DNA of 64,000 bases from Candidatus Sulfotelmatobacter sp. Lineage in GTDB: Bacteria; Vulcanimicrobiota; Vulcanimicrobiia; Vulcanimicrobiales; Vulcanimicrobiaceae. The notes beneath the pieces were generated by a model. It did no database searches and was not told the origin of the DNA. It worked only from the letters and a program-made list of their open reading frames with translations. Both the position numbers and the translations under genes were made by a program. Each line of letters begins with the position of its first letter. The stretch's first letter is position 1. Location of the stretch: the NCBI GenBank assembly GCA_035504415.1, contig DATJRY010000021.1, forward strand, positions 248,001 to 312,000, read 5' to 3'. Positions 1 through 64,000 of the stretch are shown one piece after another.

Positions 1-1704
1 CGCGGTGAGAGCGCACTCGGCCGGACCGATGCGGTGATCGAGCGGCACCACGCGGCAGGCCGCGGCGCCGATCAGCCGGCGGGCAACCGGATCGTCGGCA
101 CCGTGCTCCTCGACGAGCGCACGCAGCCCGTCGACATACCGGTCGAAGAGCGGCTGTTCACCGGCGAGCCAGGCCGTCGCCGCGGCGGCGAACAGCGCAC
201 GCGAGACGAGCGCGTGGATGCACGTCCGGCGCGACCGGACGATCGCGTCTTCGAGCGCCCGCCGCTCCGCGCCGCGGTTCGCGGCGGCCGCCGCCGCCGG
301 GGCGACGACGTCGATCAGCGCGACGACCCGCACGACCTCGGAGAGCTCGGTCGAGAGCACGCGCTGTACCGCGTCGGCGTCGAATGCGTCCCCGCGGGCC
401 ACCGCGGCGCGCGCTCGCGCGACGAGCGCCGAGGTCGCGACGCGCGGCTCGTCGAGCACGCCGCGAGCCTGCATACGTGACGCGCACTCCAGCTCGAACG
501 CCTCGACCTCGTCCCACGAACCGGCGCGCGCGAGTGCCGCCCGGATGACGTCGGCCACGTCGAGAATCGTCTCCGCCGACGCGGCGGTGTCGAGCCGGTC
601 CCACGTCGCGAACGCACGCGTGAGCACCTCGAGCGGCGCGAACTCGTGATCGCGATGACGCATCGCGATCCCCCACAGCCGCGGGTGGTCGTGAAGCGAA
701 CCCAGATCGAGTCGCCGGACCAGCTCCGCCACCTCCTGGGTCGGCGATGCGAGCGCGCGCACCTCGCCCTCGGCAAAGTCGGCGGCGCGGCGGGCCTCGC
801 CCGCGGCGAGCGCGACGTGAGCGGCCCGCAAGACCTGGCCGCGTTGCCGCAACGCCTCCGCGGCGCGCTGCGCCGCCTCGTTCTTCCGCCGGCCGGCGTG
901 ACGCTGGACGAACGAGGCGAGGAGCGGGTGGAGCGAAAACCGTCCGCGCTCTTCGCGCACGAGCGGCAGCGCGCGCGTCGCGTTCAATACGTGCTCGGGT
1001 TCACCGCCCAGGACCGTCGCCAGCTCGTCGAGCGTCGTCGGCTCCAGCGCGGCGATCGTACACAGCCGCTCCAGCGCGCCGTCGTTCAGCGGTCCGACGA
1101 TCTCTTGGCGGATGAATCCGTGCAGCCGACGGAACTCCAGATCGTCGGGTTCGTCGATCAGCGCCTGCAGCCGGCCGATCCGCGCGGCCCGCAGGAGAAC
1201 TTGGACGGCGATCGGCCAGCCCAGCGTCAACCGCTCCACTTGCGCCAGCAGCGCGTCGTCGAGCGCGTGATCGAACAGCGACGCGATCTCGGCGCGGGCC
1301 AGGCGCAAGTCTCGTTCGCCGATGCTCAGGACGTCGGTCGGCCGCAACGTTCGCGAGAAGACCGCCTTGGGATACGTGCGCGCGCACACGACCAGGCTCG
1401 TCCGGGGACCGGCGAAGTGCAGCACGTCCGTCAACTCGTCCGGCTCGAGGCGCTCCGCGTTGTCGACGACCGCCACCCCTCCGGTACGGGTGCCGAGGGC
1501 AGCCATCAGGGCGGGCATATCCAGCTCCGACGCGTCAAGCGGGTCGGCGCCGCCCGCCGTCCGCAACAGCTGACCGGCCAGGACCGACTTTCCGTATCCC
1601 GCCGGGGCGGCGCAAAAGACCACGCGCGGCCGCTCGCGCAAGATCGTCTCTACGAGCTGCTTGCGCTGTACCAGCTTCCGATTCGTTACATCGTCGGCCG
1701 CCAT
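1..1704 (-). CDS. MalT/LuxR-like ATPase regulator, N-terminal 568 aa (runs off left edge)
   Basis: Open frame from an ATG at 1704 to the window edge without a stop, so the C-terminus is missing. A Walker A motif APAGYGKS sits at about residues 33-40, after a short basic lead. A STAND-type NTPase region follows, with FSLHPLLASFVQRH typical of the MalT winged-helix linker, then helical repeat sequence (from about residue 290). It is a clear paralogue of the protein at 3198-5876: both share the P-loop, the HPL(L/I) element and the region around HPRLWGIAMRH. By analogy the missing end probably carries a DNA-binding module. Family members are signal-responsive transcription activators; the inducer here is unknown. 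A CRP-like palindrome lies 85 bp upstream. Confidence 0.8.
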   Translation of the reverse strand, partial: MAADDVTNRKLVQRKQLVETILRERPRVVFCAAPAGYGKSVLAGQLLRTAGGADPLDASELDMPALMAALGTRTGGVAVVDNAERLEPDELTDVLHFAGPRTSLVVCARTYPKAVFSRTLRPTDVLSIGERDLRLARAEIASLFDHALDDALLAQVERLTLGWPIAVQVLLRAARIGRLQALIDEPDDLEFRRLHGFIRQEIVGPLNDGALERLCTIAALEPTTLDELATVLGGEPEHVLNATRALPLVREERGRFSLHPLLASFVQRHAGRRKNEAAQRAAEALRQRGQVLRAAHVALAAGEARRAADFAEGEVRALASPTQEVAELVRRLDLGSLHDHPRLWGIAMRHRDHEFAPLEVLTRAFATWDRLDTAASAETILDVADVIRAALARAGSWDEVEAFELECASRMQARGVLDEPRVATSALVARARAAVARGDAFDADAVQRVLSTELSEVVRVVALIDVVAPAAAAAANRGAERRALEDAIVRSRRTCIHALVSRALFAAAATAWLAGEQPLFDRYVDGLRALVEEHGADDPVARRLIGAAACRVVPLDHRIGPAECALTA

Positions 1705-1788
1705 CTTCGCTCCGAGGCCGTGAGTAGCTGTGGCGCCCGTGCGCACGGTGATCGTCCGCCAACCCGGCCGGCAGCTTTACCCACGGAG

Positions 1789-1804
1789 TGTGACGTGGGG
1801 CACA
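1789..1804. promoter_or_regulatory. CRP/FNR-like palindrome upstream of the regulator
   Basis: TGTGA-N6-GCACA, one base from the CRP-type consensus TGTGA-N6-TCACA. It extends outward by one base on each side (GTGTGA...GCACAC). It lies 85 bp upstream of the ATG of the minus-strand regulator, in a 205-bp non-coding gap. A near-identical palindrome precedes the paralogous regulator at 3160-3177. Confidence 0.5.
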
Positions 1805-1909
1805 CATCGTAGCACAGCAAGCTGGCGAAGTCCTGTCCAAGGCAGTCACACGGGCTGTCGATGTGTACCTCGGTGAGCGCGGGCTCCCGCCGCTCGGACC
1901 GGCGGCGCC

Positions 1910-2095
1910 TCATGCGCGGACGTCGATGAACCGGCCCTTATACGATGCGATCGGCGCGTCGTCGTCCCAAATGACGGGCAGCGGCCCCCACTCCGCCGCG
2001 GGCGCCGGTTGCCGCACGGGGACGGCGGGCTTGAGCACCATCACGGCTGCACGGGGACGTTCGGTCCGCGGCGGGACGCCGGTCGCGACCTTCAT
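1910..2095 (-). CDS. small hypothetical protein, 61 aa
   Basis: A 61-residue frame whose ATG overlaps the stop of the FkbM-type methyltransferase by 4 nt (ATGA at 2092-2095), which suggests translational coupling. It is proline-rich in the middle and ends in an acidic/aromatic segment (WDDDAPIASYKGRF). No signal peptide, membrane segment or known domain is recognisable. It could be a small partner of the methyltransferase or a spurious frame in GC-rich DNA; the overlap is the main support. Confidence 0.45.
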   Translation of the reverse strand: MKVATGVPPRTERPRAAVMVLKPAVPVRQPAPAAEWGPLPVIWDDDAPIASYKGRFIDVRA

Positions 2096-2964
2096 CCGTC
2101 CATGCTCCCGCGGATGACGCGCGAGCGCGGGAGGATGCGATGCACGACGCCGGCCTCACCGAATTCGGCCATCCGCGCGGGACCGGCGAAGACCAGCGTC
2201 TCGGTGCGGCGCTCGCCGGGCCGGCCGACGCCCGCACCCGCCTCGCGCGGGGTCAGCTCGCCCGCGGTTCCGACCCGATGCACGGTCATCGTCGCGCCGA
2301 ACGCCGAGGAGAGCTCGGCGACGACGTCGTGCGCGCCGCGCGGAACCGCCGTACAGATATAGACGGCATCGGGGTTCTCGTGCACGACCCGCCGCATGCC
2401 GCGCAGCGCGCGCCGGCCGAAGCGGCCGGCGTCGAGAAGCAGAACGTCGATCCGGGCGCCCGGCGGCAGCTCGTCGTCGAGCCGGCGCGCTTCGACCGGG
2501 AGCGCGACGCCGAACCCGGCCCGCATCGCCGTCGTCCCGGTCAGGTCGTGCGGCTCGGCCTGGATCAGCCGGACGACGGTCTCCAGCCGGTTGCGGCGGA
2601 CGTTGCTGCGCAGCAGGTCGAACGCCGCCGGATTCGCTTCCCAGGCCAGCACCGTGCCGTCGGGCGTCACGGCGCGACCGGCCAGCACCGTCAGATAGCC
2701 GACGCTCGCCCCCAGATCGACGACGAACCGGCCCGGCAGCAGCAGCCGTTCGAGCAGAGCGGTCAGCCCCGGCTCGTACGACGGCTCCAGCAGCACGCTT
2801 GCACCCCGGTCGGGCGCCCGCAGGTCGATGGCCAGCGGAAAGCCGGCCCCCGTCCGCACCACGATCGCGTCGCCGAAGACGTCGTGGGCCAGGGCCAATG
2901 GAATGGAGAGCGGCTCTGTCTGCTCCCGGACATGGTAATTCGACAGGCGGTCTATCGCCGTCAC
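2092..2964 (-). CDS. FkbM-family SAM-dependent methyltransferase
   Basis: A 290-residue Rossmann methyltransferase. The SAM-binding motif VVDLGASVGYLTVLAG is at about residues 99-114, followed by an acidic loop VLAWEANPAAFDLLRSNV that would hold the SAM ribose. The later DVLLLDAGRFGRRALRGM segment matches the FkbM layout. Family members O-methylate sugars, lipids or secondary metabolites; the substrate cannot be read here. The gene is divergent from the regulator at 3198, and the shared 233-bp gap holds two CRP-like boxes. The downstream 61-aa frame overlaps its stop. Confidence 0.8.
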   Translation of the reverse strand: MTAIDRLSNYHVREQTEPLSIPLALAHDVFGDAIVVRTGAGFPLAIDLRAPDRGASVLLEPSYEPGLTALLERLLLPGRFVVDLGASVGYLTVLAGRAVTPDGTVLAWEANPAAFDLLRSNVRRNRLETVVRLIQAEPHDLTGTTAMRAGFGVALPVEARRLDDELPPGARIDVLLLDAGRFGRRALRGMRRVVHENPDAVYICTAVPRGAHDVVAELSSAFGATMTVHRVGTAGELTPREAGAGVGRPGERRTETLVFAGPARMAEFGEAGVVHRILPRSRVIRGSMDG

Positions 2965-3095
2965 AGCTACCTTCCGTCCCCTTCGTCATTCCGGCGCGGC
3001 AACGGACCTGCCCGTAACCGAGCCTGCGCGTGGATGGATGCTCACCGTACCGCCACCCACCTAACGGAGCGATAACTGGTGGGATAACAGAAAAG

Positions 3096-3111
3096 TGTGA
3101 TCTCGGTCATA
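3096..3111. promoter_or_regulatory. CRP-like half-conserved palindrome
   Basis: TGTGA-N6-TCATA, one mismatch from TGTGA-N6-TCACA. It is in the divergent gap between the methyltransferase and the second regulator, 66 bp from the perfect box at 3162-3177. Confidence 0.4.
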
Positions 3112-3159
3112 GGGACGCGAGGCCAAAAGGGGCTGGCGCTCCTCGTGGGCGCGCCGGAA

Positions 3160-3177
3160 GTGTGACTGGCCTCACAC
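3160..3177. promoter_or_regulatory. perfect CRP-type palindrome
   Basis: GTGTGA-N6-TCACAC, containing the exact core TGTGA-N6-TCACA. It ends 20 bp before the chosen GTG start of the 3198 regulator, so a bound protein would probably block or autoregulate. The same GTGTGAC....CACAC pattern precedes the paralogue at 1789. Confidence 0.55.
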
Positions 3178-3197
3178 CCCGAAGAGAGCGACCTCCC

Positions 3198-5876
3198 GTG
3201 TACTCCTCGGACGCTTCCCGCCTGGGTCCTGGAGCGGAATCGCCGGGCCCCAATGCGGGCAAGCCCTCGCTACCTTTTGTGAAAAACCTAGTTCGCCGTA
3301 TGCAGCTGGACGCAATCGCTGCAACGCGTCCGCGAATCGTCGTCTGCTGGGCTCCGGCGGGCTTCGGGAAGTCGGTCCTAGCCTCGCAGATCATCGCCCA
3401 AGCAGGCGCGAGCGGTGTCGTCACGATCGACGCCGCCGGCGCCGGCGACGCGGCCGCGTTTGCGCGCGCGGTGCTCGCCGCGTGCGAACCCGAGTCGGCA
3501 TCGCTCCCGCTCCACGGTGCGGATGATGCGGCGGCGGCGCTCGATGCGTGGCGGCGCTGCGCCGACCCGCAGACGGTGTACCTGTTCGAGAACGTCGACG
3601 CGCTCGACGCGACGGCTCGCGCGCTGCTCGCCGCATGCCTCGAGGATCTGGGCACGCGCGGACTCGTCGTCATGTGCAGCCGCGCCGCCGTGGACGTCCC
3701 CTTCTCCCGCTCGCTTCGGCCGACCGACGTGCTCGTGCTCGGCGAACCGGACCTTCGCTTCACGCGCGGCGAGATCGCCGATCTCTTCGGCGAGCGCGTT
3801 GACGAGTCGACCCTCGATCGCATCGAGCGCCTCACCGAGGGCTGGCCTCTCGCGCTGGGCCTCTTGCATCACGCAGCGCAGGTCGGGCCGTTGGACCGGC
3901 TGCTGCGCGAGCTCGACGACGTCGAGCACGGCCGATTGGGGACCTACCTCGAGGCCGACGTCATCGCCTCGCTCGACGACACCGCGATGGACGTGGTGTG
4001 CCTGCTCACGCTGGTCGAGGAGATCGACACGCACGGCGCGGCGGCCGCGCTGCGCATCCCGATCGATCGAGCGCGCGCGGTGCTGCGGGGCTTGCCTTTC
4101 GTGCAGCGCACCGAGCGCAGCTATCGCCTCCATCCCCTGATCGTCTCGCACGTTTTCCACAATCACGCCGCACGCCGGGCCCTGGTCGCGGCGCGGGCCG
4201 TCCGTGCGCTGCGCGAGACGCACGACGACCTGCTGGCGGCGCGCATCGCCTTCGCCGTGGGCGACACGGAGGGCGCGGCCGGAGCGTTGGACGAGATGGT
4301 GGCCGCACCGCCCGAACTGCGCGACCACGTCGCCGACCTCGCGCAGGCGCTCGACGGCGCGACGCTGATGCGCTTCCCGCGTTTGTGGGTGATGGCGATG
4401 CCCCATCGCATCTACGCGACCTCGCTCGAGCAGTGGCGGCTCGAGGCGAGCGCGCTGTGGGCGAGCCTCGCCGACGACTGCGCCGAGGACATCGTGGTCG
4501 GCGTCGGCGCGGCGCTCGGCATGGTGCTCGGGTTCGAGGGGCTCTGGGACGACTACGACGAGATGCTGCTCGAGCTCTCGCAACGGTTCGTCGCGATCGA
4601 TCCCCCCTCGCCGGCGCGCCTGCTCGAGTACGCGCTGCGCGTCTGGCGCGGCGTCATCGACCTCGAGCTGCTCGACGTCGACCGGCTCCGCGCGACGCTC
4701 GCGCCGCTCGAAGCGACCGACTACCTCTACGTCGCCGCGCTGTGTTTCCTGGTCGCGCCGGCCTACGCCAACGCCGGCGACCGCGAGAGCGAGCGCGAAA
4801 CGCTCGCGCGCGCGATCGCAGTCGCCGAAAACGGCATCCCGTCCGTGTGGGCTTTCGCGTTGCAGCAGGCGGCGATCGCGGCCTGGCTGGCCGGCGAGGA
4901 CGACCTCTTCCGTTCGCTCGTGCACGTACTGCAGGCGCTCGCGGACCATGACGGCGGGATTCAGCGCGGCATGGCTCACTTTCTGCGCTGCACGTCGGGC
5001 GACGGCTTGGGGACGCTGCCCGACAACGAAGGCTCCGCGACGCGCGCCCTCTCGCTGCTGATCGCCGCCGCCGCGACGCCCAACGCCACGATCCGGCGCT
5101 CGACGCTCGACGGCGCGCTGGCCGCCGCCGACGCGTCGCGCCACGCCGGGCCGCGGATCTTGGCCCGGCTCGCGATATCGGTCGCGGATCCCAGCCAGCA
5201 GCAGCTGCTCGAGGAGGCGCGCGCGCTGATGACGCCGCTCTCGCGCGACTCGCTCTACGGCCGATACCTCGCGGCACGCCCCGGCGACGAGCCGCTCGAA
5301 CCGTTCCTGCGCCGCTATCGCTCCGTCCAAGTTCCGACCGGGACGGTGCTCGTGCAGCTGCTGCAGGGCGCCGTGTGGACCGAGACGCGTCAGGTCCCGC
5401 TTTCGCACCGCGAGTTCGCCCTGTTCGCGCACATCGCGCTGCAGCCGCGCGCGATCGACGTCGACGCGCTGGCCGACCGGCTATGGCCGGACGCGTCGGC
5501 CGAGGCGGGCTTGGCGTCGGTGCGCGTCTACGTCAACCGCATCCGCAAGCGGATCGGCGACGCGGAGGTCATCGCCTCCACGCGAGGCGCCTACGGCCGC
5601 GGTCCCAGCGTGCGCACCGACGTCGAGCTGGCCGAACGCTTCGTCGCGAGCCTGCCGTCGGCGACCAACGACGAGATCGTCTCGGCGCTCGAGCTGCGCG
5701 CCGCGCTGCGCACCGGGCCGCCGGCGTGGCTGCTCGACCTGCCGGGGTTCGAGACGCTGCACGGCCGGCTCGGCGCGTTGCTGGAGCGCCTCGACGCCGC
5801 GCTCGAACGGCGGGCGGCCGGGCTGACGCCGGCGCTGCGCGACGCGGTACGCGCGGCGCTCGACGCCGACGACTGA
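3198..5876 (+). CDS. MalT-like ATPase regulator with C-terminal winged helix and BTAD-like tail
   Basis: 892 residues from the chosen GTG at 3198; a GTG at 3279 would match the length of the paralogue better, and an ATG lies further upstream at 3030. The order is: P-loop APAGFGKS (about 52-59), STAND NTPase domain with a late YRLHPLIVSHVFHNH element, a long helical TPR-like middle, then an OmpR/SARP-type winged helix (about 738-802; HREFALFAHIALQP...ASVRVYVNRIRKRIG) and an 80-residue helical BTAD-like end. The DNA-binding module is therefore C-terminal, unlike classic SARPs. The protein should act as a cytoplasmic, ATP-gated activator. It is a paralogue of the regulator at 1-1704. Confidence 0.85.
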   Translation: MYSSDASRLGPGAESPGPNAGKPSLPFVKNLVRRMQLDAIAATRPRIVVCWAPAGFGKSVLASQIIAQAGASGVVTIDAAGAGDAAAFARAVLAACEPESASLPLHGADDAAAALDAWRRCADPQTVYLFENVDALDATARALLAACLEDLGTRGLVVMCSRAAVDVPFSRSLRPTDVLVLGEPDLRFTRGEIADLFGERVDESTLDRIERLTEGWPLALGLLHHAAQVGPLDRLLRELDDVEHGRLGTYLEADVIASLDDTAMDVVCLLTLVEEIDTHGAAAALRIPIDRARAVLRGLPFVQRTERSYRLHPLIVSHVFHNHAARRALVAARAVRALRETHDDLLAARIAFAVGDTEGAAGALDEMVAAPPELRDHVADLAQALDGATLMRFPRLWVMAMPHRIYATSLEQWRLEASALWASLADDCAEDIVVGVGAALGMVLGFEGLWDDYDEMLLELSQRFVAIDPPSPARLLEYALRVWRGVIDLELLDVDRLRATLAPLEATDYLYVAALCFLVAPAYANAGDRESERETLARAIAVAENGIPSVWAFALQQAAIAAWLAGEDDLFRSLVHVLQALADHDGGIQRGMAHFLRCTSGDGLGTLPDNEGSATRALSLLIAAAATPNATIRRSTLDGALAAADASRHAGPRILARLAISVADPSQQQLLEEARALMTPLSRDSLYGRYLAARPGDEPLEPFLRRYRSVQVPTGTVLVQLLQGAVWTETRQVPLSHREFALFAHIALQPRAIDVDALADRLWPDASAEAGLASVRVYVNRIRKRIGDAEVIASTRGAYGRGPSVRTDVELAERFVASLPSATNDEIVSALELRAALRTGPPAWLLDLPGFETLHGRLGALLERLDAALERRAAGLTPALRDAVRAALDADD

Positions 5877-5879
5877 AGC

Positions 5880-6770
5880 TCAGGCGAAGACGTCACCCGC
5901 TTGGGCGAGCTCGGCGCGCAAATAGCGCGGCAGCGCGAACAAGCGGCGATGCGTCTCGGCGTCGTAGAACCAGTTCTCGCCGCGCAGCCCGTTCACGTAC
6001 CCGTCGATGCGCTCCGGATCGAGGTCGAGCAGATCGACCGCGTCGCTGCAGGCGATGAACGCCCAGTCGTTGTCGAACGCCGGAACGTGGGTGTAGAAGC
6101 TGCGCACGTGACGGAAGAACGGCCGCAGCGAGCGCGCCATCTTCGCGTGCAGCGCCATGTTGTGGAAGCCGGCCGTCGAGGCTTGCAGGACGTAGACGCC
6201 ACCCGGTGCCAACCGGCGCTTGACGTCGCGGAACACCTGGCCGTTGAACAGCGGGAACGACGGCGAGTCGGGCAGCGGTTCGGTCAGATCGCTGATGATC
6301 GCCCCGTATTGTCCGGCGTCCTCGGCGAGAAAGCGCAGCGCGTCACCGATGACGACGCGCGCGCGCGGGTCGTCGAATGCGCCGGCCGACCACTCGGGCA
6401 AGTAGCGCTTGGAGAGCGCGACGACCTCGCCGTCGATGTCGACCATCGTGCAGCGCCGCACCGAGCGATCGCGCAGCACCTCGCGCAGCGTGGCCCCCTC
6501 GCCGCCGCCGAGGATCAGCACCTCGGCGCGGTCGTCGATCGCGGCCAGCGCCGGGTGCACCAGCGTCTCGTGGTAGATGCGCTCGTCGGCCTGCGAGGAC
6601 TGCGTGTCGCCGTCGAGGACCAGCAGCTTGCCGAACACCGGCGTGCGCAGCACGGCGACCGACTGGAACGGCGTGCGGCCGGCGTAGTACGCCTCGTCGA
6701 TCGCGTGCGCGTGGATCTCGCTGGGCGCGAACTGCTCGGTGTACCACTGATACTGCTCGGTTTTCGGCAT
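5880..6770 (-). CDS. speE: polyamine aminopropyltransferase (spermidine synthase)
   Basis: 296 residues from an ATG at 6770, preceded by GGAGGTG. It transfers an aminopropyl group from decarboxylated SAM to a diamine. Visible: the N-terminal beta domain with VLDGDTQSSQADERIYHETL, the SAM-site motif GGGEG (88-92), acidic loop VDIDGEV, and the active-site Asp (about 161) in SDLTEPL. That loop reads DLTEP...FPLF rather than the DSSDP.GPA of standard SpeE. It resembles ACL5/thermospermine-type enzymes, so the product could be thermospermine or another polyamine. The partner gene speD lies 1.1 kb away on the same strand. Confidence 0.93.
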   Translation of the reverse strand: MPKTEQYQWYTEQFAPSEIHAHAIDEAYYAGRTPFQSVAVLRTPVFGKLLVLDGDTQSSQADERIYHETLVHPALAAIDDRAEVLILGGGEGATLREVLRDRSVRRCTMVDIDGEVVALSKRYLPEWSAGAFDDPRARVVIGDALRFLAEDAGQYGAIISDLTEPLPDSPSFPLFNGQVFRDVKRRLAPGGVYVLQASTAGFHNMALHAKMARSLRPFFRHVRSFYTHVPAFDNDWAFIACSDAVDLLDLDPERIDGYVNGLRGENWFYDAETHRRLFALPRYLRAELAQAGDVFA

Positions 6771-6852
6771 GGCGCACCTCCGCTTGCCCCGCGTGCCGCA
6801 AAGGCCCTGCCGCGCGGGGTGCCGTCGCTCGGCGCGCGAACACGAGCGCGGC

Positions 6853-7215
6853 ATGTCACCCTCGTTCGTCCTCGCCGCCGTGCTGCTCGCGCAAGCCGCC
6901 GGCGCTTCGCCGCCGCCGGTCGGCGTGACCCCGACGCCCGCGCCCAACCGCCCGCTGGGCCCGTCCTATTCGCTGCTGTACCGCTGCAGCAACGGCGGCG
7001 CGGTGACGGTCGGGTTGACGCCGCATGCCGCGAGCATCCTGTACAACGGGCGAGCCTCCGTCTTCGCGCGGTCCGACAACCCCGACGGCAGCGTGCTGCT
7101 GGTCGGTTCGGGGATGCAATGGCTGCTCCGCGGCCGGAGTCTCACGCTGACCCGCGGCGTCGGGGTGCACGCCGTCGCGCTCGAGCGCTGCGTGGCGGTC
7201 GGCCCGGGCCACTGA
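6853..7215 (+). CDS. secreted MliC-like protein (lysozyme-inhibitor fold)
   Basis: 120 residues from ATG 6853. There is a short hydrophobic signal sequence (SFVLAAVLLAQAAGA) and a Pro/Thr-rich spacer. A small domain follows with YRCSNGGAVTV near its start, SGMQW in the middle and a second Cys (VALERC) at the end. That pattern matches the MliC/PliC lysozyme-inhibitor family (disulfide-linked small beta barrel with an SGxxY/W loop). Assignment is by motif only. It is divergent from speE. Confidence 0.6.
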   Translation: MSPSFVLAAVLLAQAAGASPPPVGVTPTPAPNRPLGPSYSLLYRCSNGGAVTVGLTPHAASILYNGRASVFARSDNPDGSVLLVGSGMQWLLRGRSLTLTRGVGVHAVALERCVAVGPGH

Positions 7216-7233
7216 CGCGCGCCGCGCGGCGGC

Positions 7234-7776
7234 TCAGTGCTTCTTGCGGTGCTTGGCCTGGACGCCCAGGCTCGTCTGCGTCAGCGCGACCGTCAACGTT
7301 CGGGTTTCGGTGAGGTTCGTGTCGGCGAACGTGAACGTCTGCGTCCCGCACGCATTCGCGCCGCCGGAGGTAAAGGTGAACGTGCCGGTCCCCGTTGACG
7401 GCGAGACGGTGACGATCGGGCCGGTGCAGTTCGTCCCGTTCGTTTGCGTGCCGGCCACCACGCTGAACGTGCCGCTGTAGCCCGTCTCGCTGACGGTGAC
7501 GACCGCGGTCTGTCCGCTGTTGGTGAAGCCGATCGTCGGGTTGGGCGTCGCGGTGTAGTACGAGCTGGTCGAGGTGAAGCTCGGCTGCGGCGTCGGCGTG
7601 GGCTCGGGCGTCGGCGTCGGGGTGACGGCCGGGGTCGGCGTCGCGGTAGGCCCGACCGTCGTCGTCGGCGGCGTCGTCCCGCTGCTGCCACCGCCGCTGC
7701 AGGCGACCAGCGAGGCGCACGCCACGGCCAGGGCAGCCAGCACCAGACGAGCGGAACAGGGACGCGCGCGATCCAT
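7234..7776 (-). CDS. lipoprotein with Pro/Thr linker and Ig-like domain
   Basis: 180 residues. The lipobox LVAC (Cys at about 26) is followed by a Gly/Ser run and a TPTP-type linker (about 42-65). A beta-rich domain of about 110 residues follows, with two Cys (TNCTG, NACGT). The C-terminus is strongly basic (KHRKKH). It is exported and probably anchored by lipid, displaying a small Ig-like domain. Function unknown. It lies between the MliC-like gene and speD. Confidence 0.75.
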   Translation of the reverse strand: MDRARPCSARLVLAALAVACASLVACSGGGSSGTTPPTTTVGPTATPTPAVTPTPTPEPTPTPQPSFTSTSSYYTATPNPTIGFTNSGQTAVVTVSETGYSGTFSVVAGTQTNGTNCTGPIVTVSPSTGTGTFTFTSGGANACGTQTFTFADTNLTETRTLTVALTQTSLGVQAKHRKKH

Positions 7777-7866
7777 CGCGTTCTGGTTTCGTCCCCGCGA
7801 AAGGCGACGCCCGCTGCCGATCGACAGCGGGCGTCCAATTCTCCCTCCGGTTGGGTCGAGGAGGAG

Positions 7867-8283
7867 CTAGGCCGTGGCGGCCAGCTCGCGAGTATCGTGC
7901 TCGGTCGTGACGAGGTGGGTGAAACGGCCGGAACTCGCTTCGATTCCGCGCTTCACTTCGGTCGTCAACATCTGCTTGGCGTCGAGCGCCTCCGCGGCGT
8001 ACTGGCACGCCGCCCACGGATCGGTGTGGTCGCCGCACGTGTAGAAGTCCATGGCTGCGTAGCCGGTCTCCGGCCACGTGTGGATCGACAGGTGCGACTC
8101 TTGGATCACCACCACGCCCGACACCCCTTGGGGCTGGAAGCGGTGGAAGGCGGTCTCGATGACGGTCGCGTTGGCAGCGCGGGCCGCCGCTTGCATCATC
8201 TCACGGACTGCTTCGACGTCGGTGAGCTTGGCGGCATCACAGCCGGACAGCTCGCAGACGATGTGCGTGCCGAGTGCTTTCAA
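7867..8283 (-). CDS. speD: S-adenosylmethionine decarboxylase proenzyme (pyruvoyl)
   Basis: Makes decarboxylated SAM, the aminopropyl donor used by SpeE. A TTG at 8283 gives 138 residues starting MKALGTHIV, the usual start of this family; AGGAG lies 10 nt upstream. A longer ATG frame begins at 8355. The self-cleavage site is ESHLSIHTWPE: Ser63 becomes the pyruvoyl group, with His68 and Cys83 (YTCG) as processing/catalytic residues, matching bacterial class 1B numbering. Complete and likely active. Confidence 0.93.
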   Translation of the reverse strand: MKALGTHIVCELSGCDAAKLTDVEAVREMMQAAARAANATVIETAFHRFQPQGVSGVVVIQESHLSIHTWPETGYAAMDFYTCGDHTDPWAACQYAAEALDAKQMLTTEVKRGIEASSGRFTHLVTTEHDTRELAATA

Positions 8284-8615
8284 TTGTTCGTGACTCCTCG
8301 GGTTCGGTTGGGAGAATCCCACCTCCAGGCGCGTCGTCCGACGTGTGCGGTACACCGTCTCGTCGTCGACCTATCAGCGAACGCTTGCCGGCACGGCCCC
8401 TTCTTCTTGCCGCACGGACGGTCCACTGCGATGGCGCGTAGGGCGCGCCGTCCCCTAAACCGTTGTTCGGTGACTACGCCGCCCCCGGTTCGTAACGGCC
8501 GGGGGTCGTCGAAAAGTCCGACGCCAAGTGTACCCCCCGGGGGGTCGCCTGTAAAGTGCCTGGGTCGAGAACCCGGCAACCGGGTCCCACGCCACCGCAC
8601 ATTGTGTGACGACCT
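8284..8615. other. 332-bp divergent intergenic region
   Basis: Between speD (minus) and the ATP-grasp gene (plus); no credible gene. It contains several GC palindromes: CCCCCGG/CCGGGGG arms at 8482-8505, a 12-bp C6G6 palindrome at 8533-8544 and CCCGGcaaCCGGG near 8570. Probably promoters and leader RNA for both sides; no convincing -35/-10 pair was found. Confidence 0.4.
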
Positions 8616-9800
8616 ATGGAGAACATGCCCGTCGAACCGGAAGTTCCCACCCCGCCCGCCGCTGCGGGAAGCTTGACGGAACGCGGCCGGGCGCTGGCCG
8701 CCGCCGGCCGGCACGACGAGGCGCTGGCGGCGTTCGAGCAGGCCGTCGCCCTGGACGCGCGGGCCGTCGGCGCGCACCTGGGCATCTACGAGGTCGCCCA
8801 AATCCTCGGCCGACCGGAGCTGGCGCTGGCCCACCAAGCGGCGGCGATCGCGATCGCGCCCATCCACTCGACCCCGGCGCGCGGCCGCGAGGCCTACGCC
8901 CTGCTGGTCCCGAGCGTCCCCGGTCCGTGGACGGCCAACACGCCGGTCGACCTGCTGTTCGACCCCGCGCAGGTGACCATCCATCGCTGGTACGTCGACC
9001 CCACCGGAGCGGTCCCGCCGTTGCCGCGCCACGACGCCGTCTTCGTCGCCGCCGGCGAGTCGCAGGCGGCCCAGCCGGCGCTGACCTTCCTCTCGCAGGC
9101 GCTCGCCGCCGGCGAGCGGCCGGTCCTCAACGACCCGGCGCGGATCGCGCTGCTGGGCCGCATCCCGTTCGCGCGGACGTTCGCCGGCGCGCGAGCGCGG
9201 GTGGTGACGACGACCCGGATGACCCGCGGCGACTACGCCCGGCACGGCTTCCCGACGCCGCACATCGTGCGGCCGCTCGACGCCCACGGCGGCCACGGTC
9301 TCGAACGGATCGACGACGACGCGCAACGCGCCGCGTATCTGGCCGGCCACGACGCTGCCGAGCTGTACGTCAGCCCGTTCATCGACTACGCCAGCGCCGA
9401 CGGGTTCTACCGCAAGTACCGCATCGTGTTCGTCGACGGCGAGCCCTACCCGTTCCACCTCGCGATCTCGCCGCGCTGGATGGTGCACTACTACAACGCG
9501 CCGATGACCGAGCACCAGTGGATGCGCGACGAGGAACGCGCGTTTCTGGCCGACCTCGAGCGCGTCTTCCACGGCGCGCTGGCCGAGGCGCTGCGCGAGA
9601 CCGCGGAACGCTTGGCGCTGGACTACGTGGGGATCGACTGCGCGATCGATCGCGACGGGCGGCTGGTCATCTTCGAGGCCGACAACGCGCTGCTGATCCA
9701 CTCGCTCGACGACCCGCAGCTGTTCCCGTACAAGCGCGAGTACGTGCCGCGCATCTACGTCGCGCTCGACGCGATGGTGCGGCGGCGCATCGGCCGATGA
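8616..9800 (+). CDS. TPR domain plus ATP-grasp ligase
   Basis: 394 residues. Residues 20-85 form one or two TPR units (AAAGRHDEALAAFEQAVALD). The C-terminal half is an ATP-grasp fold of the RimK/glutathione-synthase kind: HGFPTPHIVRPLDAHGGHGL is the flexible ATP loop, YRIVFVDGEPYPFHLAIS a central strand, and DYVGIDCAIDRDGRLVIFEADN the metal-binding end (E-x-D-N). Such enzymes join a carboxylate to an amine using ATP. The substrate is not deducible. Its stop overlaps the start of the PLP decarboxylase (ATGA), so the two are probably made together, perhaps to build an amide from an amine or amino acid. Confidence 0.75.
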   Translation: MENMPVEPEVPTPPAAAGSLTERGRALAAAGRHDEALAAFEQAVALDARAVGAHLGIYEVAQILGRPELALAHQAAAIAIAPIHSTPARGREAYALLVPSVPGPWTANTPVDLLFDPAQVTIHRWYVDPTGAVPPLPRHDAVFVAAGESQAAQPALTFLSQALAAGERPVLNDPARIALLGRIPFARTFAGARARVVTTTRMTRGDYARHGFPTPHIVRPLDAHGGHGLERIDDDAQRAAYLAGHDAAELYVSPFIDYASADGFYRKYRIVFVDGEPYPFHLAISPRWMVHYYNAPMTEHQWMRDEERAFLADLERVFHGALAEALRETAERLALDYVGIDCAIDRDGRLVIFEADNALLIHSLDDPQLFPYKREYVPRIYVALDAMVRRRIGR

Positions 9801-11266
9801 GCGACACCTCGCTCGACCCCGCCGATTGGGACGCGTTCCGCGCGCTCGTCCACCGCGCCGTCGACGACGCCGTTGATTTTCTCGCCACCATCCGCGAACG
9901 TCCGGCGTGGCAGCCCGTGCCGACGGCGGTGAAAGGCGCGCTGCGCGAGCCGTTGCCGCGCGCCGGCGAACCGCTCGAGGAGACGTACGCGCGCTTCCGC
10001 GAGCTGATCATGCCGTATGCGACGGGGAATTTGCACCCGCGCTTCTTCGGCTGGGTGCACGGCGGTGGGACGCCGGCCGGCGCGCTGGCCGAGTTCCTGG
10101 CCGGGGTGATGAACGCCAACGTCGGCGGCCGCGAGCACGCGGCGGTCTACGTCGAGCGCGCGGTCGTCGGGTGGTTCGCCGAGCTGTTCGGCTTCGGGCC
10201 GTCAGCGAGCGGGATCCTCACCACCGGCACGTCGATGGGGAACCTGCTGGCCGTCTGCGCGGCGCGCGATCGTGCGCTGGGCGCGGACGCGCGCCTGCGC
10301 GGCGTCGACGGCGCGCCGCTGGTCGCGTACGCCGCCCGCGGCGCGCACAGCTCGATCGCCAAGGCGATCCGCATCGCCGGCCTGGGCGGCTCGTCGTTGC
10401 GCGCGATCGACGTCGACGACCGCTTCGCGATCGACGTCGACGCGCTGCGCGCGCAGATCGCCGCCGATCGGACGGCCGGGCTGCGTCCGTTCTTGGTCGT
10501 CGCGACGGCGGGCACCGTCGACACCGGCGCGTTCGACCCGCTCGCGACGCTGGCGGATCTCTGCGAGCGCGAGGGGCTGTGGCTGCACGTCGACGGCGCC
10601 TTCGGCGCGCTCGCGATCACCAGCCCACGCCACGCGCACCTGGTTGCGGGCATCGACCGCGCCGACTCGCTGGCGTTCGACGCCCATAAGTGGCTGCAAG
10701 CGCCGTACGCCGTCGGCTGCGTCCTCTTCCGCGACGAGGCCGCCCATCGCGGCGCGTTCGCCGAGTCGCCGGACTACCTCACGCCGGCCGACCGCGGCAC
10801 CGCCGCGGGCGCGCCCTGGTATGCCGAGTACGGCCTGGAGCTCTCGCGCGACTTTCGCGCCCTACGGCTGTGGCTGACCCTGCACCACTACGGCATCGAC
10901 AGCTTCGGCCGCGCGATCGCCGCAGGCTGCAACCTGGCCGCCGAGCTCGGCCGCCGGGTTGACGCCAGCCCCGACCTGGAGCTGCTGGCGCCGGTCTTCC
11001 TCAACGTCGTCTGCTTCCGCGTGCGCCCGGCGGGTTTGGACGAGCAGGCCCTCGACCGCCTGAACGCCGCCGTGGCCGTCGCCGTCCAGGAGAGCGGCGC
11101 CGCCGTCCCGAGCACGACCCGCCTCGGCGGCCGGCTGGCCCTGCGGGCCTGCTTCATCAATCACCGCACCCGGCTCGACGACCTCGACGTCCTCATGGCG
11201 GCCGTGCGCTCGGCCGCTGCCGAAACCTCGCGACGGCACGATCCGCGGGGGAAGCGGGTTAGATAG
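9797..11266 (+). CDS. PLP-dependent group II amino-acid decarboxylase
   Basis: 489 residues starting at the ATG that overlaps the upstream stop. Family features in order: GWVHGGGTPAGALAEFLAG, the PLP phosphate region TTGTSMGNLLAV, HVDGAFGALA (Asp to the PLP nitrogen) and the Schiff-base lysine at about 298 in FDAHKWLQAPYAVGC. It belongs with aromatic-L-amino-acid/tyrosine/glutamate-type decarboxylases. The exact substrate is open, and some members of this group are aldehyde synthases. Coupling to an ATP-grasp ligase and proximity to polyamine genes suggest an amine-conjugating pathway. Confidence 0.85.
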   Translation: MSDTSLDPADWDAFRALVHRAVDDAVDFLATIRERPAWQPVPTAVKGALREPLPRAGEPLEETYARFRELIMPYATGNLHPRFFGWVHGGGTPAGALAEFLAGVMNANVGGREHAAVYVERAVVGWFAELFGFGPSASGILTTGTSMGNLLAVCAARDRALGADARLRGVDGAPLVAYAARGAHSSIAKAIRIAGLGGSSLRAIDVDDRFAIDVDALRAQIAADRTAGLRPFLVVATAGTVDTGAFDPLATLADLCEREGLWLHVDGAFGALAITSPRHAHLVAGIDRADSLAFDAHKWLQAPYAVGCVLFRDEAAHRGAFAESPDYLTPADRGTAAGAPWYAEYGLELSRDFRALRLWLTLHHYGIDSFGRAIAAGCNLAAELGRRVDASPDLELLAPVFLNVVCFRVRPAGLDEQALDRLNAAVAVAVQESGAAVPSTTRLGGRLALRACFINHRTRLDDLDVLMAAVRSAAAETSRRHDPRGKRVR

Positions 11267-11287
11267 TACAGAAACCCCTGCACTATC
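11262..11287. promoter_or_regulatory. palindrome upstream of sufB (Rrf2/IscR-like operator candidate)
   Basis: GATAGTACAG-N6-CTGCACTATC: 10-bp arms with one mismatch, overlapping the stop of the preceding gene and abutting the -35 box of sufB. The outer ATAG...CTAT is reminiscent of IscR-type sites. Assignment to a regulator is inference. Confidence 0.5.
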
Positions 11288-11316
11288 TTGACCGGTCCAG
11301 CGTGGGCCGGTAGCCT
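11288..11316 (+). promoter_or_regulatory. sigma70-type promoter of sufB
   Basis: TTGACC (11288-11293), 17-bp spacer, TAGCCT (11311-11316). Only 9 nt separate the -10 from the ATG, so the transcript would be leaderless or nearly so; a GGGAG inside those 9 nt could be a start-proximal Shine-Dalgarno instead. Confidence 0.5.
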
Positions 11317-11325
11317 GGGAGACCT

Positions 11326-12735
11326 ATGGCCGCATCGCCCGACGTCCTGATCGAAGAGTACCGACACGGGTTCCACGACTCGGAAGACAAGTATGTCTTC
11401 AAGTCCGACAAGGGGCTCTCGCGCGAGATCGTCGAGCGCATCTCGGCGATGAAGAACGAGCCGGCGTGGATGCTCGACTTCCGTCTGCGCGCCTACGACG
11501 TGTTCCGGGCCAAGCCGATGCCGACGTGGGGCGACACCGAGCTGCTCGACCAGATCGATTTCGACAACATCCGCTACTTCGTCAAAGCCGGCGAGCGCAC
11601 CGAGCAGAACTGGGACGACGTCCCCGACGACATCAAGCGCACCTTCGACCGGCTCGGCATCCCCGAGGCCGAGCGCAAGTTCCTCAGCGGCGTCTCGGCG
11701 CAGTACGAGTCGGAAGTCGTCTATCACTCCGTCATCGAGGAGCTCGAGAAGGACGGCGTGATCTTCTGCGACATGGACACGGCGCTGCGCGAGCATCCGG
11801 AGATCGTCCAGAAGTACATCTCGACCGTCATCCCGATCGAAGACAACAAGTTCGCCGCGCTCAACTCGGCCGTGTGGTCGGGCGGGTCGTTCGTCTACGT
11901 CCCGAAGGGCGTCGAAGTCAAGATGCCGCTGCAGGCCTACTTCCGGATCAACACCGAGAACATGGGCCAGTTCGAGCGCACGCTGATCATCGCCGACGAG
12001 GGCTCGAAGGTCCACTACATCGAGGGCTGCACCGCACCGCAGTTCTCGACCAGCTCGCTGCACTCGGCGGTCGTCGAGCTGATCGCGATGGACGGCGCGT
12101 CGATCCGCTACACGACGATCCAGAACTGGTACCGCAACATCTACAACCTGGTCACCAAGCGCGCCAAGGCGATGCGCAACGCGACCGTGGAGTGGGTCGA
12201 CGGCAACATCGGCTCGCGCCTGACGATGAAGTACCCGGCCATCTACTTGATGGGCGAGGGTGCGCGCGGCGAGATCCTCTCGGCGGCGTTCGCCGGTCAG
12301 GGCCAGCATCAGGACGCCGGCGCGAAGGTCATCCACGCCGCGCCGAACACGACCTCGGTCGTCACCAACAAGTCGGTCACCGCGCACGGCGGCAAGACGA
12401 CGTATCGCGGCCTGGTCGAAATCCATCCGGGTGCGGTCGGCGCCAAGACCCGCGTGCGCTGCGACGCCTTGCTGATGGACGACAAGTCCGAGTCGGACAC
12501 GCTGCCGACGATGAAGGTCGACGAGCAGCGCTCGACGGTCGAGCACGAGGCCTCGGTGTCGAAGATCGGCGAGGAGCAGCTGTTCTACGCGCGCAGCCGC
12601 GGGCTCAGCGAAGCCGACGCGACGGCGATGATCGTGAACGGGTTCTTCGACTTCTTCGTCAAGGAGCTGCCGATGGAGTACGCCGTCGAGCTCAACCGGC
12701 TGATCAAGATGGAGATGGAAGGGGCGGTCGGCTAG
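11326..12735 (+). CDS. sufB: Fe-S cluster assembly scaffold protein SufB
   Basis: 469 residues, full length for the family. SufB is the scaffold on which SufBCD builds Fe-S clusters in the cytoplasm. Conserved blocks are [29 protein letters not shown], the beta-helix core [14 protein letters not shown], and the C-terminal conserved stretch [16 protein letters not shown]...[17 protein letters not shown]. No sufC, sufD or sufS is within 15 kb on either side, so the gene is detached from the usual operon. It has its own promoter and a palindromic operator candidate upstream. Confidence 0.96.
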
Positions 12736-12745
12736 CACCGACCGC

Positions 12746-13285
12746 ATGCGGCGCCTCGCGCTGAGCGCGTTCGCGCTCGTCGCTCTCGCCCTCCCCGCGC
12801 CGGCGCGCGCCGTCAAGGTGTGCGCCTACGCGATCCCCGCCGAGATGCTCGACAAGGTCGCCTCCGCCAACGCGCGGGTGGGCGATCCGTTTCGTTTTCG
12901 CACCACCGAGGAGCTGACGCTCGACGACGGGATGGTGATCCCAGCCGGCACGCTCGGCTACGGGATCATCCGCGCGGCCTCCGCAGCCGGCCGTCACGAC
13001 AAGAACGGCGTCGTCGCGCTCGAGCCGCGCTACCTGATCGTCGAGAAGCCCGATGGTGCCGGCGCGACGCGGCTCGACGTCGCGATGAACCCGACCCTGC
13101 CGCTCGCGTACAGCCCCGACCAGTCGCTGATCGAAAAGGGACTTGCACGCGTTCCGCTGCCGGTGCCGGGCCTGGTGATGAGCGGCGTCAACGCCGTGCG
13201 CTGGGGCAAGAACATCACCATCGGCCCGGGCTTCACGTTCTCCGTCCTGCCGGTCGGCAATCTCGCGCGTTCGCCGGTCTGCTGA
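12746..13285 (+). CDS. secreted hypothetical protein, 179 aa
   Basis: Begins 10 nt after sufB. There is an N-terminal signal peptide (about 1-22, ALPAPARA cleavage region), then a beta-rich domain with DDGMVIPAGTLGYGIIRAA, resembling the small GTxGxGxV barrels of pilus/secretion and LPS-related periplasmic proteins. The end is Cys-containing (SPVC), with one further Cys near the N-terminus of the mature protein (KVCAYA), so one disulfide is possible. I do not recognise the family. Its link to sufB is positional only. Confidence 0.7.
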   Translation: MRRLALSAFALVALALPAPARAVKVCAYAIPAEMLDKVASANARVGDPFRFRTTEELTLDDGMVIPAGTLGYGIIRAASAAGRHDKNGVVALEPRYLIVEKPDGAGATRLDVAMNPTLPLAYSPDQSLIEKGLARVPLPVPGLVMSGVNAVRWGKNITIGPGFTFSVLPVGNLARSPVC

Positions 13286-13303
13286 CGAGCGCGCGGCGCC
13301 GCT

Positions 13304-14902
13304 TCACGACGGCGAGATCGACACCGTGACCGAGGTGAACATCCGGAGCAGCCCGGGCCCATAGAGCCCGCTCGTGTCTTGCGTCCCCGACGTGTACGAC
13401 GGCGGGGTGAGTATCTTGAAGCTCTCGTCGGTGATGTCTTGGTCCGCGATGTAGAGGTTGTTCGCCGGATCGAGCGCGAGGCCGGCTTGGGACACGCCAC
13501 CCCCGGTGATCGTCGCCGTCGGGGCGCCCGTGTACGGCGGCGCGTACTCGAGCGCTTCCGGCGTGCTGTTCGCGTACGCGAGGACGAACAAATTCTTGTT
13601 GGTGTCGAAACCGACGTCACTCGGATACCCGCCGGGCGAGATGCTCGTAAACCCGTTGGTGTACGGCGGCGGATATTCACGCACGTCTTGGCCATCGGTG
13701 TCGGCGATCCAGAGATTGCCGCTCGCGTCGAAGATGATTCCGTTCGGGTTGTTGAGCCCCGAAATCACCGTCTGCGGCGTTCCGGTGTACGGCGGTGCGA
13801 CGCTCGAGATCGTGCCGTTGAAATCGCTGGCGATGTAGAGCGTTCCGTCGGCCCCGACGGCGAGGCCGGTCGGAAAGCCGTACCCGATGCTCGCGATCGT
13901 GGCGGTGGCCGTGCTGTAGGGCGGCGCGTACTCGGTGACGACCCCGCCGCTTCCCGACGCGAAGCTCGACACGAAGAGGTCGCCTTTGGAGTCGAGCGCC
14001 ACGGCGTACGCCGCGTTCACGCTGATCGTGGTGGTCGGCGCGCCGGTGAACGGCGCCCCGTAGATCGTCACGTCGTTCCCGGACTCGTTGGGGACGAAGA
14101 GGTTTTGCGACGCTTGCGTGGCGGTGTAGGCGAACGTCGCCGTGCAGACGGCGCCCGACTGCGTGCAGGCGTTGGTGACGTTCGTCCCGCTGTACGACGC
14201 CGTCACTTGCAGCGTCGCCGTACCCGGCGCCGAGGGCGTCGCGAGGAACTCGTTGGGGCTCGTGGTCGTCGGCTGGACGAGCCACGCCGTCGGCCCGGCG
14301 GTCTGTGCAACCGTGAACGTCGGCGCGCCCGGCCCGACGATGATGTTGCCGTCGGCGTCGAGCGCCTCGACCAGCACGGCGGCCGCGTTCTGATTGAGCA
14401 CGCTCGCGATGATCGACGCCGGCACGCCGGAAAGCGAGAGCGAGACGGTGTTGGCCTGCCCTTCGGCGATCGTGAACGCGATCTGCTGCGCGGTGGAGAG
14501 CGTCGTGCCGCCGGAGTCGGCGGTCGTCAACGTCATCGTATAGTTACCGGGCGGAAGCGCGATCTGGAGTTGGCACGACGTCGAGGCCAGCGTGCTGGTG
14601 CAGCCGCCCGAGGTCGGCGTGAGCGCGACCGTCGTCGGGTACCCGGAGACGTCGGTGCAGGCGCCCGGACAGCCCGTCTGGATGTCGATCGTCATCTGCG
14701 TGGTCGCCGGCGAAACGTACGCGGCGCGGCGCGCCGCGGTGCTACTCGTGGCCTTCGGGACGTCGATCTTGATCGTGACCGGCAGCCGCTGATGGACGCT
14801 CGTGGTCCGGGGCGTCGCCGGCATCGAATGCCCACCTCCTCCGCAGCCCGCGAGCAGCACGGAGGCGCCAAAAGCGAAGACAGCGACACGGAAAGCGCTC
14901 AT
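13304..14902 (-). CDS. lipoprotein with Ig-like domain and NHL-like beta-propeller (paralogue A1)
   Basis: 532 residues. Lipobox LLAGC, then a basic linker, YVSPATTQMTIDIQTGCPG, a domain with the Cys-containing GGCTSTLASTSCQL strand, and DALDADGNIIVGPGAPTF leading to a second Ig-like unit. The C-terminal half is a propeller of about six blades. Each blade carries an acidic-glycine element (DSKGDLFVSS, DASGNLWIAD, DPANNLYIAD) and an APPYTG turn. Predicted to be surface or periplasmic, binding or sensing an unknown ligand. It is the nearest paralogue of the next gene, 99 bp away, and shares the architecture of the lipoproteins at 21893 and 24105. Confidence 0.8.
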   Translation of the reverse strand: MSAFRVAVFAFGASVLLAGCGGGGHSMPATPRTTSVHQRLPVTIKIDVPKATSSTAARRAAYVSPATTQMTIDIQTGCPGACTDVSGYPTTVALTPTSGGCTSTLASTSCQLQIALPPGNYTMTLTTADSGGTTLSTAQQIAFTIAEGQANTVSLSLSGVPASIIASVLNQNAAAVLVEALDADGNIIVGPGAPTFTVAQTAGPTAWLVQPTTTSPNEFLATPSAPGTATLQVTASYSGTNVTNACTQSGAVCTATFAYTATQASQNLFVPNESGNDVTIYGAPFTGAPTTTISVNAAYAVALDSKGDLFVSSFASGSGGVVTEYAPPYSTATATIASIGYGFPTGLAVGADGTLYIASDFNGTISSVAPPYTGTPQTVISGLNNPNGIIFDASGNLWIADTDGQDVREYPPPYTNGFTSISPGGYPSDVGFDTNKNLFVLAYANSTPEALEYAPPYTGAPTATITGGGVSQAGLALDPANNLYIADQDITDESFKILTPPSYTSGTQDTSGLYGPGLLRMFTSVTVSISPS

Positions 14903-15001
14903 GCGGCGCGCCGTTGAACCCGATGACCCCGTATTCCCTCCCGTACCACGGGCGGAAATCAGCGAAACCGCACAGATTCGCGGTTCGAGCCGGTCCGGCG
15001 G

Positions 15002-16591
15002 CTACGAAGGCGCGATCGAGGTCGTGTAGGTGTTCAGGAAGCGTATCCGACCGGGGATACCGGCAAAGTAGCTGTACGTCGCTGAGCCCGTATACGGCGG
15101 TGCGTAGATCGCCATCCCGCCGTCGGCGTTGTCGTCTCCGTTCGCGATGTAGAGATTATCCGCGGTGTCGAGCGCCACGCCGCCGCCCTGGTAGCCGTAA
15201 TTGAACGGGCCGAGCGAGAGGACCGCGGCGCCCGTGTAGGGTGAGGCATATTCGCGCACGTAGCCCAAGCCGTCATCGCTGTCCTGATCGAAGACGAAGA
15301 GATCGCCCTTGCTGTCGAAGGCCACGTCTTGGGGATAGGTCCCGTGCACCAACGTGAGCGCCGCACTCCCCGTGTACGGCGCCGCATACTCGTTGACGGT
15401 TCCGCCATATCCGGTTGCGACCCAGAGGTTGCCGCTCGCATCGAAGGTGATTCCCTGTCCCGCGTTCACCGAGGGATCCAGGGCCTGAAAATCGCTTTCC
15501 TGGTACGGAGGCAGCCACCGCCCGAAGCCGTTCGTATCCGTCACGTAGAGATTGCCGTTCGCGTCGAAGGCGAGGCCCCTCCACTGCGCGTCCGCGTTGA
15601 TGAGCGTCTCGGCCGTGCCGGTGTACGGGGGCGCGATTTTTCTGACCGTGTCCTCGTCGAAGCCGTTCGCGACGTATATGTTGCCGAGCGGGTCGACGGC
15701 GATCGCCATCGGACCGATCCCCGCGCTGAAGGCCGTCTCGGCAGCACCGGTGTACGGCGGGGCGAAGAGCTGCACCGCGGGAGCATAGCTCGGAACGACC
15801 AGCGTCTGCGACGCGATCGTCGCCGTGTACGTGAAGTTCGCGGTGCACACCGCCCCCGGCAGCGCGCAGGTGTTGGTCCCACTGAACGCCGCGGTCACCT
15901 GCAGCGCGGTCGTGCCGGCGCCCCACGGCTTCGCGACGAACTCGTTGGTGCTCGTCGCCGTCGGCTGCGTGAGCAGCACCCCGCCGGCGCCGCCGGTTTG
16001 CGCGACGGTGAAGGTGGGCGCGCCCGGACCGACGATGTAGTTGCCGTCGGCGTCGACGGTCGCGACGTAGATGTCCGGTGAGCTCGCCGTCGGCATCGTG
16101 GCGGTGATCGCGGTCGGCACGCCCGAGAGCGTGAGCGAAACGCTGTTCGCCTGACCGACGACGACCGTGAAGGCGATCTGCTGCGCCGACGAGAGCGTCG
16201 TGCCGCTGGCGTCGGCGGTGGTGAGCGCCAGCGTGTAACTTCCCGGCGTCAACGCGATCGCGAGCTCGCACGACGTACTCGCCAGCGTGCTGGTGCAGCC
16301 GTTCGAGGTCGGCGTGAGCCCGACCGTCGTCGGATAGCCCGAGACGTCCGCGCAGCTGCCGGGACAGCCGGTTTGGACGTCGATGGTCATCTGCGTCGTC
16401 GCCGGCGAGACGTACCGCGCGCGCCGCGCCGCTGCGGCGGACGCTTTCGGCACGTCGATCTCGATCGTCACCGGCATCCGCTGGTGCGCGCTCGCGCTCT
16501 TCGCGGGCGCGGGCAGCGCGCGCGAGCCGCCGCACCCGGCCAGACTCAGGCCCAGTACAACGCAAAAGCCGACGCCGCGCAAAGCGTTCAT
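15002..16591 (-). CDS. lipoprotein with Ig-like domain and NHL-like beta-propeller (paralogue A2)
   Basis: 529 residues. Lipobox SLAGC, then YVSPATTQMTIDVQTGCPG and VDADGNYIVGPGAPTF, followed by propeller blades with DPLGNIYVAN, DANGNLYVTD, DASGNLWVAT, DSKGDLFVFD and DTADNLYIAN, and repeated APPYTG turns. It is closely similar to the gene at 13304 through the whole N-terminal half, so the two look like a tandem duplication. Function unknown; probably an outer-surface or periplasmic repeat protein. Confidence 0.8.
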   Translation of the reverse strand: MNALRGVGFCVVLGLSLAGCGGSRALPAPAKSASAHQRMPVTIEIDVPKASAAAARRARYVSPATTQMTIDVQTGCPGSCADVSGYPTTVGLTPTSNGCTSTLASTSCELAIALTPGSYTLALTTADASGTTLSSAQQIAFTVVVGQANSVSLTLSGVPTAITATMPTASSPDIYVATVDADGNYIVGPGAPTFTVAQTGGAGGVLLTQPTATSTNEFVAKPWGAGTTALQVTAAFSGTNTCALPGAVCTANFTYTATIASQTLVVPSYAPAVQLFAPPYTGAAETAFSAGIGPMAIAVDPLGNIYVANGFDEDTVRKIAPPYTGTAETLINADAQWRGLAFDANGNLYVTDTNGFGRWLPPYQESDFQALDPSVNAGQGITFDASGNLWVATGYGGTVNEYAAPYTGSAALTLVHGTYPQDVAFDSKGDLFVFDQDSDDGLGYVREYASPYTGAAVLSLGPFNYGYQGGGVALDTADNLYIANGDDNADGGMAIYAPPYTGSATYSYFAGIPGRIRFLNTYTTSIAPS

Positions 16592-16721
16592 CGCGGTTTG
16601 GCTTGGCCTCGCCCGGCCCGAATTCCCGTCCGCAGCGCACGAAAACGCGCAAAAGGGCGCGGCAGCCGGTCGGTCTCGACTTTTCCTTGACGGACGCGCT
16701 CGCGGTCGCGAACGCGTGCGC

Positions 16722-17129
16722 TTATTTCACGCCGACGAGGACGATGTCGAAGTCGAGCGTCGCGTTCGGCGGGATCACGCCGCCGGCGCCGCGCGGGCCG
16801 TAGGCGATGGCCGGCGGGCACACGATCTTGCGATGGCCGCCGACGTGCATCGTCGCCACGGCTTCGTCCCAGCACGAGATCACTTGGTGCTGACCGAGCG
16901 GGAACGAGAACGTTCCGCCGTGATCGGCCGACGCGTCGAACTTCTTGCCGTTGGGAAACGTCCCGACGTACGTCACGACCGCGGTCTGCCCCGGCTTGGG
17001 CACGGGGCCTTTGCCGACTTTGAGGTCCATGTATTTCAGGCCGTCGGGCAGCGTGACGGTCTTGGCGGCGAGCGCGGGGACGGTGAGGGCGGCAACGAGC
17101 GCCGCGGCGATGAGGAGCGGACGGGTCAT
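16722..17129 (-). CDS. exported FKBP-type peptidyl-prolyl isomerase
   Basis: 135 residues from an ATG at 17129, with a signal peptide (MTRPLLIAAALVAALTVPALA). One FKBP domain follows: GQTAVVTYVGTFPNGKKFDAS, FPLGQHQVISCWDEAVATMHVGG, and PPAIAYGPRGAGGVIPPNATLDFDIVL. These contain the residues lining the FKBP active site. It should assist folding of exported proteins in the periplasm. It is divergent from the Rieske gene, with 27 bp between starts. Confidence 0.93.
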   Translation of the reverse strand: MTRPLLIAAALVAALTVPALAAKTVTLPDGLKYMDLKVGKGPVPKPGQTAVVTYVGTFPNGKKFDASADHGGTFSFPLGQHQVISCWDEAVATMHVGGHRKIVCPPAIAYGPRGAGGVIPPNATLDFDIVLVGVK

Positions 17130-17156
17130 GGCGCGCCCTTCGCGAACGCTGGGCGC

Positions 17157-17462
17157 GTGCCCCACCGCGTCGCGTCCGCGTCATCGATCGCCCCCGGCAC
17201 CACCAAACGGGTCGAGGTCGCCGGCGTCGAGATCCTGCTCTGCAACGTCGACGGGAGCATCTATGCGGTCGAGGATGTCTGCACGCACGACGGCGGCCCG
17301 CTCGACCAAGGGACGCTCGAGGGCTGCCGGGTCATGTGCCCGCGCCACGGCGCGCTGTTCGACGTGACGACGGGCGCGGCGCTCACGCTGCCGGCCGTCA
17401 TCCCGCTCCCGACCTACCCCGTCCGGGTCGAGGGTGACGACGTCTACGTCGACGACGTCTGA
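17157..17462 (+). CDS. Rieske [2Fe-2S] ferredoxin
   Basis: 101 residues from a GTG at 17157. The Rieske ligand boxes are complete: CTHDGGPL (Cys-x-His) and CPRHGALFD (Cys-x2-His), at about residues 43-50 and 61-69. It is a small soluble electron carrier of the NirD/dioxygenase-ferredoxin type. No cognate oxygenase or reductase is adjacent. Confidence 0.92.
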   Translation: MPHRVASASSIAPGTTKRVEVAGVEILLCNVDGSIYAVEDVCTHDGGPLDQGTLEGCRVMCPRHGALFDVTTGAALTLPAVIPLPTYPVRVEGDDVYVDDV

Positions 17463-17465
17463 GCG

Positions 17466-17657
17466 CTAGTCCTCGGCCTCGCTGCCGCGGTGGACGTCCT
17501 GCTGGTCTTCCCGGTTGGGGTCCTCGTCGGACTCGCCGTAGACCATCTCCGGGGTCGTGGTGATCCCCGCGACGTCCGCTTCCCGGCGAGTCAGCGGGGG
17601 CTCGTCGTCCGCCTCGGTGTGGAGCTGCCGCACGCCGACGTCCGTTTCGTGTTCCAT
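17466..17657 (-). CDS. small acidic hypothetical protein, 63 aa
   Basis: A 63-residue frame from ATG 17657, just downstream of GGGAGGAC. It is highly charged and acidic (GESDEDPNREDQQD), with no hydrophobic stretch; probably cytosolic and disordered. An upstream in-frame ATG at 17729 gives 87 residues, but the internal start has the better Shine-Dalgarno. It is convergent with the Rieske gene. No family recognised. Confidence 0.5.
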   Translation of the reverse strand: MEHETDVGVRQLHTEADDEPPLTRREADVAGITTTPEMVYGESDEDPNREDQQDVHRGSEAED

Positions 17658-17754
17658 GTCCTCCCGGTACCCACGGCGGCGCACGGGCCCCTTCCACGTC
17701 GCACCGTTTGTCGAACGACGACCGGGCACGCCGCAGGCTAGGATTGGACCCGAG

Positions 17755-18555
17755 ATGGCTACACGGTTCCTGGTCTGCCCGCCCCGCGAAGGTCCCCGCT
17801 ACTCGGCGGACGCCCTGCGGCAATGGGACCGTTTCGTCGAGCTGGCCGGCTGCGTCGGCGAAGCCGAGTTCGTCCGCCTCGACCCGCAGGAGCAAGCCCC
17901 GGACCTGGTCTACACCGCCAACGCGGCGCTCCTCACCAGCAACCTCGCGATTCTGGCCAGCTTCCGCCACGCCGAACGCCGCCGCGAGCAGCCGATCTAC
18001 CGGGCCGCCCTGGCACGCGCCGGCTTCGCCACGACCTTCTTGCGCCAGACCTACTTCGAAGGCGCGGGTGACGCGCTGTTCGACCGGGTTCGCCCGCTGC
18101 TCTATGCCGGCTACGGCTGGCGCACGGAACGCGGCGCGACCCTGCAGCTGCAGGAGATCGTCGGCTGCCGCGTGCTGCCGCTGCTGTTGACCGACGAAGC
18201 CTTCACCCACCTCGACGCGGTGCTCTGCCCGCTGGGCAGCGGCCACGTCCTGGCCTACCTGGAGGCCTTCTCACCGCACGCGCAGTCGATGCTGCGGCGC
18301 GCGATCGAGCCGGGGTGGCTGATCGAGATCGGTCGCGAGGACGCGGCCGAGCTGGCCTGCAACGCGCTCGAGATCGGGGACGCGCTGATCATGCACGCGT
18401 GCTCGCGGCGGCTGCGCGAGCGGCTGCACGACGTCGGCTACCGGGTCTGGTGTACCGATCTCTCGGAGTTCCAGCGCACCGGCGGCTCCGCCAAGGGACT
18501 GACCCTGCGCCTCGACGACGGCCCAGCCGTGGGAATGGCCGCCGCGGCCGTCTGA
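17755..18555 (+). CDS. amidinotransferase/DDAH-fold protein lacking the catalytic Cys
   Basis: 266 residues. The guanidine-modifying fold is recognisable: [12 protein letters not shown] (substrate-binding Asp region), [10 protein letters not shown] (EGxGD), and [14 protein letters not shown] (catalytic His-x-Asp). The C-terminal loop should read GG...Cxx(T/S)L with the nucleophilic Cys. Here it is [11 protein letters not shown], with Gly (GGA codon, 18496-18498) at residue 248. The enzyme may be inactive, use another nucleophile (a Cys lies 14 residues earlier), or bind a guanidine compound without hydrolysing it. A TAGGAT box lies 10 nt before the ATG. Confidence 0.75.
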
Positions 18556-18586
18556 CGAAGCCCTTTCCCGCTCAGGGAGGGCAGTC

Positions 18587-19039
18587 ATGAAAACCATCAC
18601 CATCAACGGCGTCGACCATCAGGTCGACGTCCCTGATGACATGCCGCTACTGTGGGTCATCCGTGACGTCGTCGGTCTGACCGGCACCAAGTTCGGCTGC
18701 GGCGTCGCGACCTGCGGCGCGTGCACCGTTCATCTCGAAGGCGACGCCGTGCGTTCGTGCATGACGCCGATGTCGCGCGCCTACGGCAAGAAGGTCACCA
18801 CGATCGAAGGGCTCTCGCCCGACGGAACGCATCCGATCCAGGTCGCGTGGGTCGACGACGCCGTGCCGCAGTGCGGCTACTGTCAGCCCGGCCAGATGAT
18901 GACCGCGTCGGCGCTGCTGGCCAAGACGCCGAAGCCCAGCGACGAAGAGATCCGCACCGCACTGACCGGCAATATCTGCCGCTGCGGCTGCTATCAGCGC
19001 ATCGAAGCGGCCGTCAAGCGCGCCGCGGGGATCGCCTGA
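18587..19039 (+). CDS. [2Fe-2S] subunit of a two-subunit molybdenum hydroxylase (IorA-like)
   Basis: 150 residues after a strong AGGGAGGG ribosome site. The plant-type ferredoxin cluster motif is [14 protein letters not shown]; the second, helical cluster domain carries [11 protein letters not shown] and [11 protein letters not shown]. This is the electron-transfer subunit of xanthine-oxidase-family enzymes. It is translated with the large subunit (TGATG overlap). With only two subunits it matches isoquinoline 1-oxidoreductase/nicotinate-type enzymes, which pass electrons to a cytochrome rather than to FAD. Confidence 0.93.
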
Positions 19040-21156
19040 TGCGCCGCGCCGCATTTCTCCAGCTGACGACGAGCATGGGCGCCGGCCTCGCGCTGGGCGC
19101 GATGCTGCCCGTCGCGCTCAAGCCCGCGCGCGCGCTCGCCGCGCCCGCGACCGACGCGTTCTCGCCCAACGTTTGGGTGCACGTGCGCACCGACGGCACC
19201 GTCAAGGTGATGCTCTCGAAGTCCGAGATGGGGCAAGGCGTCTACACCGGCTTGCCGATGATGGTCGCCGAGGAGCTCGACGTGCCGATGGACCGCATCG
19301 TCGTCGAGATGGCGCCCGCCGAGGACGCCTACGCCGACCTGCTCTTCACGCACGACCTCACCACCGGCGGCAGCACCAGCACGCCCGACATGTGGCCGGT
19401 GCTGCGCCAAGCCGGCGCGACCGCGCGCGCGATGCTGGTCGCCGCCGCGGCCAAACAGTGGGGCGTCTCACCCGCCAGCTGCACGACGGCCAACGGCGTC
19501 GTCACCTCCGGCACGCACCACGCGACGTACGCCGAGCTGGCGGCCATCGCGGCGACGCTGCCGGTTCCCACCAACGTCCCGCTCAAGGACCCCGCGCAGT
19601 ACACGGTCATCGGCACGTCGCCCAAGCGCCTGGACATCGACGCGAAGGTCCGCGGCACGGCGCAGTTCGGGATCGACGTCGTGCTGCCGGGGATGCTCTA
19701 CGCGAACATCCAGAAGTCGCCGACGTTCGGCGGCACGGTCGTCTCCTACGACGCGACCGCCGCGAAGGCGGTACCGGGCGTGGTCGACGTCTTCCCGGTG
19801 TCGTCGGGCGTGGCGGTCGTCGCGACCAACACCTGGGCAGCGTTCCAGGGCGCGCAGAAGGTGAAGGTCACCTGGAAGCCGGGCATGACCAAGAGCTCGA
19901 AGGAGCTCTTCGCCGAAGCCGAGCACCTGGCGCGCACCACCACCGTCGTCACCGACAAGCGCGGCGCGGCGAACCTCGCGGTCGCGCCCGGCAAGGAGCT
20001 CGGCGCGGTCTACAAGGGACCGTTCCTCGCGCACACGCCGATGGAACCGATGAACACGACTGTCTGGGTTCGTCCCGACGGCGTCGAGATCTGGTCGCCC
20101 ACACAAGTCCAGTCGCGCACCAAGGCGATCGGCATGCAGATCACCGGCATGCCGGCCGACAAGGTGCAGGTCCACTGCACGTTCCTGGGCGGCGGCTTCG
20201 GACGCCGGCTGCATCCGGACTTCGTCGTCGACGCGGTCGAGGTCGGCAAGCACATGGCCGGCAAACCGGTGAAGACGATGTGGCGGCGCGAAGACGACGT
20301 CAAGAACGACGCCTTCCGTCCGATGGCGGTCAGCGTCGTTCGAGCGAAGCTCGACGGCGGTACCGTCAGCGGCTGGGAGCACCGCACCGCGCAGAAGTCA
20401 ATCATGCGCACCTGGGCGCCGCCGCTGTTCAAGGACGGCCTGGACGCGTTCGCCGTCGGCTCGTGCACGCCCGAAGACTACGCGTTCCCGAACGCGGCGA
20501 CGTACTACTCCGACCACCCCTACGAGGTCCCGGTCGGATTCATGCGCGCGCCGGGCGCGAACTGGAACTGCTTCGTCACCGAGTCGTTCATGGACGAGCT
20601 CGCGCACGCGGCCGGCGCCGACCCGCTGGCGTTCCGTCTGGCGAACCTGGGTCCGAAGGCGACGCGCGCGCGCGCCGTGCTGCAGCTCGCGGCGGAAAAG
20701 GCGAACTGGGGGCATCCGCTCGCAGGCACGACCCAGGGTCTGGCCCTAGGCTGGTGGGGCGGCGCATACTCGGCCATCGTCGCCGACGTCGCGCTCAACG
20801 GCTCGCAGGTGATCGTCAAGCGGGCCGTCATCGCCGTCGACATCGGTCGCGTCATCCATCCCGACATCGCGCTGGCGCAGGTCCAGGGCGCGCTCAACTA
20901 CGGCCTGGCGATGGCGTTGACCGCCAAGATCACGCTGACCAACGGCGTCGTCGATCAGAACAACTTCTACGACTACACGGTGCTCCGCATGAACCAGTCA
21001 CCGGAGATCGCCGTCTACATCGTGCCGAGCACGGAGAGTCCCGCCGGCGTCGGCGAGCTCGGCGTGCCGGCGATCGCGCCGGCGATCGGCAACGCGATCT
21101 TCCGGGCCACCGGGAAACGCGTGCGCGAGCTGCCCTTCAGCGACGCACTGGCCTAG
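19039..21156 (+). CDS. molybdopterin-binding subunit, xanthine-dehydrogenase family (IorB-like)
   Basis: 705 residues. The N-terminus [22 protein letters not shown] looks like a short twin-arginine/hydrophobic export signal, as in periplasmic IorB-type enzymes. Typical blocks are SEMGQGVYTGLPMMVAEEL, FLGGGFGRRLHPDFVVDAVEV, a molybdopterin contact at FMRAPGANWNCFVTESFMDE, and the active-site glutamate in VGELGVPAIAPAIGNAIF. It should hydroxylate an aldehyde or N-heterocycle outside the cytoplasmic membrane. The substrate is not evident. The gene ends at a strong terminator and converges on mocA. Confidence 0.92.
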   Translation: MRRAAFLQLTTSMGAGLALGAMLPVALKPARALAAPATDAFSPNVWVHVRTDGTVKVMLSKSEMGQGVYTGLPMMVAEELDVPMDRIVVEMAPAEDAYADLLFTHDLTTGGSTSTPDMWPVLRQAGATARAMLVAAAAKQWGVSPASCTTANGVVTSGTHHATYAELAAIAATLPVPTNVPLKDPAQYTVIGTSPKRLDIDAKVRGTAQFGIDVVLPGMLYANIQKSPTFGGTVVSYDATAAKAVPGVVDVFPVSSGVAVVATNTWAAFQGAQKVKVTWKPGMTKSSKELFAEAEHLARTTTVVTDKRGAANLAVAPGKELGAVYKGPFLAHTPMEPMNTTVWVRPDGVEIWSPTQVQSRTKAIGMQITGMPADKVQVHCTFLGGGFGRRLHPDFVVDAVEVGKHMAGKPVKTMWRREDDVKNDAFRPMAVSVVRAKLDGGTVSGWEHRTAQKSIMRTWAPPLFKDGLDAFAVGSCTPEDYAFPNAATYYSDHPYEVPVGFMRAPGANWNCFVTESFMDELAHAAGADPLAFRLANLGPKATRARAVLQLAAEKANWGHPLAGTTQGLALGWWGGAYSAIVADVALNGSQVIVKRAVIAVDIGRVIHPDIALAQVQGALNYGLAMALTAKITLTNGVVDQNNFYDYTVLRMNQSPEIAVYIVPSTESPAGVGELGVPAIAPAIGNAIFRATGKRVRELPFSDALA

Positions 21157-21179
21157 CGCGCCGCTCGCCCGACCACGGC

Positions 21180-21212
21180 AACGGCCGTCGCACCTCGCGT
21201 GCGACGGCCGTT
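21180..21212 (+). terminator. perfect 14-bp hairpin after the Ior-type operon
   Basis: Arms at 21180-21193 and 21199-21212 are fully complementary, with a 5-nt loop, followed by CTCGTTTC. It sits 24 bp after the large-subunit stop and 22 bp before the convergent mocA stop, so it may serve both strands. Confidence 0.75.
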
Positions 21213-21233
21213 CTCGTTTCACCGGCACCGCGC

Positions 21234-21839
21234 TCAGCCGCGGTCGTGCTCGCGCGCGCGCGCTTTCGCCTTCGCTTCCGCCGTGTGCCACGCTTCGGGC
21301 GTATCGACGTCGGTCACGTAGGCCTCGTCGTGCTCGAGCATCTCGGCGATCCGCAGCGCCGGATCGCGCCGCACGCGCGCCGGCGGCTCGTCGTCGCGCA
21401 GGTTCGGGATGCGCGTACGGGCCTTCGGCGACCAGATCACCGGATGGCCGGGCGTGCCGTGGACGACCGGATAGGCGATGTCGACGTCGGGCGCGACGCG
21501 CGCGAGGAACGCGCGGATGCGCGCCGCGTCGAGGAACGGCAGATCGGCCGGCAGCACGACCAACGTGTGGTCGTACGGCAGCGCGGCGTGCGCCAGCGCG
21601 AGCGTCGCGCTCGGCCCCGGCGTCGGCTTGGTGACGATCAGGCGCGCGAAGCGCAGGTCGTTCATCGTGTCGGCGACGGGCGGCGTCGCGACGACCAGCG
21701 GCGCCAGCTCGCGCAGCGCCAGCACCAGCCGCCGCGCCAGCGGTTCGCCGGCGAACGGCTCGACGAGCTTGTGGAATCCCATCCGCTCCGAGCGTCCGCC
21801 CGCGAGGACGACGACCTGAAACGGCGCGTTCACCGGCAC
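21234..21839 (-). CDS. mocA: molybdenum cofactor cytidylyltransferase (MocA/MobA-like NTP transferase)
   Basis: 201 residues. The nucleotide-binding start is VVVLAGGRSERMGFHKLVEPF, and VVLPADLPFLDAARIRAFL holds the metal-binding Asp; PVVHGTPGHPVIWSP is also family-typical. Enzymes of this type load CMP onto molybdopterin to make the cofactor used by xanthine-oxidase-family enzymes, two of which flank this gene. That makes the functional call firm. A shortened, frameshifted second copy is at 23938-24068. Confidence 0.85.
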   Translation of the reverse strand: MPVNAPFQVVVLAGGRSERMGFHKLVEPFAGEPLARRLVLALRELAPLVVATPPVADTMNDLRFARLIVTKPTPGPSATLALAHAALPYDHTLVVLPADLPFLDAARIRAFLARVAPDVDIAYPVVHGTPGHPVIWSPKARTRIPNLRDDEPPARVRRDPALRIAEMLEHDEAYVTDVDTPEAWHTAEAKAKARAREHDRG

Positions 21840-21892
21840 GGCGATGCCGTACGCGCCGCGATCGTGGGCTCCTGGTACGGCGCGCCCGCGGG

Positions 21893-23632
21893 CTACGGAA
21901 CGACCGTGATGTTGCCCGGCGTGAAGCTCAGCGCTGCCTGGCTCGTGCTGGCCGCGCTCGCCGGGTTCACCGCCATCAGCCCCTGCGGCTGGGCGTAGAA
22001 GACGTTGCCGATCGCGTCCGCGGTCAGGCCGTACGGCTGCGCGTACGGAAGACTGGCCGGGACCGACAAGAACGGGCTCGTTGCGTTGGGCGCGAAGAAG
22101 TTCAGGGCGCCGTTGTAATAGACGGTCACGTTCCCGGACGAGTCGCAGGCGATCTGGTAGGCCTGCTGCGCGATCGCGCTGCCGGCCGGAAACGCTTGCA
22201 CGAAACCGCCGCTGGCCGGGCTGACGAACTCGACAGCGATCGACGCGTTGCCGGCGCCGTTATACGTCATCAGCAGGGCATCGTGGCTTGCGCCCGCGCC
22301 GAACCCCGTCGGACAATAGATCGCGTCGAACGAGTCGTTGCCGTAGCCGCTGAAGCTGCTGGTCGAACCGGCAAAGAGACCGCCGGAGCCGTTGGCGACG
22401 AGAAACGCGTTATGCTGCGGATTCGCGCCGAAGACGATGTTCGGCACGTCGGACACCGGCGAGCTCGAGCCGGAGTACGGTGGGACGGTGGCCAGGAAGC
22501 CGCTGGGGTCGGACACGTCGATGTCGCCGCTCCCGGCGTCGTACGTGAGCCGAACCGCGGTGGGATCGACCAGCCCGAGCGGCAGGTCCGACGAGCTCGT
22601 ATACGGATACGCGCTCATGGCCAGCTTGCTGTTCGCGTCGAAGAAGTAGATATTGCCGCTCGCGTCGCTGACCAGGCCCTGCGCCGTCGTCGACGCCGCC
22701 AACACGCCGAGCTGCAGACGCATGTCGGGATAGGCGATGAAGAGGATGGAGCCGGCGGGCTGATAGCTGTCCATGGCGACAATCTCTTGCGGTTCGACCG
22801 TGAAGGTCGCCGAGCAGGCGACGCTTCCGCCACAGCTCGCGCCGCCGGCCAGCGTCGCCGTCAGCGTCAGCGTTTGCGCGACGCCGTCGAACGAGCTCGC
22901 GGTGATCGAGAACGCGTTGGGTGCGGTGGTCGTCGGTTGGACCAGTGCCAGCGGGTTGGGGGCGCTATGACCGGAGAGCGCGAGCGCGTAGGTCGGCGCG
23001 CCGGGACCGACGATCACGTTGCCGTCGACGTCGAGCGCGTTGACGATGAACCGTGAGGACGGCCAAACGGGTTCGACGACGGACTGCGTGGTGGCCCCGT
23101 ACGAGCCCGGATAGGATGCGATCGCATAGGATGCCGGCAGCGCGCCGAGCGTCGCCTGGATCGTGTTGGCCTGGCCGGCAACGATGGTGACGGCGACGTT
23201 CGTTGCGGACGAGAGCGCATTGCCGCTCGCGTCGTCCGTCGTGAAGCTGCCGACGTACGTTCCGAACGAGAGCGCGATGTTCAGCGTGCAGACGGTCGAC
23301 GCGAGCGACGAGACACACCCGGACGACGACGGCGTCAGCGACGCGTTGAACGTCTGCGGTCCGCCGGGCGTCGATCCGGTCGGCGTGAAAACGATCGCGA
23401 TCGACGCGGTCGCCGGCGAGAGGTAGCGCGGCAGCCGCGCGCCCGACGAGGTCGTTTTCCCGGTCGGGATCGTGATGACGAGCTTCGCGTGGGCGAGTGC
23501 CGGCTGCCGGTCAGGCGGCGCGGCGGGGACACTGCGCGTGCCGCCCGCGGCACAAGCGGCCAGACCGGCCACCGCGACGACGCCGCCCACGAGGACGAAA
23601 AAACGACGGGCCAGCGAAGCGGACCACCGCAT
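21893..23632 (-). CDS. propeller lipoprotein (paralogue B1)
   Basis: 579 residues. Lipobox LAAC; RYLSPATASIAIVFTPTG; a domain with the two-Cys strand SSGCVSSLASTVCTLNI; then NALDVDGNVIVGPGAPTY and an Ig-like unit with CGGSVACSATF. The C-terminal half is propeller-like (DASGNIYFFDA, DSSGNVTVYYNG, DAIGNVFYAQPQG). The architecture matches the lipoproteins at 13304 and 15002, and it is very close in sequence to 24105. It is 53 bp upstream of mocA on the same strand. Its leader, just before the ATG, is conserved with that of the 24105 gene. Confidence 0.8.
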   Translation of the reverse strand: MRWSASLARRFFVLVGGVVAVAGLAACAAGGTRSVPAAPPDRQPALAHAKLVITIPTGKTTSSGARLPRYLSPATASIAIVFTPTGSTPGGPQTFNASLTPSSSGCVSSLASTVCTLNIALSFGTYVGSFTTDDASGNALSSATNVAVTIVAGQANTIQATLGALPASYAIASYPGSYGATTQSVVEPVWPSSRFIVNALDVDGNVIVGPGAPTYALALSGHSAPNPLALVQPTTTAPNAFSITASSFDGVAQTLTLTATLAGGASCGGSVACSATFTVEPQEIVAMDSYQPAGSILFIAYPDMRLQLGVLAASTTAQGLVSDASGNIYFFDANSKLAMSAYPYTSSSDLPLGLVDPTAVRLTYDAGSGDIDVSDPSGFLATVPPYSGSSSPVSDVPNIVFGANPQHNAFLVANGSGGLFAGSTSSFSGYGNDSFDAIYCPTGFGAGASHDALLMTYNGAGNASIAVEFVSPASGGFVQAFPAGSAIAQQAYQIACDSSGNVTVYYNGALNFFAPNATSPFLSVPASLPYAQPYGLTADAIGNVFYAQPQGLMAVNPASAASTSQAALSFTPGNITVVP

Positions 23633-23672
23633 GGCGGAGCCTTCGGCTAGCCCCTCCCGCCGCCCCCTACCG
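23633..23672 (-). promoter_or_regulatory. conserved leader before lipoprotein B1
   Basis: About 40 bp immediately before the ATG are nearly identical to the leader of the 24105 gene (25842-25881). Both contain GGCTAGCCGAAGG or GGCTGGCCGAAGG, whose GAAGG end serves as ribosome site, with a G-rich stretch above it. Conservation beyond the coding region marks a recent duplication that included the control region. Confidence 0.5.
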
Positions 23673-23720
23673 CCCGGCGCCGTACGCGCCGCGACCGCGG
23701 GCTCCTGGACGCCCCGCGGG

Positions 23721-23937
23721 CTACGGGATGACCGTGATGTTGCCCGGCGTGATGGTCAGCGCCGCCTGGCTCGTGCTCGCCGTGCTGTTCGGGTTGACCG
23801 CGATCAGCCCGTGCGGCTGGGCGAAGAAGACGTCGCCGATCGCGTCCGTGGTCAGACCGTACGGCTGCGAGTACGGCAGACTGGCGGGGACCGACAAGAA
23901 CGGGCTGGTCGCGCCGGGGGTGAAGAAGTTCAGCGGG
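23721..23937 (-). pseudogene. remnant: C-terminal 70 codons of a propeller lipoprotein
   Basis: Encodes an intact C-terminal tail (DAIGDVFFAQPHGLIAVNP ... TPGNITVIP, then stop) almost the same as the ends of the lipoproteins at 21893 and 24105. It is cut off at 23937 within the LNFF strand and fused head-to-tail to a piece of mocA. No start or signal sequence remains. Confidence 0.8.
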
Positions 23938-24068
23938 CCCCGGCGTCGGCTTGGTGACGATCAGGCGCGCGAAGCGCAGGTCGTTGATCGTGTCGGCCCC
24001 ATGCGCTCGGAGCGCCCGCCCGCGAGTACGACGATCTGCAGCCCCGCCGGCCACCGCGAATCCGTCAC
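23938..24068 (-). pseudogene. remnant: N-terminal mocA fragment with internal deletion
   Basis: From a GTG at 24068 it reads IVVLAGGRSERMG as in mocA. It then jumps, with a frame change, to NDLRFARLIVTKPTPGP, having lost about 40 codons, and ends where the lipoprotein remnant begins. The motif order and strand match the intact mocA at 21234. It is the debris of a former mocA-lipoprotein unit. Confidence 0.8.
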
Positions 24069-24104
24069 CCGTGGGATGTACGCAGTGGCCGTCGCGATCT
24101 CCGG

Positions 24105-25841
24105 CTACGGAATGGTCGCGATGTTGCCGGGCGTGAAGCTGAGCGCGGCCTGGCTCGTGCTCGCCGTGCTCCCCGGGTTCACGGCCAGCAGCCCGTTCGG
24201 CTGCGCGTAGAAGACGTCACCGATCGCATCCGTCGTCAGCCCGTACGGCTTGGCATACGGAAGGGCGGCCGGCACGGTGAGGAACGGGCTCGTCGCGTTG
24301 GGCGCGAAGACGTTCAACGCGCCGTTGTAGTAGACCGTCACGTTACCGGAGGAGTCGCAGGCGATCTGATAGGCCTGTTGCGCGATCTCGGTGCCGGCCG
24401 GGAAGCCCTGCACGAAGCCGTTGCTCGCCGGGCTGACGAATTCGATCGCGATCGAGCCGTTGCCGCTGCCGTTGTACGTCATGAGCAACGCGTCATGTGT
24501 CGCGCCGCTGCCGAACCCCGTCGGGCAGTAGATCGCATCGAACGAATCGCTGCCGTTCCCGGCAAAGCTGCTGTAGGTGCCCGCGATGAGACCGCCGGCG
24601 CCGTTGGCGACGAGGAACGCGTTGTGATCTGGATTCGCTCCGTAGACGACGTTCGAGACGTTGCTGACCGGTGAGTAACTGGTCGAATACGGCGGGTAGA
24701 TGACCGCAAAACTGCTCGGGTCGGACACGTCGATGTCGCCGATGCCGGCGTCGTAGGTCAGGCGAACCGCCGCCGCGTCGACCAGCCCGACGGGCAGATC
24801 GGTCTTGCTCGTAAACGGATAGGCGCTCTTGGCCAGCTCGCTGTTCGCGTCGAAGAAGTAGATGTTGCCGCTGCCGTCGCTGACCACACCCTGCGCCGTC
24901 GTCGATGCCGGCAGCACGCCGAGTTGGAGCTTCATGTCGGGATAGGCGACGAAGACGATGGACCCGGCCGGCTGATAGCTGTCCATCGCAACGATCTCTT
25001 GCGGGTCGACCGTGAACGTCGCCGAGCAGACGACGGCGCCGCCGCAGCTCGCACCGCCGGCGAGGGTCGCCGTCAGCGTCAGCGTTTGCGCGGCGCCGTC
25101 GTACGAGCTCTCACTGATCGTGAACGCGTTGGGCGCGCTCGTCGTCGGCTGCACCAGCGTCAGCGGATTGGGCGCGCCGTGCCCCGAGAGCGCGACCGTG
25201 TACGTCGGCGCGCCGGGACCGACGATCACGTTGCCGTCGACGTCGAGCGCGTTGATGATGAACTTCGAGGACGGCCAGACCGGTTCGACGGCCTGCGTCG
25301 TCGTCGCACCGAACGAGCCCGGGTACGGCGCGATCGCATACGATGCCGGCAGTGCGCCGAGCGTCGCTTGGATCGTATTGGCCTGGCCCTCGACGATCGT
25401 GATGGCGACGCTGGTCGCCGACGAGAGCGGATTGGAGCTGGCGTCCTCCGTCGTGAAGCTGCCCAGATAGGTGCCGGCCGCAAGCGTGATGTTCAGCGTG
25501 CAGACGGTCGAGGCGAGCGAGGAGCTACAGCCGCTCGACGTCGGCGTCAACGACGCGTTGAACGTCTGCGGTCCGCCGGGCGTCGACCCGGTCGGCGTAA
25601 AGACGATTGCGATCGACGCGGTCGCGGGCGAGAGGTAGCGCGGCAGCCGCGCGCCGGACGAGGTCGTTTTTCCGCTCGGGATCGTGATGACGATCTTCGC
25701 GTGCGCGAGCGCCGGCTGTCGATCGTTCGGAGCGCTGGGGACACTGCGCGCACCGCCCGCGCCGCACGCGGCCAGACCGGCCGCCGCGACGACGGCGCTC
25801 GCGAGGACGAAAAAATGACGGGCGACGAAAGCTGACCGCAT
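24105..25841 (-). CDS. propeller lipoprotein (paralogue B2)
   Basis: 578 residues, closely matching the 21893 protein along the whole length. Lipobox LAAC, RYLSPATASIAIVFTPTG, the SSGCSSSLASTVCTLNI strand, NALDVDGNVIVGPGAPTY, then blades with DGSGNIYFFDA, DSSGNVTVYYNG and DAIGDVFYAQPNG. Complete and in frame. It would be exported and lipid-anchored; ligand unknown. The unit mocA remnant plus this gene mirrors the intact mocA plus 21893 unit. Confidence 0.8.
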   Translation of the reverse strand: MRSAFVARHFFVLASAVVAAAGLAACGAGGARSVPSAPNDRQPALAHAKIVITIPSGKTTSSGARLPRYLSPATASIAIVFTPTGSTPGGPQTFNASLTPTSSGCSSSLASTVCTLNITLAAGTYLGSFTTEDASSNPLSSATSVAITIVEGQANTIQATLGALPASYAIAPYPGSFGATTTQAVEPVWPSSKFIINALDVDGNVIVGPGAPTYTVALSGHGAPNPLTLVQPTTSAPNAFTISESSYDGAAQTLTLTATLAGGASCGGAVVCSATFTVDPQEIVAMDSYQPAGSIVFVAYPDMKLQLGVLPASTTAQGVVSDGSGNIYFFDANSELAKSAYPFTSKTDLPVGLVDAAAVRLTYDAGIGDIDVSDPSSFAVIYPPYSTSYSPVSNVSNVVYGANPDHNAFLVANGAGGLIAGTYSSFAGNGSDSFDAIYCPTGFGSGATHDALLMTYNGSGNGSIAIEFVSPASNGFVQGFPAGTEIAQQAYQIACDSSGNVTVYYNGALNVFAPNATSPFLTVPAALPYAKPYGLTTDAIGDVFYAQPNGLLAVNPGSTASTSQAALSFTPGNIATIP

Positions 25842-25881
25842 GGCGTAACCTTCGGCCAGCCCCTCGCGCCGCCCCTACCGC
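25842..25881 (-). promoter_or_regulatory. conserved leader before lipoprotein B2
   Basis: Same leader as at 23633-23672, with a few substitutions: CCGAAGG ribosome site followed by a short spacer and the ATG. It is G-rich on the coding strand above the site. Confidence 0.5.
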
Positions 25882-25910
25882 CCCCCCCTCCCCCGTCCGA
25901 TCGGCAATCG

Positions 25911-28148
25911 TCAAGGAAGTGTGACGAGCAGCTTCTCCGGCAGAATCGGCAGGTCGCGCACCCGTACGCCGGTGGCGTGATAGACGGCGTTCGCGATCGC
26001 GGCCGCGACGCCGGTGATCCCGATCTCGCCGATGCCGCGCACGCCGAGCGGGTTGAACGCGAGGTCCGGTTCCTCGACGAAGACGACGTCGATGTCGTGG
26101 ACGTCGGCGTTGACCGGCACGTGGTAGTCGGCCAGGTTGTCGCTGACGACCGCGCCGGTCCGCGGATCGCGGATCGTCTCCTCGAGCAGCGCCATCCCGA
26201 TCCCCCACACGATCCCGCCCAGCATCTGCGAGCGGGCCGTCTTGGCGTTGAGGATGCGTCCGCAGTCGAACGCGCCGACGACGCGGCTGACGCGCAGCCG
26301 CGCCAGCTCGGGATCGAAGCGCACTTCCACGAATTGCGCGCCGAACGATTGGAACGCGTAGCGGCCCTCGCCGGGCGGCGTCGACGCGCCGACGACTTCG
26401 AGCGCGGCGGTGCCGCTCAGTCGCACGACGTCGGCGTACGCCATCCGTGCGCCCCCGCCGTTTCCGTGCAGCACGCCGTCATTGACGTGGACGTCGCGCG
26501 GGTCGTAGCCGAACAGCGGCGAGTCGCCGCTGCGGGTCGCGATCGCGATGGCTTCCTCGCGCGCGCGGCGCGCCGCGTCGAGCACGGCCGGCCCGACGCT
26601 GGCCGAGCTCATCGAGCCGCCCGCCACCGGCGCCGGCGGAAACGCCGAGTCGCCGATCCGTACGCGCACCGCCGTCGGCGCGACGCCGAGCGCATCGGCC
26701 GCGATCTGGGTGAGGATCGTGTACATCCCGGTCCCCAGGTCGTGCGTCGCGCTCGCGACTTCCACGATGCCCTGCGCGTCGATGGTCAGCCGCGCCTGCG
26801 CCGGCGCACTGAGCGCCGGATAGGTCGCCGTCGCGACGCCCCAGCCGACGTACTCGTGACCGTCGCGCATCGAGCGCGGCGCGCGCGAGCGCGACGACCA
26901 CCCGAACCGGTCGGCGCCGCGCGCGTAGCACTCGAGCAGGTGCTTCGAGGAGTACGGGACGCCTTCGTCGGCGTCGATCGTGCTGTGGTTACGCCGCAGC
27001 ACCTCGAGCGGATCGAGGCCGCAGGCGTAGGCCAGCTCGTCGAGCGCGCTGCCCAATGCGAACGTTCCCGGCGCCTCGCCGGGAGCGCGCATCGCCGTCG
27101 GCGTCGGCACGTCGAGCGGCGCGACCTCGTGCGCGATCGCGACGTTGGGACAGTCGTACAAGAACGAGCTGATGCGCCCGGCCGACTCGACGAACATCCC
27201 GACCCGCGAGGTCACCCCGCGCACGTCGTGCAGCAGCGCTTCGAGCTTGCCCTCGCGGGTCGCGCCGACGCGGATGCGTTGCTGCGTCTCGGTGCGGTAG
27301 CCGTGCGAGGTGAAGGTCTGCTCGCGCGCCAGCACGACCTTGACCGGCTGCCCCGTCAGCCGCGCGGCCATCGCCGCGATCAGCGAGTGCGCCCAGAAGA
27401 AACCCTTGCAGCCGAAGCCGCCGCCGATGAACGGGCAGATGACGTGGACCCGTTCGAGCGGGATCTCGAACGCCGCCGCGAGGGCGCCGCGCGTGCCGAC
27501 GACGTACTGCGTGGCGTCGTGGACGACCAGGTTCGCGCCCTGCCAATACGCCAGCGTGGCCGACGGTTCCATCGGGACGTGGTGCTCGGTCGGGGTCGTG
27601 TAGCGCTCGTCGAGCTGGACCGCGGCGCGCGCGAACGCGCCGTCGGGATCGCCGCGCCGCACCTGCGAGGGGCTGCCGAACCACTCGGCCGGGCGCTCGA
27701 TCTCGCTCGCCGCGTCGAGTGCGGTCACCGCCGGCTCGCTCGCGTAGGTGATCGCGACCAACGCGGCGGCGTCGCGCGCCGCCTCGTACGTCTCGCCGAT
27801 CACCAGCGCCACGTGCTGGCCGTCGTAGCGAATGCGCTCGTCCTGCAGCGGCGCCAGCGCTTCGGTCATCGGCGCCGCGAAGTCGAACGGCAGCTCCTTC
27901 ACCCGCGGCGCGTTGCGATAGGTCATCACCTCGATGACGCCGGGAACCGCGCGCGCCGCGGAGTCGTCGAGCGAGGCGATGCGCCCGCGCGCGATGCGCG
28001 ACTGCACCAGCACCCCGTGGAGCAGGTCGTCGGCCGGCGTGTCGGCCGTGTAGTGCGCCTCGCCGCGCACCTTGAGGCCGCCGTCGACGCGATCGAACGA
28101 CGCACCGACGTACGGCCCGGCGTGCGGCCGTTCGGTCGTGACGCTCAC
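25911..28148 (-). CDS. molybdopterin-binding subunit of a PaoC/YagR-type aldehyde oxidoreductase
   Basis: 745 residues from a GTG at 28148 that overlaps the FAD-subunit stop by 4 nt. Family blocks: GGLKVRGEAHYTADTP, EHHVPMEPSATLAYW, FIGGGFGCKGFFWAHSLIAA, TAMRAPGEAPGTFALGSALDE, and the catalytic Glu in NPLGVRGIGEIGITGVAAAIANA. This is the substrate-oxidising subunit of a cytosolic or exported xanthine-oxidase-family enzyme. The FAD subunit's Fe-S insertion and the gene order point to the aldehyde-oxidising PaoABC class. MocA, 4 kb away, would supply the cofactor. Confidence 0.9.
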   Translation of the reverse strand: MSVTTERPHAGPYVGASFDRVDGGLKVRGEAHYTADTPADDLLHGVLVQSRIARGRIASLDDSAARAVPGVIEVMTYRNAPRVKELPFDFAAPMTEALAPLQDERIRYDGQHVALVIGETYEAARDAAALVAITYASEPAVTALDAASEIERPAEWFGSPSQVRRGDPDGAFARAAVQLDERYTTPTEHHVPMEPSATLAYWQGANLVVHDATQYVVGTRGALAAAFEIPLERVHVICPFIGGGFGCKGFFWAHSLIAAMAARLTGQPVKVVLAREQTFTSHGYRTETQQRIRVGATREGKLEALLHDVRGVTSRVGMFVESAGRISSFLYDCPNVAIAHEVAPLDVPTPTAMRAPGEAPGTFALGSALDELAYACGLDPLEVLRRNHSTIDADEGVPYSSKHLLECYARGADRFGWSSRSRAPRSMRDGHEYVGWGVATATYPALSAPAQARLTIDAQGIVEVASATHDLGTGMYTILTQIAADALGVAPTAVRVRIGDSAFPPAPVAGGSMSSASVGPAVLDAARRAREEAIAIATRSGDSPLFGYDPRDVHVNDGVLHGNGGGARMAYADVVRLSGTAALEVVGASTPPGEGRYAFQSFGAQFVEVRFDPELARLRVSRVVGAFDCGRILNAKTARSQMLGGIVWGIGMALLEETIRDPRTGAVVSDNLADYHVPVNADVHDIDVVFVEEPDLAFNPLGVRGIGEIGITGVAAAIANAVYHATGVRVRDLPILPEKLLVTLP

Positions 28149-29131
28149 GCCCCGCCCTCCGCGACGCCGCGCAGCGCGCGCACGATCGCCCGCTGCGCCA
28201 GCTCGACCTTGAACGCGTTCTGCGGCCGGGTCACGGCACCGTCGAGCGCGACCTCGGCGGCCCGCACGTAGGCGTCCTCGTCGGGTGCGACGTTGAGCAG
28301 CACATCCTCGGCGTCGCGGGCGCGCCACGGAACGGTGCCGACGCCGCCCAGCGCGAGCCGCGCGGTGCGGATCGCGCCGTGCTCGATCGCCAGGCCCGCC
28401 GCGACCGAGACCAGCGCGAACTCGTACGACGCGCGGTCGCGCAGCTTGAGGTAGCGCGAGCGTTCGTTGACGGCCGCGAAGCGCAGCTCGACGGCCACGA
28501 TCAGCTCGCCGTGCGCGAGCGCGGTCTCGCGCTCGGGGCTCGCGCCCGGCAACAGGTAGAACTCGGTGATCGGCACGCGCCGTTCGCCGCCCTCGCCTTC
28601 GATCACCACCTCGGCGTCGAGCGCGACCAGCGCGACGGCCATGTCGCCCGGCGCGGTCGCGATGCAGTGCTCGCTCGTGCCCAGGATCGCGTGCCCGCGG
28701 TTGAAGCCCTCGAGCGCGTCGCAGCCGCTGCCGGGCTCGCGCTTGTTGCAGCGCCAGCGCGTCTCGCGGAAGTACGGGCAGCGCGTGCGCTGCTGCAGGT
28801 TTCCGCCGACCGTCGCGGCGTTGCGCAGTTGTCCCGACGCGCCGCTGCGCAGCGCTTGCGCGAGGGCCGGAAAGTGCTGCCCGACGGTCGGGTCGTCGGC
28901 GACGTCGCTGTTGCGCGCCAAGGCGCCGATGCGCACGCGGTCGGCGCGCAGCTCGACCGCCGCCAGCGGCAGGCGCGAGATGTCGACCACGCGCGGCGGC
29001 CGCTCGACCTCGGCCTTCATCAAGTCGACCAGCGTCGTGCCGCCGGCGTAGTAGCGCGCCCCGGGGACCTCGCGCAGCAGCGCGCGCGCGTCGGCCGGCG
29101 ACCCGGCGACGACGTACTCGAACGGCCGCAT
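28145..29131 (-). CDS. FAD subunit with [4Fe-4S] insertion (PaoB/YagS-like)
   Basis: 328 residues from ATG 29131. FAD-binding blocks: ARYYAGGTTLVDLMKAEV and SGQLRNAATVGGNLQQRTRC. The latter opens an insertion with four Cys (TRCPYF, WRCNKR, GSGCDAL, SEHC) followed by IATAPGDMAVALVALDAEV. This is the extra Fe-S cluster of PaoB and 4-hydroxybenzoyl-CoA reductase. It accepts electrons from the [2Fe-2S] subunit and passes them to its acceptor. The start overlaps the previous stop (TGATG). Confidence 0.9.
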   Translation of the reverse strand: MRPFEYVVAGSPADARALLREVPGARYYAGGTTLVDLMKAEVERPPRVVDISRLPLAAVELRADRVRIGALARNSDVADDPTVGQHFPALAQALRSGASGQLRNAATVGGNLQQRTRCPYFRETRWRCNKREPGSGCDALEGFNRGHAILGTSEHCIATAPGDMAVALVALDAEVVIEGEGGERRVPITEFYLLPGASPERETALAHGELIVAVELRFAAVNERSRYLKLRDRASYEFALVSVAAGLAIEHGAIRTARLALGGVGTVPWRARDAEDVLLNVAPDEDAYVRAAEVALDGAVTRPQNAFKVELAQRAIVRALRGVAEGGA

Positions 29132-29616
29132 CAGGCGCCGGCCTCGCGCGCCGCGCGCACCGCGGCGACGATGTTGACGTACGCGCCGCAGCGGCAGATG
29201 TTGCCGCTCATCGCCTCGCGGATCGCGTCGTCGTCGGTCGCGCGGCCCTCGCGCAGCGCACCGACCGCCGACATGATCTGTCCTGGCGTGCAGTACCCGC
29301 ACTGCAAGGCGTCGTGCTCGACGAAGGCGGCTTGCACCGGGTGCGGCGCGCCGTTCTGGGCCAAGCCCTCGATCGTCACGACGTCGTCGCCGGCATGCGG
29401 CCACGCCAGCGCCAGGCACGAGAGCACCCGGCGCCCGTTCACCAGGACGGTGCAAGCGCCGCATTGGCCGCGGTCGCAGCCTTTCTTGGTGCCGGGCAAC
29501 CCGGCCCGTTCGCGGATCAGGTCGAGCAGCGTCACCTGGGGCTCGACGAGGAAGGTTCGCTCGCGGCCGTTGAGCCGCAGCGTGAGTGGAGCGGTCGAGG
29601 GGGCGATCGGTGGCAC
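29131..29616 (-). CDS. [2Fe-2S] subunit (PaoA/YagT-like)
   Basis: 161 residues from a GTG at 29616, behind GGGAGA. Ferredoxin-type cluster KKGCDRGQCGACTVLVNG with further Cys at VLSCLAL; second domain cluster QCGYCTPGQIMS and NICRCGAYVNI. First gene of the three-gene hydroxylase operon (2Fe-2S, FAD, Mo), each overlapping the next. Unlike E. coli PaoA, no Tat signal is visible before the ferredoxin domain, so the enzyme is probably cytosolic. Confidence 0.92.
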   Translation of the reverse strand: MPPIAPSTAPLTLRLNGRERTFLVEPQVTLLDLIRERAGLPGTKKGCDRGQCGACTVLVNGRRVLSCLALAWPHAGDDVVTIEGLAQNGAPHPVQAAFVEHDALQCGYCTPGQIMSAVGALREGRATDDDAIREAMSGNICRCGAYVNIVAAVRAAREAGA

Positions 29617-29680
29617 GCAGTCTCCCTGAATGCAGCGTGTGGAGGAGCCTCCTACCCGCTCGGGGTCCCGCCATCCCGCG

Positions 29681-29709
29681 TTGACGGGGCGGGGGGCGCA
29701 TGATAAACT
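29681..29709 (+). promoter_or_regulatory. promoter of rplU
   Basis: TTGACG (29681-29686), 17-bp spacer, TAAACT (29704-29709), then 9 nt to the rplU ATG. No Shine-Dalgarno in those 9 nt, so rplU is probably translated from a leaderless transcript. Confidence 0.65.
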
Positions 29710-29718
29710 TCCCGGGTT

Positions 29719-30033
29719 ATGTACGCCATCATCGAGACCGGCGGCAAGCAGTTTCGCGTGTCCGAAGGCGACGTCATCCGCACGGACCTCCACACGTCCG
29801 AAGTCGGGTCGTCGATCACGTTCGACCGCGTGATCCTGGCGTCGAACGCGGGCGGCGAGGTGTCCGTGGGGACCCCGCTCGTCAGCGGTGCGACGGTCAC
29901 CGGCACGGTGCTGCGCCACGCCAAAGACAAGAAGATCCTGGTCTTCAAATACAAGCCCAAGAAGCGCGTCCGCAAGCTGAACGGCCACCGTCAGCCCTAT
30001 GCGGAAGTCCGGATCGAGCGCATCACGCTGTAA
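29719..30033 (+). CDS. rplU: 50S ribosomal protein bL21
   Basis: 104 residues, normal length. Starts MYAIIETGGKQFRVSEGD and ends with KYKPKKRVRKLNGHRQPYAEVRI, the basic rRNA-binding signature of bL21. It binds 23S rRNA in the large subunit. prp follows 5 nt later; the usual third gene rpmA (bL27) is not in the window. Confidence 0.98.
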   Translation: MYAIIETGGKQFRVSEGDVIRTDLHTSEVGSSITFDRVILASNAGGEVSVGTPLVSGATVTGTVLRHAKDKKILVFKYKPKKRVRKLNGHRQPYAEVRIERITL

Positions 30034-30038
30034 GCGCG

Positions 30039-30422
30039 ATGCTCCGGGTCGTGTTTCGTGAGGACAGTCGGCAGCGGCTGTCCTCTGTGTTTGCCACCGG
30101 CCACGCCGATACGGCGCCGGACGGCGAGGACATCGCCTGCGCGGCCGCGTCGGCGCTGCTGCAGGCCGCCTGGGCGGGCCTCACCGACGTCGCCGGCGTG
30201 CGGGTGACGGGCCACCGCCACAGCGGCGACTTCTTGATGCGCTGGCCGGCCGAGAGCCGCGAGCGCGCCGACGTCCACGCGATCGTCGCGACCGCCGAGC
30301 TCGGCATCGCCGAGATCGCCGATCAGTTCCCCGACGCGGTCGCCTGCGCGCGCGAGCGCGAGCACGAGAAACACGACGGGGAGCATCCGGGTACGAGCCC
30401 GTCGAAAGGAACGCAACGATGA
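30039..30422 (+). CDS. prp: ribosomal-processing cysteine protease Prp
   Basis: 127 residues. TGHADTAPDGEDIACAAASAL carries the catalytic pair at His22 and Cys34, the same positions as in characterised Prp. Prp removes the N-terminal extension of bL27 in many bacteria. The C-terminus is longer and charged (REREHEKHDGEH). A self-complementary element (GAGGACAG ... CTGTCCTC, 30059-30084) lies in the first codons. The stop overlaps the next start (ATGA). bL27 itself is not adjacent. Confidence 0.88.
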   Translation: MLRVVFREDSRQRLSSVFATGHADTAPDGEDIACAAASALLQAAWAGLTDVAGVRVTGHRHSGDFLMRWPAESRERADVHAIVATAELGIAEIADQFPDAVACAREREHEKHDGEHPGTSPSKGTQR

Positions 30423-30652
30423 GCGACACGACCACGCCCCCCGGGGGGCAACTGCCGAGCTACCAGCCCGAGGGCTCGGCGCCCGACGCCGGCAAGACCG
30501 TCCTGGTGGGCGTGTTGGGCGGCCTGCTCTCCGCCGCCGGGTACCTGGTTTACCAGCGCCTCCCCGACGACCAGAAAGAGCGCCTGCACCGCCAGGTCCG
30601 CGGCCTGGTCGAATCCCGCATCAACGAGATCCGGAATAACTTCAACATTTAG
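30419..30652 (+). CDS. small single-pass membrane protein, 77 aa
   Basis: A flexible Pro/Gly-rich start, then one membrane helix at about 26-46 (KTVLVGVLGGLLSAAGYLVYQ), then a charged amphipathic helix ending RINEIRNNFNI. It occupies the place where rpmA is normally found but has no similarity to bL27. It is coupled to prp by a 4-nt overlap. The layout is reminiscent of YtxH-like stress proteins; function unknown. Confidence 0.65.
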   Translation: MSDTTTPPGGQLPSYQPEGSAPDAGKTVLVGVLGGLLSAAGYLVYQRLPDDQKERLHRQVRGLVESRINEIRNNFNI

Positions 30653-30699
30653 CGAGCGGCGCGAACTGCGCTGACGTTCGGACGGGCACGCTTCGCGGC

Positions 30700-31182
30700 G
30701 TGCTCGTTGCGTTTGGGGCGCTCGTCGTCGCGTATGCGACGGCGCTGCGCGCGTTCGATCCCGCCCTCGACGTGCAGCAGGCGCGGCGGTTGGCGGCGCG
30801 CACGATCGCCGAAGCCGACGCGGCGCGGCTCGACGCGCGGTTCGTCGTCGCCGTGATCGCCGTCGAGTCGTCGTGGCGCCCGCGCGCCGTCTCGGCGGCC
30901 GGTGCGCGCGGACTCGGCCAGCTCATGCCCGCGACCGCAGCCGCGCTGCACGTCGACGCGCGCGATCCCGACGAGAACGTGCACGGCAGCGTCGTGCAGC
31001 TGGCGGCGCTCCTGGCGCGCTATCGCACCTTGCCGCGTTCCGCGCGCTACGAGCGCGCGCTGGCCGCGTACAATGCCGGACCGGCCGCGGTCGCGCGCGC
31101 CGGCGGCGTCCCGCCGTATCCCCAGACGCGGCGCTACGTGCGGCGCGTGCTCGAGCTATGGCGCCGTTTGTGCGGCGGTTGA
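30700..31182 (+). CDS. lytic transglycosylase (SLT domain)
   Basis: 160 residues from a GTG, with an N-terminal hydrophobic signal/anchor (about 1-18). The SLT fold is clear: VVAVIAVESSWRPRAVSAAGARGLGQLMPATAAAL, with the catalytic Glu in VESSW, and AAYNAGPAAVARAGGVPPYPQTRRYV. It cleaves peptidoglycan with formation of 1,6-anhydromuramic ends. Its 3' end overlaps the convergent TatA-like gene by 27 bp. Confidence 0.88.
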   Translation: MLVAFGALVVAYATALRAFDPALDVQQARRLAARTIAEADAARLDARFVVAVIAVESSWRPRAVSAAGARGLGQLMPATAAALHVDARDPDENVHGSVVQLAALLARYRTLPRSARYERALAAYNAGPAAVARAGGVPPYPQTRRYVRRVLELWRRLCGG

Positions 31183-31596
31183 GGCGACTTCGCGGTCGAT
31201 CGCCGGGCGCGGCTCGGCCAGCCGTTCGGCCACCGGTGGATCTTCGCCGTAGGGGTCGATCGCGCGCGGGTCGGGTGCGGGCGGGGGACCGTACGGGTCG
31301 ACGCAGACCGCCCCGTCGGCCGGCGCGGGGACCGGCGCCTCGACGACCGGCTCGACGGGGAAATCGTACGCGTACGGCGCCGCGTGCGGCGCCTCGCCGG
31401 CCATGGTGGACGGTGTCGGCGGCGGGGCGGGCGGCACGTCGGCGGCGCGTTCCATCTCGCGGATGAAGGCCTGCGAGGTGTTCTGGACCTCGCGCATCAG
31501 CGTGCCGGCTTTGCGGGCGACCTTGGGCAGCTGTTCCGGGCCGAAGAGCATGAGGGCGGCCGCTCCGAGCAGCGCCATGTCGGGGATCGAGAGCAT
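31156..31596 (-). CDS. twin-arginine translocase TatA/TatB-like protein
   Basis: 146 residues. N-terminal membrane helix with the family turn (MALLGAAALMLFGPEQLPKVARKAG), an amphipathic helix (TLMREVQNTSQAFIREMERA), then a long Pro/Ala/acidic tail with repeated DPYG elements. TatA/B proteins form the Tat export pore or receptor. Whether it is A or B type cannot be decided; no tatC is in the window. Confidence 0.85.
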   Translation of the reverse strand: MLSIPDMALLGAAALMLFGPEQLPKVARKAGTLMREVQNTSQAFIREMERAADVPPAPPPTPSTMAGEAPHAAPYAYDFPVEPVVEAPVPAPADGAVCVDPYGPPPAPDPRAIDPYGEDPPVAERLAEPRPAIDREVASTAAQTAP

Positions 31597-31696
31597 TCGG
31601 AGGGTTTCTTCCCGGTCGCGTGCAACGCGTCATGCCCCGCTCCGCGTCCTTTTTCCGGGATGCCGCGGAGATCAATCGCTCGAGGCCGGCAGCGCC

Positions 31697-32176
31697 CTGA
31701 AGATCATCTACACCCGCGGCAACCGGACCGAAACGCTGGCGTCGATCGCGACGCTGCGGAAGATCCTCAACCGGTTCGTCGCGCACCGCGTGTTTTACGA
31801 GGTGAGTTCACGCAACAAGCGTGGGCACGAGTTTTTCTCTGCCAAGAACACCTTCGTGGTCGGTACGATCGAGATCGTGAACCGCGATTACTTGACGATC
31901 ACGATCTTCGACGCCAACAGCCCCTCGCACTCGATCGAGATCCTCAATCCGGCGGCGATGCGCATCTACGACGACACGCTGGGCAAGGGCTTCGCGGTCT
32001 CGTTCCTGAGCGAAGGCTCAGGCGGCGTCGAGTCGCGCTGCTACTTGCGCGACGAGGGCGAGGACGGCGAGGGGATGGCCCTGCGCAGCGAGCTCGAGAA
32101 GATCACGCTGCCGCAGCTGTTCGAATACCTCGAAGACATCACCCAAACCGACGCGATCTCGACCAAGAACCTTTGA
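31697..32176 (+). CDS. hypothetical protein, about 159 aa, probable CTG start
   Basis: The frame has no ATG, GTG or TTG between the region antisense to the Tat gene and the conserved-looking sequence LKIIYTRGNRTETLASIATL, so translation probably begins at CTG 31697. The protein is soluble and mixed alpha/beta, with VGTIEIVNRDYLTITIFDAN and a C-terminal helical segment LRSELEKITLPQLFEYLEDI. No family recognised. It ends 2 bp before the twin-hairpin repeat at 32179. Confidence 0.6.
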   Translation: MKIIYTRGNRTETLASIATLRKILNRFVAHRVFYEVSSRNKRGHEFFSAKNTFVVGTIEIVNRDYLTITIFDANSPSHSIEILNPAAMRIYDDTLGKGFAVSFLSEGSGGVESRCYLRDEGEDGEGMALRSELEKITLPQLFEYLEDITQTDAISTKNL

Positions 32177-32178
32177 GT

Positions 32179-32226
32179 GCGGCTCGGGCGAAGCCCGAAC
32201 GCGAAGGCTTCGGCGAAGCCGAAGCC
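32179..32226. repeat. twin-hairpin repeat element
   Basis: Two adjacent hairpins: TCGGGC-GAA-GCCCGA and GGCTTCGGC-GAA-GCCGAAGCC. The first, with its flanks (32179-32204, 26 bp), recurs exactly in inverted orientation at 38032-38057. It lies between convergent genes and could act as a terminator for both. Confidence 0.7.
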
Positions 32227-32228
32227 AC

Positions 32229-32729
32229 CTATTCGGCCAGGTCCACCATCGCGGACATCACCTTGGCGGGGTCGGCGCCGAAGAGCTCGAGCAGCTCGCG
32301 GTCTTTGACGGCTTCGGCGGCGAAGCCCATCACGAGATGGCGCGTGTGGTATGCCTCGCCGGCGCGGCGCGCGCCTTCGATGAATAGACGAAACGCTTCG
32401 CCGTCCAGGTACAGCACGCGATTGCCGTCCGGCGCGTGAAACGCCAGCGTGTCGTAGCGCGCGAACGGTGCGTGTTCGCCCTCCGGCAGCGTGCCTTCCG
32501 GCACCTCGACGACGCCGGGCAGCCGTTTGGGAGCCTCTTCGATCGCGTGCAGGAGCTTCTCGCGCGGCACCAGGTCCGCGATCGCCGGACCGACGCGCGG
32601 ATCGGCGAGCACGCCCACCAGCAGGTGCGCCGGGGCGACGAACTGCGCGCCGTTCTCGATCGCCGCGCGCACGCCGACGCGCATGGCGTCCAGGAGGTCC
32701 GAACCGAGCCGAAGCTGCTCGTGGTCCAT
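32229..32729 (-). CDS. stand-alone Clp N-domain protein
   Basis: 166 residues. Two copies of the Clp N-terminal helical repeat: the first in GAQFVAPAHLLVGVLADPRVG, the second in AGEAYHTRHLVMGFAAEAV, both containing the HLLxGLL-type motif. There is no ATPase domain. Such proteins resemble ClpC/ClpA substrate or adaptor docking domains, sometimes linked to protein quality control. It is co-transcribed with the upstream TPR gene (TAATG overlap). Confidence 0.75.
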   Translation of the reverse strand: MDHEQLRLGSDLLDAMRVGVRAAIENGAQFVAPAHLLVGVLADPRVGPAIADLVPREKLLHAIEEAPKRLPGVVEVPEGTLPEGEHAPFARYDTLAFHAPDGNRVLYLDGEAFRLFIEGARRAGEAYHTRHLVMGFAAEAVKDRELLELFGADPAKVMSAMVDLAE

Positions 32730-33196
32730 TACGGGCGTCTCTTGCGGCCCTCGAGCCGCGAGGCCTTCCGCAGATTCCGCACCGCCGCGCCGCGGCGCCC
32801 GGCGCGGTGCAGCGCGACGCCCAGGTTGTGGTAGGCGGGCCCGTAGGCGTCGTCGATCCGGATGGCGGCCTCGTAGTGCGCGACGGCTTCGTCGGCGTCG
32901 CCGTCCTCGAGCAGCAGGTTTCCGACGGTGGTGATGGCGGCCGGCGAGCGCGGGTTGAGCTCGAGCGCGCGCACCAGCTGCGCTACTGCGAGATCGCGCC
33001 GCCCGCGATGGATGGCCACGATCGCGAGCTTGTTGGCGATCAGCGCCAGCTGCGCGGCGTCCGCGGCGAGCGCGGCCTGCGCGAAGGCCGCCTCGGCCTC
33101 GTCCAGCCGTCCGCGGTCGAGCGCGCGGACGCCGCGAGCGAACGGCGTCGGCGGCCGGCCCGGGACCAAGCGCCGCAGCCGGTCGAAGAACCCCAC
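32729..33196 (-). CDS. TPR-repeat protein
   Basis: 155 residues from a GTG at 33196. A basic start (GFFDRLRRLVPGRP) precedes three to four TPR units: LDEAEAAFAQAALAA, RRDLAVAQLVRALELNPRSP, DADEAVAHYEAAIRIDDAYG and AYHNLGVALHRAGRRGAAV. Probably a scaffold for protein-protein contact. It is divergent from trmD with no spacing at all between start codons. GTG codons a few residues upstream would overlap trmD and cannot be excluded. Confidence 0.75.
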   Translation of the reverse strand: MGFFDRLRRLVPGRPPTPFARGVRALDRGRLDEAEAAFAQAALAADAAQLALIANKLAIVAIHRGRRDLAVAQLVRALELNPRSPAAITTVGNLLLEDGDADEAVAHYEAAIRIDDAYGPAYHNLGVALHRAGRRGAAVRNLRKASRLEGRKRRP

Positions 33197-33886
33197 GTGA
33201 GCCTCTTGCACGTCGACCTGGTCACGCTCTTCCCGGAGATGTTCGCTCCGGTCATCGGGCTCTCGATCGTCGGCCGGGCGGTCGAGCACGGGCTGGTCAC
33301 CGTTCGCACCCACCACCTGCTCGATGCGCTCGAAGGGAGCGCCCGCGCCGACGAGCGGCCCTACGGCGGCGGCCCCGGGATGGTGCTGCGCGTCGAGCCG
33401 CTGGCTCGCGCCCTGGACGCGATCCTGGCCGATGCTCCGGCCGAGGAGCGGTGCCGCATCGTGCTCACGTCCGCCACCGGCCGGGTTTTCCGCCAAGCCG
33501 ACGCGGCGGGGTGGGCCCAGCTCGACCGCCTGGTCGTCATCTGCGGCCACTACGAGGGTGTCGACGAGCGGCTGCTGGCCCTCTATCCGATCGAGGAGGT
33601 CTCGCTGGGCGAGTTCGTCCTGACCGGCGGCGAGATCGCCGCCATGGCCTTCCTCGACGCGACGGTCCGGCTGGTCCCGGGCGCGATCGACGCCGACTCC
33701 GCCGAGATGGACTCGTGGGCCGACGGCGAGAGCCTCGACCACCCCGCGTATACGCGCCCGCCGACCTTCCGAGGGATCGACGTTCCCGCGGTGCTCCTTA
33801 GCGGCGACCATGCGAAGATCGCAGCCTGGCGCCGCGAGCAGTCGCGCCTGCGCGCCACCGCCCGCAACGCCGAACGCGATCGCTGA
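33197..33886 (+). CDS. trmD: tRNA (guanine-N1)-methyltransferase TrmD
   Basis: 229 residues from a GTG at 33197. It methylates G37 of tRNAs reading CNN codons, which prevents frameshifting. Family blocks: VTLFPEMFAPVIGLSIVGRA, DERPYGGGPGMVLRVEPL, the trefoil-knot SAM site VVICGHYEGVDERL, and EEVSLGEFVLTGGEIAAM; the C-terminal HPAYTRPP loop is present. rpsP and rimM, often upstream, are absent, and rplS is 3 kb away rather than adjacent. Confidence 0.97.
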   Translation: MSLLHVDLVTLFPEMFAPVIGLSIVGRAVEHGLVTVRTHHLLDALEGSARADERPYGGGPGMVLRVEPLARALDAILADAPAEERCRIVLTSATGRVFRQADAAGWAQLDRLVVICGHYEGVDERLLALYPIEEVSLGEFVLTGGEIAAMAFLDATVRLVPGAIDADSAEMDSWADGESLDHPAYTRPPTFRGIDVPAVLLSGDHAKIAAWRREQSRLRATARNAERDR

Positions 33887-33933
33887 GGACAGGCGGCCAT
33901 GACCCTGACACACGTGCGTGGGACGATCGCGTC

Positions 33934-34431
33934 GTGGTGTACAGGGTCGACGAAATCGTCCGCTCGCTGTTCGGTACTCGCTCGGCTCCGTTGCCGGACG
34001 AGCACGACGTCGCGCTCTATCAGAGCATCCTGGACTCGCAGGTCCGCAGCATGGAGGAGATCGACGCGATCCTGAGCGCGACGGGCGTGCTGGCGTTCAG
34101 CGCGATGACGTATCTGCTCTCGACGGACGAGGTGCGCACCGGGGCACCGGCGGCGCGGGTGCTGGCGGTCGCGATGCTCGCACCGGTAGCGCTCGTCGGC
34201 GTCGCGATCATGCGCCACCGCCAGCGCGACGCGCCCGATCTGAACGACCTCGAGCTCGAGCTCCTCCACGACCGCACCGCCGCCTTCGCGCGCGCCCGCG
34301 CCGGCATGGTCGAGTCGTTCAACGCGAACCGCGAGACGATGGCCGCCAAGAAGCGCATCCGCGCCTGGTCGACGCTGCTCGCCGCGGCCTTCTTCCTGAC
34401 CGACCTGCTGGGCTTCGTGGTACACTGGTAG
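33934..34431 (+). CDS. membrane protein, 165 aa, hypothetical
   Basis: From a GTG at 33934. A soluble N-terminal helix with ALYQSILDSQVRSMEEIDAI, then hydrophobic segments at about 46-60, 74-92 and 145-165 (LLAAAFFLTDLLGFVVHW), separated by a charged coil (DLNDLELELLHDRTAAFARA). A small integral membrane protein of unknown role. The 41-aa gene starts 4 bp after its stop. Confidence 0.6.
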   Translation: MVYRVDEIVRSLFGTRSAPLPDEHDVALYQSILDSQVRSMEEIDAILSATGVLAFSAMTYLLSTDEVRTGAPAARVLAVAMLAPVALVGVAIMRHRQRDAPDLNDLELELLHDRTAAFARARAGMVESFNANRETMAAKKRIRAWSTLLAAAFFLTDLLGFVVHW

Positions 34432-34435
34432 CAGC

Positions 34436-34561
34436 ATGAAGTGGCTCGCCCGGCAGGTCAGCGACCTGTACCTGATCCTCTTCCGGCCCGACAAATGGCG
34501 CGCGCGCCCGCGCACCAAGGACGACACCGGGTCCGATAACCCGATGATCTACTTCCGCTAG
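34436..34561 (+). CDS. small basic protein, 41 aa
   Basis: Reads MKWLARQVSDLYLILFRPDK at the start, then an Arg-rich and Asp-containing tail ending NPMIYFR. It has a short amphipathic N-terminal helix and many basic residues; possibly membrane-associated. A TACACT -10-like box lies exactly 9 nt before its ATG, as at sufB and rplU. Its last 4 nt overlap the antisense stop of the permease pseudogene. No family known to me. Confidence 0.5.
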   Translation: MKWLARQVSDLYLILFRPDKWRARPRTKDDTGSDNPMIYFR

Positions 34562-36013
34562 GCGAGCCGGCGCATCGCGTCCGCGTCGGCGCCGGCCGTG
34601 CTGTGCCGCCGACCGTATCCGAAGTAGACGATCAGGCCCACCGCGAGCCAGACCAGAAACGCCAGCCACACGAGCGGGAAGAACCCCCACACGAGCGGGT
34701 TGCCCACTTTGAGAAAGTAGATCAGGAAGACCGCGGAGACGGCCGAGAGCACCGGAATGAGGTGCGGACCGAACGGCACCGCGAAGCGGCCCACCAACTC
34801 GGGGTGGCGCTTGCGCAGCACCGGCACGGCGATCGACACCATGACGAACGCCACCAGCGTCCCCATGTTGGTCGCCGATCCGAGGATTCCGATCGGAAAG
34901 AACGCACCGGCGATCGCGATTAGGACACCGAAGAAGACTTGCGAGAAGACCGGCGTTCGCCACGCCGGATGCAGTCGGACGAATCCGCGCGGAAGCAGCC
35001 CGTCACGCGCCATCGCGAAGAAGATGCGCGTCTGACCGAACATCATCACGAGCATGACGGTCGTGAGCCCGGCGATGGCGCCGAACGCGATGATGATCCC
35101 GGCCCACACGAGCCCGACGTAGTTCATCGCGAACGTCACCGGGAACGCCACGTTAAGCTTGTAGAACGGCACGATTCCGTCCAAGATGATTGTGACGATG
35201 ATGTAGAGCACCGTGCACACGATCAGGCTGGCGAGGATACCGAACGGGAGGTCTCGCGCGGGATCGTGCGCCTCTTCGGCGGCGGTCGAAACGGCGTCGA
35301 ACCCGATGTACGCGAAGAACATGAAGGCGGCGCCGCCGAACACGCCGGCCCACCCGAACGGCATGTATCCGCCGGCGAACGTTCGCGGTCCCGGCGGCAG
35401 ACGGAAATTCGCGGGATCGACGTGACCGGCGCCGATCGCGATGAAGAACAACACGACGACCACTTTGATCGCCACGATGACCGCGTTCACCGCGCCCGAT
35501 TCTTTCGTACCGCGCACGAGCAACGCCGTGATGAGCAGGACGATGATCGCGGCCGGCACGTTGGCGATGCCGGGCGTCGCGTCCCAATGACTGTGCTGCC
35601 ACGCTTGCGGAACATCGAGATTGAAGAGCGCGTGGAGGATGAAGGTGCAATAGCCGGACCAGCCCACGCTGACCGTCGCCGCGCCGAGCCCGTACTCGAA
35701 GACCAGGCCCCAGCCGACGATCCAGGCCAGAAACTCGCCGAGCGTCGCGTAGGTGTAGGTGTACCGAGACTTCGGCGTAGCAGAACGCCGCGAAGACGCT
35801 CGCGATGCCGGCGATCACGAACGAGATCGTAAGGGCCGGGCCGGCCCGCGTCGCCGACGCGACGCCCGTCAGCACGAAGATGCCGGTGCCGATGATGGCC
35901 CCGATGCCGATCGCCGTGAGCGCCCACGGCCCCAGCGATCGCCGCAGCCCACGACCGGAGTCCGCCCCTTCGGCGATAATCCTCTCGAGCGGCTTGACGC
36001 GAGCGAACAGCAT
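34558..36013 (-). pseudogene. frameshifted APC-family amino-acid permease
   Basis: The N-terminal part (MLFARVKPLERIIAEG ... GIGAIIGTGIFVLTG ... AAFCYAEVS) runs in one frame. From about 35765 the protein continues in another frame (TYTYATLGEFLAWIVGWGLV ... to the end near 34558). The residues expected between CYAE and YTYTYATLGEF (about ten, including the conserved VPxSG/AGS turn) are missing. So a short deletion of non-multiple-of-three length is at the junction, beside a GGTGTA tandem repeat. The rest is intact, with about twelve membrane segments of the YfnA/CAT cationic-amino-acid type. Recent inactivation, or a sequencing/assembly error. Confidence 0.85.
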
Positions 36014-36219
36014 CGCTCGGACCTTGTCTCCGCGGAGAGGGTCGACCTCGCGCGAGGCTGGTTCACGACGGCAAAGCAAGCGGGCACTTTACCGGCTGCT
36101 TGCCCGCTTGACCCGCCAGTTTGAATCCGTGGCTTCGTCGAGATTGGTCTTAGGGATTGATCCCGTAGCGCCTTGAAGCACAAGGCGAGCGAGCGGGCCA
36201 AGTGTAAAGACTGGCCCCG

Positions 36220-36420
36220 ATGCTCCTCACCGGGTTGCTCCTGCTGGCGCTAGGAGCCATTCTAATTGCAGTCGCAGCTAATCCAAGGATCATAGCTACG
36301 GACCCCACCCTGGCCACCCGGCTGAATTTCGTCGCTTGCGTCATCGTCGCTTGTGGCGCAGTTCTCGCGCTTCTGGACTATATGGGTAGCCAATTGGGGA
36401 AAGGATCGTTGTTCGGATGA
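36220..36420 (+). CDS. small membrane protein, 66 aa
   Basis: Two hydrophobic helices (about 1-20 and 37-52) with a short loop (NPRIIATDPTLATRL). It starts 9 nt after a TAAAGA -10-like box. Base composition is clearly lower in GC than the surrounding genes. It is coupled to the next small membrane gene through an ATGA overlap. No family recognised; likely horizontally acquired. Confidence 0.5.
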   Translation: MLLTGLLLLALGAILIAVAANPRIIATDPTLATRLNFVACVIVACGAVLALLDYMGSQLGKGSLFG

Positions 36421-36686
36421 TGACAATGGCACGGCCCCCCCAGCGCCAGACGACGAAGCGCAGTACAGCTTCGTTGCTGCCGTCCCTCTATAGTGCGTTG
36501 CTAGCCGCTGTCGTCGTCGTGGTTATTGCCACGCTCATCGGAACCCGATCGCACGGTTGGTTGCCTTGGTTTGTCGCATTCCTCGGTGTCATAGCGCTCG
36601 CTAGCGTGGCGAGAACGCTTTGGCGAATGCGCCCAAGCCACGACTCGTCCGGCCGCCACGTGGCGGGAACGCACGGAGCGTTCTAA
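36417..36686 (+). CDS. small membrane protein, 89 aa
   Basis: A basic, Thr/Gln-rich N-terminus, then two membrane helices (LYSALLAAVVVVVIATLIG and WLPWFVAFLGVIALASVA) and a basic tail. It overlaps the preceding small gene by 4 nt, so the pair is probably one transcript. Low GC relative to neighbours. Function unknown. Confidence 0.5.
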   Translation: MMTMARPPQRQTTKRSTASLLPSLYSALLAAVVVVVIATLIGTRSHGWLPWFVAFLGVIALASVARTLWRMRPSHDSSGRHVAGTHGAF

Positions 36687-36790
36687 ACCGGTTCTGTTCG
36701 TGGCGTGCTAGGCCGCCGGGGTTGGCATCGCAAGCCTAGCAGGCGGCGCCTCGGGAATCAAAACTGGCCGCTACCCGAAACCCCGTGGCC

Positions 36791-36819
36791 TTGCCGGGGT
36801 ACCGGGTCCGTGGTACACT
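36791..36819 (+). promoter_or_regulatory. promoter of rplS operon
   Basis: TTGCCG (36791-36796), 17-bp spacer, TACACT (36814-36819). Transcription would start near 36826, giving a leader of about 50 nt before the rplS ATG at 36877. It restores expression of rplS and downstream genes after the insertion that separates them from trmD. Confidence 0.6.
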
Positions 36820-36876
36820 ACCGGGGTTGCCCGCGCGGCCCGCGTGGTGCTTTGCGTTGTTCGTCAGAGAGCTGTC

Positions 36877-37227
36877 ATGAACGTACTCGACCTGATCCAG
36901 AAGGAACAGGAAAAGCCGAACGTCCCGGAGTTTCGTCCGGGCGACACCGTCAAGGTCTACTCGAAGGTCGTGGAAGGCGGCAAGGAACGCATCCAGATGT
37001 TCGAGGGCGTCGTGACGGTCCGTCGCGGCGGCGGCCTGGCCGAAGCGATCACGGTGCGCCGCGTGGCGCACGGCGTCGGCGTCGAGCGCACGTTCCTGCT
37101 CCACAGCCCGCGCGTCGACCGTATCGAGGTCTCCAAGCGCGGTATCGTCCGCCGCTCGCGCCTGTACTACTTGAGCGAGAAGGTCGGCAAAGCGGCCCGC
37201 ATCAAGGAACGCAAGACCGCGAAGTAA
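36877..37227 (+). CDS. rplS: 50S ribosomal protein bL19
   Basis: 116 residues from ATG 36877. Family blocks: [28 protein letters not shown] and [20 protein letters not shown], ending [20 protein letters not shown]. It sits at the subunit interface of the 50S particle. In many bacteria trmD is directly upstream; here 3 kb of other DNA intervenes. lepB follows 10 nt later. Confidence 0.97.
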
Positions 37228-37237
37228 CCGCGGCTCC

Positions 37238-38008
37238 GTGACACCTCTCGAACTCCTGGGACTGATCGCCCTCTTCGCGGTCATCCGCGTCGCGATCAGC
37301 GTGCGGCCGGCCCGCGTCGCCGTGGGCAGCGGCACGACCGAGATCGCCGACACCGGAACGGTGCCGGCGACGCCGTCGACGCGCACCGTCATCCGCGAGT
37401 ACCTCGACGCCTTCATCGTCGCCGGCCTGGTCGCGCTGTTCCTCATCACGTTCGTGGTGCGGACGTTCTACATCCCGAGCGGATCGATGGAGCCGACGCT
37501 CCAGATCCACGACGTGCTGCTCGTCAACGAGTTCGAGTATCGCTTCACCAAGCCGCGCGACGGCGACGTCGTCGTCTTCCCGCCGCCGCTGCCGAGCACG
37601 AACGACTTCATCAAGCGCGTGGTCGGCTCACCGGGCGACCAGATCCGCGTGCACGCCGGCGTCGTCTACCGCAACGGCCAGCCGCTGAACGAGACCTACA
37701 TCGCCGAGAAGCCCAACTACGAGCTGCAGATCCGCGACTACGGCATTTGGGTCGACGGGCAGCGGCTCGATCCGGCCACGGCCAACATCCCGCCCAAGGC
37801 CGACTGGACCGCGCCCGATCGCATTCCGCCGAACTGCTACCTGATGTTCGGCGACAACCGCAACAACTCGGAAGACTCGCACATCTGGGGCTTCGCCCAG
37901 GACGCGGGCACGTTCGCCAGCGGCCCGCTCGCCGGGCACAAGGCCTCGTTCACCGGCCGCGCGTTCCTGATCTTCTTCCCCTTCAACCGGTTCCGGATTC
38001 TGCATTAG
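37238..38008 (+). CDS. lepB: signal peptidase I (first copy)
   Basis: 256 residues from a GTG. Hydrophobic N-terminus, a second membrane helix (about 58-76), then the catalytic Ser83 in IPSGSMEPTLQIHDVL and general-base Lys126 in TNDFIKRVVGSPGDQI. The box GDNRNNSEDSHIWG is complete. It has an insertion between boxes (NYELQIRDYGIWVDGQ) that the second copy lacks. It cleaves signal peptides on the outer face of the inner membrane. A strong hairpin follows its stop. Confidence 0.96.
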   Translation: MTPLELLGLIALFAVIRVAISVRPARVAVGSGTTEIADTGTVPATPSTRTVIREYLDAFIVAGLVALFLITFVVRTFYIPSGSMEPTLQIHDVLLVNEFEYRFTKPRDGDVVVFPPPLPSTNDFIKRVVGSPGDQIRVHAGVVYRNGQPLNETYIAEKPNYELQIRDYGIWVDGQRLDPATANIPPKADWTAPDRIPPNCYLMFGDNRNNSEDSHIWGFAQDAGTFASGPLAGHKASFTGRAFLIFFPFNRFRILH

Positions 38009-38009
38009 T

Positions 38010-38057
38010 GGGTTGCGCATAGCGCAACCCGTCGCGTTCGGGCTTCGCCCGAGCCGC
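38010..38057. repeat. twin-hairpin repeat between the two lepB genes
   Basis: First hairpin GGGTTGCGC-ATA-GCGCAACCC (38010-38030), starting 2 bp after the lepB stop. The second, TCGGGC-TTC-GCCCGA, with flanks (38032-38057), is the inverted copy of 32179-32204. It may act as a transcriptional attenuator or RNA-processing site. Confidence 0.7.
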
Positions 38058-38075
38058 CTAGGCGTCGAGGTCCAA

Positions 38076-38585
38076 ATGGCGAAGGGTGTGCGCGTGGTGA
38101 AGGCGCGCACCGCCGTCTCGTTGTCCGCGCAGCTCGTTTTGCTGGCGCTGATCGCGACCGCGTTCTTCTTGCGAACGCCGCAAGTCGACGGACTCTCGAT
38201 GGAACCGCGCGTCCGCGCGGGCGAGTTCGTGCTCATCAACACGCTGGCATATCGCTTCGGCCCGGTGCGGCGCGGCGACGTGGTGGCGTTCCGCCACGAC
38301 GCACCCAACCCCGAGACGTACATCAAGCGCGTCGTCGGGCTGCCGGGCGAGCGGGTCGAGGTCCGGCAAGGCGTCGTGCTCGTCGACGGCGTCGCGCTGG
38401 CTGAACCCTACGTGCGCTTTCCGGATCACCGCAGCGCGCCGGCGGTCGTCGTGCCCCCCGGCGCCTATTACGTGCTCGGCGACAACCGGGCCGACAGCGA
38501 CGACTCCCGCAACTGGGGCGTCCTGCACGCCGGCGACATCGTCGGCAAAGCCGTGGTCGGCATCTGGCCGCCGCGGCGCATCTGA
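38076..38585 (+). CDS. lepB: signal peptidase I (second, shorter copy)
   Basis: 169 residues from ATG 38076, behind GAGG. One membrane helix (about 14-32), catalytic Ser41 in VDGLSMEPRVRAGEFV, Lys84 in TYIKRVVGLPGERVEV, and the box GDNRADSDDSRNWG. All catalytic features are present. It differs enough from the first copy that the duplication is old; the two may prefer different substrates. The next gene starts inside its stop (TGATG). Confidence 0.95.
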   Translation: MAKGVRVVKARTAVSLSAQLVLLALIATAFFLRTPQVDGLSMEPRVRAGEFVLINTLAYRFGPVRRGDVVAFRHDAPNPETYIKRVVGLPGERVEVRQGVVLVDGVALAEPYVRFPDHRSAPAVVVPPGAYYVLGDNRADSDDSRNWGVLHAGDIVGKAVVGIWPPRRI

Positions 38586-39391
38586 TGCCCAGCGGCGGCG
38601 GCGTCCAGGACGCCCAGATCCAGTGGTATCCGGGCCACATGGCCGCGGCGATGCGCAAGCTCGCCGAGCGGCTGAAGATCGTCGACGTCGTCATCGAGGT
38701 CGTCGACGCGCGGCTGCCCCGCTCGAGCGCGAACCCGGCCCTCGACCAGCTGGCCGCGCGCAAACGGCGCATCCTCGTGCTGGGCTGCGAGGACCTCGCC
38801 GACCCGCACGCGACGCGGGAATGGGTGGCGTGGTACGCGGCGCACGACCGGCTGGCGATCCCGGTCAACGGGAAGGACCCGACCTCGGTCCGGCGCCTGC
38901 AAGCTCCGCTGGCCGAGACGGTCGCGACCAAGGGCACGACGCGGGCCATCGTGGTCGGCATCCCGAACACCGGCAAATCCTCGATCATCAACGGTCTGGT
39001 CGGCCGGACCGCGGCGAAGACCGAGGACAAAGCCGGGGTCACGCGCTCGTTGCAGTGGTTCCGCGTGCAGCCGAAATTGGAAGTGATGGATACGCCCGGG
39101 ATCCTCGTGCCGAAAATCGCGACCCCGCAGGCCCAGTGGCAACTGGCGCTGACCGGCGCGTTGCCGCGCGACCGGTTCGACCCCGAAGAGATCGTCACCG
39201 CGTTCGTCGCCTGGTCGCGCGCGCACCGCCCCGCGCTCACCGTTCCGGACCTCGAGGAGTTCGCTCGCGCACGAGGCTTCGCGCGCCGCGGCGGCGAGTT
39301 CGATCTCCACAACGCGGCCGGCGCGTACTTGCGCGAGATCGGCACGGGGGCGTTCGGGCGGATCACGTTCGAACGGCCGGAGGCCGCCTGA
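38585..39391 (+). CDS. rbgA: ribosome-biogenesis GTPase RbgA/YlqF with altered G4 motif
   Basis: 268 residues, circularly permuted GTPase. It opens with IQWYPGHMAAAMRKL. G4 should be NKxD, but residues 67-70 read Gly-Cys-Glu-Asp (LVLGCEDLAD). G5-like and G1 (GIPNTGKSSIINGLVGR) are intact, as are G2 (GVTRSLQWF) and G3 (DTPGIL). RbgA matures the 50S subunit; loss of Asn-Lys would weaken guanine specificity. Otherwise normal in length and position, before rnhB and overlapping by one base. Confidence 0.9.
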   Translation: MPSGGGVQDAQIQWYPGHMAAAMRKLAERLKIVDVVIEVVDARLPRSSANPALDQLAARKRRILVLGCEDLADPHATREWVAWYAAHDRLAIPVNGKDPTSVRRLQAPLAETVATKGTTRAIVVGIPNTGKSSIINGLVGRTAAKTEDKAGVTRSLQWFRVQPKLEVMDTPGILVPKIATPQAQWQLALTGALPRDRFDPEEIVTAFVAWSRAHRPALTVPDLEEFARARGFARRGGEFDLHNAAGAYLREIGTGAFGRITFERPEAA

Positions 39392-40122
39392 TGGCGAGCG
39401 CGGAGGAGGCCCGGCGCAAGCGACGCAACGCGGTGGCACGCGAGCGGCGCAGGCTCGAGCGGCTGCACGCCTACGAGCAGCGCGCCTGGGCCAACGGCCA
39501 CCGGCTGGTGGGGGGCATCGACGAGGTCGGCCGCGGTCCGCTGGCGGGCCCGGTCGTCGCGGCCTGCGTCGTCACCGACGGGCCGCTGCACCTGCGCGGC
39601 TTGAACGACTCGAAGCAAGTGCTGCCGGAGTTGCGCGCCGAGCTGGCGATCGAGATCAAAGCCAAGGCGATCACCTGGGCGATCGGCGAGGCCAGCGTCC
39701 TCGAGATCAACCGGCTCAACATTTATTGGGCCAGCGTGCTGGCGATGGAGCGCGCGCTGGCGGCGCTCTCGTTCGCGCCCGAGTACCTGCTCACCGACGC
39801 GGTTCGCATCAAGAGCTGGACCGGTTTGCAAGAGCCGGTCATCAAGGGCGACGCGAAGTGCGCGACCGTGGCGGCCGCCTCGATCTTGGCCAAGGTGCAT
39901 CGCGACGGGCTGCTGGTCGAGCTCGATCAGCGCTATCCGCACTACGGCTTCGCCCTGCACAAAGGCTACGCGACCGCGCAGCACATCACCGCGCTCAACC
40001 AATACGGACCGTGCGACGAGCACCGCTTGGGGTTCTGGCGCGTGCGCGCCGCGTGGGACACGCTGCCCGGACTGGAAGCGTTCGTCGCTGAAGGCATACC
40101 GGCGGAGAGTCTGGCCGAATGA
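39391..40122 (+). CDS. rnhB: ribonuclease HII
   Basis: 243 residues. A basic N-terminal extension (about 40 residues) precedes the RNase H fold. Catalytic motif GIDEVGRGPLAGPV holds the first Asp-Glu pair; GLNDSKQVLPELR, IKGDAKCATVAAASILAKVHRD and YPHYGFALHKGYAT follow. It removes ribonucleotides misincorporated in DNA. Operon position between rbgA and yraN is standard; its stop overlaps yraN (ATGA). Confidence 0.96.
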   Translation: MASAEEARRKRRNAVARERRRLERLHAYEQRAWANGHRLVGGIDEVGRGPLAGPVVAACVVTDGPLHLRGLNDSKQVLPELRAELAIEIKAKAITWAIGEASVLEINRLNIYWASVLAMERALAALSFAPEYLLTDAVRIKSWTGLQEPVIKGDAKCATVAAASILAKVHRDGLLVELDQRYPHYGFALHKGYATAQHITALNQYGPCDEHRLGFWRVRAAWDTLPGLEAFVAEGIPAESLAE

Positions 40123-40457
40123 ACCGCACGCAACGCGGCCGAGCCGGTGAGGACGTCGCCGTGGCGCTGCTCGAAGCGCACGGCTTTCGCATCGTCGGCC
40201 GCAACGTGCGCCTGCCCGGCGGCGAGATCGACGTCATCGCGCGCGAGGGCGACGTCGTCGCGTTCGTCGAGGTGAAGGCGCGCGCCAGCGGTGCGTTCGG
40301 GAGCGCCGTCGGCGCGGTCGACGCGCGCAAGCGCGCCCGGCTGCGGGCCGCCGCGACCGACTGGCTGCAGATCGCCGCGCCGCGTGCGCAGGCACGCTTC
40401 GACGTGGTCACCGTCGAGCACGGCCGCGCGACGCTGCGGCGCGGAGCGTTCGCGTGA
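40119..40457 (+). CDS. yraN: YraN/UPF0102 family predicted nuclease
   Basis: 112 residues, full length. The endonuclease-like core is visible: GRAGEDVAVALLEAHGFRIVGRNVR, GGEIDVIAREGDVVAFVEVKAR (Glu-Asp...Glu-x-Lys) and FDVVTVE. It is an uncharacterised small family with a restriction-endonuclease fold, commonly next to rnhB. It overlaps the kinase gene by 4 nt. Confidence 0.93.
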   Translation: MNRTQRGRAGEDVAVALLEAHGFRIVGRNVRLPGGEIDVIAREGDVVAFVEVKARASGAFGSAVGAVDARKRARLRAAATDWLQIAAPRAQARFDVVTVEHGRATLRRGAFA

Positions 40458-41749
40458 CGACGCTCGAAGGCCGCACGCTCGGCGAACGGTACCGCGTCGA
40501 CGCGCTGATCGGGCGCGGCGGCATGGCGGACGTCTACCGCGGCGTCGACATCGTGCTCGACCGCGAGGTCGCCGTCAAGGTGCTGACCGAGCGCGACGAC
40601 GGCGAACGCGACCGCTTCCTGCGCGAAGCGCGCTCGATGGCGCGGCTCAACCATCCGAACATCGTCGCCGTCTACGACGCCGGCCGCAGCGAGGGCTGGT
40701 CGTACATCATCATGGAGCTGATCGCGGGCCGCACGCTCGGCACGGTACAGCCCCACGAGCTGACCGTCCACCAGGCGCTGCGCCACTACATCGAGATCCT
40801 CGACGCGCTGTCCTACGCGCACGAGAACGGCATCGTGCACCGCGACATCAAACCGGCCAACGTGATGCTCTTGCCCAGCGGGCAGGTCAAGGTGATGGAC
40901 TTCGGGCTCGCGCGCCGGGCCACCGACATGTCGAGCGCGACCAACGCCGGCGAGATCGTCGGCACGATCGCCTATCTCCCGCCGGAGCGGTTCTTGGGCA
41001 AGTCGGCCGACGCGCGCAGCGACCTGTACTCGGTCGGCGTGATGATGTACGAGACGTTCACCGGTCAGGTCCCCTTCAAGAGCGAGACCGACGATCTGGT
41101 GGCGGTGATCTTCGGCCACGTCAACGAGCCGGCGCCGCCGCCGCGCAGCGTCAACCGCGCCGTCCCGATGCAAGTCGAGCGCATCATCATGCGGCTGCTC
41201 GAGAAAGAACCCGACCGCCGCTACGGTACCGCGCAAGAAGTCATCGCCGACGTGCGCGCGTTGCTCGGCCCGTCGCCGGCGGCCGTCGGCGACGCCGCGA
41301 GCCGCAGCAAGGCGCCCAGCGGCCCGCCGACGGCGGAGATGGACGCCGCGCGCAAGACCATCGAAGCGGACGCGCGCGAGGTGCTGGCCCGCACCTTCGG
41401 TAAGACGCGCGGCGTCGACGTCGGCTACTCGGAGACGCTGGCCGGGATGCTGGCCGCACGCAAGCGCGATTGGGCCGAGGCGACGCGCGCCTATCGCACC
41501 GCGCTGACGGCGTTCGCCGAAGCGAAGAACGAGATCGAGTGCGCGAAGACCGCGCTCAAGTTCGCCGGCATGGTGCTGCAGAAGAACACCGAAGCCGAGT
41601 CGAGCGCGGATCGCCGCGAGGTCTCGGGTGCGATCGACATCCTGACTGAAGCGTTGCCGACCTTCCGCGGACGCTCGATGCTGCGCGAGCTCGAAGAGGG
41701 CGAACGGCTTCTGTACGCGCTCCAGCGCGTCCTGATACGAACCCGCTGA
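40454..41749 (+). CDS. soluble Hanks-type serine/threonine protein kinase
   Basis: 431 residues from a GTG. Kinase domain about 12-275: glycine loop IGRGGMADVYRG, Lys in VAVKVL, catalytic HRDIKPANVML, DFG, and GTIAYLPPERF (PPE in place of the usual APE). After a Pro/Ser linker, a helical C-terminal region (about 300-431) has TPR-like character. There is no membrane segment or PASTA domain, so it acts in the cytoplasm. Unusual as the last member of the rbgA-rnhB-yraN series. Confidence 0.93.
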   Translation: MTTLEGRTLGERYRVDALIGRGGMADVYRGVDIVLDREVAVKVLTERDDGERDRFLREARSMARLNHPNIVAVYDAGRSEGWSYIIMELIAGRTLGTVQPHELTVHQALRHYIEILDALSYAHENGIVHRDIKPANVMLLPSGQVKVMDFGLARRATDMSSATNAGEIVGTIAYLPPERFLGKSADARSDLYSVGVMMYETFTGQVPFKSETDDLVAVIFGHVNEPAPPPRSVNRAVPMQVERIIMRLLEKEPDRRYGTAQEVIADVRALLGPSPAAVGDAASRSKAPSGPPTAEMDAARKTIEADAREVLARTFGKTRGVDVGYSETLAGMLAARKRDWAEATRAYRTALTAFAEAKNEIECAKTALKFAGMVLQKNTEAESSADRREVSGAIDILTEALPTFRGRSMLRELEEGERLLYALQRVLIRTR

Positions 41750-41753
41750 CCGC

Positions 41754-43388
41754 ATGCGGTCCAAGCCGTCGCTCCGGCGTTCCGTCACGCCCTGGGGTTC
41801 GTTCTCGTGGGGTTACAGCGACGTCGGGGCGGACATCTTCGTGGGCTTGGGCCTGGTGCTGGGGGCCGCGGCGGGCGGCTCCAACGTCGCCTTCCTGTTC
41901 GCGGGCTTGGTCTACATCTGCATCGGGCTGGCCTACACCGAGCTGGCCTCGACCTATCCCGTCGCCGGCGGCGGTCAATACTTCGTCATGCGCGGGCTGG
42001 GCGACGTGTTCGGCTTCATCGCCGGCTGGGCCGTGCTGCTCGACTTCACCATCGACATCACGCTCTTCGCCTGGTCGTGCGTCGACTATCTCGGCCAGCT
42101 GGCGCCCGAGATGGCGCTGGTCGTGCATCCCTGGACGCATTTCGGCGTCGTCTTCGCGCTGATCGCCGGGCTGTGCATCCTCAACGTGATCGGCGTGCGC
42201 GAGTCGACCTGGTTCAACGGAATCGTCTCCGCGCTCGACGTCGCCAGCGAGACCTCGATCCTCTTCTTCGGCTTCCTCTTCGCCTTCAATCCCGATCTGC
42301 TCGTCCACACGATGACGACCTACTGGCCGACCAACGACCATCTGCTGCTGGGTGCCTCGCTGGCGATCATCTCGTTCGTCGGGCTCGAATCGATCTCGCA
42401 GGCGGCGCAAGAGACGCAGCGGCCGGCCTCGATCATCCCGCGCACCTCGATCGGGCTGATCCTCACCATCCTCGTCTACGCGCTGGCATACTCGAACCTC
42501 GCCCTCGGCATGACGCCGGCGCACCCGGTGCCGCTCGACGCGCACGGTCACGCGCAGCCCTTCTTCCACTACCTGGGCAACGCCGAGAACGCCGGCTCGG
42601 CCGTCGCGGTGCTGGCGCGCAACGTTCCGTACTTCGGCGCGCTGGCGGCCCTCTACGTCCCGATCCTGGGGGCGATCTTGCTGCTGATCTCGTCGAACTC
42701 GGGCGTCTTCGGCGCCTCGCGCATCGCCTACGCGATGAGCCGCTCGCGGCTGTTGCCCTCGGTCTTCGAACGGGTCAACGCACGCTTCCGCACGCCGGTG
42801 GTCTCGATCGTCAGCTTCTGCGGTCTGGCGCTGGCGGTGCTGGTGTTCGCCTCGCTGCCGTCGATCGATCCCGGCCTGCGCGCGGCATACGATCACTTCT
42901 TCCACGGCGAAGCGGGCCTCGACGTGCTGGCGGACTTGTACGCGTTCGGCGCCGCGACCAGCTACTCGTTCGTCTTCATCGCGCTGATCGCGCTGCGCCT
43001 GAACGACCCGCTCAGCCCGCGCAAGTTTCGCATCCCGATCAACCTCCCGTTCACGTTCCGCGGCGAACGCGTGAGCTTCCCGGTCGTCGCGGTGATCGGC
43101 TTCGCGGGCATCTTCTCCATCCTGATCTTCACCGTGCTCACCCATCCGATCGGGCGCGTCGCCGGCCCCTCGTGGCTGATCCTCGGCATCGTGGCCTACT
43201 TCGTCTACCGGCGGCGTAAGGCGCTGCCGCTGCTGGGGTCGCGGAAGATCGACTGGAACGCCGAACAGCTGCGCATCCTCAAGGACGCCGGTGAGGTCGA
43301 CCTGATGGACGAGCTGATGACGGCGCTGCGCAAGCGCGGACAGGCCCCCGGACCCGTCGTGGAGAGAACCGATGCGCGTCACCCCTGA
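41754..43388 (+). CDS. APC-superfamily amino-acid permease
   Basis: 544 residues with about twelve membrane helices, starting WGSFSWGYSDVGADIFVGLGL. It has the broken-helix motif region GGSNVAFLFAGLVYICIGLAYTELASTYPVAGGGQYF and a long cytosolic C-terminus. It imports or exchanges amino acids by ion coupling; substrate not deducible. It overlaps the next small membrane gene by 17 nt, and a UspA-domain gene follows, a common arrangement for permease regulation. Confidence 0.88.
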   Translation: MRSKPSLRRSVTPWGSFSWGYSDVGADIFVGLGLVLGAAAGGSNVAFLFAGLVYICIGLAYTELASTYPVAGGGQYFVMRGLGDVFGFIAGWAVLLDFTIDITLFAWSCVDYLGQLAPEMALVVHPWTHFGVVFALIAGLCILNVIGVRESTWFNGIVSALDVASETSILFFGFLFAFNPDLLVHTMTTYWPTNDHLLLGASLAIISFVGLESISQAAQETQRPASIIPRTSIGLILTILVYALAYSNLALGMTPAHPVPLDAHGHAQPFFHYLGNAENAGSAVAVLARNVPYFGALAALYVPILGAILLLISSNSGVFGASRIAYAMSRSRLLPSVFERVNARFRTPVVSIVSFCGLALAVLVFASLPSIDPGLRAAYDHFFHGEAGLDVLADLYAFGAATSYSFVFIALIALRLNDPLSPRKFRIPINLPFTFRGERVSFPVVAVIGFAGIFSILIFTVLTHPIGRVAGPSWLILGIVAYFVYRRRKALPLLGSRKIDWNAEQLRILKDAGEVDLMDELMTALRKRGQAPGPVVERTDARHP

Positions 43389-43584
43389 TGCCATTTACCA
43401 TTCGCGCGGCGCGTTCGGCGTCGGGTTCCTGGTGCTGGGCGCGGTCGTCATCTGGCGCGACGTCGCCGCGGCCGATCCATGGCGGAGCAAGCTCCTCGGC
43501 GGCGCGTTCGGCGTGGTCCTGCTCGGGCTGGGGATCACGCGGATCGTGCAGTACGTGCGCTGGCGGCGCGCGCAGCGGTCGTGA
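43372..43584 (+). CDS. small membrane protein, 70 aa
   Basis: Starts inside the end of the permease gene. Two hydrophobic helices (GFLVLGAVVIW and LLGGAFGVVLLGLGITRIVQY) and a basic end. Stop overlaps the next GTG start (GTGA). Likely an accessory subunit or hydrophobic linker in the same operon as the permease; unrecognised family. Confidence 0.6.
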   Translation: MRVTPDAIYHSRGAFGVGFLVLGAVVIWRDVAAADPWRSKLLGGAFGVVLLGLGITRIVQYVRWRRAQRS

Positions 43585-44210
43585 CCTTGATCCCGGTCCA
43601 TCCGATCGGCGCGCTGATCGCGATCGTGATCGTGGCGATCGTCGTGTCGACGATCTACTGGATGCTGCATCCGCCGCAGGCGGCCGCCGACATCGTCGCC
43701 GCGGAGGCCGAGCACGCCTTGGCCGAGATGGTCGACAGCATCGTGGTCGTCTTCTCCGAAGACATCCACTCCGAGCACATGATGGTGTTGGCCGCGCGTT
43801 TGGCGCGGCGCGAGCGCGCCGAGCTCTTCGCCCTGTACGTGATCGAAGTGCCGCTGATCCTCGCGCAGGGCGCGCAGATGCCCGACGAGGACCGGCGTGG
43901 CTACGCGGCGCTGGCGGCCGCCGAAGCGATCGCGCAGCACAACGGCGTCACCATCCGCACCGAGTTGCTTCACGCGCGTCAGATCGCACCGGCGGTGCTC
44001 GAGATCGCCAAGCGCGAGCAGGCCAATATGATCGTCATGGGTGCCTACCGCGAGGGGCGCTACAGCGGCGCGCCGCTCGGCCGTACGATCGAGCAGATCG
44101 CCGCCAGCGCGCAGTGCGACGTGCTGATCGGCGTGCCGGGTCCGATGGGACGCATGATGGGCGTGCGCCGGGCCGCGGTCGACACGGCCGGTGTGCCGCC
44201 CCCGCACTAG
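43581..44210 (+). CDS. membrane-anchored UspA-domain protein
   Basis: 209 residues from a GTG. One N-terminal membrane helix (about 5-26), then a universal-stress-protein domain: SIVVVFSEDIHSEHMMVLAARLAR (first strand), HARQIAPAVLEIAKREQANMIVMGAYREGR, and the glycine motif around GAPLGRTIEQIAAS. ATP- or AMP-binding UspA domains next to permeases act as regulators. The C-terminus is flexible. Confidence 0.8.
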   Translation: MTLIPVHPIGALIAIVIVAIVVSTIYWMLHPPQAAADIVAAEAEHALAEMVDSIVVVFSEDIHSEHMMVLAARLARRERAELFALYVIEVPLILAQGAQMPDEDRRGYAALAAAEAIAQHNGVTIRTELLHARQIAPAVLEIAKREQANMIVMGAYREGRYSGAPLGRTIEQIAASAQCDVLIGVPGPMGRMMGVRRAAVDTAGVPPPH

Positions 44211-44216
44211 GCCGCC

Positions 44217-45566
44217 GTGGAGGGAATCGCCGCGATCGAGCATCGCGACGCCGGCGCGGCGCTGCGACGCCTGGCCGCGCCCACGGCGCTGGCGATGGCC
44301 GGTGACCAGCTGCTGGGGATCGTCGACACGATCGCGATCGGCACGCTCGGCACCGGGGCACTGGCCGCCATCACCGGCGCCGTCAGCGTCTTCATGGCGT
44401 TCTGGATCGGGCTGTTCGCTTTCGGCACGGGCTTGCGGATCGTCGGCGCACAAGCGATCGGCGCCGGCAACGGCGAGCGCTTCGGCACGATCGTGCGCTC
44501 GTCGGCGGTGGTGCCGATCGCGATCGCCCTGATCTGCGCGCTCGGCTCGCTCGCGTTCGGCCGGCCCCTGATGGCGGCCATGCTGCCGGCCGGGACGCCG
44601 GTCGACGCGGCCGCGCGCTATCTCGAGCTGCGGATGCTGTGTCTGATCCCGATGGCGGCCGGCGCGATGATCGTGGTCGCGTTCGCGACCGCCGGCGACG
44701 CCCGTTTGGCGATGCGGCTCTTGGTGGTGATCAACGCGGTGCACATCCCGCTGGTGCTGGTGCTGGCGCTCGGCGCCGCGACGCATCATCCGCTCGGCTT
44801 GACCGGCGCCGGCATCTCGTCGCTGTGCGCGGAGATCATCGGCCTCGCGTACACGCTCGTCGCGGCGGCCCGCCGCCCGGAGCTGCGCATCCTGGCCAGC
44901 GCGCGCATCGAGCCGGCGCTGGTACGGCTGACGGCCGCGCTGAGCTGGCCCGAGTACGTGTTCCTGGTGCTGCAGCTGGCGCCGGACCCGCTGACGATCT
45001 TCTGGCTCGCCCCCTACGGTGCGCAGACCGTCGCCTCGTTTCGCGCGCTCACGCTCGTCAGCGACCTGACCTGGGCGCTGCCGGGCTCGCTGGGCGACGC
45101 CTCGGAGATCATCGTCGGTCAGCGCATCGGCGCCGGCGACTACGCCGGCGTGTGGGCGTTCCAGCGCGCCGCGACGCGCATCGCGCTGGTGCTGTGCGCG
45201 CTCGTCGGCGGCGTGGTCGCGGCGTTCGCCTGGCCACTGGCGGCGCTGTGCACGCTCAACGCCGGGTTGGCGTCGCTGGCCGCCGGCCCGCTCGCGTTGC
45301 ACGTCGGCGTAACGTTACCGCTCAAGGGTTACGCGATGACCGTGCTGGCGCCGATCCGCGCCGCGGGCGAGACCCGCTTCGTGATGGTGATGGGAATCGG
45401 CATGGTCGTGCTGGCCGTGAGCGGGATCCTGCTCGGCATCGACGTGCTGCACTGGGGCCTGTGGTCGGTCCCGTTCGGGTGGACGATGGGCTGGGTGCTG
45501 CGCGCGGTCGTCACATCGACAAGGCTGCGTTCCGGATCGTGGGAGCGACGCCGTATCGCGACGTGA
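44217..45566 (+). CDS. MATE-family multidrug/organic-cation efflux protein
   Basis: 449 residues from a GTG, twelve predicted helices in two six-helix halves. The first half starts LAAPTALAMAGDQLLGIVDTIAIGTLGTGALAAI and has GIGLFAFGTGLRIVGAQAIGAG-like repeats; the second half restates this (SFRALTLVSDLTWALPGSLGDASEIIVGQRIGAGD). Exports small molecules using Na+ or H+. The last 20 residues look divergent and may extend past the usual end. Confidence 0.85.
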   Translation: MEGIAAIEHRDAGAALRRLAAPTALAMAGDQLLGIVDTIAIGTLGTGALAAITGAVSVFMAFWIGLFAFGTGLRIVGAQAIGAGNGERFGTIVRSSAVVPIAIALICALGSLAFGRPLMAAMLPAGTPVDAAARYLELRMLCLIPMAAGAMIVVAFATAGDARLAMRLLVVINAVHIPLVLVLALGAATHHPLGLTGAGISSLCAEIIGLAYTLVAAARRPELRILASARIEPALVRLTAALSWPEYVFLVLQLAPDPLTIFWLAPYGAQTVASFRALTLVSDLTWALPGSLGDASEIIVGQRIGAGDYAGVWAFQRAATRIALVLCALVGGVVAAFAWPLAALCTLNAGLASLAAGPLALHVGVTLPLKGYAMTVLAPIRAAGETRFVMVMGIGMVVLAVSGILLGIDVLHWGLWSVPFGWTMGWVLRAVVTSTRLRSGSWERRRIAT

Positions 45567-45588
45567 TGCCACGACGCAGGGTCATCCT

Positions 45589-45618
45589 TTGCATCCCCGA
45601 ATGCGCTTCGTGTAGGAA
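45589..45618 (+). promoter_or_regulatory. candidate promoter of the PQQ dehydrogenase
   Basis: TTGCAT (45589-45594), 18-bp spacer, TAGGAA (45613-45618) in a short AT-richer gap. The start codon follows 26 nt later behind TTGGAGGG. Confidence 0.4.
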
Positions 45619-45644
45619 TCTTTACTTTTCGTTGGAGGGCCTCA

Positions 45645-47294
45645 ATGAAGGCAGCTTTGCTTCGCACGTCCGGGGTGCTCGCGGGATCGCTCGGGCTGGC
45701 GTTCGGCCTCGTTCCTCACGTTCTCGCACAAGGCATGGGTCCAGGGTCGTCGGACTACACCACCGCCGACGCGACCAACTGGGTTCTGCCCGCTCACGAT
45801 TACAGCGACAACCGTTACGTCACCGAGTCGGAGATCACACCCGCGAACGTCAGCGGTCTCAAGACCGCCTGGACTGCGCCGATCGACGCGCGCGGGCCGC
45901 TCGAAGTCTCGCCGATCGTCTACAACGGCACGATGTACGTCTCGTCCTCGCACAACGACGTCTACGCGCTCGACGCCGCGACCGGCAAACAGAAGTGGCA
46001 CTTCCACTACAATCCGCACGTCATCGCGTTCTCGGCCAACCGCGGCGTCGCGCTGGTCGGCGACAAGGTCTACGAAGCGACGCTCGACGGACACCTGATC
46101 GCCCTCAACGCGGCGACCGGCAAGGTGGTCTGGAACGTCGTCGCCGCACACGACTTGACCAACACGTTCTACACGATGCAGCCCGTGCCGTATAAGAACA
46201 TGCTGCTGCTGGGCGCCTCGAACGGCGACTGGGGCGGCATCGGGTACATCTCCGCCTTCGACCAGGCGACCGGCAAACGCATCTGGGATTGGTACACGAT
46301 CCCGGGTCCGGGCCGAGCGGGTCACAACACCTGGGCCGGCGACTCCTGGAAGCGCGGCGGCGGCGCCATCTGGAGCGGCGTCGCGATCGATCCCGAGAGC
46401 GGCACGCTCTACGTGGATTGCGGCAACCCGCAGCCCGACTTCCTGGGCACGATCCGCAAGGGTTCGAACCTCTACACGAACTCGATGGTCGCGCTCGACA
46501 TCAGCGGCGCCAAGCCGAAGATCAAATGGTTCCAGCAGTTCATCCCGCACGACACGCACGACTGGGATCCGGCGATGCCGCCGGTTCTCTTCAGCGGCAC
46601 CGTCGGCGGCGCGTCGCGCAAGCTGGTCGCGGCCGGCGACAAGGGCGGCAACTTCTTCGTCCTCGACGCGGCGACCGGTAAGGTCGTCTATCACGTCGCG
46701 GTCAGCACGCAAAAGGGTCAGAACACGCAACCGGATCGCGCCGGCGACATCGCCTGCCCGAACACCAACGGCGGCGTCGAGTTCAACGGCGCGAGCTACT
46801 TGCCCGAGACGAACGCGTTCTACATCCCCAGCGTCGACCAGTGCGGGCTCTGGAAGTCGAACGGCACGGCGACCTACATCGCCGGCCAGTTCTACCTCGG
46901 CGGCGGCTTCCCGTCGCTGGTCGGCCCGAGCACCGGCTGGATGAGCGCGCTCGACATCAGCACCGGCAAGTTCATGTGGCGCAAGCACCTCGCGTTCCCG
47001 CAAATCGGTGGCGCGCTGACCACCTCGAGCGGGATCGTCTTCACCGGCGGCGTCAACGGCGACTTCACGGCGTACGACGCGAAAACCGGGAACGTGCTCT
47101 GGCACTACGCGACCGGTCACACGATCCAGGCGCCTGCGGGAACCTACATGGCCGGCGGGAAGCGGTACGTCGTGGTCGCCAACGGCCCGGCGGGTGTCAA
47201 CTTCGCGGATCCGCGCTTCGGCAAGGGAGCGCCGACACTCGAAGGGACGTACACGCACCCGGTGACCGCGCAGATCACCGCCTTCACGCTGTAG
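45645..47294 (+). CDS. PQQ-dependent alcohol dehydrogenase (quinoprotein)
   Basis: 549 residues with a signal peptide (to about residue 30). An eight-bladed propeller with tryptophan-docking motifs (AATGKQKWHF, AATGKVVWNVV, QATGKRIWDWY, STGKFMWRKHL, KTGNVLWHYAT), as in methanol/ethanol dehydrogenases. HDTHDWDPAMPP carries the acidic residues next to PQQ. Oxidises an alcohol or aldehyde in the periplasm, delivering electrons to the cytochrome c encoded just downstream. PQQ biosynthesis genes are not in the window. Confidence 0.92.
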   Translation: MKAALLRTSGVLAGSLGLAFGLVPHVLAQGMGPGSSDYTTADATNWVLPAHDYSDNRYVTESEITPANVSGLKTAWTAPIDARGPLEVSPIVYNGTMYVSSSHNDVYALDAATGKQKWHFHYNPHVIAFSANRGVALVGDKVYEATLDGHLIALNAATGKVVWNVVAAHDLTNTFYTMQPVPYKNMLLLGASNGDWGGIGYISAFDQATGKRIWDWYTIPGPGRAGHNTWAGDSWKRGGGAIWSGVAIDPESGTLYVDCGNPQPDFLGTIRKGSNLYTNSMVALDISGAKPKIKWFQQFIPHDTHDWDPAMPPVLFSGTVGGASRKLVAAGDKGGNFFVLDAATGKVVYHVAVSTQKGQNTQPDRAGDIACPNTNGGVEFNGASYLPETNAFYIPSVDQCGLWKSNGTATYIAGQFYLGGGFPSLVGPSTGWMSALDISTGKFMWRKHLAFPQIGGALTTSSGIVFTGGVNGDFTAYDAKTGNVLWHYATGHTIQAPAGTYMAGGKRYVVVANGPAGVNFADPRFGKGAPTLEGTYTHPVTAQITAFTL

Positions 47295-47307
47295 AGGTTC
47301 CATCTCG

Positions 47308-48507
47308 ATGCGCACGATCGCCCTTGCACTGATCGCCGTCCTCGCCTGTACCGGCGCGGCTCCGGCAGCGGTCCCCGACGCCCACGCCGACGCGCTCGCC
47401 GCGCTGGCCGACATCCGGGCCGCGGTCGGGGAGATCGTGCACATCGAGAACAGCTACGCCGTCGGTCATGCCACCTATCTGCGCGCCGCGCATCGTGCGA
47501 TGAACGCGCTGGTCGGGCGGCATGACGACGGCTATCTGGCCTCGGCGGGTGATCCCGGGGACGGGGTCGGCACGCTGGGCCATCTCGACCACATGCTCGA
47601 CCAGACGGCCTCCTATGCCTGGACGCCGGCGGTCGAAGGCGCCAAGGCCAACGTCCTCGCCGCCGCCGCCGACATTCAAGCGGCGCTCGGCGACAAGGAG
47701 ATGGAAGACTACGAGACCGACCTGACGCGCACGCTGGCCAACCTCGCGCTCGTCGTCGGCCACGGTTCGGACGACGGCGTGCTGGGCGGCCTGCGCGGCG
47801 CGATCGCCAACACGACGCTCGGCGTGCCGAGCGGCGCGACGACGGTCTCCGGCTGCGCCGTACCCACCCGCACCCCCGCGTATGGCGTCGTCGGCCAGCA
47901 CTTGGCCTACGTCGCGGTGCCGGAGCACGCCGCGTCGGTCGGCGTGCCGGCCGAGCTGAGCATTCGCCGCATCGTCGTCCGCTCGGGTGCGCTGCTGCTC
48001 TACACGCGTTCCGCCGACGAGAGCGCCTCGCTCTGCCGCCACGCCGACGCCGGTCGGCCCGCGGCGACGCGCCTGCAGCGCGTCCGCGACGTCGTCGCCA
48101 TCCGTGCGACGGCAACCGCGACGCCGCCGTTCACCGCGGCGCAAGCGCACGCCGGTGCCGGCGTCTATCGGCAGTACTGCATCCAGTGCCACGGCGCCGA
48201 CCTGCAGGGCACCGCCGGACCGTCGGTCGCCGGCAAAGACTTCCTCCACACCGCGCAGATCAACAAGTGGAGCCTGTCCGACGTGCGCACCGTGGTCGTC
48301 GACAACATGCCGTTCTCGAATCCCGGCTCGTTGACGCCGGTGCAGTACGCGAACGTGCTCGCGTTCTTGATGGCGTCGAACTGCTACAAAGCCGGGGCGA
48401 CGCCGTTCCCGACCAAAGACAACCCGGGCTTCAAGGCGATCAAGATCGGATCCGGGACCAGCGTCAAGCCGACGAATCCGACCTTGGGCACCTGCGCGGT
48501 GCGCTAG
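47308..48507 (+). CDS. c-type cytochrome, partner of the PQQ dehydrogenase
   Basis: 399 residues. A signal peptide, then a helical domain of about 250 residues with no known name. A C-terminal class I cytochrome c domain holds a single haem site CIQCH at 291-295 (YRQYCIQCHGADLQG) and the distal Met in DNMPFSNPG. It starts 13 bp after the dehydrogenase and should accept its electrons. The large N-terminal domain is unusual for these partners. Its TAG shares CTAG with the convergent DUF5069 gene. Confidence 0.88.
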   Translation: MRTIALALIAVLACTGAAPAAVPDAHADALAALADIRAAVGEIVHIENSYAVGHATYLRAAHRAMNALVGRHDDGYLASAGDPGDGVGTLGHLDHMLDQTASYAWTPAVEGAKANVLAAAADIQAALGDKEMEDYETDLTRTLANLALVVGHGSDDGVLGGLRGAIANTTLGVPSGATTVSGCAVPTRTPAYGVVGQHLAYVAVPEHAASVGVPAELSIRRIVVRSGALLLYTRSADESASLCRHADAGRPAATRLQRVRDVVAIRATATATPPFTAAQAHAGAGVYRQYCIQCHGADLQGTAGPSVAGKDFLHTAQINKWSLSDVRTVVVDNMPFSNPGSLTPVQYANVLAFLMASNCYKAGATPFPTKDNPGFKAIKIGSGTSVKPTNPTLGTCAVR

Positions 48508-48923
48508 GCCTCGTCGGCCTCGAAGATGTCGAAGAAGTAGACCAGGTCGGGCCGCTCGTTCAAGATCGGGTGATAGTGCTTCACCCGCGCGACGTTCTCG
48601 TCGTTGAGCTTGTGAATGCCGAGTTGCGGCATCTTCGAATTGACTTCGGCGACCGCGACGGGGTCGAGCCGACCCTGCAGCCAGACTTCGAGCTCGGCCT
48701 CGTCCTGCGCACGCGCGACCTGCGCGCGCAGATCGTCCATGTCGAGGCCGACCTTCTTGCACATGTAGGCGCTCAGCCCGTCCGGGCGGTTCAGGTACGC
48801 GCCCATGTCGCCGCCGGGCTGTTCCGCGCGCAGCTTGTCGACCGTGCGCGGCATGAAGACGAGCCCGGCCAGCATCTCGCGCGGCCCGCGCGGCTTCTGC
48901 TTGGTGAGGTCCAACGGTCCCAT
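48504..48923 (-). CDS. DUF5069 family protein
   Basis: 139 residues, starting MGPLDLTKQKPRGPREMLAG, then MPRTVDKLRA and SAYMCKKVGLDMDDLRAQVA, all characteristic of this small family of unknown function. The end is PDLVYFFDIFEADEA. It is soluble. It converges on the cytochrome gene; the two stops share the 4-bp palindrome CTAG. Confidence 0.85.
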   Translation of the reverse strand: MGPLDLTKQKPRGPREMLAGLVFMPRTVDKLRAEQPGGDMGAYLNRPDGLSAYMCKKVGLDMDDLRAQVARAQDEAELEVWLQGRLDPVAVAEVNSKMPQLGIHKLNDENVARVKHYHPILNERPDLVYFFDIFEADEA

Positions 48924-49014
48924 GTCGCGGGGGTTCCCGCCACCGCGAACGCGTCCTCCGCGCAGGCGCCGGGACAGTAACCGACCTGTAACCGGCAGGC
49001 TGCACGCTAGGCTC

Positions 49015-50046
49015 GTGCTCGTCCAGCCTTTGGTCCTCTCGATCCTCACCACCCGGCGCTGCACGGCCGCCTGCGACCACTGTTGCGTGGGCGCCGGCCC
49101 GAAGGCGACCGACGCGATCCCGATCCCGCGCATCCACGCGCTGCTCGACGAGGCGCTCGCGGTACCGTCGATCCAACGCATCGGCTTCAGCGGCGGTGAG
49201 ACGTTCCTGCTCGGCGACGATCTCGACGACCTGATCCGCCACGCGACCTCGAACGGCTTCCACACCCGCGCGCTGAGCAACGGTTACTGGGCCAAGGACG
49301 CCCCCACCGCGATGGCGCGGGTCGCGACGCTGCGCGAAGCCGGCCTGCGCGAGCTGATGCTCTCGACCGGGACGTTCCACCAGCGCTTCGTCCCACCGGC
49401 CCGCGTCCTGCACGCGGCCCGCGCCGCCGCCGAGGCCGGCATCCTGACCCGCGTCTCGGTCGAGACCTGCGACCAGTCGACGGTCGACCCGAACGCCGTA
49501 CGCGAGGCGCTGGCCGACCTCATCGCACGCAAGCTCGTGTTCGTCGGCGCCGATCCCTGGATCACCGACGCCGGCGGCCGCGGCCAGGCCGCGCTCAGCC
49601 ACGAAGCGCTGCTCGCCGAGGGCGCGGGGGACGCCGCCAGCGGCCCGTGCGTGCAGATCATGAACGTCCTGACGGTGACGCCGCGCCAAGAGCTACTGGC
49701 GTGCTGCGGCTACCCCATGGAGGAGTTGCCGCGCCTCCGCATCGCCTCGGTCGCGAATCTGACGCTCGCCGAGGCGATCGCGAACACGCCGGATTCGCTG
49801 TTCAAGATGTGGCTGCACGTCGCCGGCCCATCCGGCATCGCCGAGTTCGTGGCTCGATACCTGCCGGGTTTCACGCTGCCACCGTCGGCTTCGATTTGTC
49901 AGTCTTGCGCCACGATACAGCGGGACGCGCGATCGATGGCCATCATCTCGGCTCACGCTGCCGAAATCGCTCGAGACCTCGCCACGCATTTTCAGCTCTC
50001 GCTTCACCGCAACGGTTCGCGCTCGCACCGAAGGGAATCACCATGA
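49015..50046 (+). CDS. radical SAM protein with SPASM-like C-terminus
   Basis: 343 residues from a GTG. The radical-SAM cluster motif is C16-x3-C20-x2-C23 in TTRRCTAACDHCC; IGFSGGETFLL is the SAM amino-group motif. The C-terminal region has a second Cys set (GPCVQIM, LLACCGYP and SICQSC), as in SPASM/twitch enzymes that bind extra Fe-S clusters and modify peptides. The substrate is unknown. The stop overlaps the 208-aa gene (ATGA), and a cysteine peptidase follows. That arrangement fits peptide or protein modification plus processing. Confidence 0.88.
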   Translation: MLVQPLVLSILTTRRCTAACDHCCVGAGPKATDAIPIPRIHALLDEALAVPSIQRIGFSGGETFLLGDDLDDLIRHATSNGFHTRALSNGYWAKDAPTAMARVATLREAGLRELMLSTGTFHQRFVPPARVLHAARAAAEAGILTRVSVETCDQSTVDPNAVREALADLIARKLVFVGADPWITDAGGRGQAALSHEALLAEGAGDAASGPCVQIMNVLTVTPRQELLACCGYPMEELPRLRIASVANLTLAEAIANTPDSLFKMWLHVAGPSGIAEFVARYLPGFTLPPSASICQSCATIQRDARSMAIISAHAAEIARDLATHFQLSLHRNGSRSHRRESP

Positions 50047-50669
50047 ACTGGCTACGCAAGGCGTTCTCCAAGACCACCACGCAGACGACTCCCACCGTCC
50101 TTCAGCCCGATATCACCGACCTTGTCGTTTCCATCGACGGCACGGACTTGAAGTCATATGGTCTGCCGATACCATCCTTCGACTGTAGGCTGCTGATGTG
50201 GACTGCCGACTCGACGAGCACGGCCGGTCATCTAGCGGTCGCACTCAGCGACGTCCCCCTGAGCCGGACGGGGAACCCGATTCAGGCCGCGACGACGGCC
50301 GATTTTTGCGTGACATACCAGAAGACTCCATACACGATAACGAACGCGGCGATCGCGTTTCCGAAGGGGATGACCAACTGCACGCCGCAGCTGCGCCTGT
50401 CAAAGACCTTCGATACGGCGAAAATCGTCCTCGCTTTTGACAGTACCAATCAACCGATCTATCAGAATTCGGACATTTGGAACGCGATGACCGAAAGTGT
50501 CGTCGCCTTTGTGCTGCTCGAGAACGGCAACGAGTGGGACCTCCTTTGGATTTCGACTCCGTATGCTCATGTCCCGAATCCCAGAGGATACTCGAGCGCA
50601 GCGCTGTTCTGGCCGTCGCAAAACGGCGTATACGGTCCTATGGGCGTCGGGCTCGGCACAGGGCCGTAG
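50043..50669 (+). CDS. hypothetical protein, 208 aa (possible substrate of the radical SAM enzyme)
   Basis: Starts MNWLRKAFSKTTTQTTPTVL: a basic amphipathic N-terminus and a Thr-rich stretch, then a beta-rich body with three Cys (SFDCRLLM, DFCVTYQK, MTNCTPQ) and an aromatic, Gly/Pro-rich end (GYSSAALFWPSQNGVYGPMG). No signal peptide or membrane segment is convincing. Codon use and GC are lower than in the flanking genes. It is translationally coupled to the radical SAM gene, and the cysteine peptidase begins 3 bp after it. I do not recognise the family. Confidence 0.75.
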   Translation: MNWLRKAFSKTTTQTTPTVLQPDITDLVVSIDGTDLKSYGLPIPSFDCRLLMWTADSTSTAGHLAVALSDVPLSRTGNPIQAATTADFCVTYQKTPYTITNAAIAFPKGMTNCTPQLRLSKTFDTAKIVLAFDSTNQPIYQNSDIWNAMTESVVAFVLLENGNEWDLLWISTPYAHVPNPRGYSSAALFWPSQNGVYGPMGVGLGTGP

Positions 50670-50671
50670 CG

Positions 50672-51868
50672 ATGGAGCTTCCTACGCAAAGCGATCAGGG
50701 CGGCCCAATATCGTTTGACTCCCGTTACCATCAGCAAGATGACGAAAGCGCCTGCGGAGGTGCCGTCGTACGGCTCGTCTTGGACGCTTTGAACAAGCCG
50801 TATCAACCACCGCAGCTCTTCATACCCGGAGCAAATGGTGAGGCAGCCCCACCGGAGCGCCTTGCCGCGAAGCTCACCGATTTGGCGGGAGCGCCGTACT
50901 GCGTACAGCCGAGCTCTGGAGGTACCGACGAAGACCTCCCAGCCTTGGCTGCGATACTGAGCCACAACGACAAGCCTACACCGGTCTTGATCTACATGAA
51001 CGCTTCGCATTGGGTCGCCGTCACCGGCGTCGCCTCGCCGCCGGGGAACGCACACGCTGTGAGCGGCTTCTTCCTCCAAAATCCCTGGCCGTCTCAGAGC
51101 TACAAACCATCGGCGCCGCACATAAATAGCGATTCATGTGGTCTCGGCGGCAGATACGGTTCGCCCCTGGAATACGCATCTCTCTATGCGTGGAAGAACC
51201 TCTACTGGGGCGAGGGATCCGAATCTCGAGCAGTGGTCGCCCCGGAATTGAATTATCCACACGGTCCGGCATTGTCGCCAGTGGACGAGAGCGTCCCCCC
51301 GTTACCGCTCACGCAAGAGAGCATTGCCGGCGTTGCTTGGAAGCGCGTCGCGGAGCACGGCCTGTTGAAGGGGCCCCTGAGCGCCTCCTTGGCGTACGCG
51401 ACAACGGCGAAAGCAAGGCCGAACACCACGTATGACGCCCGCATGGGCGTGAATTACTACCTCGTGGAGTTTTACGATCAAGACGGCACCGTCCTGGCGA
51501 CCGCGCGTATCGACTGTCGAGAAGGAGAACTCTTTGGGGCGACGCTTCGCAGAACGTGGCCCGGGGAACTCGATACAGCGTCCTTGGTCAAGCCGTTTAT
51601 CGCGGCACTAGATATTCACGACGAAGACCTCAGCTCGCTCATGGATGAGCGGCAAGGCGAGTCGGCCAGGTGGGTATGGGATCCGGCAAACTCGGCGTCA
51701 CCGTACTATCCAACCTTCGTGAAGCCGGTCGGTTCGTCGTTCCTCTTGATACATTCAGGTGTGGACGCCGAACTCGTAAGTCGTGACGATCTGATAAACC
51801 GTGCTCGAGCAACGCCATTCCCGGATCGATATCTCGCGAACCTGACGCGCGGTAGCGTAGTACTGTAA
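50672..51868 (+). CDS. C39/papain-like cysteine peptidase with unknown C-terminal domain
   Basis: 398 residues. Peptidase domain about 15-150: oxyanion Gln and nucleophile Cys28 in YHQQDDESACGGAVVRLVL, catalytic His113 in NASHWVAVTGV, and Asn137 in QNPWP, the C39-like triad order. The remaining 240 residues form a second domain (beta-rich, with GVNYYLVEFYDQDGTVLATARID) of unknown function. There is no ABC-transporter part and no signal peptide. It could cleave the 208-aa protein. The gene has lower GC than its surroundings and ends before a terminator hairpin. Confidence 0.75.
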   Translation: MELPTQSDQGGPISFDSRYHQQDDESACGGAVVRLVLDALNKPYQPPQLFIPGANGEAAPPERLAAKLTDLAGAPYCVQPSSGGTDEDLPALAAILSHNDKPTPVLIYMNASHWVAVTGVASPPGNAHAVSGFFLQNPWPSQSYKPSAPHINSDSCGLGGRYGSPLEYASLYAWKNLYWGEGSESRAVVAPELNYPHGPALSPVDESVPPLPLTQESIAGVAWKRVAEHGLLKGPLSASLAYATTAKARPNTTYDARMGVNYYLVEFYDQDGTVLATARIDCREGELFGATLRRTWPGELDTASLVKPFIAALDIHDEDLSSLMDERQGESARWVWDPANSASPYYPTFVKPVGSSFLLIHSGVDAELVSRDDLINRARATPFPDRYLANLTRGSVVL

Positions 51869-51896
51869 CCGCCTTGTACCTGCGGCAATCGATGAT

Positions 51897-51933
51897 GTGA
51901 TCGTGGAACGCATCCACGATCACTTTCTTTTTC
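51897..51933 (+). terminator. intrinsic terminator/attenuator before the collar gene
   Basis: Stem GTGATCGTGGA/TCCACGATCAC (11 bp, perfect), loop ACGCA, followed by TTTCTTTTTC. The ribosome site GGAGGATC of the next gene begins 1 nt later. The left arm extended one base on the 5' side can also pair with GATCACAT around the next ATG, so alternative folding is possible. Confidence 0.85.
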
Positions 51934-51943
51934 GGAGGATCAC

Positions 51944-52486
51944 ATGGCTGACACACCGGTCGGAACTATCGCGGCGTTTGCTGGTCCGGGGCCCGGAACG
52001 GCGGCTTGGGAGAACGCAACTGGCTGGCTCTTGTGCGACGGTCGTTCGTTGCAGCGCACGACACTGGACTACTCCGCACTCTTCAACGCGATCGGGAGCT
52101 CGTGGGGCGGCGACGGCGTCGACGCGTTCAACGTGCCTGACCTGCGGGGGCTCTTCCTGCGCGGCGTCGATGGTGGCGCCGGCCGTGATCCGGACGTCGC
52201 AAGTCGAACGGCGATCGCTCCCGGCGGCCATGCCGGCGATGCGGTCGGATCACTGGAAGGCGATCAAATTCGGCAGCACGCCCATCCGGCGTCGATCACA
52301 CCGAACCCGCACCAGCACCAATCGCTGGCGCCTCAGGGACAAGGCGGCTCTGAACGAGGCGGCCGAGAAGGACTGGGCTGGGTGGACACCAGCGCCACGT
52401 CGCTCACCGTGACCGTCGACGGCTTCGGCGGGAGCGAAACACGGCCGGTCAACGCGTCGGTCTTTTGGATCATCCGGTACAAGTAA
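51944..52486 (+). CDS. phage tail-collar domain protein (microcystin-dependent-protein type)
   Basis: 180 residues. The collar repeat is clear: PVGTIAAFAGPGP...GWLLCDGRSL near the start, ALFNAIGSSWGGDGVDAFNVPDLRGLFLRGVDGG in the middle, and ETRPVNASVFWIIRYK at the end. Related proteins form trimeric tail-fibre tips or phage-like adhesins in bacteria. No other phage gene surrounds it. It has a strong GGAGG site directly behind the terminator hairpin. Confidence 0.88.
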   Translation: MADTPVGTIAAFAGPGPGTAAWENATGWLLCDGRSLQRTTLDYSALFNAIGSSWGGDGVDAFNVPDLRGLFLRGVDGGAGRDPDVASRTAIAPGGHAGDAVGSLEGDQIRQHAHPASITPNPHQHQSLAPQGQGGSERGGREGLGWVDTSATSLTVTVDGFGGSETRPVNASVFWIIRYK

Positions 52487-52507
52487 GACGCGACGCGCTG
52501 CGACATC

Positions 52508-52543
52508 CGGTATCTGGCCGGTTCAGCGACTGGCCAGATACCG
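52508..52543. terminator. bidirectional hairpin between convergent genes
   Basis: CGGTATCTGGCC (52508-52519) and GGCCAGATACCG (52532-52543) pair perfectly over 12 bp with a 12-nt loop. The right arm lies inside the last codons of the ABC permease. It has no T-run but is the obvious stop signal between the collar gene and the minus-strand ABC operon. Confidence 0.65.
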
Positions 52544-53566
52544 CTTGCGCAACTCATCGGCGACGACCGCCAGCAGGATCACCACGCCCAGGACGATCAG
52601 CTGCGCGTACGAGTCGATGTTGAGCAGGTCCATCACGTTGTTGAGCACGCCGATCAGCAGCGCGCCGAAGAACGTGCCGACGATCGAACCGCGGCCGCCC
52701 ATCAGCGAGGTGCCGCCGACGACGACCGCGGCGATGGCCTGCAGCTCGTAGCCGACGCCGTTCTGCGGCGAGCCGGAGGCGAAGCGCGACATGAGCAGCA
52801 AGCCCGCCAGCGCCGCGCAGCCGCCGGAGATCATGTAGACGCGCGCCTTGACCTTGCGCACGTCGATCCCGGCCAGCCGCGCGGCCTCTTCGTTGCCGCC
52901 GTCGGCGATGACGTAGCGGCCGAACGCCGTGCGGCCGAGCACGATGGCGAAGACGATCGCGACCACCCCCATCACCAAGACCTGGTAGGGGATGCCGGAC
53001 GGCCCGAGGGGTCCGGCCAGGATGCCGCTGATGCCCAGCCAGCTGTACGGGCTCGCATCGACCAGCGGAATCGGTTGGCCGTTCGCCAGGATGTACGCGA
53101 GACCGCGTGCGACTTGCATCATCGCCAGCGTCGTGATGAACGGCGGCAGGTTCAACCGCACGACCGGAAGCGCGTTGATCCAACCCGCCGCGCAGCCGAC
53201 CGCGATTCCGACGATCAGCGTGACGAGAAACGCCAGCGGCGCCGGCAGGTGGACCGCGTTCGCGACGATCGCCATCACGACGCTGGTCAACGCGACCAGC
53301 GAGCCGACCGAGAGATCGATCCCCGCCGTGATGATGACGAAGGTCTGGCCGACGGCCATGATCGCGTTGACGCTGATCTGCCGCAGCACGTTGGTCAGGT
53401 TGCTGGGGGTGAGAAACTCTCCGCGCGTCATCGCGTTGACGACGACCACGACGACGAGGAGCGCGATCGTCAGCCCGCCCGTGCGCAGCAGCGCGCCGCG
53501 GCGCCGCTTCTTGGCCGCCTCGTCGGCGTTGACCGTCAGTTGCTCGGCGGTCTGCTGGGTCGACAT
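52523..53566 (-). CDS. ribose/galactose-type ABC transporter permease
   Basis: 347 residues from ATG 53566. About ten membrane helices; RbsC-like blocks NLTNVLRQISVNAIMAVGQTFVII and GIDLSVGSLVALTSV, and the EAA-like ADGGNEEAARLAGIDVRKVK that contacts the ATPase. Last gene of an operon with the ATPase and binding protein. Imports a pentose, hexose or related sugar. Confidence 0.93.
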   Translation of the reverse strand: MSTQQTAEQLTVNADEAAKKRRRGALLRTGGLTIALLVVVVVVNAMTRGEFLTPSNLTNVLRQISVNAIMAVGQTFVIITAGIDLSVGSLVALTSVVMAIVANAVHLPAPLAFLVTLIVGIAVGCAAGWINALPVVRLNLPPFITTLAMMQVARGLAYILANGQPIPLVDASPYSWLGISGILAGPLGPSGIPYQVLVMGVVAIVFAIVLGRTAFGRYVIADGGNEEAARLAGIDVRKVKARVYMISGGCAALAGLLLMSRFASGSPQNGVGYELQAIAAVVVGGTSLMGGRGSIVGTFFGALLIGVLNNVMDLLNIDSYAQLIVLGVVILLAVVADELRKRYLASR

Positions 53567-55083
53567 CAGGCGGCGACTCCGGTCGCGACCGCGATGACGG
53601 CCGCCGGCGTCGCCTCGGCGCGCGCGAGCTCGGCCCGGATGCGCCCGCCGCGCACGACCAGGATCCGGTGCGACATCCCGAGCACCTCCGGCAGCTCGCT
53701 CGACACCATCACGATCGCGGCGCCCTGCCGCAACAGCTCGACCATCAAGGCATAGATCTCCGCTTTGGCGCCGACGTCGATGCCGCGCGTGGGCTCGTCG
53801 AAGAGAAACACCCGCGCCTGGCCGATCAGCCATTTCGCGAGCACGACTTTCTGCTGGTTGCCTCCGGACAGATTGCGCACCAGCTGCTCGGCGGACGGCG
53901 TGCGAATGTGTAGCTCGGCGATCTCTTGCGCGGCGATCGCGTTTTCCGCCGCGCGGTCGATGAACGGGCCGCGCTCGTACTGCCGCAGGTGCGCGAGGGT
54001 CGTATTCTCGCGCACGGTCATGCCGAGCACGAGTCCTTGCGCCTTGCGATCCTCGGTGATCAGGACGATGCCGGCCTTGATCGCGCTCTGGGGCGAGCGC
54101 ACGACGACGCGCGTCCCGTCCACGGTGATCGTGCCGTGCCGCGGCACGTCGGCACCGGCTATCGCGCGCACGATGTCGGTGCGACCCGCGCCGACCAGCC
54201 CCGCCAAGCCGACGATCTCGCCGGCACGGACGCTGAACGAGACCTCGGCGATCGGCACGCCGGCGTCGGCCGCCAAATCGCGCACGTCGAGCACGACCTT
54301 GGCATCGGCGGCGACCGGCGGGAGGTCGGGGAAGTGGTTGGCGAGCGGCCGGCCGACCATCAGCCGGATCATCTCGTCCTGCGGCAGATCGGCGGTGGCG
54401 CGCGTCTCGATCGCGCGCCCGTCGCGCAGGACGGTGATGCGGTCGGCGATGCGCGGGAGCTCCTCGAGCCGATGCGAGATGTAGACGAAGGCGACGCCCT
54501 GTGCTTTCAGTGCGCCGATCAGCGCGAACAGCGCGTCGGTCTCGCGGTCGCTCAGCGCGGCGGTCGGCTCGTCCATCACGATCAGCCGCGCGTGGCGCAC
54601 CAGGCACTTCGCGATCTCGGTGAGCTGCTGCTGCGCGACGGTCAGCTTGCGCGCGGGGACGTCGAGCGGCAACGCGATCCGCAGCTCCGTCAGCACGCGT
54701 TTGGCTTCGGCCAGGGCCGCCGCGCGGTCGAGAAACATACCGCGGCGCGGCTCGTTGCCGAGCACGACGTTCTCGATCACGCCCAGATCGGGGACGAGGT
54801 TGAACTCCTGGTAGATCATCCCGATGCCGAGCTGCTCGGCCGCTCGCGGCCCGTCGATCGTGACGGCCTTGCCGTCGATGGCGATCTCACCGCTGTCGGC
54901 CGGCTGCGCACCGGCCAGGATCTTCATCAGCGTCGACTTGCCCGCGCCGTTCTCGCCGACGAGCGCGTGTACTTCGCCGGCGGCGACCTCGAAGCTGACG
55001 CCGTCGAGCGCGCGGACACCGGGAAACGTCTTCACGATCCCCGTCATCCGCAACAGCGGCACCGAGCCGGCCGGTCCGTTCAC
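53566..55083 (-). CDS. sugar ABC transporter ATPase (two ABC domains)
   Basis: 505 residues from a GTG at 55083. RbsA-like with two nucleotide-binding halves: the first has Walker A GENGAGKSTLM and LTVAQQQLTEIAKCLVRHARLIVMDEPTA; the second has a degenerate Walker A (GLVGAGRTDI) and signature LSGGNQQKVVLAKWL, typical of this family. It powers sugar uptake. It overlaps the permease start by one base. Confidence 0.93.
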   Translation of the reverse strand: MNGPAGSVPLLRMTGIVKTFPGVRALDGVSFEVAAGEVHALVGENGAGKSTLMKILAGAQPADSGEIAIDGKAVTIDGPRAAEQLGIGMIYQEFNLVPDLGVIENVVLGNEPRRGMFLDRAAALAEAKRVLTELRIALPLDVPARKLTVAQQQLTEIAKCLVRHARLIVMDEPTAALSDRETDALFALIGALKAQGVAFVYISHRLEELPRIADRITVLRDGRAIETRATADLPQDEMIRLMVGRPLANHFPDLPPVAADAKVVLDVRDLAADAGVPIAEVSFSVRAGEIVGLAGLVGAGRTDIVRAIAGADVPRHGTITVDGTRVVVRSPQSAIKAGIVLITEDRKAQGLVLGMTVRENTTLAHLRQYERGPFIDRAAENAIAAQEIAELHIRTPSAEQLVRNLSGGNQQKVVLAKWLIGQARVFLFDEPTRGIDVGAKAEIYALMVELLRQGAAIVMVSSELPEVLGMSHRILVVRGGRIRAELARAEATPAAVIAVATGVAA

Positions 55084-55084
55084 C

Positions 55085-56056
55085 TCAGCCGCCGGCGCTG
55101 GCCTTCGTGTACGTCCCGACCGGGACCGGGACGAGCTTCGGCGGCGTCTTGCCGCTGAAGTAGTCGTGGATCGCGTCGATCGTCTTGGCACCGATCTGCT
55201 TGGGGTATTGGATCGCGTCGCCGACCATCGAGCCGTTCGCGATCGCCGTGCGCGCCTCGGGCGATGCGTCGTAGCCGACGACGGCGACCTTGCCTTTGAG
55301 GCCGGCGGCGTTCACGGCCGTCGCCGCGCCCAGCGCCGAGTCGTCGTTGATTCCGAACACGCCCTTGAGACCGTGGTGTGACTGCAGGATGTCGTCCATC
55401 GCCGACGACGCCTTCGCCCGCTCGCCGCCGCCGTCGATGTCGGCGACGACGGTCACGCCGGGGCAGTCCTTGGCCAGGGCCTGCTTGAAGCCGCGCACCC
55501 GGTCCTGAACCGAGGTGACCTCCGGCTCGTCGAGGATCGCGACCGTCCCGCTGCCGCCGACGGCCTTGCACATGAGCGCCCCGGCCTGCGCGCCGCCTTG
55601 GACGTTGTCGCTGGCGATGTGCGAGACCACGACGCCGTTCTTGGACTGGCTGGCGATGTCGGCGGTGAAGACCGGGATATGGGCGTTGTTCGCCTCGACG
55701 ATCGCGCTGCCGATGGCCTGCGAGTCGTACGGCGTGAGGACGATCGCGTCGACCTTCTGCGAGATGAAGTCCTCGACTTGGCTCTGTTGCTTGGCGTTGT
55801 CGCGCGAGGCGTCCACGACGTTGACCGTATAGCCGTACTTGGCAGCCTCGGCTTTCATGCCGGCCTCCATGTCCTGGTAGAACTGGGCCTCCCGGTTTTG
55901 GATCGAGACGCCGATCGTCTTGGCGCCGCCCGCGGCGGGGGCGCCCGACGCGGCCGGGGCGGAGGAAGCGCTCGACGAGCTCCCGGACTGCGTCGAGGAG
56001 GTACAGCCGGCGACGAGCACCGCGCACGCGCACGCGAGAAGCAACGGGGTTTTCAT
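55085..56056 (-). CDS. sugar-binding lipoprotein of the ABC transporter
   Basis: 323 residues from ATG 56056, with lipobox VAGC. After a Ser/Ala-rich linker the type I binding-protein fold begins (KTIGVSIQNREAQFYQDMEAG), with DAIVLTPYDSQAI, PVFTADIASQSKNGVV and GVFGINDDSALGAATAV, as in ribose/galactose binding proteins. The lipid anchor keeps it near the importer. It is the first gene of the operon, 75 bp downstream of a Fur-like palindrome. Confidence 0.92.
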   Translation of the reverse strand: MKTPLLLACACAVLVAGCTSSTQSGSSSSASSAPAASGAPAAGGAKTIGVSIQNREAQFYQDMEAGMKAEAAKYGYTVNVVDASRDNAKQQSQVEDFISQKVDAIVLTPYDSQAIGSAIVEANNAHIPVFTADIASQSKNGVVVSHIASDNVQGGAQAGALMCKAVGGSGTVAILDEPEVTSVQDRVRGFKQALAKDCPGVTVVADIDGGGERAKASSAMDDILQSHHGLKGVFGINDDSALGAATAVNAAGLKGKVAVVGYDASPEARTAIANGSMVGDAIQYPKQIGAKTIDAIHDYFSGKTPPKLVPVPVGTYTKASAGG

Positions 56057-56130
56057 ACCGACGCACCGGATGCGGGGAGGGCGCGCGGAACCCCTGCGAA
56101 GCACCCAATCCCCGTCCGATCGGTCGGCAC

Positions 56131-56147
56131 TTGAGAGTTATTCTCAA
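56131..56147. promoter_or_regulatory. Fur-like palindrome upstream of the sugar ABC operon
   Basis: TTGAGA-N5-TCTCAA in a 325-bp gap that otherwise has no gene. Its inner 15 bases match the Fur-type 7-1-7 pattern (TGATAAT-N-ATTATCA) at 12 of 14 positions. It lies 75 bp before the binding-protein ATG. The gap also holds a perfect DnaA-type nonamer at 56326-56334. Confidence 0.45.
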
Positions 56148-56381
56148 CTAGAAGGTTCGGCGTACGCCGATCCCGCACCGCCGCCTCGAGCGCGGCGACA
56201 GCAGGAATTCGGGGAGATCGAGGCGGTTTCGGGGTCGTTTCGGGGCTCAGAACGCCGACCAAGGTCAGAGGTGCGAGAATCGTCGCATCGAGCGTGAGCC
56301 TGCGCACGCTTCGTTTCGCGAGCCGTTATCCACAGTAACGAAGATCACGGGTGTGCACCATGTGGAAACGGCGATGAGCGG

Positions 56382-56975
56382 TCATCGGCCGGCCGTCTGC
56401 GCCAGCAGGCCCGCCACGGTGCGCAGATCGTCGACGAATTCGGCCCGCGCGGCCCGCCGCGCGTCCTCGTCGATCGCGCGCAAGATCGAGGCCGGATGGA
56501 CGGTCGCGACCACCCGTGGGGCCAGTTCGGAGGTCACCAGCCGGCCGCGTTCCTCGGTCACCCGGAACTTCGGGCCCAGCAGCGCCTGAGCCGCCGTCGC
56601 ACCCAGGGCGACGACGACCCCGGGCTGGATCAGGCGCAGCTCGGCCTCCAGCCATGGAAGACACGCGCGAACCTCGGTTCGCTTGGGGGCACGGTGGATG
56701 CGCCGCTTGCCGCGCTCGACGAAGGCGAAGTGCTTGACCGCGTTGGTGATGTAGACGCGAGCCGGATCGATGCCGGCCTCGGCCAGTGCCTCGTGCAGCA
56801 GCTTGCCGGCCGGCCCGACGAACGGGTGGCCTTCGCGGTCCTCGCGATCGCCGGGCTGCTCGCCGATCAGCATCGCGGTCGCGTGCAGCGGGCCCTCGCC
56901 GAAGACCGTTTGCGTCGCGTGCCGGTAGAGGTCGCAGCCGTGGCAGCCGGCGGCGGCCTCGCGCAACGCCGGCAT
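56382..56975 (-). CDS. udgX: UdgX-type uracil-DNA glycosylase
   Basis: 197 residues from ATG 56975. Family signatures: Cys11 and Cys14 (GCHGCDLYRHATQTVFGEG) and Cys105 (EVRACLPWLEAEL) for the Fe-S cluster; GEQPGDREDREGHPFVGPAG; and the loop GKRRIH at 89-94. The His of KRRIH is the residue that links covalently to uracil-DNA in UdgX. C-terminal VATVHPASILR is the usual catalytic-end motif. It removes uracil from DNA. Confidence 0.88.
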   Translation of the reverse strand: MPALREAAAGCHGCDLYRHATQTVFGEGPLHATAMLIGEQPGDREDREGHPFVGPAGKLLHEALAEAGIDPARVYITNAVKHFAFVERGKRRIHRAPKRTEVRACLPWLEAELRLIQPGVVVALGATAAQALLGPKFRVTEERGRLVTSELAPRVVATVHPASILRAIDEDARRAARAEFVDDLRTVAGLLAQTAGR

Positions 56976-57022
56976 GCTCAGGCGGCTGGGAACGTACGGG
57001 GCGGCGCTCGTCGCGGCTGCCG

Positions 57023-57922
57023 TCAGTCCGAACCCGCGACGGAGAGCGCCGCGAACTCCTCGTCGGTCAAGGTGATCTGGTCCGCCGCCACGTTCTCTTC
57101 GAGGTGCGCGACCGACGAGGTTCCCGGGATCGGCACGATCACCGGCGAGCGGCGCAGGAGCCAGGCCAGCGCGATCTGATTCGGAGTCGCGCCGTGCGCC
57201 TTCGCGACCGCGTCGATGCGCGCGGACGAGATGCGGCCCGCCGCCAGCGGTCCCCACGGGAAGAACGCGAGACCGTGCTTCGTGCAATGGTCGACCATCG
57301 CGATCGTCTCGTCGTCGGTGACGTGATTGTACTCTTCATCGCCGCCCGACGCGTTGTTGAACCGGTTCTGCACCGAGACGATCGGGACGATCTTCTGCGC
57401 CCGCTGCAGCTCGTCGACGTTGACGTTCGAGAGACCGACGTGGCGGATCTTCCCCTGTTTGGCGAGCTCGGCGATGGCGCCGACGGACTCCTCGAACGGC
57501 ACGTTCGGGTCCGGGCGATGGAACTGATAGATGTCGATGCGGTCGAGCTTGAGGCGGCGCAAGCTGCCTTCGAGCGCTTTGCGCAGATGGTCGGGGTGGC
57601 CGTTGGGCGTCCATTGATTCGGACCGCTCCGTTCGAAGCCGCCCTTCGTCGCGATGACCAGGCCTGCGGGATACGGATGCAGCGCCTCGGCGATGAGCTC
57701 TTCGCTGACGTTCGGACCGTAGGAGTCGGCGGTATCGATCAGGTTGACGTCGAGCTCCACGGCGCGGCGCAGGACGGCGAGCGCTGCGTCCTTGTCGGCC
57801 GGCGGTCCCCAGATACCTCTGCCGGTGATGCGCATCGCGCCGAAGCCGATGCGGTGGACCGGCAGGTCGCCTCCAATGGTAATTGTACCGGCGGCAGCAG
57901 CGGAGAGCGTTTGTGTAGCCAT
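57023..57922 (-). CDS. aldo/keto reductase
   Basis: 299 residues, (beta/alpha)8 barrel. Catalytic Asp-Tyr in NLIDTADSYGPNVSEELI, Lys in VIATKGGF, and His in YQFHRPDP; the NADPH segment PIPGTSSVAHLEEN is present. Reduces aldehydes or ketones with NADPH in the cytoplasm. A single gene upstream of the MOSC gene's end, no clear operon partner. Confidence 0.92.
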   Translation of the reverse strand: MATQTLSAAAAGTITIGGDLPVHRIGFGAMRITGRGIWGPPADKDAALAVLRRAVELDVNLIDTADSYGPNVSEELIAEALHPYPAGLVIATKGGFERSGPNQWTPNGHPDHLRKALEGSLRRLKLDRIDIYQFHRPDPNVPFEESVGAIAELAKQGKIRHVGLSNVNVDELQRAQKIVPIVSVQNRFNNASGGDEEYNHVTDDETIAMVDHCTKHGLAFFPWGPLAAGRISSARIDAVAKAHGATPNQIALAWLLRRSPVIVPIPGTSSVAHLEENVAADQITLTDEEFAALSVAGSD

Positions 57923-57944
57923 GTCGCGATGATACCCCCGTTGG

Positions 57945-58490
57945 CTACACGAGGGGAAGCGGGCGGAAGGGTCCCGGGTCGGGGATCGCCGTGACCGCGT
58001 CGCCGGGGCGCACCGTACCGCCGGCCAGCACGACGCTCATCACGCCGGTGCGAAAGCGCTTTGCGCGCTTGTCGATCGTCAGCTCCGCGACCAGGCCGCG
58101 CCGGAAGCGATCGATCTGAAAGCACGGCGTGCGGATACCGGTGACGAGCAGACGAGCGTCGCCGATCGCGAGAATCGTATCGACGCCGAGCGCGAGCAAA
58201 TCGATTCCACGGGTCGTGATGTTCTCGCCCAGCGCTCCCGGCGCGACGTCGTAGCCGCGCTCGCACAGCTGATCGAGCAGCTCGGCCTCCACCAGATGCA
58301 CCTGCCGCAGATTCGGTGCGGTCGCGCTGCGCCGTTTCGTCGCCACGTGCTGCACGGTGGCCCCGGCGTGCGCGTCGCCGACGACGCCGCAGTCCGCCAC
58401 CAGCTCGATCGCCGGCTGCGGCTGTTTGGAGAAGGCGTGCTGCGCGCCGAGTGAGACCGACTCGACGACCGCGGGTCGCTGATCCGTCAC
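57945..58490 (-). CDS. MOSC-domain protein (molybdenum cofactor-binding fold)
   Basis: 181 residues from a GTG at 58490. MOSC blocks: CGVVGDAHAGATVQHVATKRRSA, HLVEAELLDQLCERGYDVAPG, ALGENITTRGIDLLAL, and the conserved Cys in VTGIRTPCFQIDRF. MOSC proteins bind or transfer molybdenum cofactor sulfur. Relevant here because two molybdenum hydroxylases are encoded in the window. The GTG overlaps the end of a LysE remnant, so the two were once one operon. Confidence 0.85.
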   Translation of the reverse strand: MTDQRPAVVESVSLGAQHAFSKQPQPAIELVADCGVVGDAHAGATVQHVATKRRSATAPNLRQVHLVEAELLDQLCERGYDVAPGALGENITTRGIDLLALGVDTILAIGDARLLVTGIRTPCFQIDRFRRGLVAELTIDKRAKRFRTGVMSVVLAGGTVRPGDAVTAIPDPGPFRPLPLV

Positions 58491-58680
58491 GATCCCCTCG
58501 CTGCGAGCGCGGCCACGCCGAACCCTGCGAGCAGACATCCGGAGACGACCGCACCGCGCGCATCGTGCGCGCGCCGACCGCCGACCGCATCCGGCCAACC
58601 GTCGCGGCCAGGACGATCCACCACGCGGCCGAGCCCAGGAAGACGGCGGCCGCGAACTGCGTCGCCGCACCGAACGTCAT
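58487..58680 (-). pseudogene. LysE-family exporter remnant (C-terminal end, frameshifted)
   Basis: Reads FLGSAAWWIVLAATVGRMR in one frame, then GAVVSGCLLAGFGVAALAA in the next. These are the last two membrane helices of LysE exporters, with a frameshift after RTMRAV. The first 130 or so residues are missing; the sequence ends at 58680. Its final stop overlaps the MOSC start. Confidence 0.7.
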
Positions 58681-58862
58681 ACGCCGCGCATCCCGACCCA
58701 GCCGACCCGTATCATGCCCGTCACGCGTTCCTCGCGGCGCTGGATGCGAAGATCGGCGCGCTCGAGCCGGTACCGACGCGCGCCCTCGACCCCGCCGTCG
58801 AGCGCGCCGCCGCCGCCGTCACAACCCAGGAGATCGGGCTGCTGGTTCGCGGCGTCTTCAGG

Positions 58863-59417
58863 ATGGGCCGGCAGACGTCGTTCGCCGACGTCACGGATCT
58901 GCCGGCGAACCGATACTGCGCTTACCGCGGCAAGGACGACACGGAACGCTACGTCATCGCCAAGAATGCCACCGCGCAGCAGTGGGCGACGGACAACGGC
59001 GTCGATCCCGCGGTCGCCGACGACGACTGTCTGGGGGCCTTCTTCGCCGCCGCCGCCGACAGCGGCAACCCCGGCACGCGATGGAAGTCGCGGTACGACG
59101 CCGCGCCTGACAAAGCCGCCTTCGCCGATATGCTCGGCCGCGCGCTCGCGCTGAGCAACGACCGCGCGGCCGCCGCGGCGCACGCGAACGTCGCCTGGAT
59201 CCATCGGACGATCGGGCTCGGGACGAGCCGCGAGGACGTGACGGCGGCGCTCCAGCAGCACGGCTTGCGTCTGCTGCTGCGCGGCGATCGGGGCACGGTG
59301 AGCCTGTTCACCGGATCGTCGATCGGGTGCGGTCGCGAGATCGACGTCGGCTTCACGTTCGAGCACGGGCGCCTGACCGGCATCACCGAATCGCCCGAAT
59401 CGCAGACCTGCATGTAG
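58863..59417 (+). CDS. hypothetical protein, 184 aa or longer
   Basis: From ATG 58863. The same frame stays open upstream (HAFLAALDAKIGALEPVP ... VTTQEIGLLVRGVF) to beyond 58680 and looks protein-like but has no ATG, so the N-terminus may be missing or use a rare start such as CTG 58740. Contains several Cys (YCAYRGKDD, DDDCLGAFF, IGCGREID, QTCM) and a helical middle. No signal peptide seen from 58863. Family not recognised. Confidence 0.6.
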   Translation: MGRQTSFADVTDLPANRYCAYRGKDDTERYVIAKNATAQQWATDNGVDPAVADDDCLGAFFAAAADSGNPGTRWKSRYDAAPDKAAFADMLGRALALSNDRAAAAAHANVAWIHRTIGLGTSREDVTAALQQHGLRLLLRGDRGTVSLFTGSSIGCGREIDVGFTFEHGRLTGITESPESQTCM

Positions 59418-59474
59418 CGAAACCGTTTCACGCCGGGGCTTGCTGCCGCGAAGCGCCCGCGTGAACGAGGCGCG

Positions 59475-61010
59475 ATGATCGCGCTCGCCTTTTCCGCCGC
59501 GGTCGCCGGCGTCGACGCGTACGTCGTGCAAGTCGAGACCGACTCGGCGGCCGGCGTGCCCGCTTTCGGGATCGTCGGGCTGCCCGACCGCGCCCTCAAC
59601 GAGTCGCGCGACCGCGTGCGCGCCGCGATCGTGAACTCCGGCTTCGGCTTTCCGCCCGGCCGATTGCTGGTGAACCTCGCGCCGGCGGACATGCGCAAGA
59701 CGGGCGTGGGCTTCGACCTGCCCATCGCGCTGGCGCTGTTGGCGACCGACGAACAGGTACCCGCGGCGGCGCTGCGCGCGTACGTCGCGTGCGGCGAGCT
59801 CGCGCTGGACGGCGGCGTGCGGGCCGTGCCGGGGGTCCTGGCCATGACGTTGGCGGCGAAGCGGGCCGGGTTCTCGCGCGTCCTCGTCGCCGAGGCGAAC
59901 CGCGACGAAGCGGCGCTGGTCGACGGCATCGACGTCTACGCGGTTCCGGGATTGGCCGAAGCGGTCGCCGTGGTGCTCGAGAACGGCGCGCGGTTCCGGC
60001 GGCGCGGGGCAACCGTGCTGGTGCCCGACGAGCGGCCCGCGTGCGGCGACTACCTCGACGTGCGTGGGCAAGTCGTCGCGAAGCGGGCGCTCGAGATCGC
60101 CGCGGCCGGCGGCCACAACCTCGTGCTCGTCGGACCGCCCGGCTGCGGCAAGACGATGCTGGCGCGACGGCTGCCCTCGATCTTGCCCGCCATGACGAGC
60201 GCCGAGGCGCTCGACGTGACGAGCGTCTACAGCGTGGCCGGCCTGCTCGGCGCACGCCCGCGCGTCGTCACCACGCGGCCCTTTCGCGCACCGCACCACA
60301 CCGCGAGCCGCGTCGCGCTGATCGGGGGCGGTTCCAATCCGCGGCCCGGCGAAGTGTCGTTGGCGCAACACGGCGTGCTGTATCTCGATGAGCTGGCGGA
60401 GTTCACGCGCTCGACCCTCGAAGTGCTGCGCCAGCCGCTCGAGGAAGGGACGGTCACGATCGCGCGCGCGGCCGGCACGCTGTCGTTTCCCGCGCGCTTC
60501 ATGCTGGTGGCCTCGATGAACCCGTGTCCGTGCGGCTTTCGCGGCGTGCGCGGCTCCGATTGCCACTGCGACGACGCCGTCGTACAGCGCTATCTCGGCA
60601 AGCTGTCCGGACCGCTGCTCGACCGCATCGACTTGCACGTCGCCGTCTCGCGCGTATCGTTCGACGAGTTGACCGACCGCGAGGCCGGAGAGAGCTCCGC
60701 CACGATTCGTGCGCGCGTCGAAGCGGCGCGCGGGCTGCAAACCAAACGCTACGAGCGCTGCGCGTATGCAACGAACGCGTCGATCCCGGCTGCGGACATG
60801 CGCGTTCGCTGTCCCCTCGAGGCCGACGCGCTCGCGCTGCTCGAGGGCGCGGTCAGCCGCGGCACCCTGAGCGCCCGCGCGTTCGACCGCGTGGCCCGGT
60901 TGGCGCGCACCATCGCCGACCTGGCCGGATCGGCTCGCATCGAGCGAACGCACGTCGCCGAAGCGCTCGTGTACCGCGGCGCGACCGCCCGCACACCGGC
61001 GGCCGCGTGA
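59475..61010 (+). CDS. comM: ComM/YifB family Mg-chelatase-like ATPase
   Basis: 511 residues. N-terminal Lon-like domain (GVPAFGIVGLPDRALNESRDRVRAAI), then an AAA+ domain with Walker A GPPGCGKTMLARRLP and Walker B GVLYLDELAEF, the four-Cys zinc-like MNPCPCGFRG...DCHCDD, and a C-terminal helical domain ending SARAFDRVARLARTIADL. In naturally transformable bacteria ComM is a branch-migration helicase for integrating DNA. No other competence gene is present here. Confidence 0.93.
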   Translation: MIALAFSAAVAGVDAYVVQVETDSAAGVPAFGIVGLPDRALNESRDRVRAAIVNSGFGFPPGRLLVNLAPADMRKTGVGFDLPIALALLATDEQVPAAALRAYVACGELALDGGVRAVPGVLAMTLAAKRAGFSRVLVAEANRDEAALVDGIDVYAVPGLAEAVAVVLENGARFRRRGATVLVPDERPACGDYLDVRGQVVAKRALEIAAAGGHNLVLVGPPGCGKTMLARRLPSILPAMTSAEALDVTSVYSVAGLLGARPRVVTTRPFRAPHHTASRVALIGGGSNPRPGEVSLAQHGVLYLDELAEFTRSTLEVLRQPLEEGTVTIARAAGTLSFPARFMLVASMNPCPCGFRGVRGSDCHCDDAVVQRYLGKLSGPLLDRIDLHVAVSRVSFDELTDREAGESSATIRARVEAARGLQTKRYERCAYATNASIPAADMRVRCPLEADALALLEGAVSRGTLSARAFDRVARLARTIADLAGSARIERTHVAEALVYRGATARTPAAA

Positions 61011-61174
61011 AGCGGGGGTCGTGCGCAGCGCTCAGACGCGCGACAAGCCGGACGGCGCGCCGACGGCGCGAATCTCGCGCTTGCGCCGAACCGTACGCTG
61101 AGATTTTGCTGAGAACGTCGCGGCGCGCGAGACGTTTCATCGTCTTCACAGCGTGCCGCGATACATGATGCGTG

Positions 61175-61789
61175 ATGGTCGCTTTCGCACTCGGCACGGG
61201 GCTCGCAACCGCGGCGCTCGCGACGGATACGCCTCCCGCTTGGCAGGCCTTCTCGCAAGCGTGGGCACAGAGCGGCGCGTTCAGCGCGCGCATCACCGCC
61301 TACGAGCGGCGCGGCACGCGCGCCGAGACGATCGTCGTGGACTATAACTACCAATCGCCGGCGCACGCGACGGTCCGGGTCGTGCAAGGCCCCAACCGCG
61401 GCGCGATTCTCGTCTGGGACGGCGGCGCGACCTTGCAAGCGCACCTCGGCGGCGGCCTGTTGTACGGGCTCTCGAAATCGATCCCGCTTCACGACCCGAG
61501 CGTCGAGTCGCCGCGCGGTTCGTCGCTCGACGAGCTGAGCTACGCCTCGATCCTGCGCCACGGCGACACGACGCCGGGCACCTCGTCCGAACAAGCCGGC
61601 GAGACGATCGGCGGCGTCTCCACGGACGCGGTCTCGCTCACGCCCGCGGACCCGGCGGCCGACGGCGGCCTGACCCGTGAGGTCGTCGAGATCGCGACCA
61701 CGACGCACCTACCGCTGCGTATCCGCGGCTACGAAGGTACGACGCTCGTCCGGCAGATCGACTTCGCGAACGTCGCGCTCAAACGCTGA
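61175..61789 (+). CDS. exported protein with LolA-like fold (tentative)
   Basis: 204 residues from ATG 61175 (a GTG lies one codon upstream). Short N-terminal hydrophobic signal (VAFALGTGLATAALA). The body is beta-rich with a pattern like outer-membrane lipoprotein-sorting proteins: SGAFSARITAYERRG, DYNYQSPAHATVRVVQGPNRG, and THLPLRIRGYEGTTLVRQIDFANV at the end. The call is structural inference; function otherwise unknown. Confidence 0.55.
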   Translation: MVAFALGTGLATAALATDTPPAWQAFSQAWAQSGAFSARITAYERRGTRAETIVVDYNYQSPAHATVRVVQGPNRGAILVWDGGATLQAHLGGGLLYGLSKSIPLHDPSVESPRGSSLDELSYASILRHGDTTPGTSSEQAGETIGGVSTDAVSLTPADPAADGGLTREVVEIATTTHLPLRIRGYEGTTLVRQIDFANVALKR

Positions 61790-61808
61790 GCCGTAGAACG
61801 GCCGCGCG

Positions 61809-62189
61809 TTAGTGCGCGGGCCGGAACCAGAGCCCGAGGTGCCGGCGTTCCGGCGCCGCCTCGGGTTCGTCCACGGCGGGGCGCTGCACTTCCCGCAGCG
61901 GCGGCAGCACCGTGATCTCGTTCGGATCGACGACCGACCGATCGTGAGCGCGACGGCGAATCATCCGGTCGCGCACGTCCGAGGTCAGCGAACGCCGCAG
62001 CGTGCTGTACCCGTCGATCCACGACGCCTTCGGCTTCGCGTAGGTCATCGGGACGTGCGTCACGTCCAGGTGGTTCGGTGTCCACCAGGCCGAAACCGCC
62101 ACCAACTCCTCGTGCGTGCGTCGTTCCACTGCTCGTACCGCCTCCGTTGTTCTCTTCTTCCCTCGCCAGCAGGCTCGGCAAACGGGCAT
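61809..62189 (-). CDS. hypothetical protein, 126 aa
   Basis: Open frame from ATG 62189; the first 30 residues look unlike protein, and a start nearer VRAVERRTHEELV is more likely. The rest is plausibly coding: WWTPNHLDVTHVPMTYAKPKAS, then a basic helix RSLTSDVRDRMIRRR and a Pro-rich end with EVQRP and WFRPAH. No membrane or signal segment. Not recognised. Confidence 0.45.
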   Translation of the reverse strand: MPVCRACWRGKKRTTEAVRAVERRTHEELVAVSAWWTPNHLDVTHVPMTYAKPKASWIDGYSTLRRSLTSDVRDRMIRRRAHDRSVVDPNEITVLPPLREVQRPAVDEPEAAPERRHLGLWFRPAH

Positions 62190-62238
62190 TCGGCCCGCTG
62201 CGCGTGAGCGTTTGATGAGGAAACGTCGGCGGCGGACG

Positions 62239-63561
62239 TTACGGCGTCGTCGGGTCGAACTTTTTCGGCAAGCCTTGCCAGCACTGGAAGTACTCGGCTT
62301 GCAGGGTCGCCGACTCGAGCGCGGCCCGGGTCGGGTGCAGTACCAGTCGCGTCTCGAACATGAAGGCCAGGGTGTCGCCGATCTTGGCCGCCTTCGCGGT
62401 GTCGGCGGCGCTGGCGCGCGCGTGCGTGTCGGCGTCGGGGCCGTGCGCGCTCATCGAGTTGTGCAAGCTGGCGCCGCCGGGAACGAAGCCCTCTTCCTTC
62501 GCGTCGTAGACGCCGTGCACCAGGCCCATGAACTCGCTGGCGACGTTGCGGTGGAACCACGGCGGGCGGAAGGTGTCCTCGGCGACCTGCCAGCGCGGCG
62601 GGAAGATGACGAAGTCGATCTCGTCCGCGCCGCCGGGCGCCCCGGGCGACTGCAGCACCAAGAAGATCGACGGATCGGGATGGTCGTAGCTGATCGAGCC
62701 GATCGTGTTGAAGCGGCGCAGGTCGTACGCGTAGGGCGCGTAGTTGCCGTGCCAGGCAACGACGTCGAGCGGTGAGTGGTCGATCGGCGCCGACCACAGG
62801 TTGCCCTGGAACTTGGTGATCAGCGCGAAGTCGCCGGTGACGTCCTCGTACCACGCGACCGGCGCGCGAAAATCGCGCGGGTTCGCCAGACCGTTGGAGC
62901 CGATCGGCCCCAAGTCCGGCAGCCGGAAGGCCGCGCCGTAGTTCTCGCAGACGTACCCGCGCGCGGTGCCGTCGAGCAGCTCGACGCGGAAGCGCACGCC
63001 GCGCGGAACGACCACGATCTCGTTCGGGCCGAGCTCGAGCAAGCCGAACTCGGTCGCGACGCGCAGTCGGCCCTCTTGCGGCACGATCAGCAGCTCGCCG
63101 TCGGCGTCGGCGAAGAAGCGCCCCGCCATCGAACGGTTGGCCACGTACAAGTGCACCGCGGCGCCGCTCATCCCGGCCGGATCGCCGTTGCCGGCCATCG
63201 TGAACAGCCCCTCGACGAAATCCGTCGGCCGCGACGGCGCGGGCAGCGGGTCCCAGCGCAGCTGGTTGGGCGTCGTCGCGAGGTCGCCGAACCGGCTCAC
63301 GATCGCGCCGTTGTCGATCCGCGCGAACGGGCGGTGCATCGCCGACGGACGGATGCGGTAGAGCCAGCTGCGCCGGTTGACCGCGCGCGGCAGCGTGAAC
63401 GCCGTCCCCGAGAGCTGCTCGGCGTAAAGGCCGTACGGCGGCCGTTGCGGCGAGTTGCGCCCGACCGGCAGCGCGCCCGGGAGCGCCTCGGTCGCGAACT
63501 CGTTGCCGAAGCCGGACTGGTAGGCCAGCGCGGTCGCCGGCGGCGTCAGCGTGGAGCTCAT
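62239..63561 (-). CDS. hmgA: homogentisate 1,2-dioxygenase
   Basis: 440 residues. Opens with [19 protein letters not shown] and [22 protein letters not shown], the family's invariant N-terminus. The iron site is in the C-terminal cupin: [31 protein letters not shown] contains the His and Glu ligands. It opens the ring of homogentisate in tyrosine and phenylalanine breakdown. Starts 3 bp after the hppD stop, so the two form one operon. Confidence 0.97.
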
Positions 63562-63564
63562 CGG

Positions 63565-64000
63565 CTAGGTCGGCGCCGGCAACACGCCGCGGCGGATCTG
63601 GTCCTCTTCGATCGACTCGAACAGCGCGCGGAAGTTGCCCTCGCCGAACCCGTCGTCGCCCTTGCGCTGGATGAACTCGAAGAAGATCGGGCCGAGCACG
63701 GTCGCCGAGAAGATCTGCAGCAGCACTTTGGTGGTGCCACCGTTCGCGACGCCCTCGCCGTCGATGAGGATGCCGCGCTCGCGCAGCCGCTCGAGCGGCT
63801 CCCCGTGTCCGGGCAAGCGGCTTTCGGTCTTCTCGTAGTAGATGGCCGGCGGCGCCGGCATGAACGACAGCCCACCGGCGCGCAGCGCGTCGACGCTGGC
63901 GTAGATGTCGCGCGCACCGAGCGCCACGTGTTGAATGCCCTCGCCCGAATACGCGCGCAAGTATTCTTCGATCTGGCTGCGATCGTCGGCCGACTCGTTG
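63565..64000 (-). CDS. hppD: 4-hydroxyphenylpyruvate dioxygenase, C-terminal part (runs off right edge)
   Basis: The last 144 codons. [26 protein letters not shown] holds the second iron-ligand His; [39 protein letters not shown] has the third ligand (Glu) and the family's C-terminal helix. Converts 4-hydroxyphenylpyruvate to homogentisate, the substrate of the next enzyme. The N-terminal half lies beyond the window. Confidence 0.95.

Follow-up and report, generated by a model that had tools for sequence, protein, structure and literature searches.

A molybdenum-hydroxylase operon in the 64-kb stretch of DNA analysed here (the window), which most probably comes from a soil-dwelling member of the uncultured Eremiobacterota (WPS-2), likely contains a partly decayed tandem array: a repeat-prone lipoprotein gene would have inserted between the gene for the large subunit and mocA, been duplicated, and been trimmed by deletions. 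That a larger tandem array once existed and was reduced by deletions is well supported by the sequence. The preliminary description of this DNA had pictured a former array of three mocA-lipoprotein units, cut down by deletions. The larger array stands: three copies of the lipoprotein gene and two of mocA share one orientation, and frames are broken at both junctions inside the remnant between the intact genes. A third mocA has left no trace at the junction where it would lie. All the parts named there are present: an intact mocA and lipoprotein unit, a second lipoprotein gene, and between the two lipoprotein genes a lipoprotein tail and a mocA fragment. The locus is a case of ordinary gene-family birth and death, tandem duplication followed by deletion.

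Organization of the Locus

In the direction of transcription, the hydroxylase large-subunit gene (25911-28328) is followed by the lipoprotein gene lipo1, a remnant (24104-23672), a second lipoprotein gene, lipo2, and mocA, all on the minus strand. The repeat unit, read in the same direction, is a lipoprotein gene and then a mocA. The large subunit is of the PaoC/xanthine-dehydrogenase type, as assigned from Pfam, NCBIfam and synteny. It has both molybdopterin-binding domains (MoCoBD_1 and MoCoBD_2) and Ald_Xan_dh_C, and its best NCBIfam model is PaoC, with a score under the cut-off of that model. The open reading frame extends to 28328, and homology begins further in.

Both lipoprotein genes are intact. 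The open reading frame of lipo1 (24105-25841) encodes 578 aa and that of lipo2 (21893-23632) encodes 579 aa; identity between the two is 84% at the DNA level and 82-83% at the protein level. The leaders before the two ATGs (25883-25842 and 23675-23633, respectively) are identical at 42 of 46 aligned bases, confirming the conservation seen earlier.

The intact mocA (21234-21839) encodes a MobA-like NTP transferase matching Pfam NTP_transf_3 (PF12804) with an E-value of 3.3e-29. The N-terminal motif LAGGRS-RMG is conserved in all seven aligned sequences from the genus. TIGR03310 (MocA) is the best of 12 NCBIfam models, at 60.4 bits, which is below its curated equivalog cut-off of 186.45. The protein is a probable molybdenum cofactor cytidylyltransferase, mocA-like by context rather than a proven member of that family; from what is known of the family, MocA would act in cofactor maturation. 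A search of the genome with its own mocA returned only two copies, the intact one and a broken one, both in the window. The third copy or remnant that had been supposed is thus found neither in the window nor elsewhere in the genome.

The Remnant Between the Lipoprotein Genes

The remnant comprises 433 bp between the two intact lipoprotein genes and consists of the N-terminus of a mocA, a piece from the middle of mocA, a lipoprotein tail, and a spacer. Comparison of the region with itself, which had been suggested as a check, gives strong similarity of 23721-24068 to mocA and to the lipoprotein ends. In 300 dinucleotide shuffles no alignment score exceeds 34 for the lipoprotein tail, which itself scores 296; for the mocA fragment, the highest shuffled score is 36 and the observed score 115.

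The mocA pseudogene, mocA1, begins with an N-terminal part (23998-24065, the start being roughly placed) in which 24038-23998 aligns to mocA 21818-21778 with 36/41 bases identical, and which retains the nucleotide-binding motif LAGGRSERM. The middle part (23997-23936) aligns to mocA 21674-21613 with 98% identity over 62 bp. Between the two pieces 103 bp are absent, that is, 34 codons and one base, hence a shift of frame; the gap had been noticed before, although its size was put at about 40 codons. The middle piece (60-62 bp) stands out by its 98% identity to mocA when compared with the flanking remnant pieces, which are about 88% identical to their counterparts (Fisher p = 0.04 and 0.01). This may be a sign of gene conversion at a later time or of a separate origin, the basis being only some 60 bases.

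The lipoprotein tail, lipoX (23936-23721), represents the final 71 codons and the stop of a third lipoprotein gene. Its DNA is closer to lipo2, at 87-88% identity, than to lipo1, at 79-80%. The spacer 3' of lipoX (23720-23672) is identical at 45 of 49 positions to the spacer between lipo2 and mocA (21892-21836) and is homologous to it up to the mocA start codon. There it is joined directly to the lipo2 leader.

Three junctions can be read in the remnant. J1, at the 103-bp gap in mocA1, has no overlap; J2, between the mocA middle part and lipoX, has 3 bp; and J3, between the spacer and the lipo2 leader, has at most 4 bp. Overlaps this short are as expected of illegitimate joining, and not of homologous recombination. 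At J3, the homology to the spacer (to 23672) and the homology to the leader (from 23675) overlap by about 4 bp, so that no bases of a third mocA are left there. The mocA N-part is in frame 0, the mocA middle in frame 2 and the lipoX tail in frame 0. Both junctions within the remnant shift the reading frame, which puts the lipoX tail and the mocA middle in different frames, and frame 0 from the mocA N-part meets a stop shortly past the 103-bp deletion. No open reading frame runs through the whole remnant in a coding frame and, judged by its frames, the remnant does not encode a fusion protein. It has no Rfam match and no promoter-like or terminator-like site. With the remnant DNA as query in 99 genomes of the family, the remnant was found only in the genome of the window, and no full array was found.

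The Lipoprotein Family

Lipo1 and lipo2 both have, as read from sequence, an N-terminal signal peptide and a lipobox (LAAC), whose cysteine is kept in nine of nine aligned family members. A surface location would follow from what is known of such families. No NCBIfam model matches either protein. A weak beta-propeller repeat in the two proteins falls just short of the Pfam cut-off (SBBP, 19.8 bits vs. 20.5), and a PDB sequence search gave only a marginal match, to a streptogramin B lactonase (E = 0.11). An AlphaFold model of lipo1, built from four window proteins, had a mean pLDDT of 33.5 and was unusable. Between lipo1 and lipo2, dN is 0.11 and dS 0.45 (NG86), a dN/dS of about 0.25, and more than half of the differences are at third codon positions. 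A ratio this low and the excess at third positions suggest purifying selection on the pair.

A profile made from nine sequences finds the family in all 57 of the family genomes that are at least 90% complete. The genome of the window has 32 matches to it, with some genes matched in two pieces. The window also contains a further tandem pair of this family, on the minus strand at 13304-14902 and 15002-16591, which lies some 5 kb from mocA and belongs to the same neighbourhood of genes. Its members are 53% identical to each other, and one of them weakly matches the ScyD/ScyE model. This pair is older than lipo1 and lipo2. Titles and abstracts in the literature yielded nothing relevant on Eremiobacterota lipoproteins or on MocA/PaoABC, and no described function for the lipoprotein family.

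Arrangement in Relatives

In five relatives from the genus (G001, G003, G004, G007 and G008), mocA comes immediately after a coxL-type large-subunit gene, separated from it by tens of bases, and the gene order around the two is conserved. Since these relatives have no lipoprotein genes between the large subunit and mocA, the simplest reading is that the lipoprotein genes were inserted into the hydroxylase operon in the lineage of the window. In a further relative, G006 (locus L076, contig G006:C266, 1015-2930), the large-subunit/mocA junction has a 2.1-kb gap. A lipoprotein gene in this gap was considered and rejected, as the gap carries DUF5131 and TcmP-family genes on the opposite strand. 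The DUF5131 gene weakly resembles radical SAM mobile pair protein A. G006 thus carries another insertion, and the site between the large subunit and mocA has taken at least two different ones.

In genera other than that of the window, tandem lipoprotein copies are found without mocA. Six head-to-tail copies are present in G033 (L080, G033:C27), with 82-89% identity between neighbours, and three in G036 (L081, G036:C3), with 83-87%. Two copies each are present in G056 (L082, G056:C15; 87% identical) and G029 (L084, G029:C16; 80% identical). These mocA-free arrays indicate that the lipoprotein gene is the repeat-prone element, and that mocA was duplicated as its neighbour; it appears that mocA was copied because it adjoined the lipoprotein gene. 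Comparison with related genomes had been expected to reveal a full three-unit array, but none is present in the genomes searched, 11 from the genus and 99 from the family. With the lipoprotein as query, neither a full lipoprotein-mocA array nor an intermediate was found in 98 relatives, the 11 genus genomes and a collection of genome contigs.

Proposed History of the Array

The history proposed here starts from what can be read directly, namely, the homologies, the junctions, the broken frames, the lipoprotein-free arrangement in relatives, and the mocA-free arrays elsewhere. Of the sites at which lipoX agrees with only one of the two intact genes, 25 are common to lipo2 alone and 8 to lipo1 alone (sign test p = 0.005), which makes lipoX the sister of lipo2 under a rough clock, that is, if rates were roughly equal. 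In the simplest account, the lipoprotein gene was duplicated once together with mocA and once by itself, and two deletions took place. As reconstructed from one genome, the order of events would be as follows. A lipoprotein gene would have settled between the hydroxylase large-subunit gene and mocA. One duplication would then have taken mocA along, creating lipo1-mocA1 and a second lipoprotein-mocA unit, and a later duplication of the lipoprotein gene alone would have given lipoX and lipo2. One deletion would have taken out two thirds of mocA1, at its 3' end, together with the 5' 88% of lipoX, and a separate deletion the 103 bp inside mocA1. The deletions would have occurred by illegitimate recombination, which is probably the mechanism. 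The outcome would be a functional hydroxylase operon with two lipoprotein genes and one mocA, the remnant being non-coding debris. Counting against this history are the lack of an intermediate array in the searched genomes and the 98% identity of the mocA1 middle piece vs. about 88% for its neighbours.

It is unlikely, but deserves mention, that three full lipoprotein-mocA units were once present and that the middle mocA was deleted as well, from its start codon to the lipo2 leader. Because the lipoX spacer reaches the position of the mocA start codon, lipoX could indeed have preceded a mocA. However, no base of a third mocA is left, the lipoprotein-only duplication accounts for the junction and saves one event, the extra deletion, and arrays free of mocA are the usual form in this lipoprotein family. 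Less probable still is a single tandem duplication that ran from the tail of an upstream lipoprotein gene into mocA and had its breakpoint at the mocA-lipoX junction, in which case a complete lipoX never existed here. One step would then give the order of mocA fragment, lipoprotein tail, spacer, lipo2 and mocA, and the 3-bp overlap at the junction is typical of illegitimate joining. Such a breakpoint predicts that lipo1 and lipo2 are the closest pair, whereas lipoX is closest to lipo2, and it also requires the loss of an additional upstream lipoprotein gene.

Explanations that invoke function fare worse. The lipoproteins might be tied functionally to the hydroxylase, for example as surface partners, so that the lipoprotein-mocA duplication was selected for dosage and mocA1 was lost once the need had passed; to this we give very little weight. 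Least credible of all is the idea that the remnant between the lipoprotein genes has been kept for a function of its own, for instance as a small fused reading frame or a regulatory RNA. The lipoX tail does stay open in its own frame, but two frame changes fall within the remnant, and its lack of an Rfam match or of promoter- or terminator-like sites, together with its restriction to one genome, speaks against such a role.

The decayed tandem array provides a clear snapshot of gene-family turnover in an uncultured phylum: a lipoprotein gene that entered an enzyme operon, multiplied, copied its neighbour, and is being trimmed. The more useful lead lies in the lipoprotein family: uncharacterised and very large in Eremiobacterota, it is arranged in tandem arrays in several genera.

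Comparison with Known Systems

The locus resembles molybdenum hydroxylase operons of the CoxL/XDH/PaoC type in having, like the genus relatives, ordered genes for the large and FAD subunits and, downstream of them, a gene for a MobA-like NTP transferase. Unlike those operons, it has lipoprotein genes between the large subunit and mocA, and its second mocA is broken. The tandem lipoprotein arrays of other Eremiobacterota (G033, G036, G056 and G029) belong to the same family and are likewise head-to-tail, with 80-89% protein identity between neighbouring copies. Those arrays, however, are without mocA, whereas the array described here lies inside an enzyme operon and is partly decayed.
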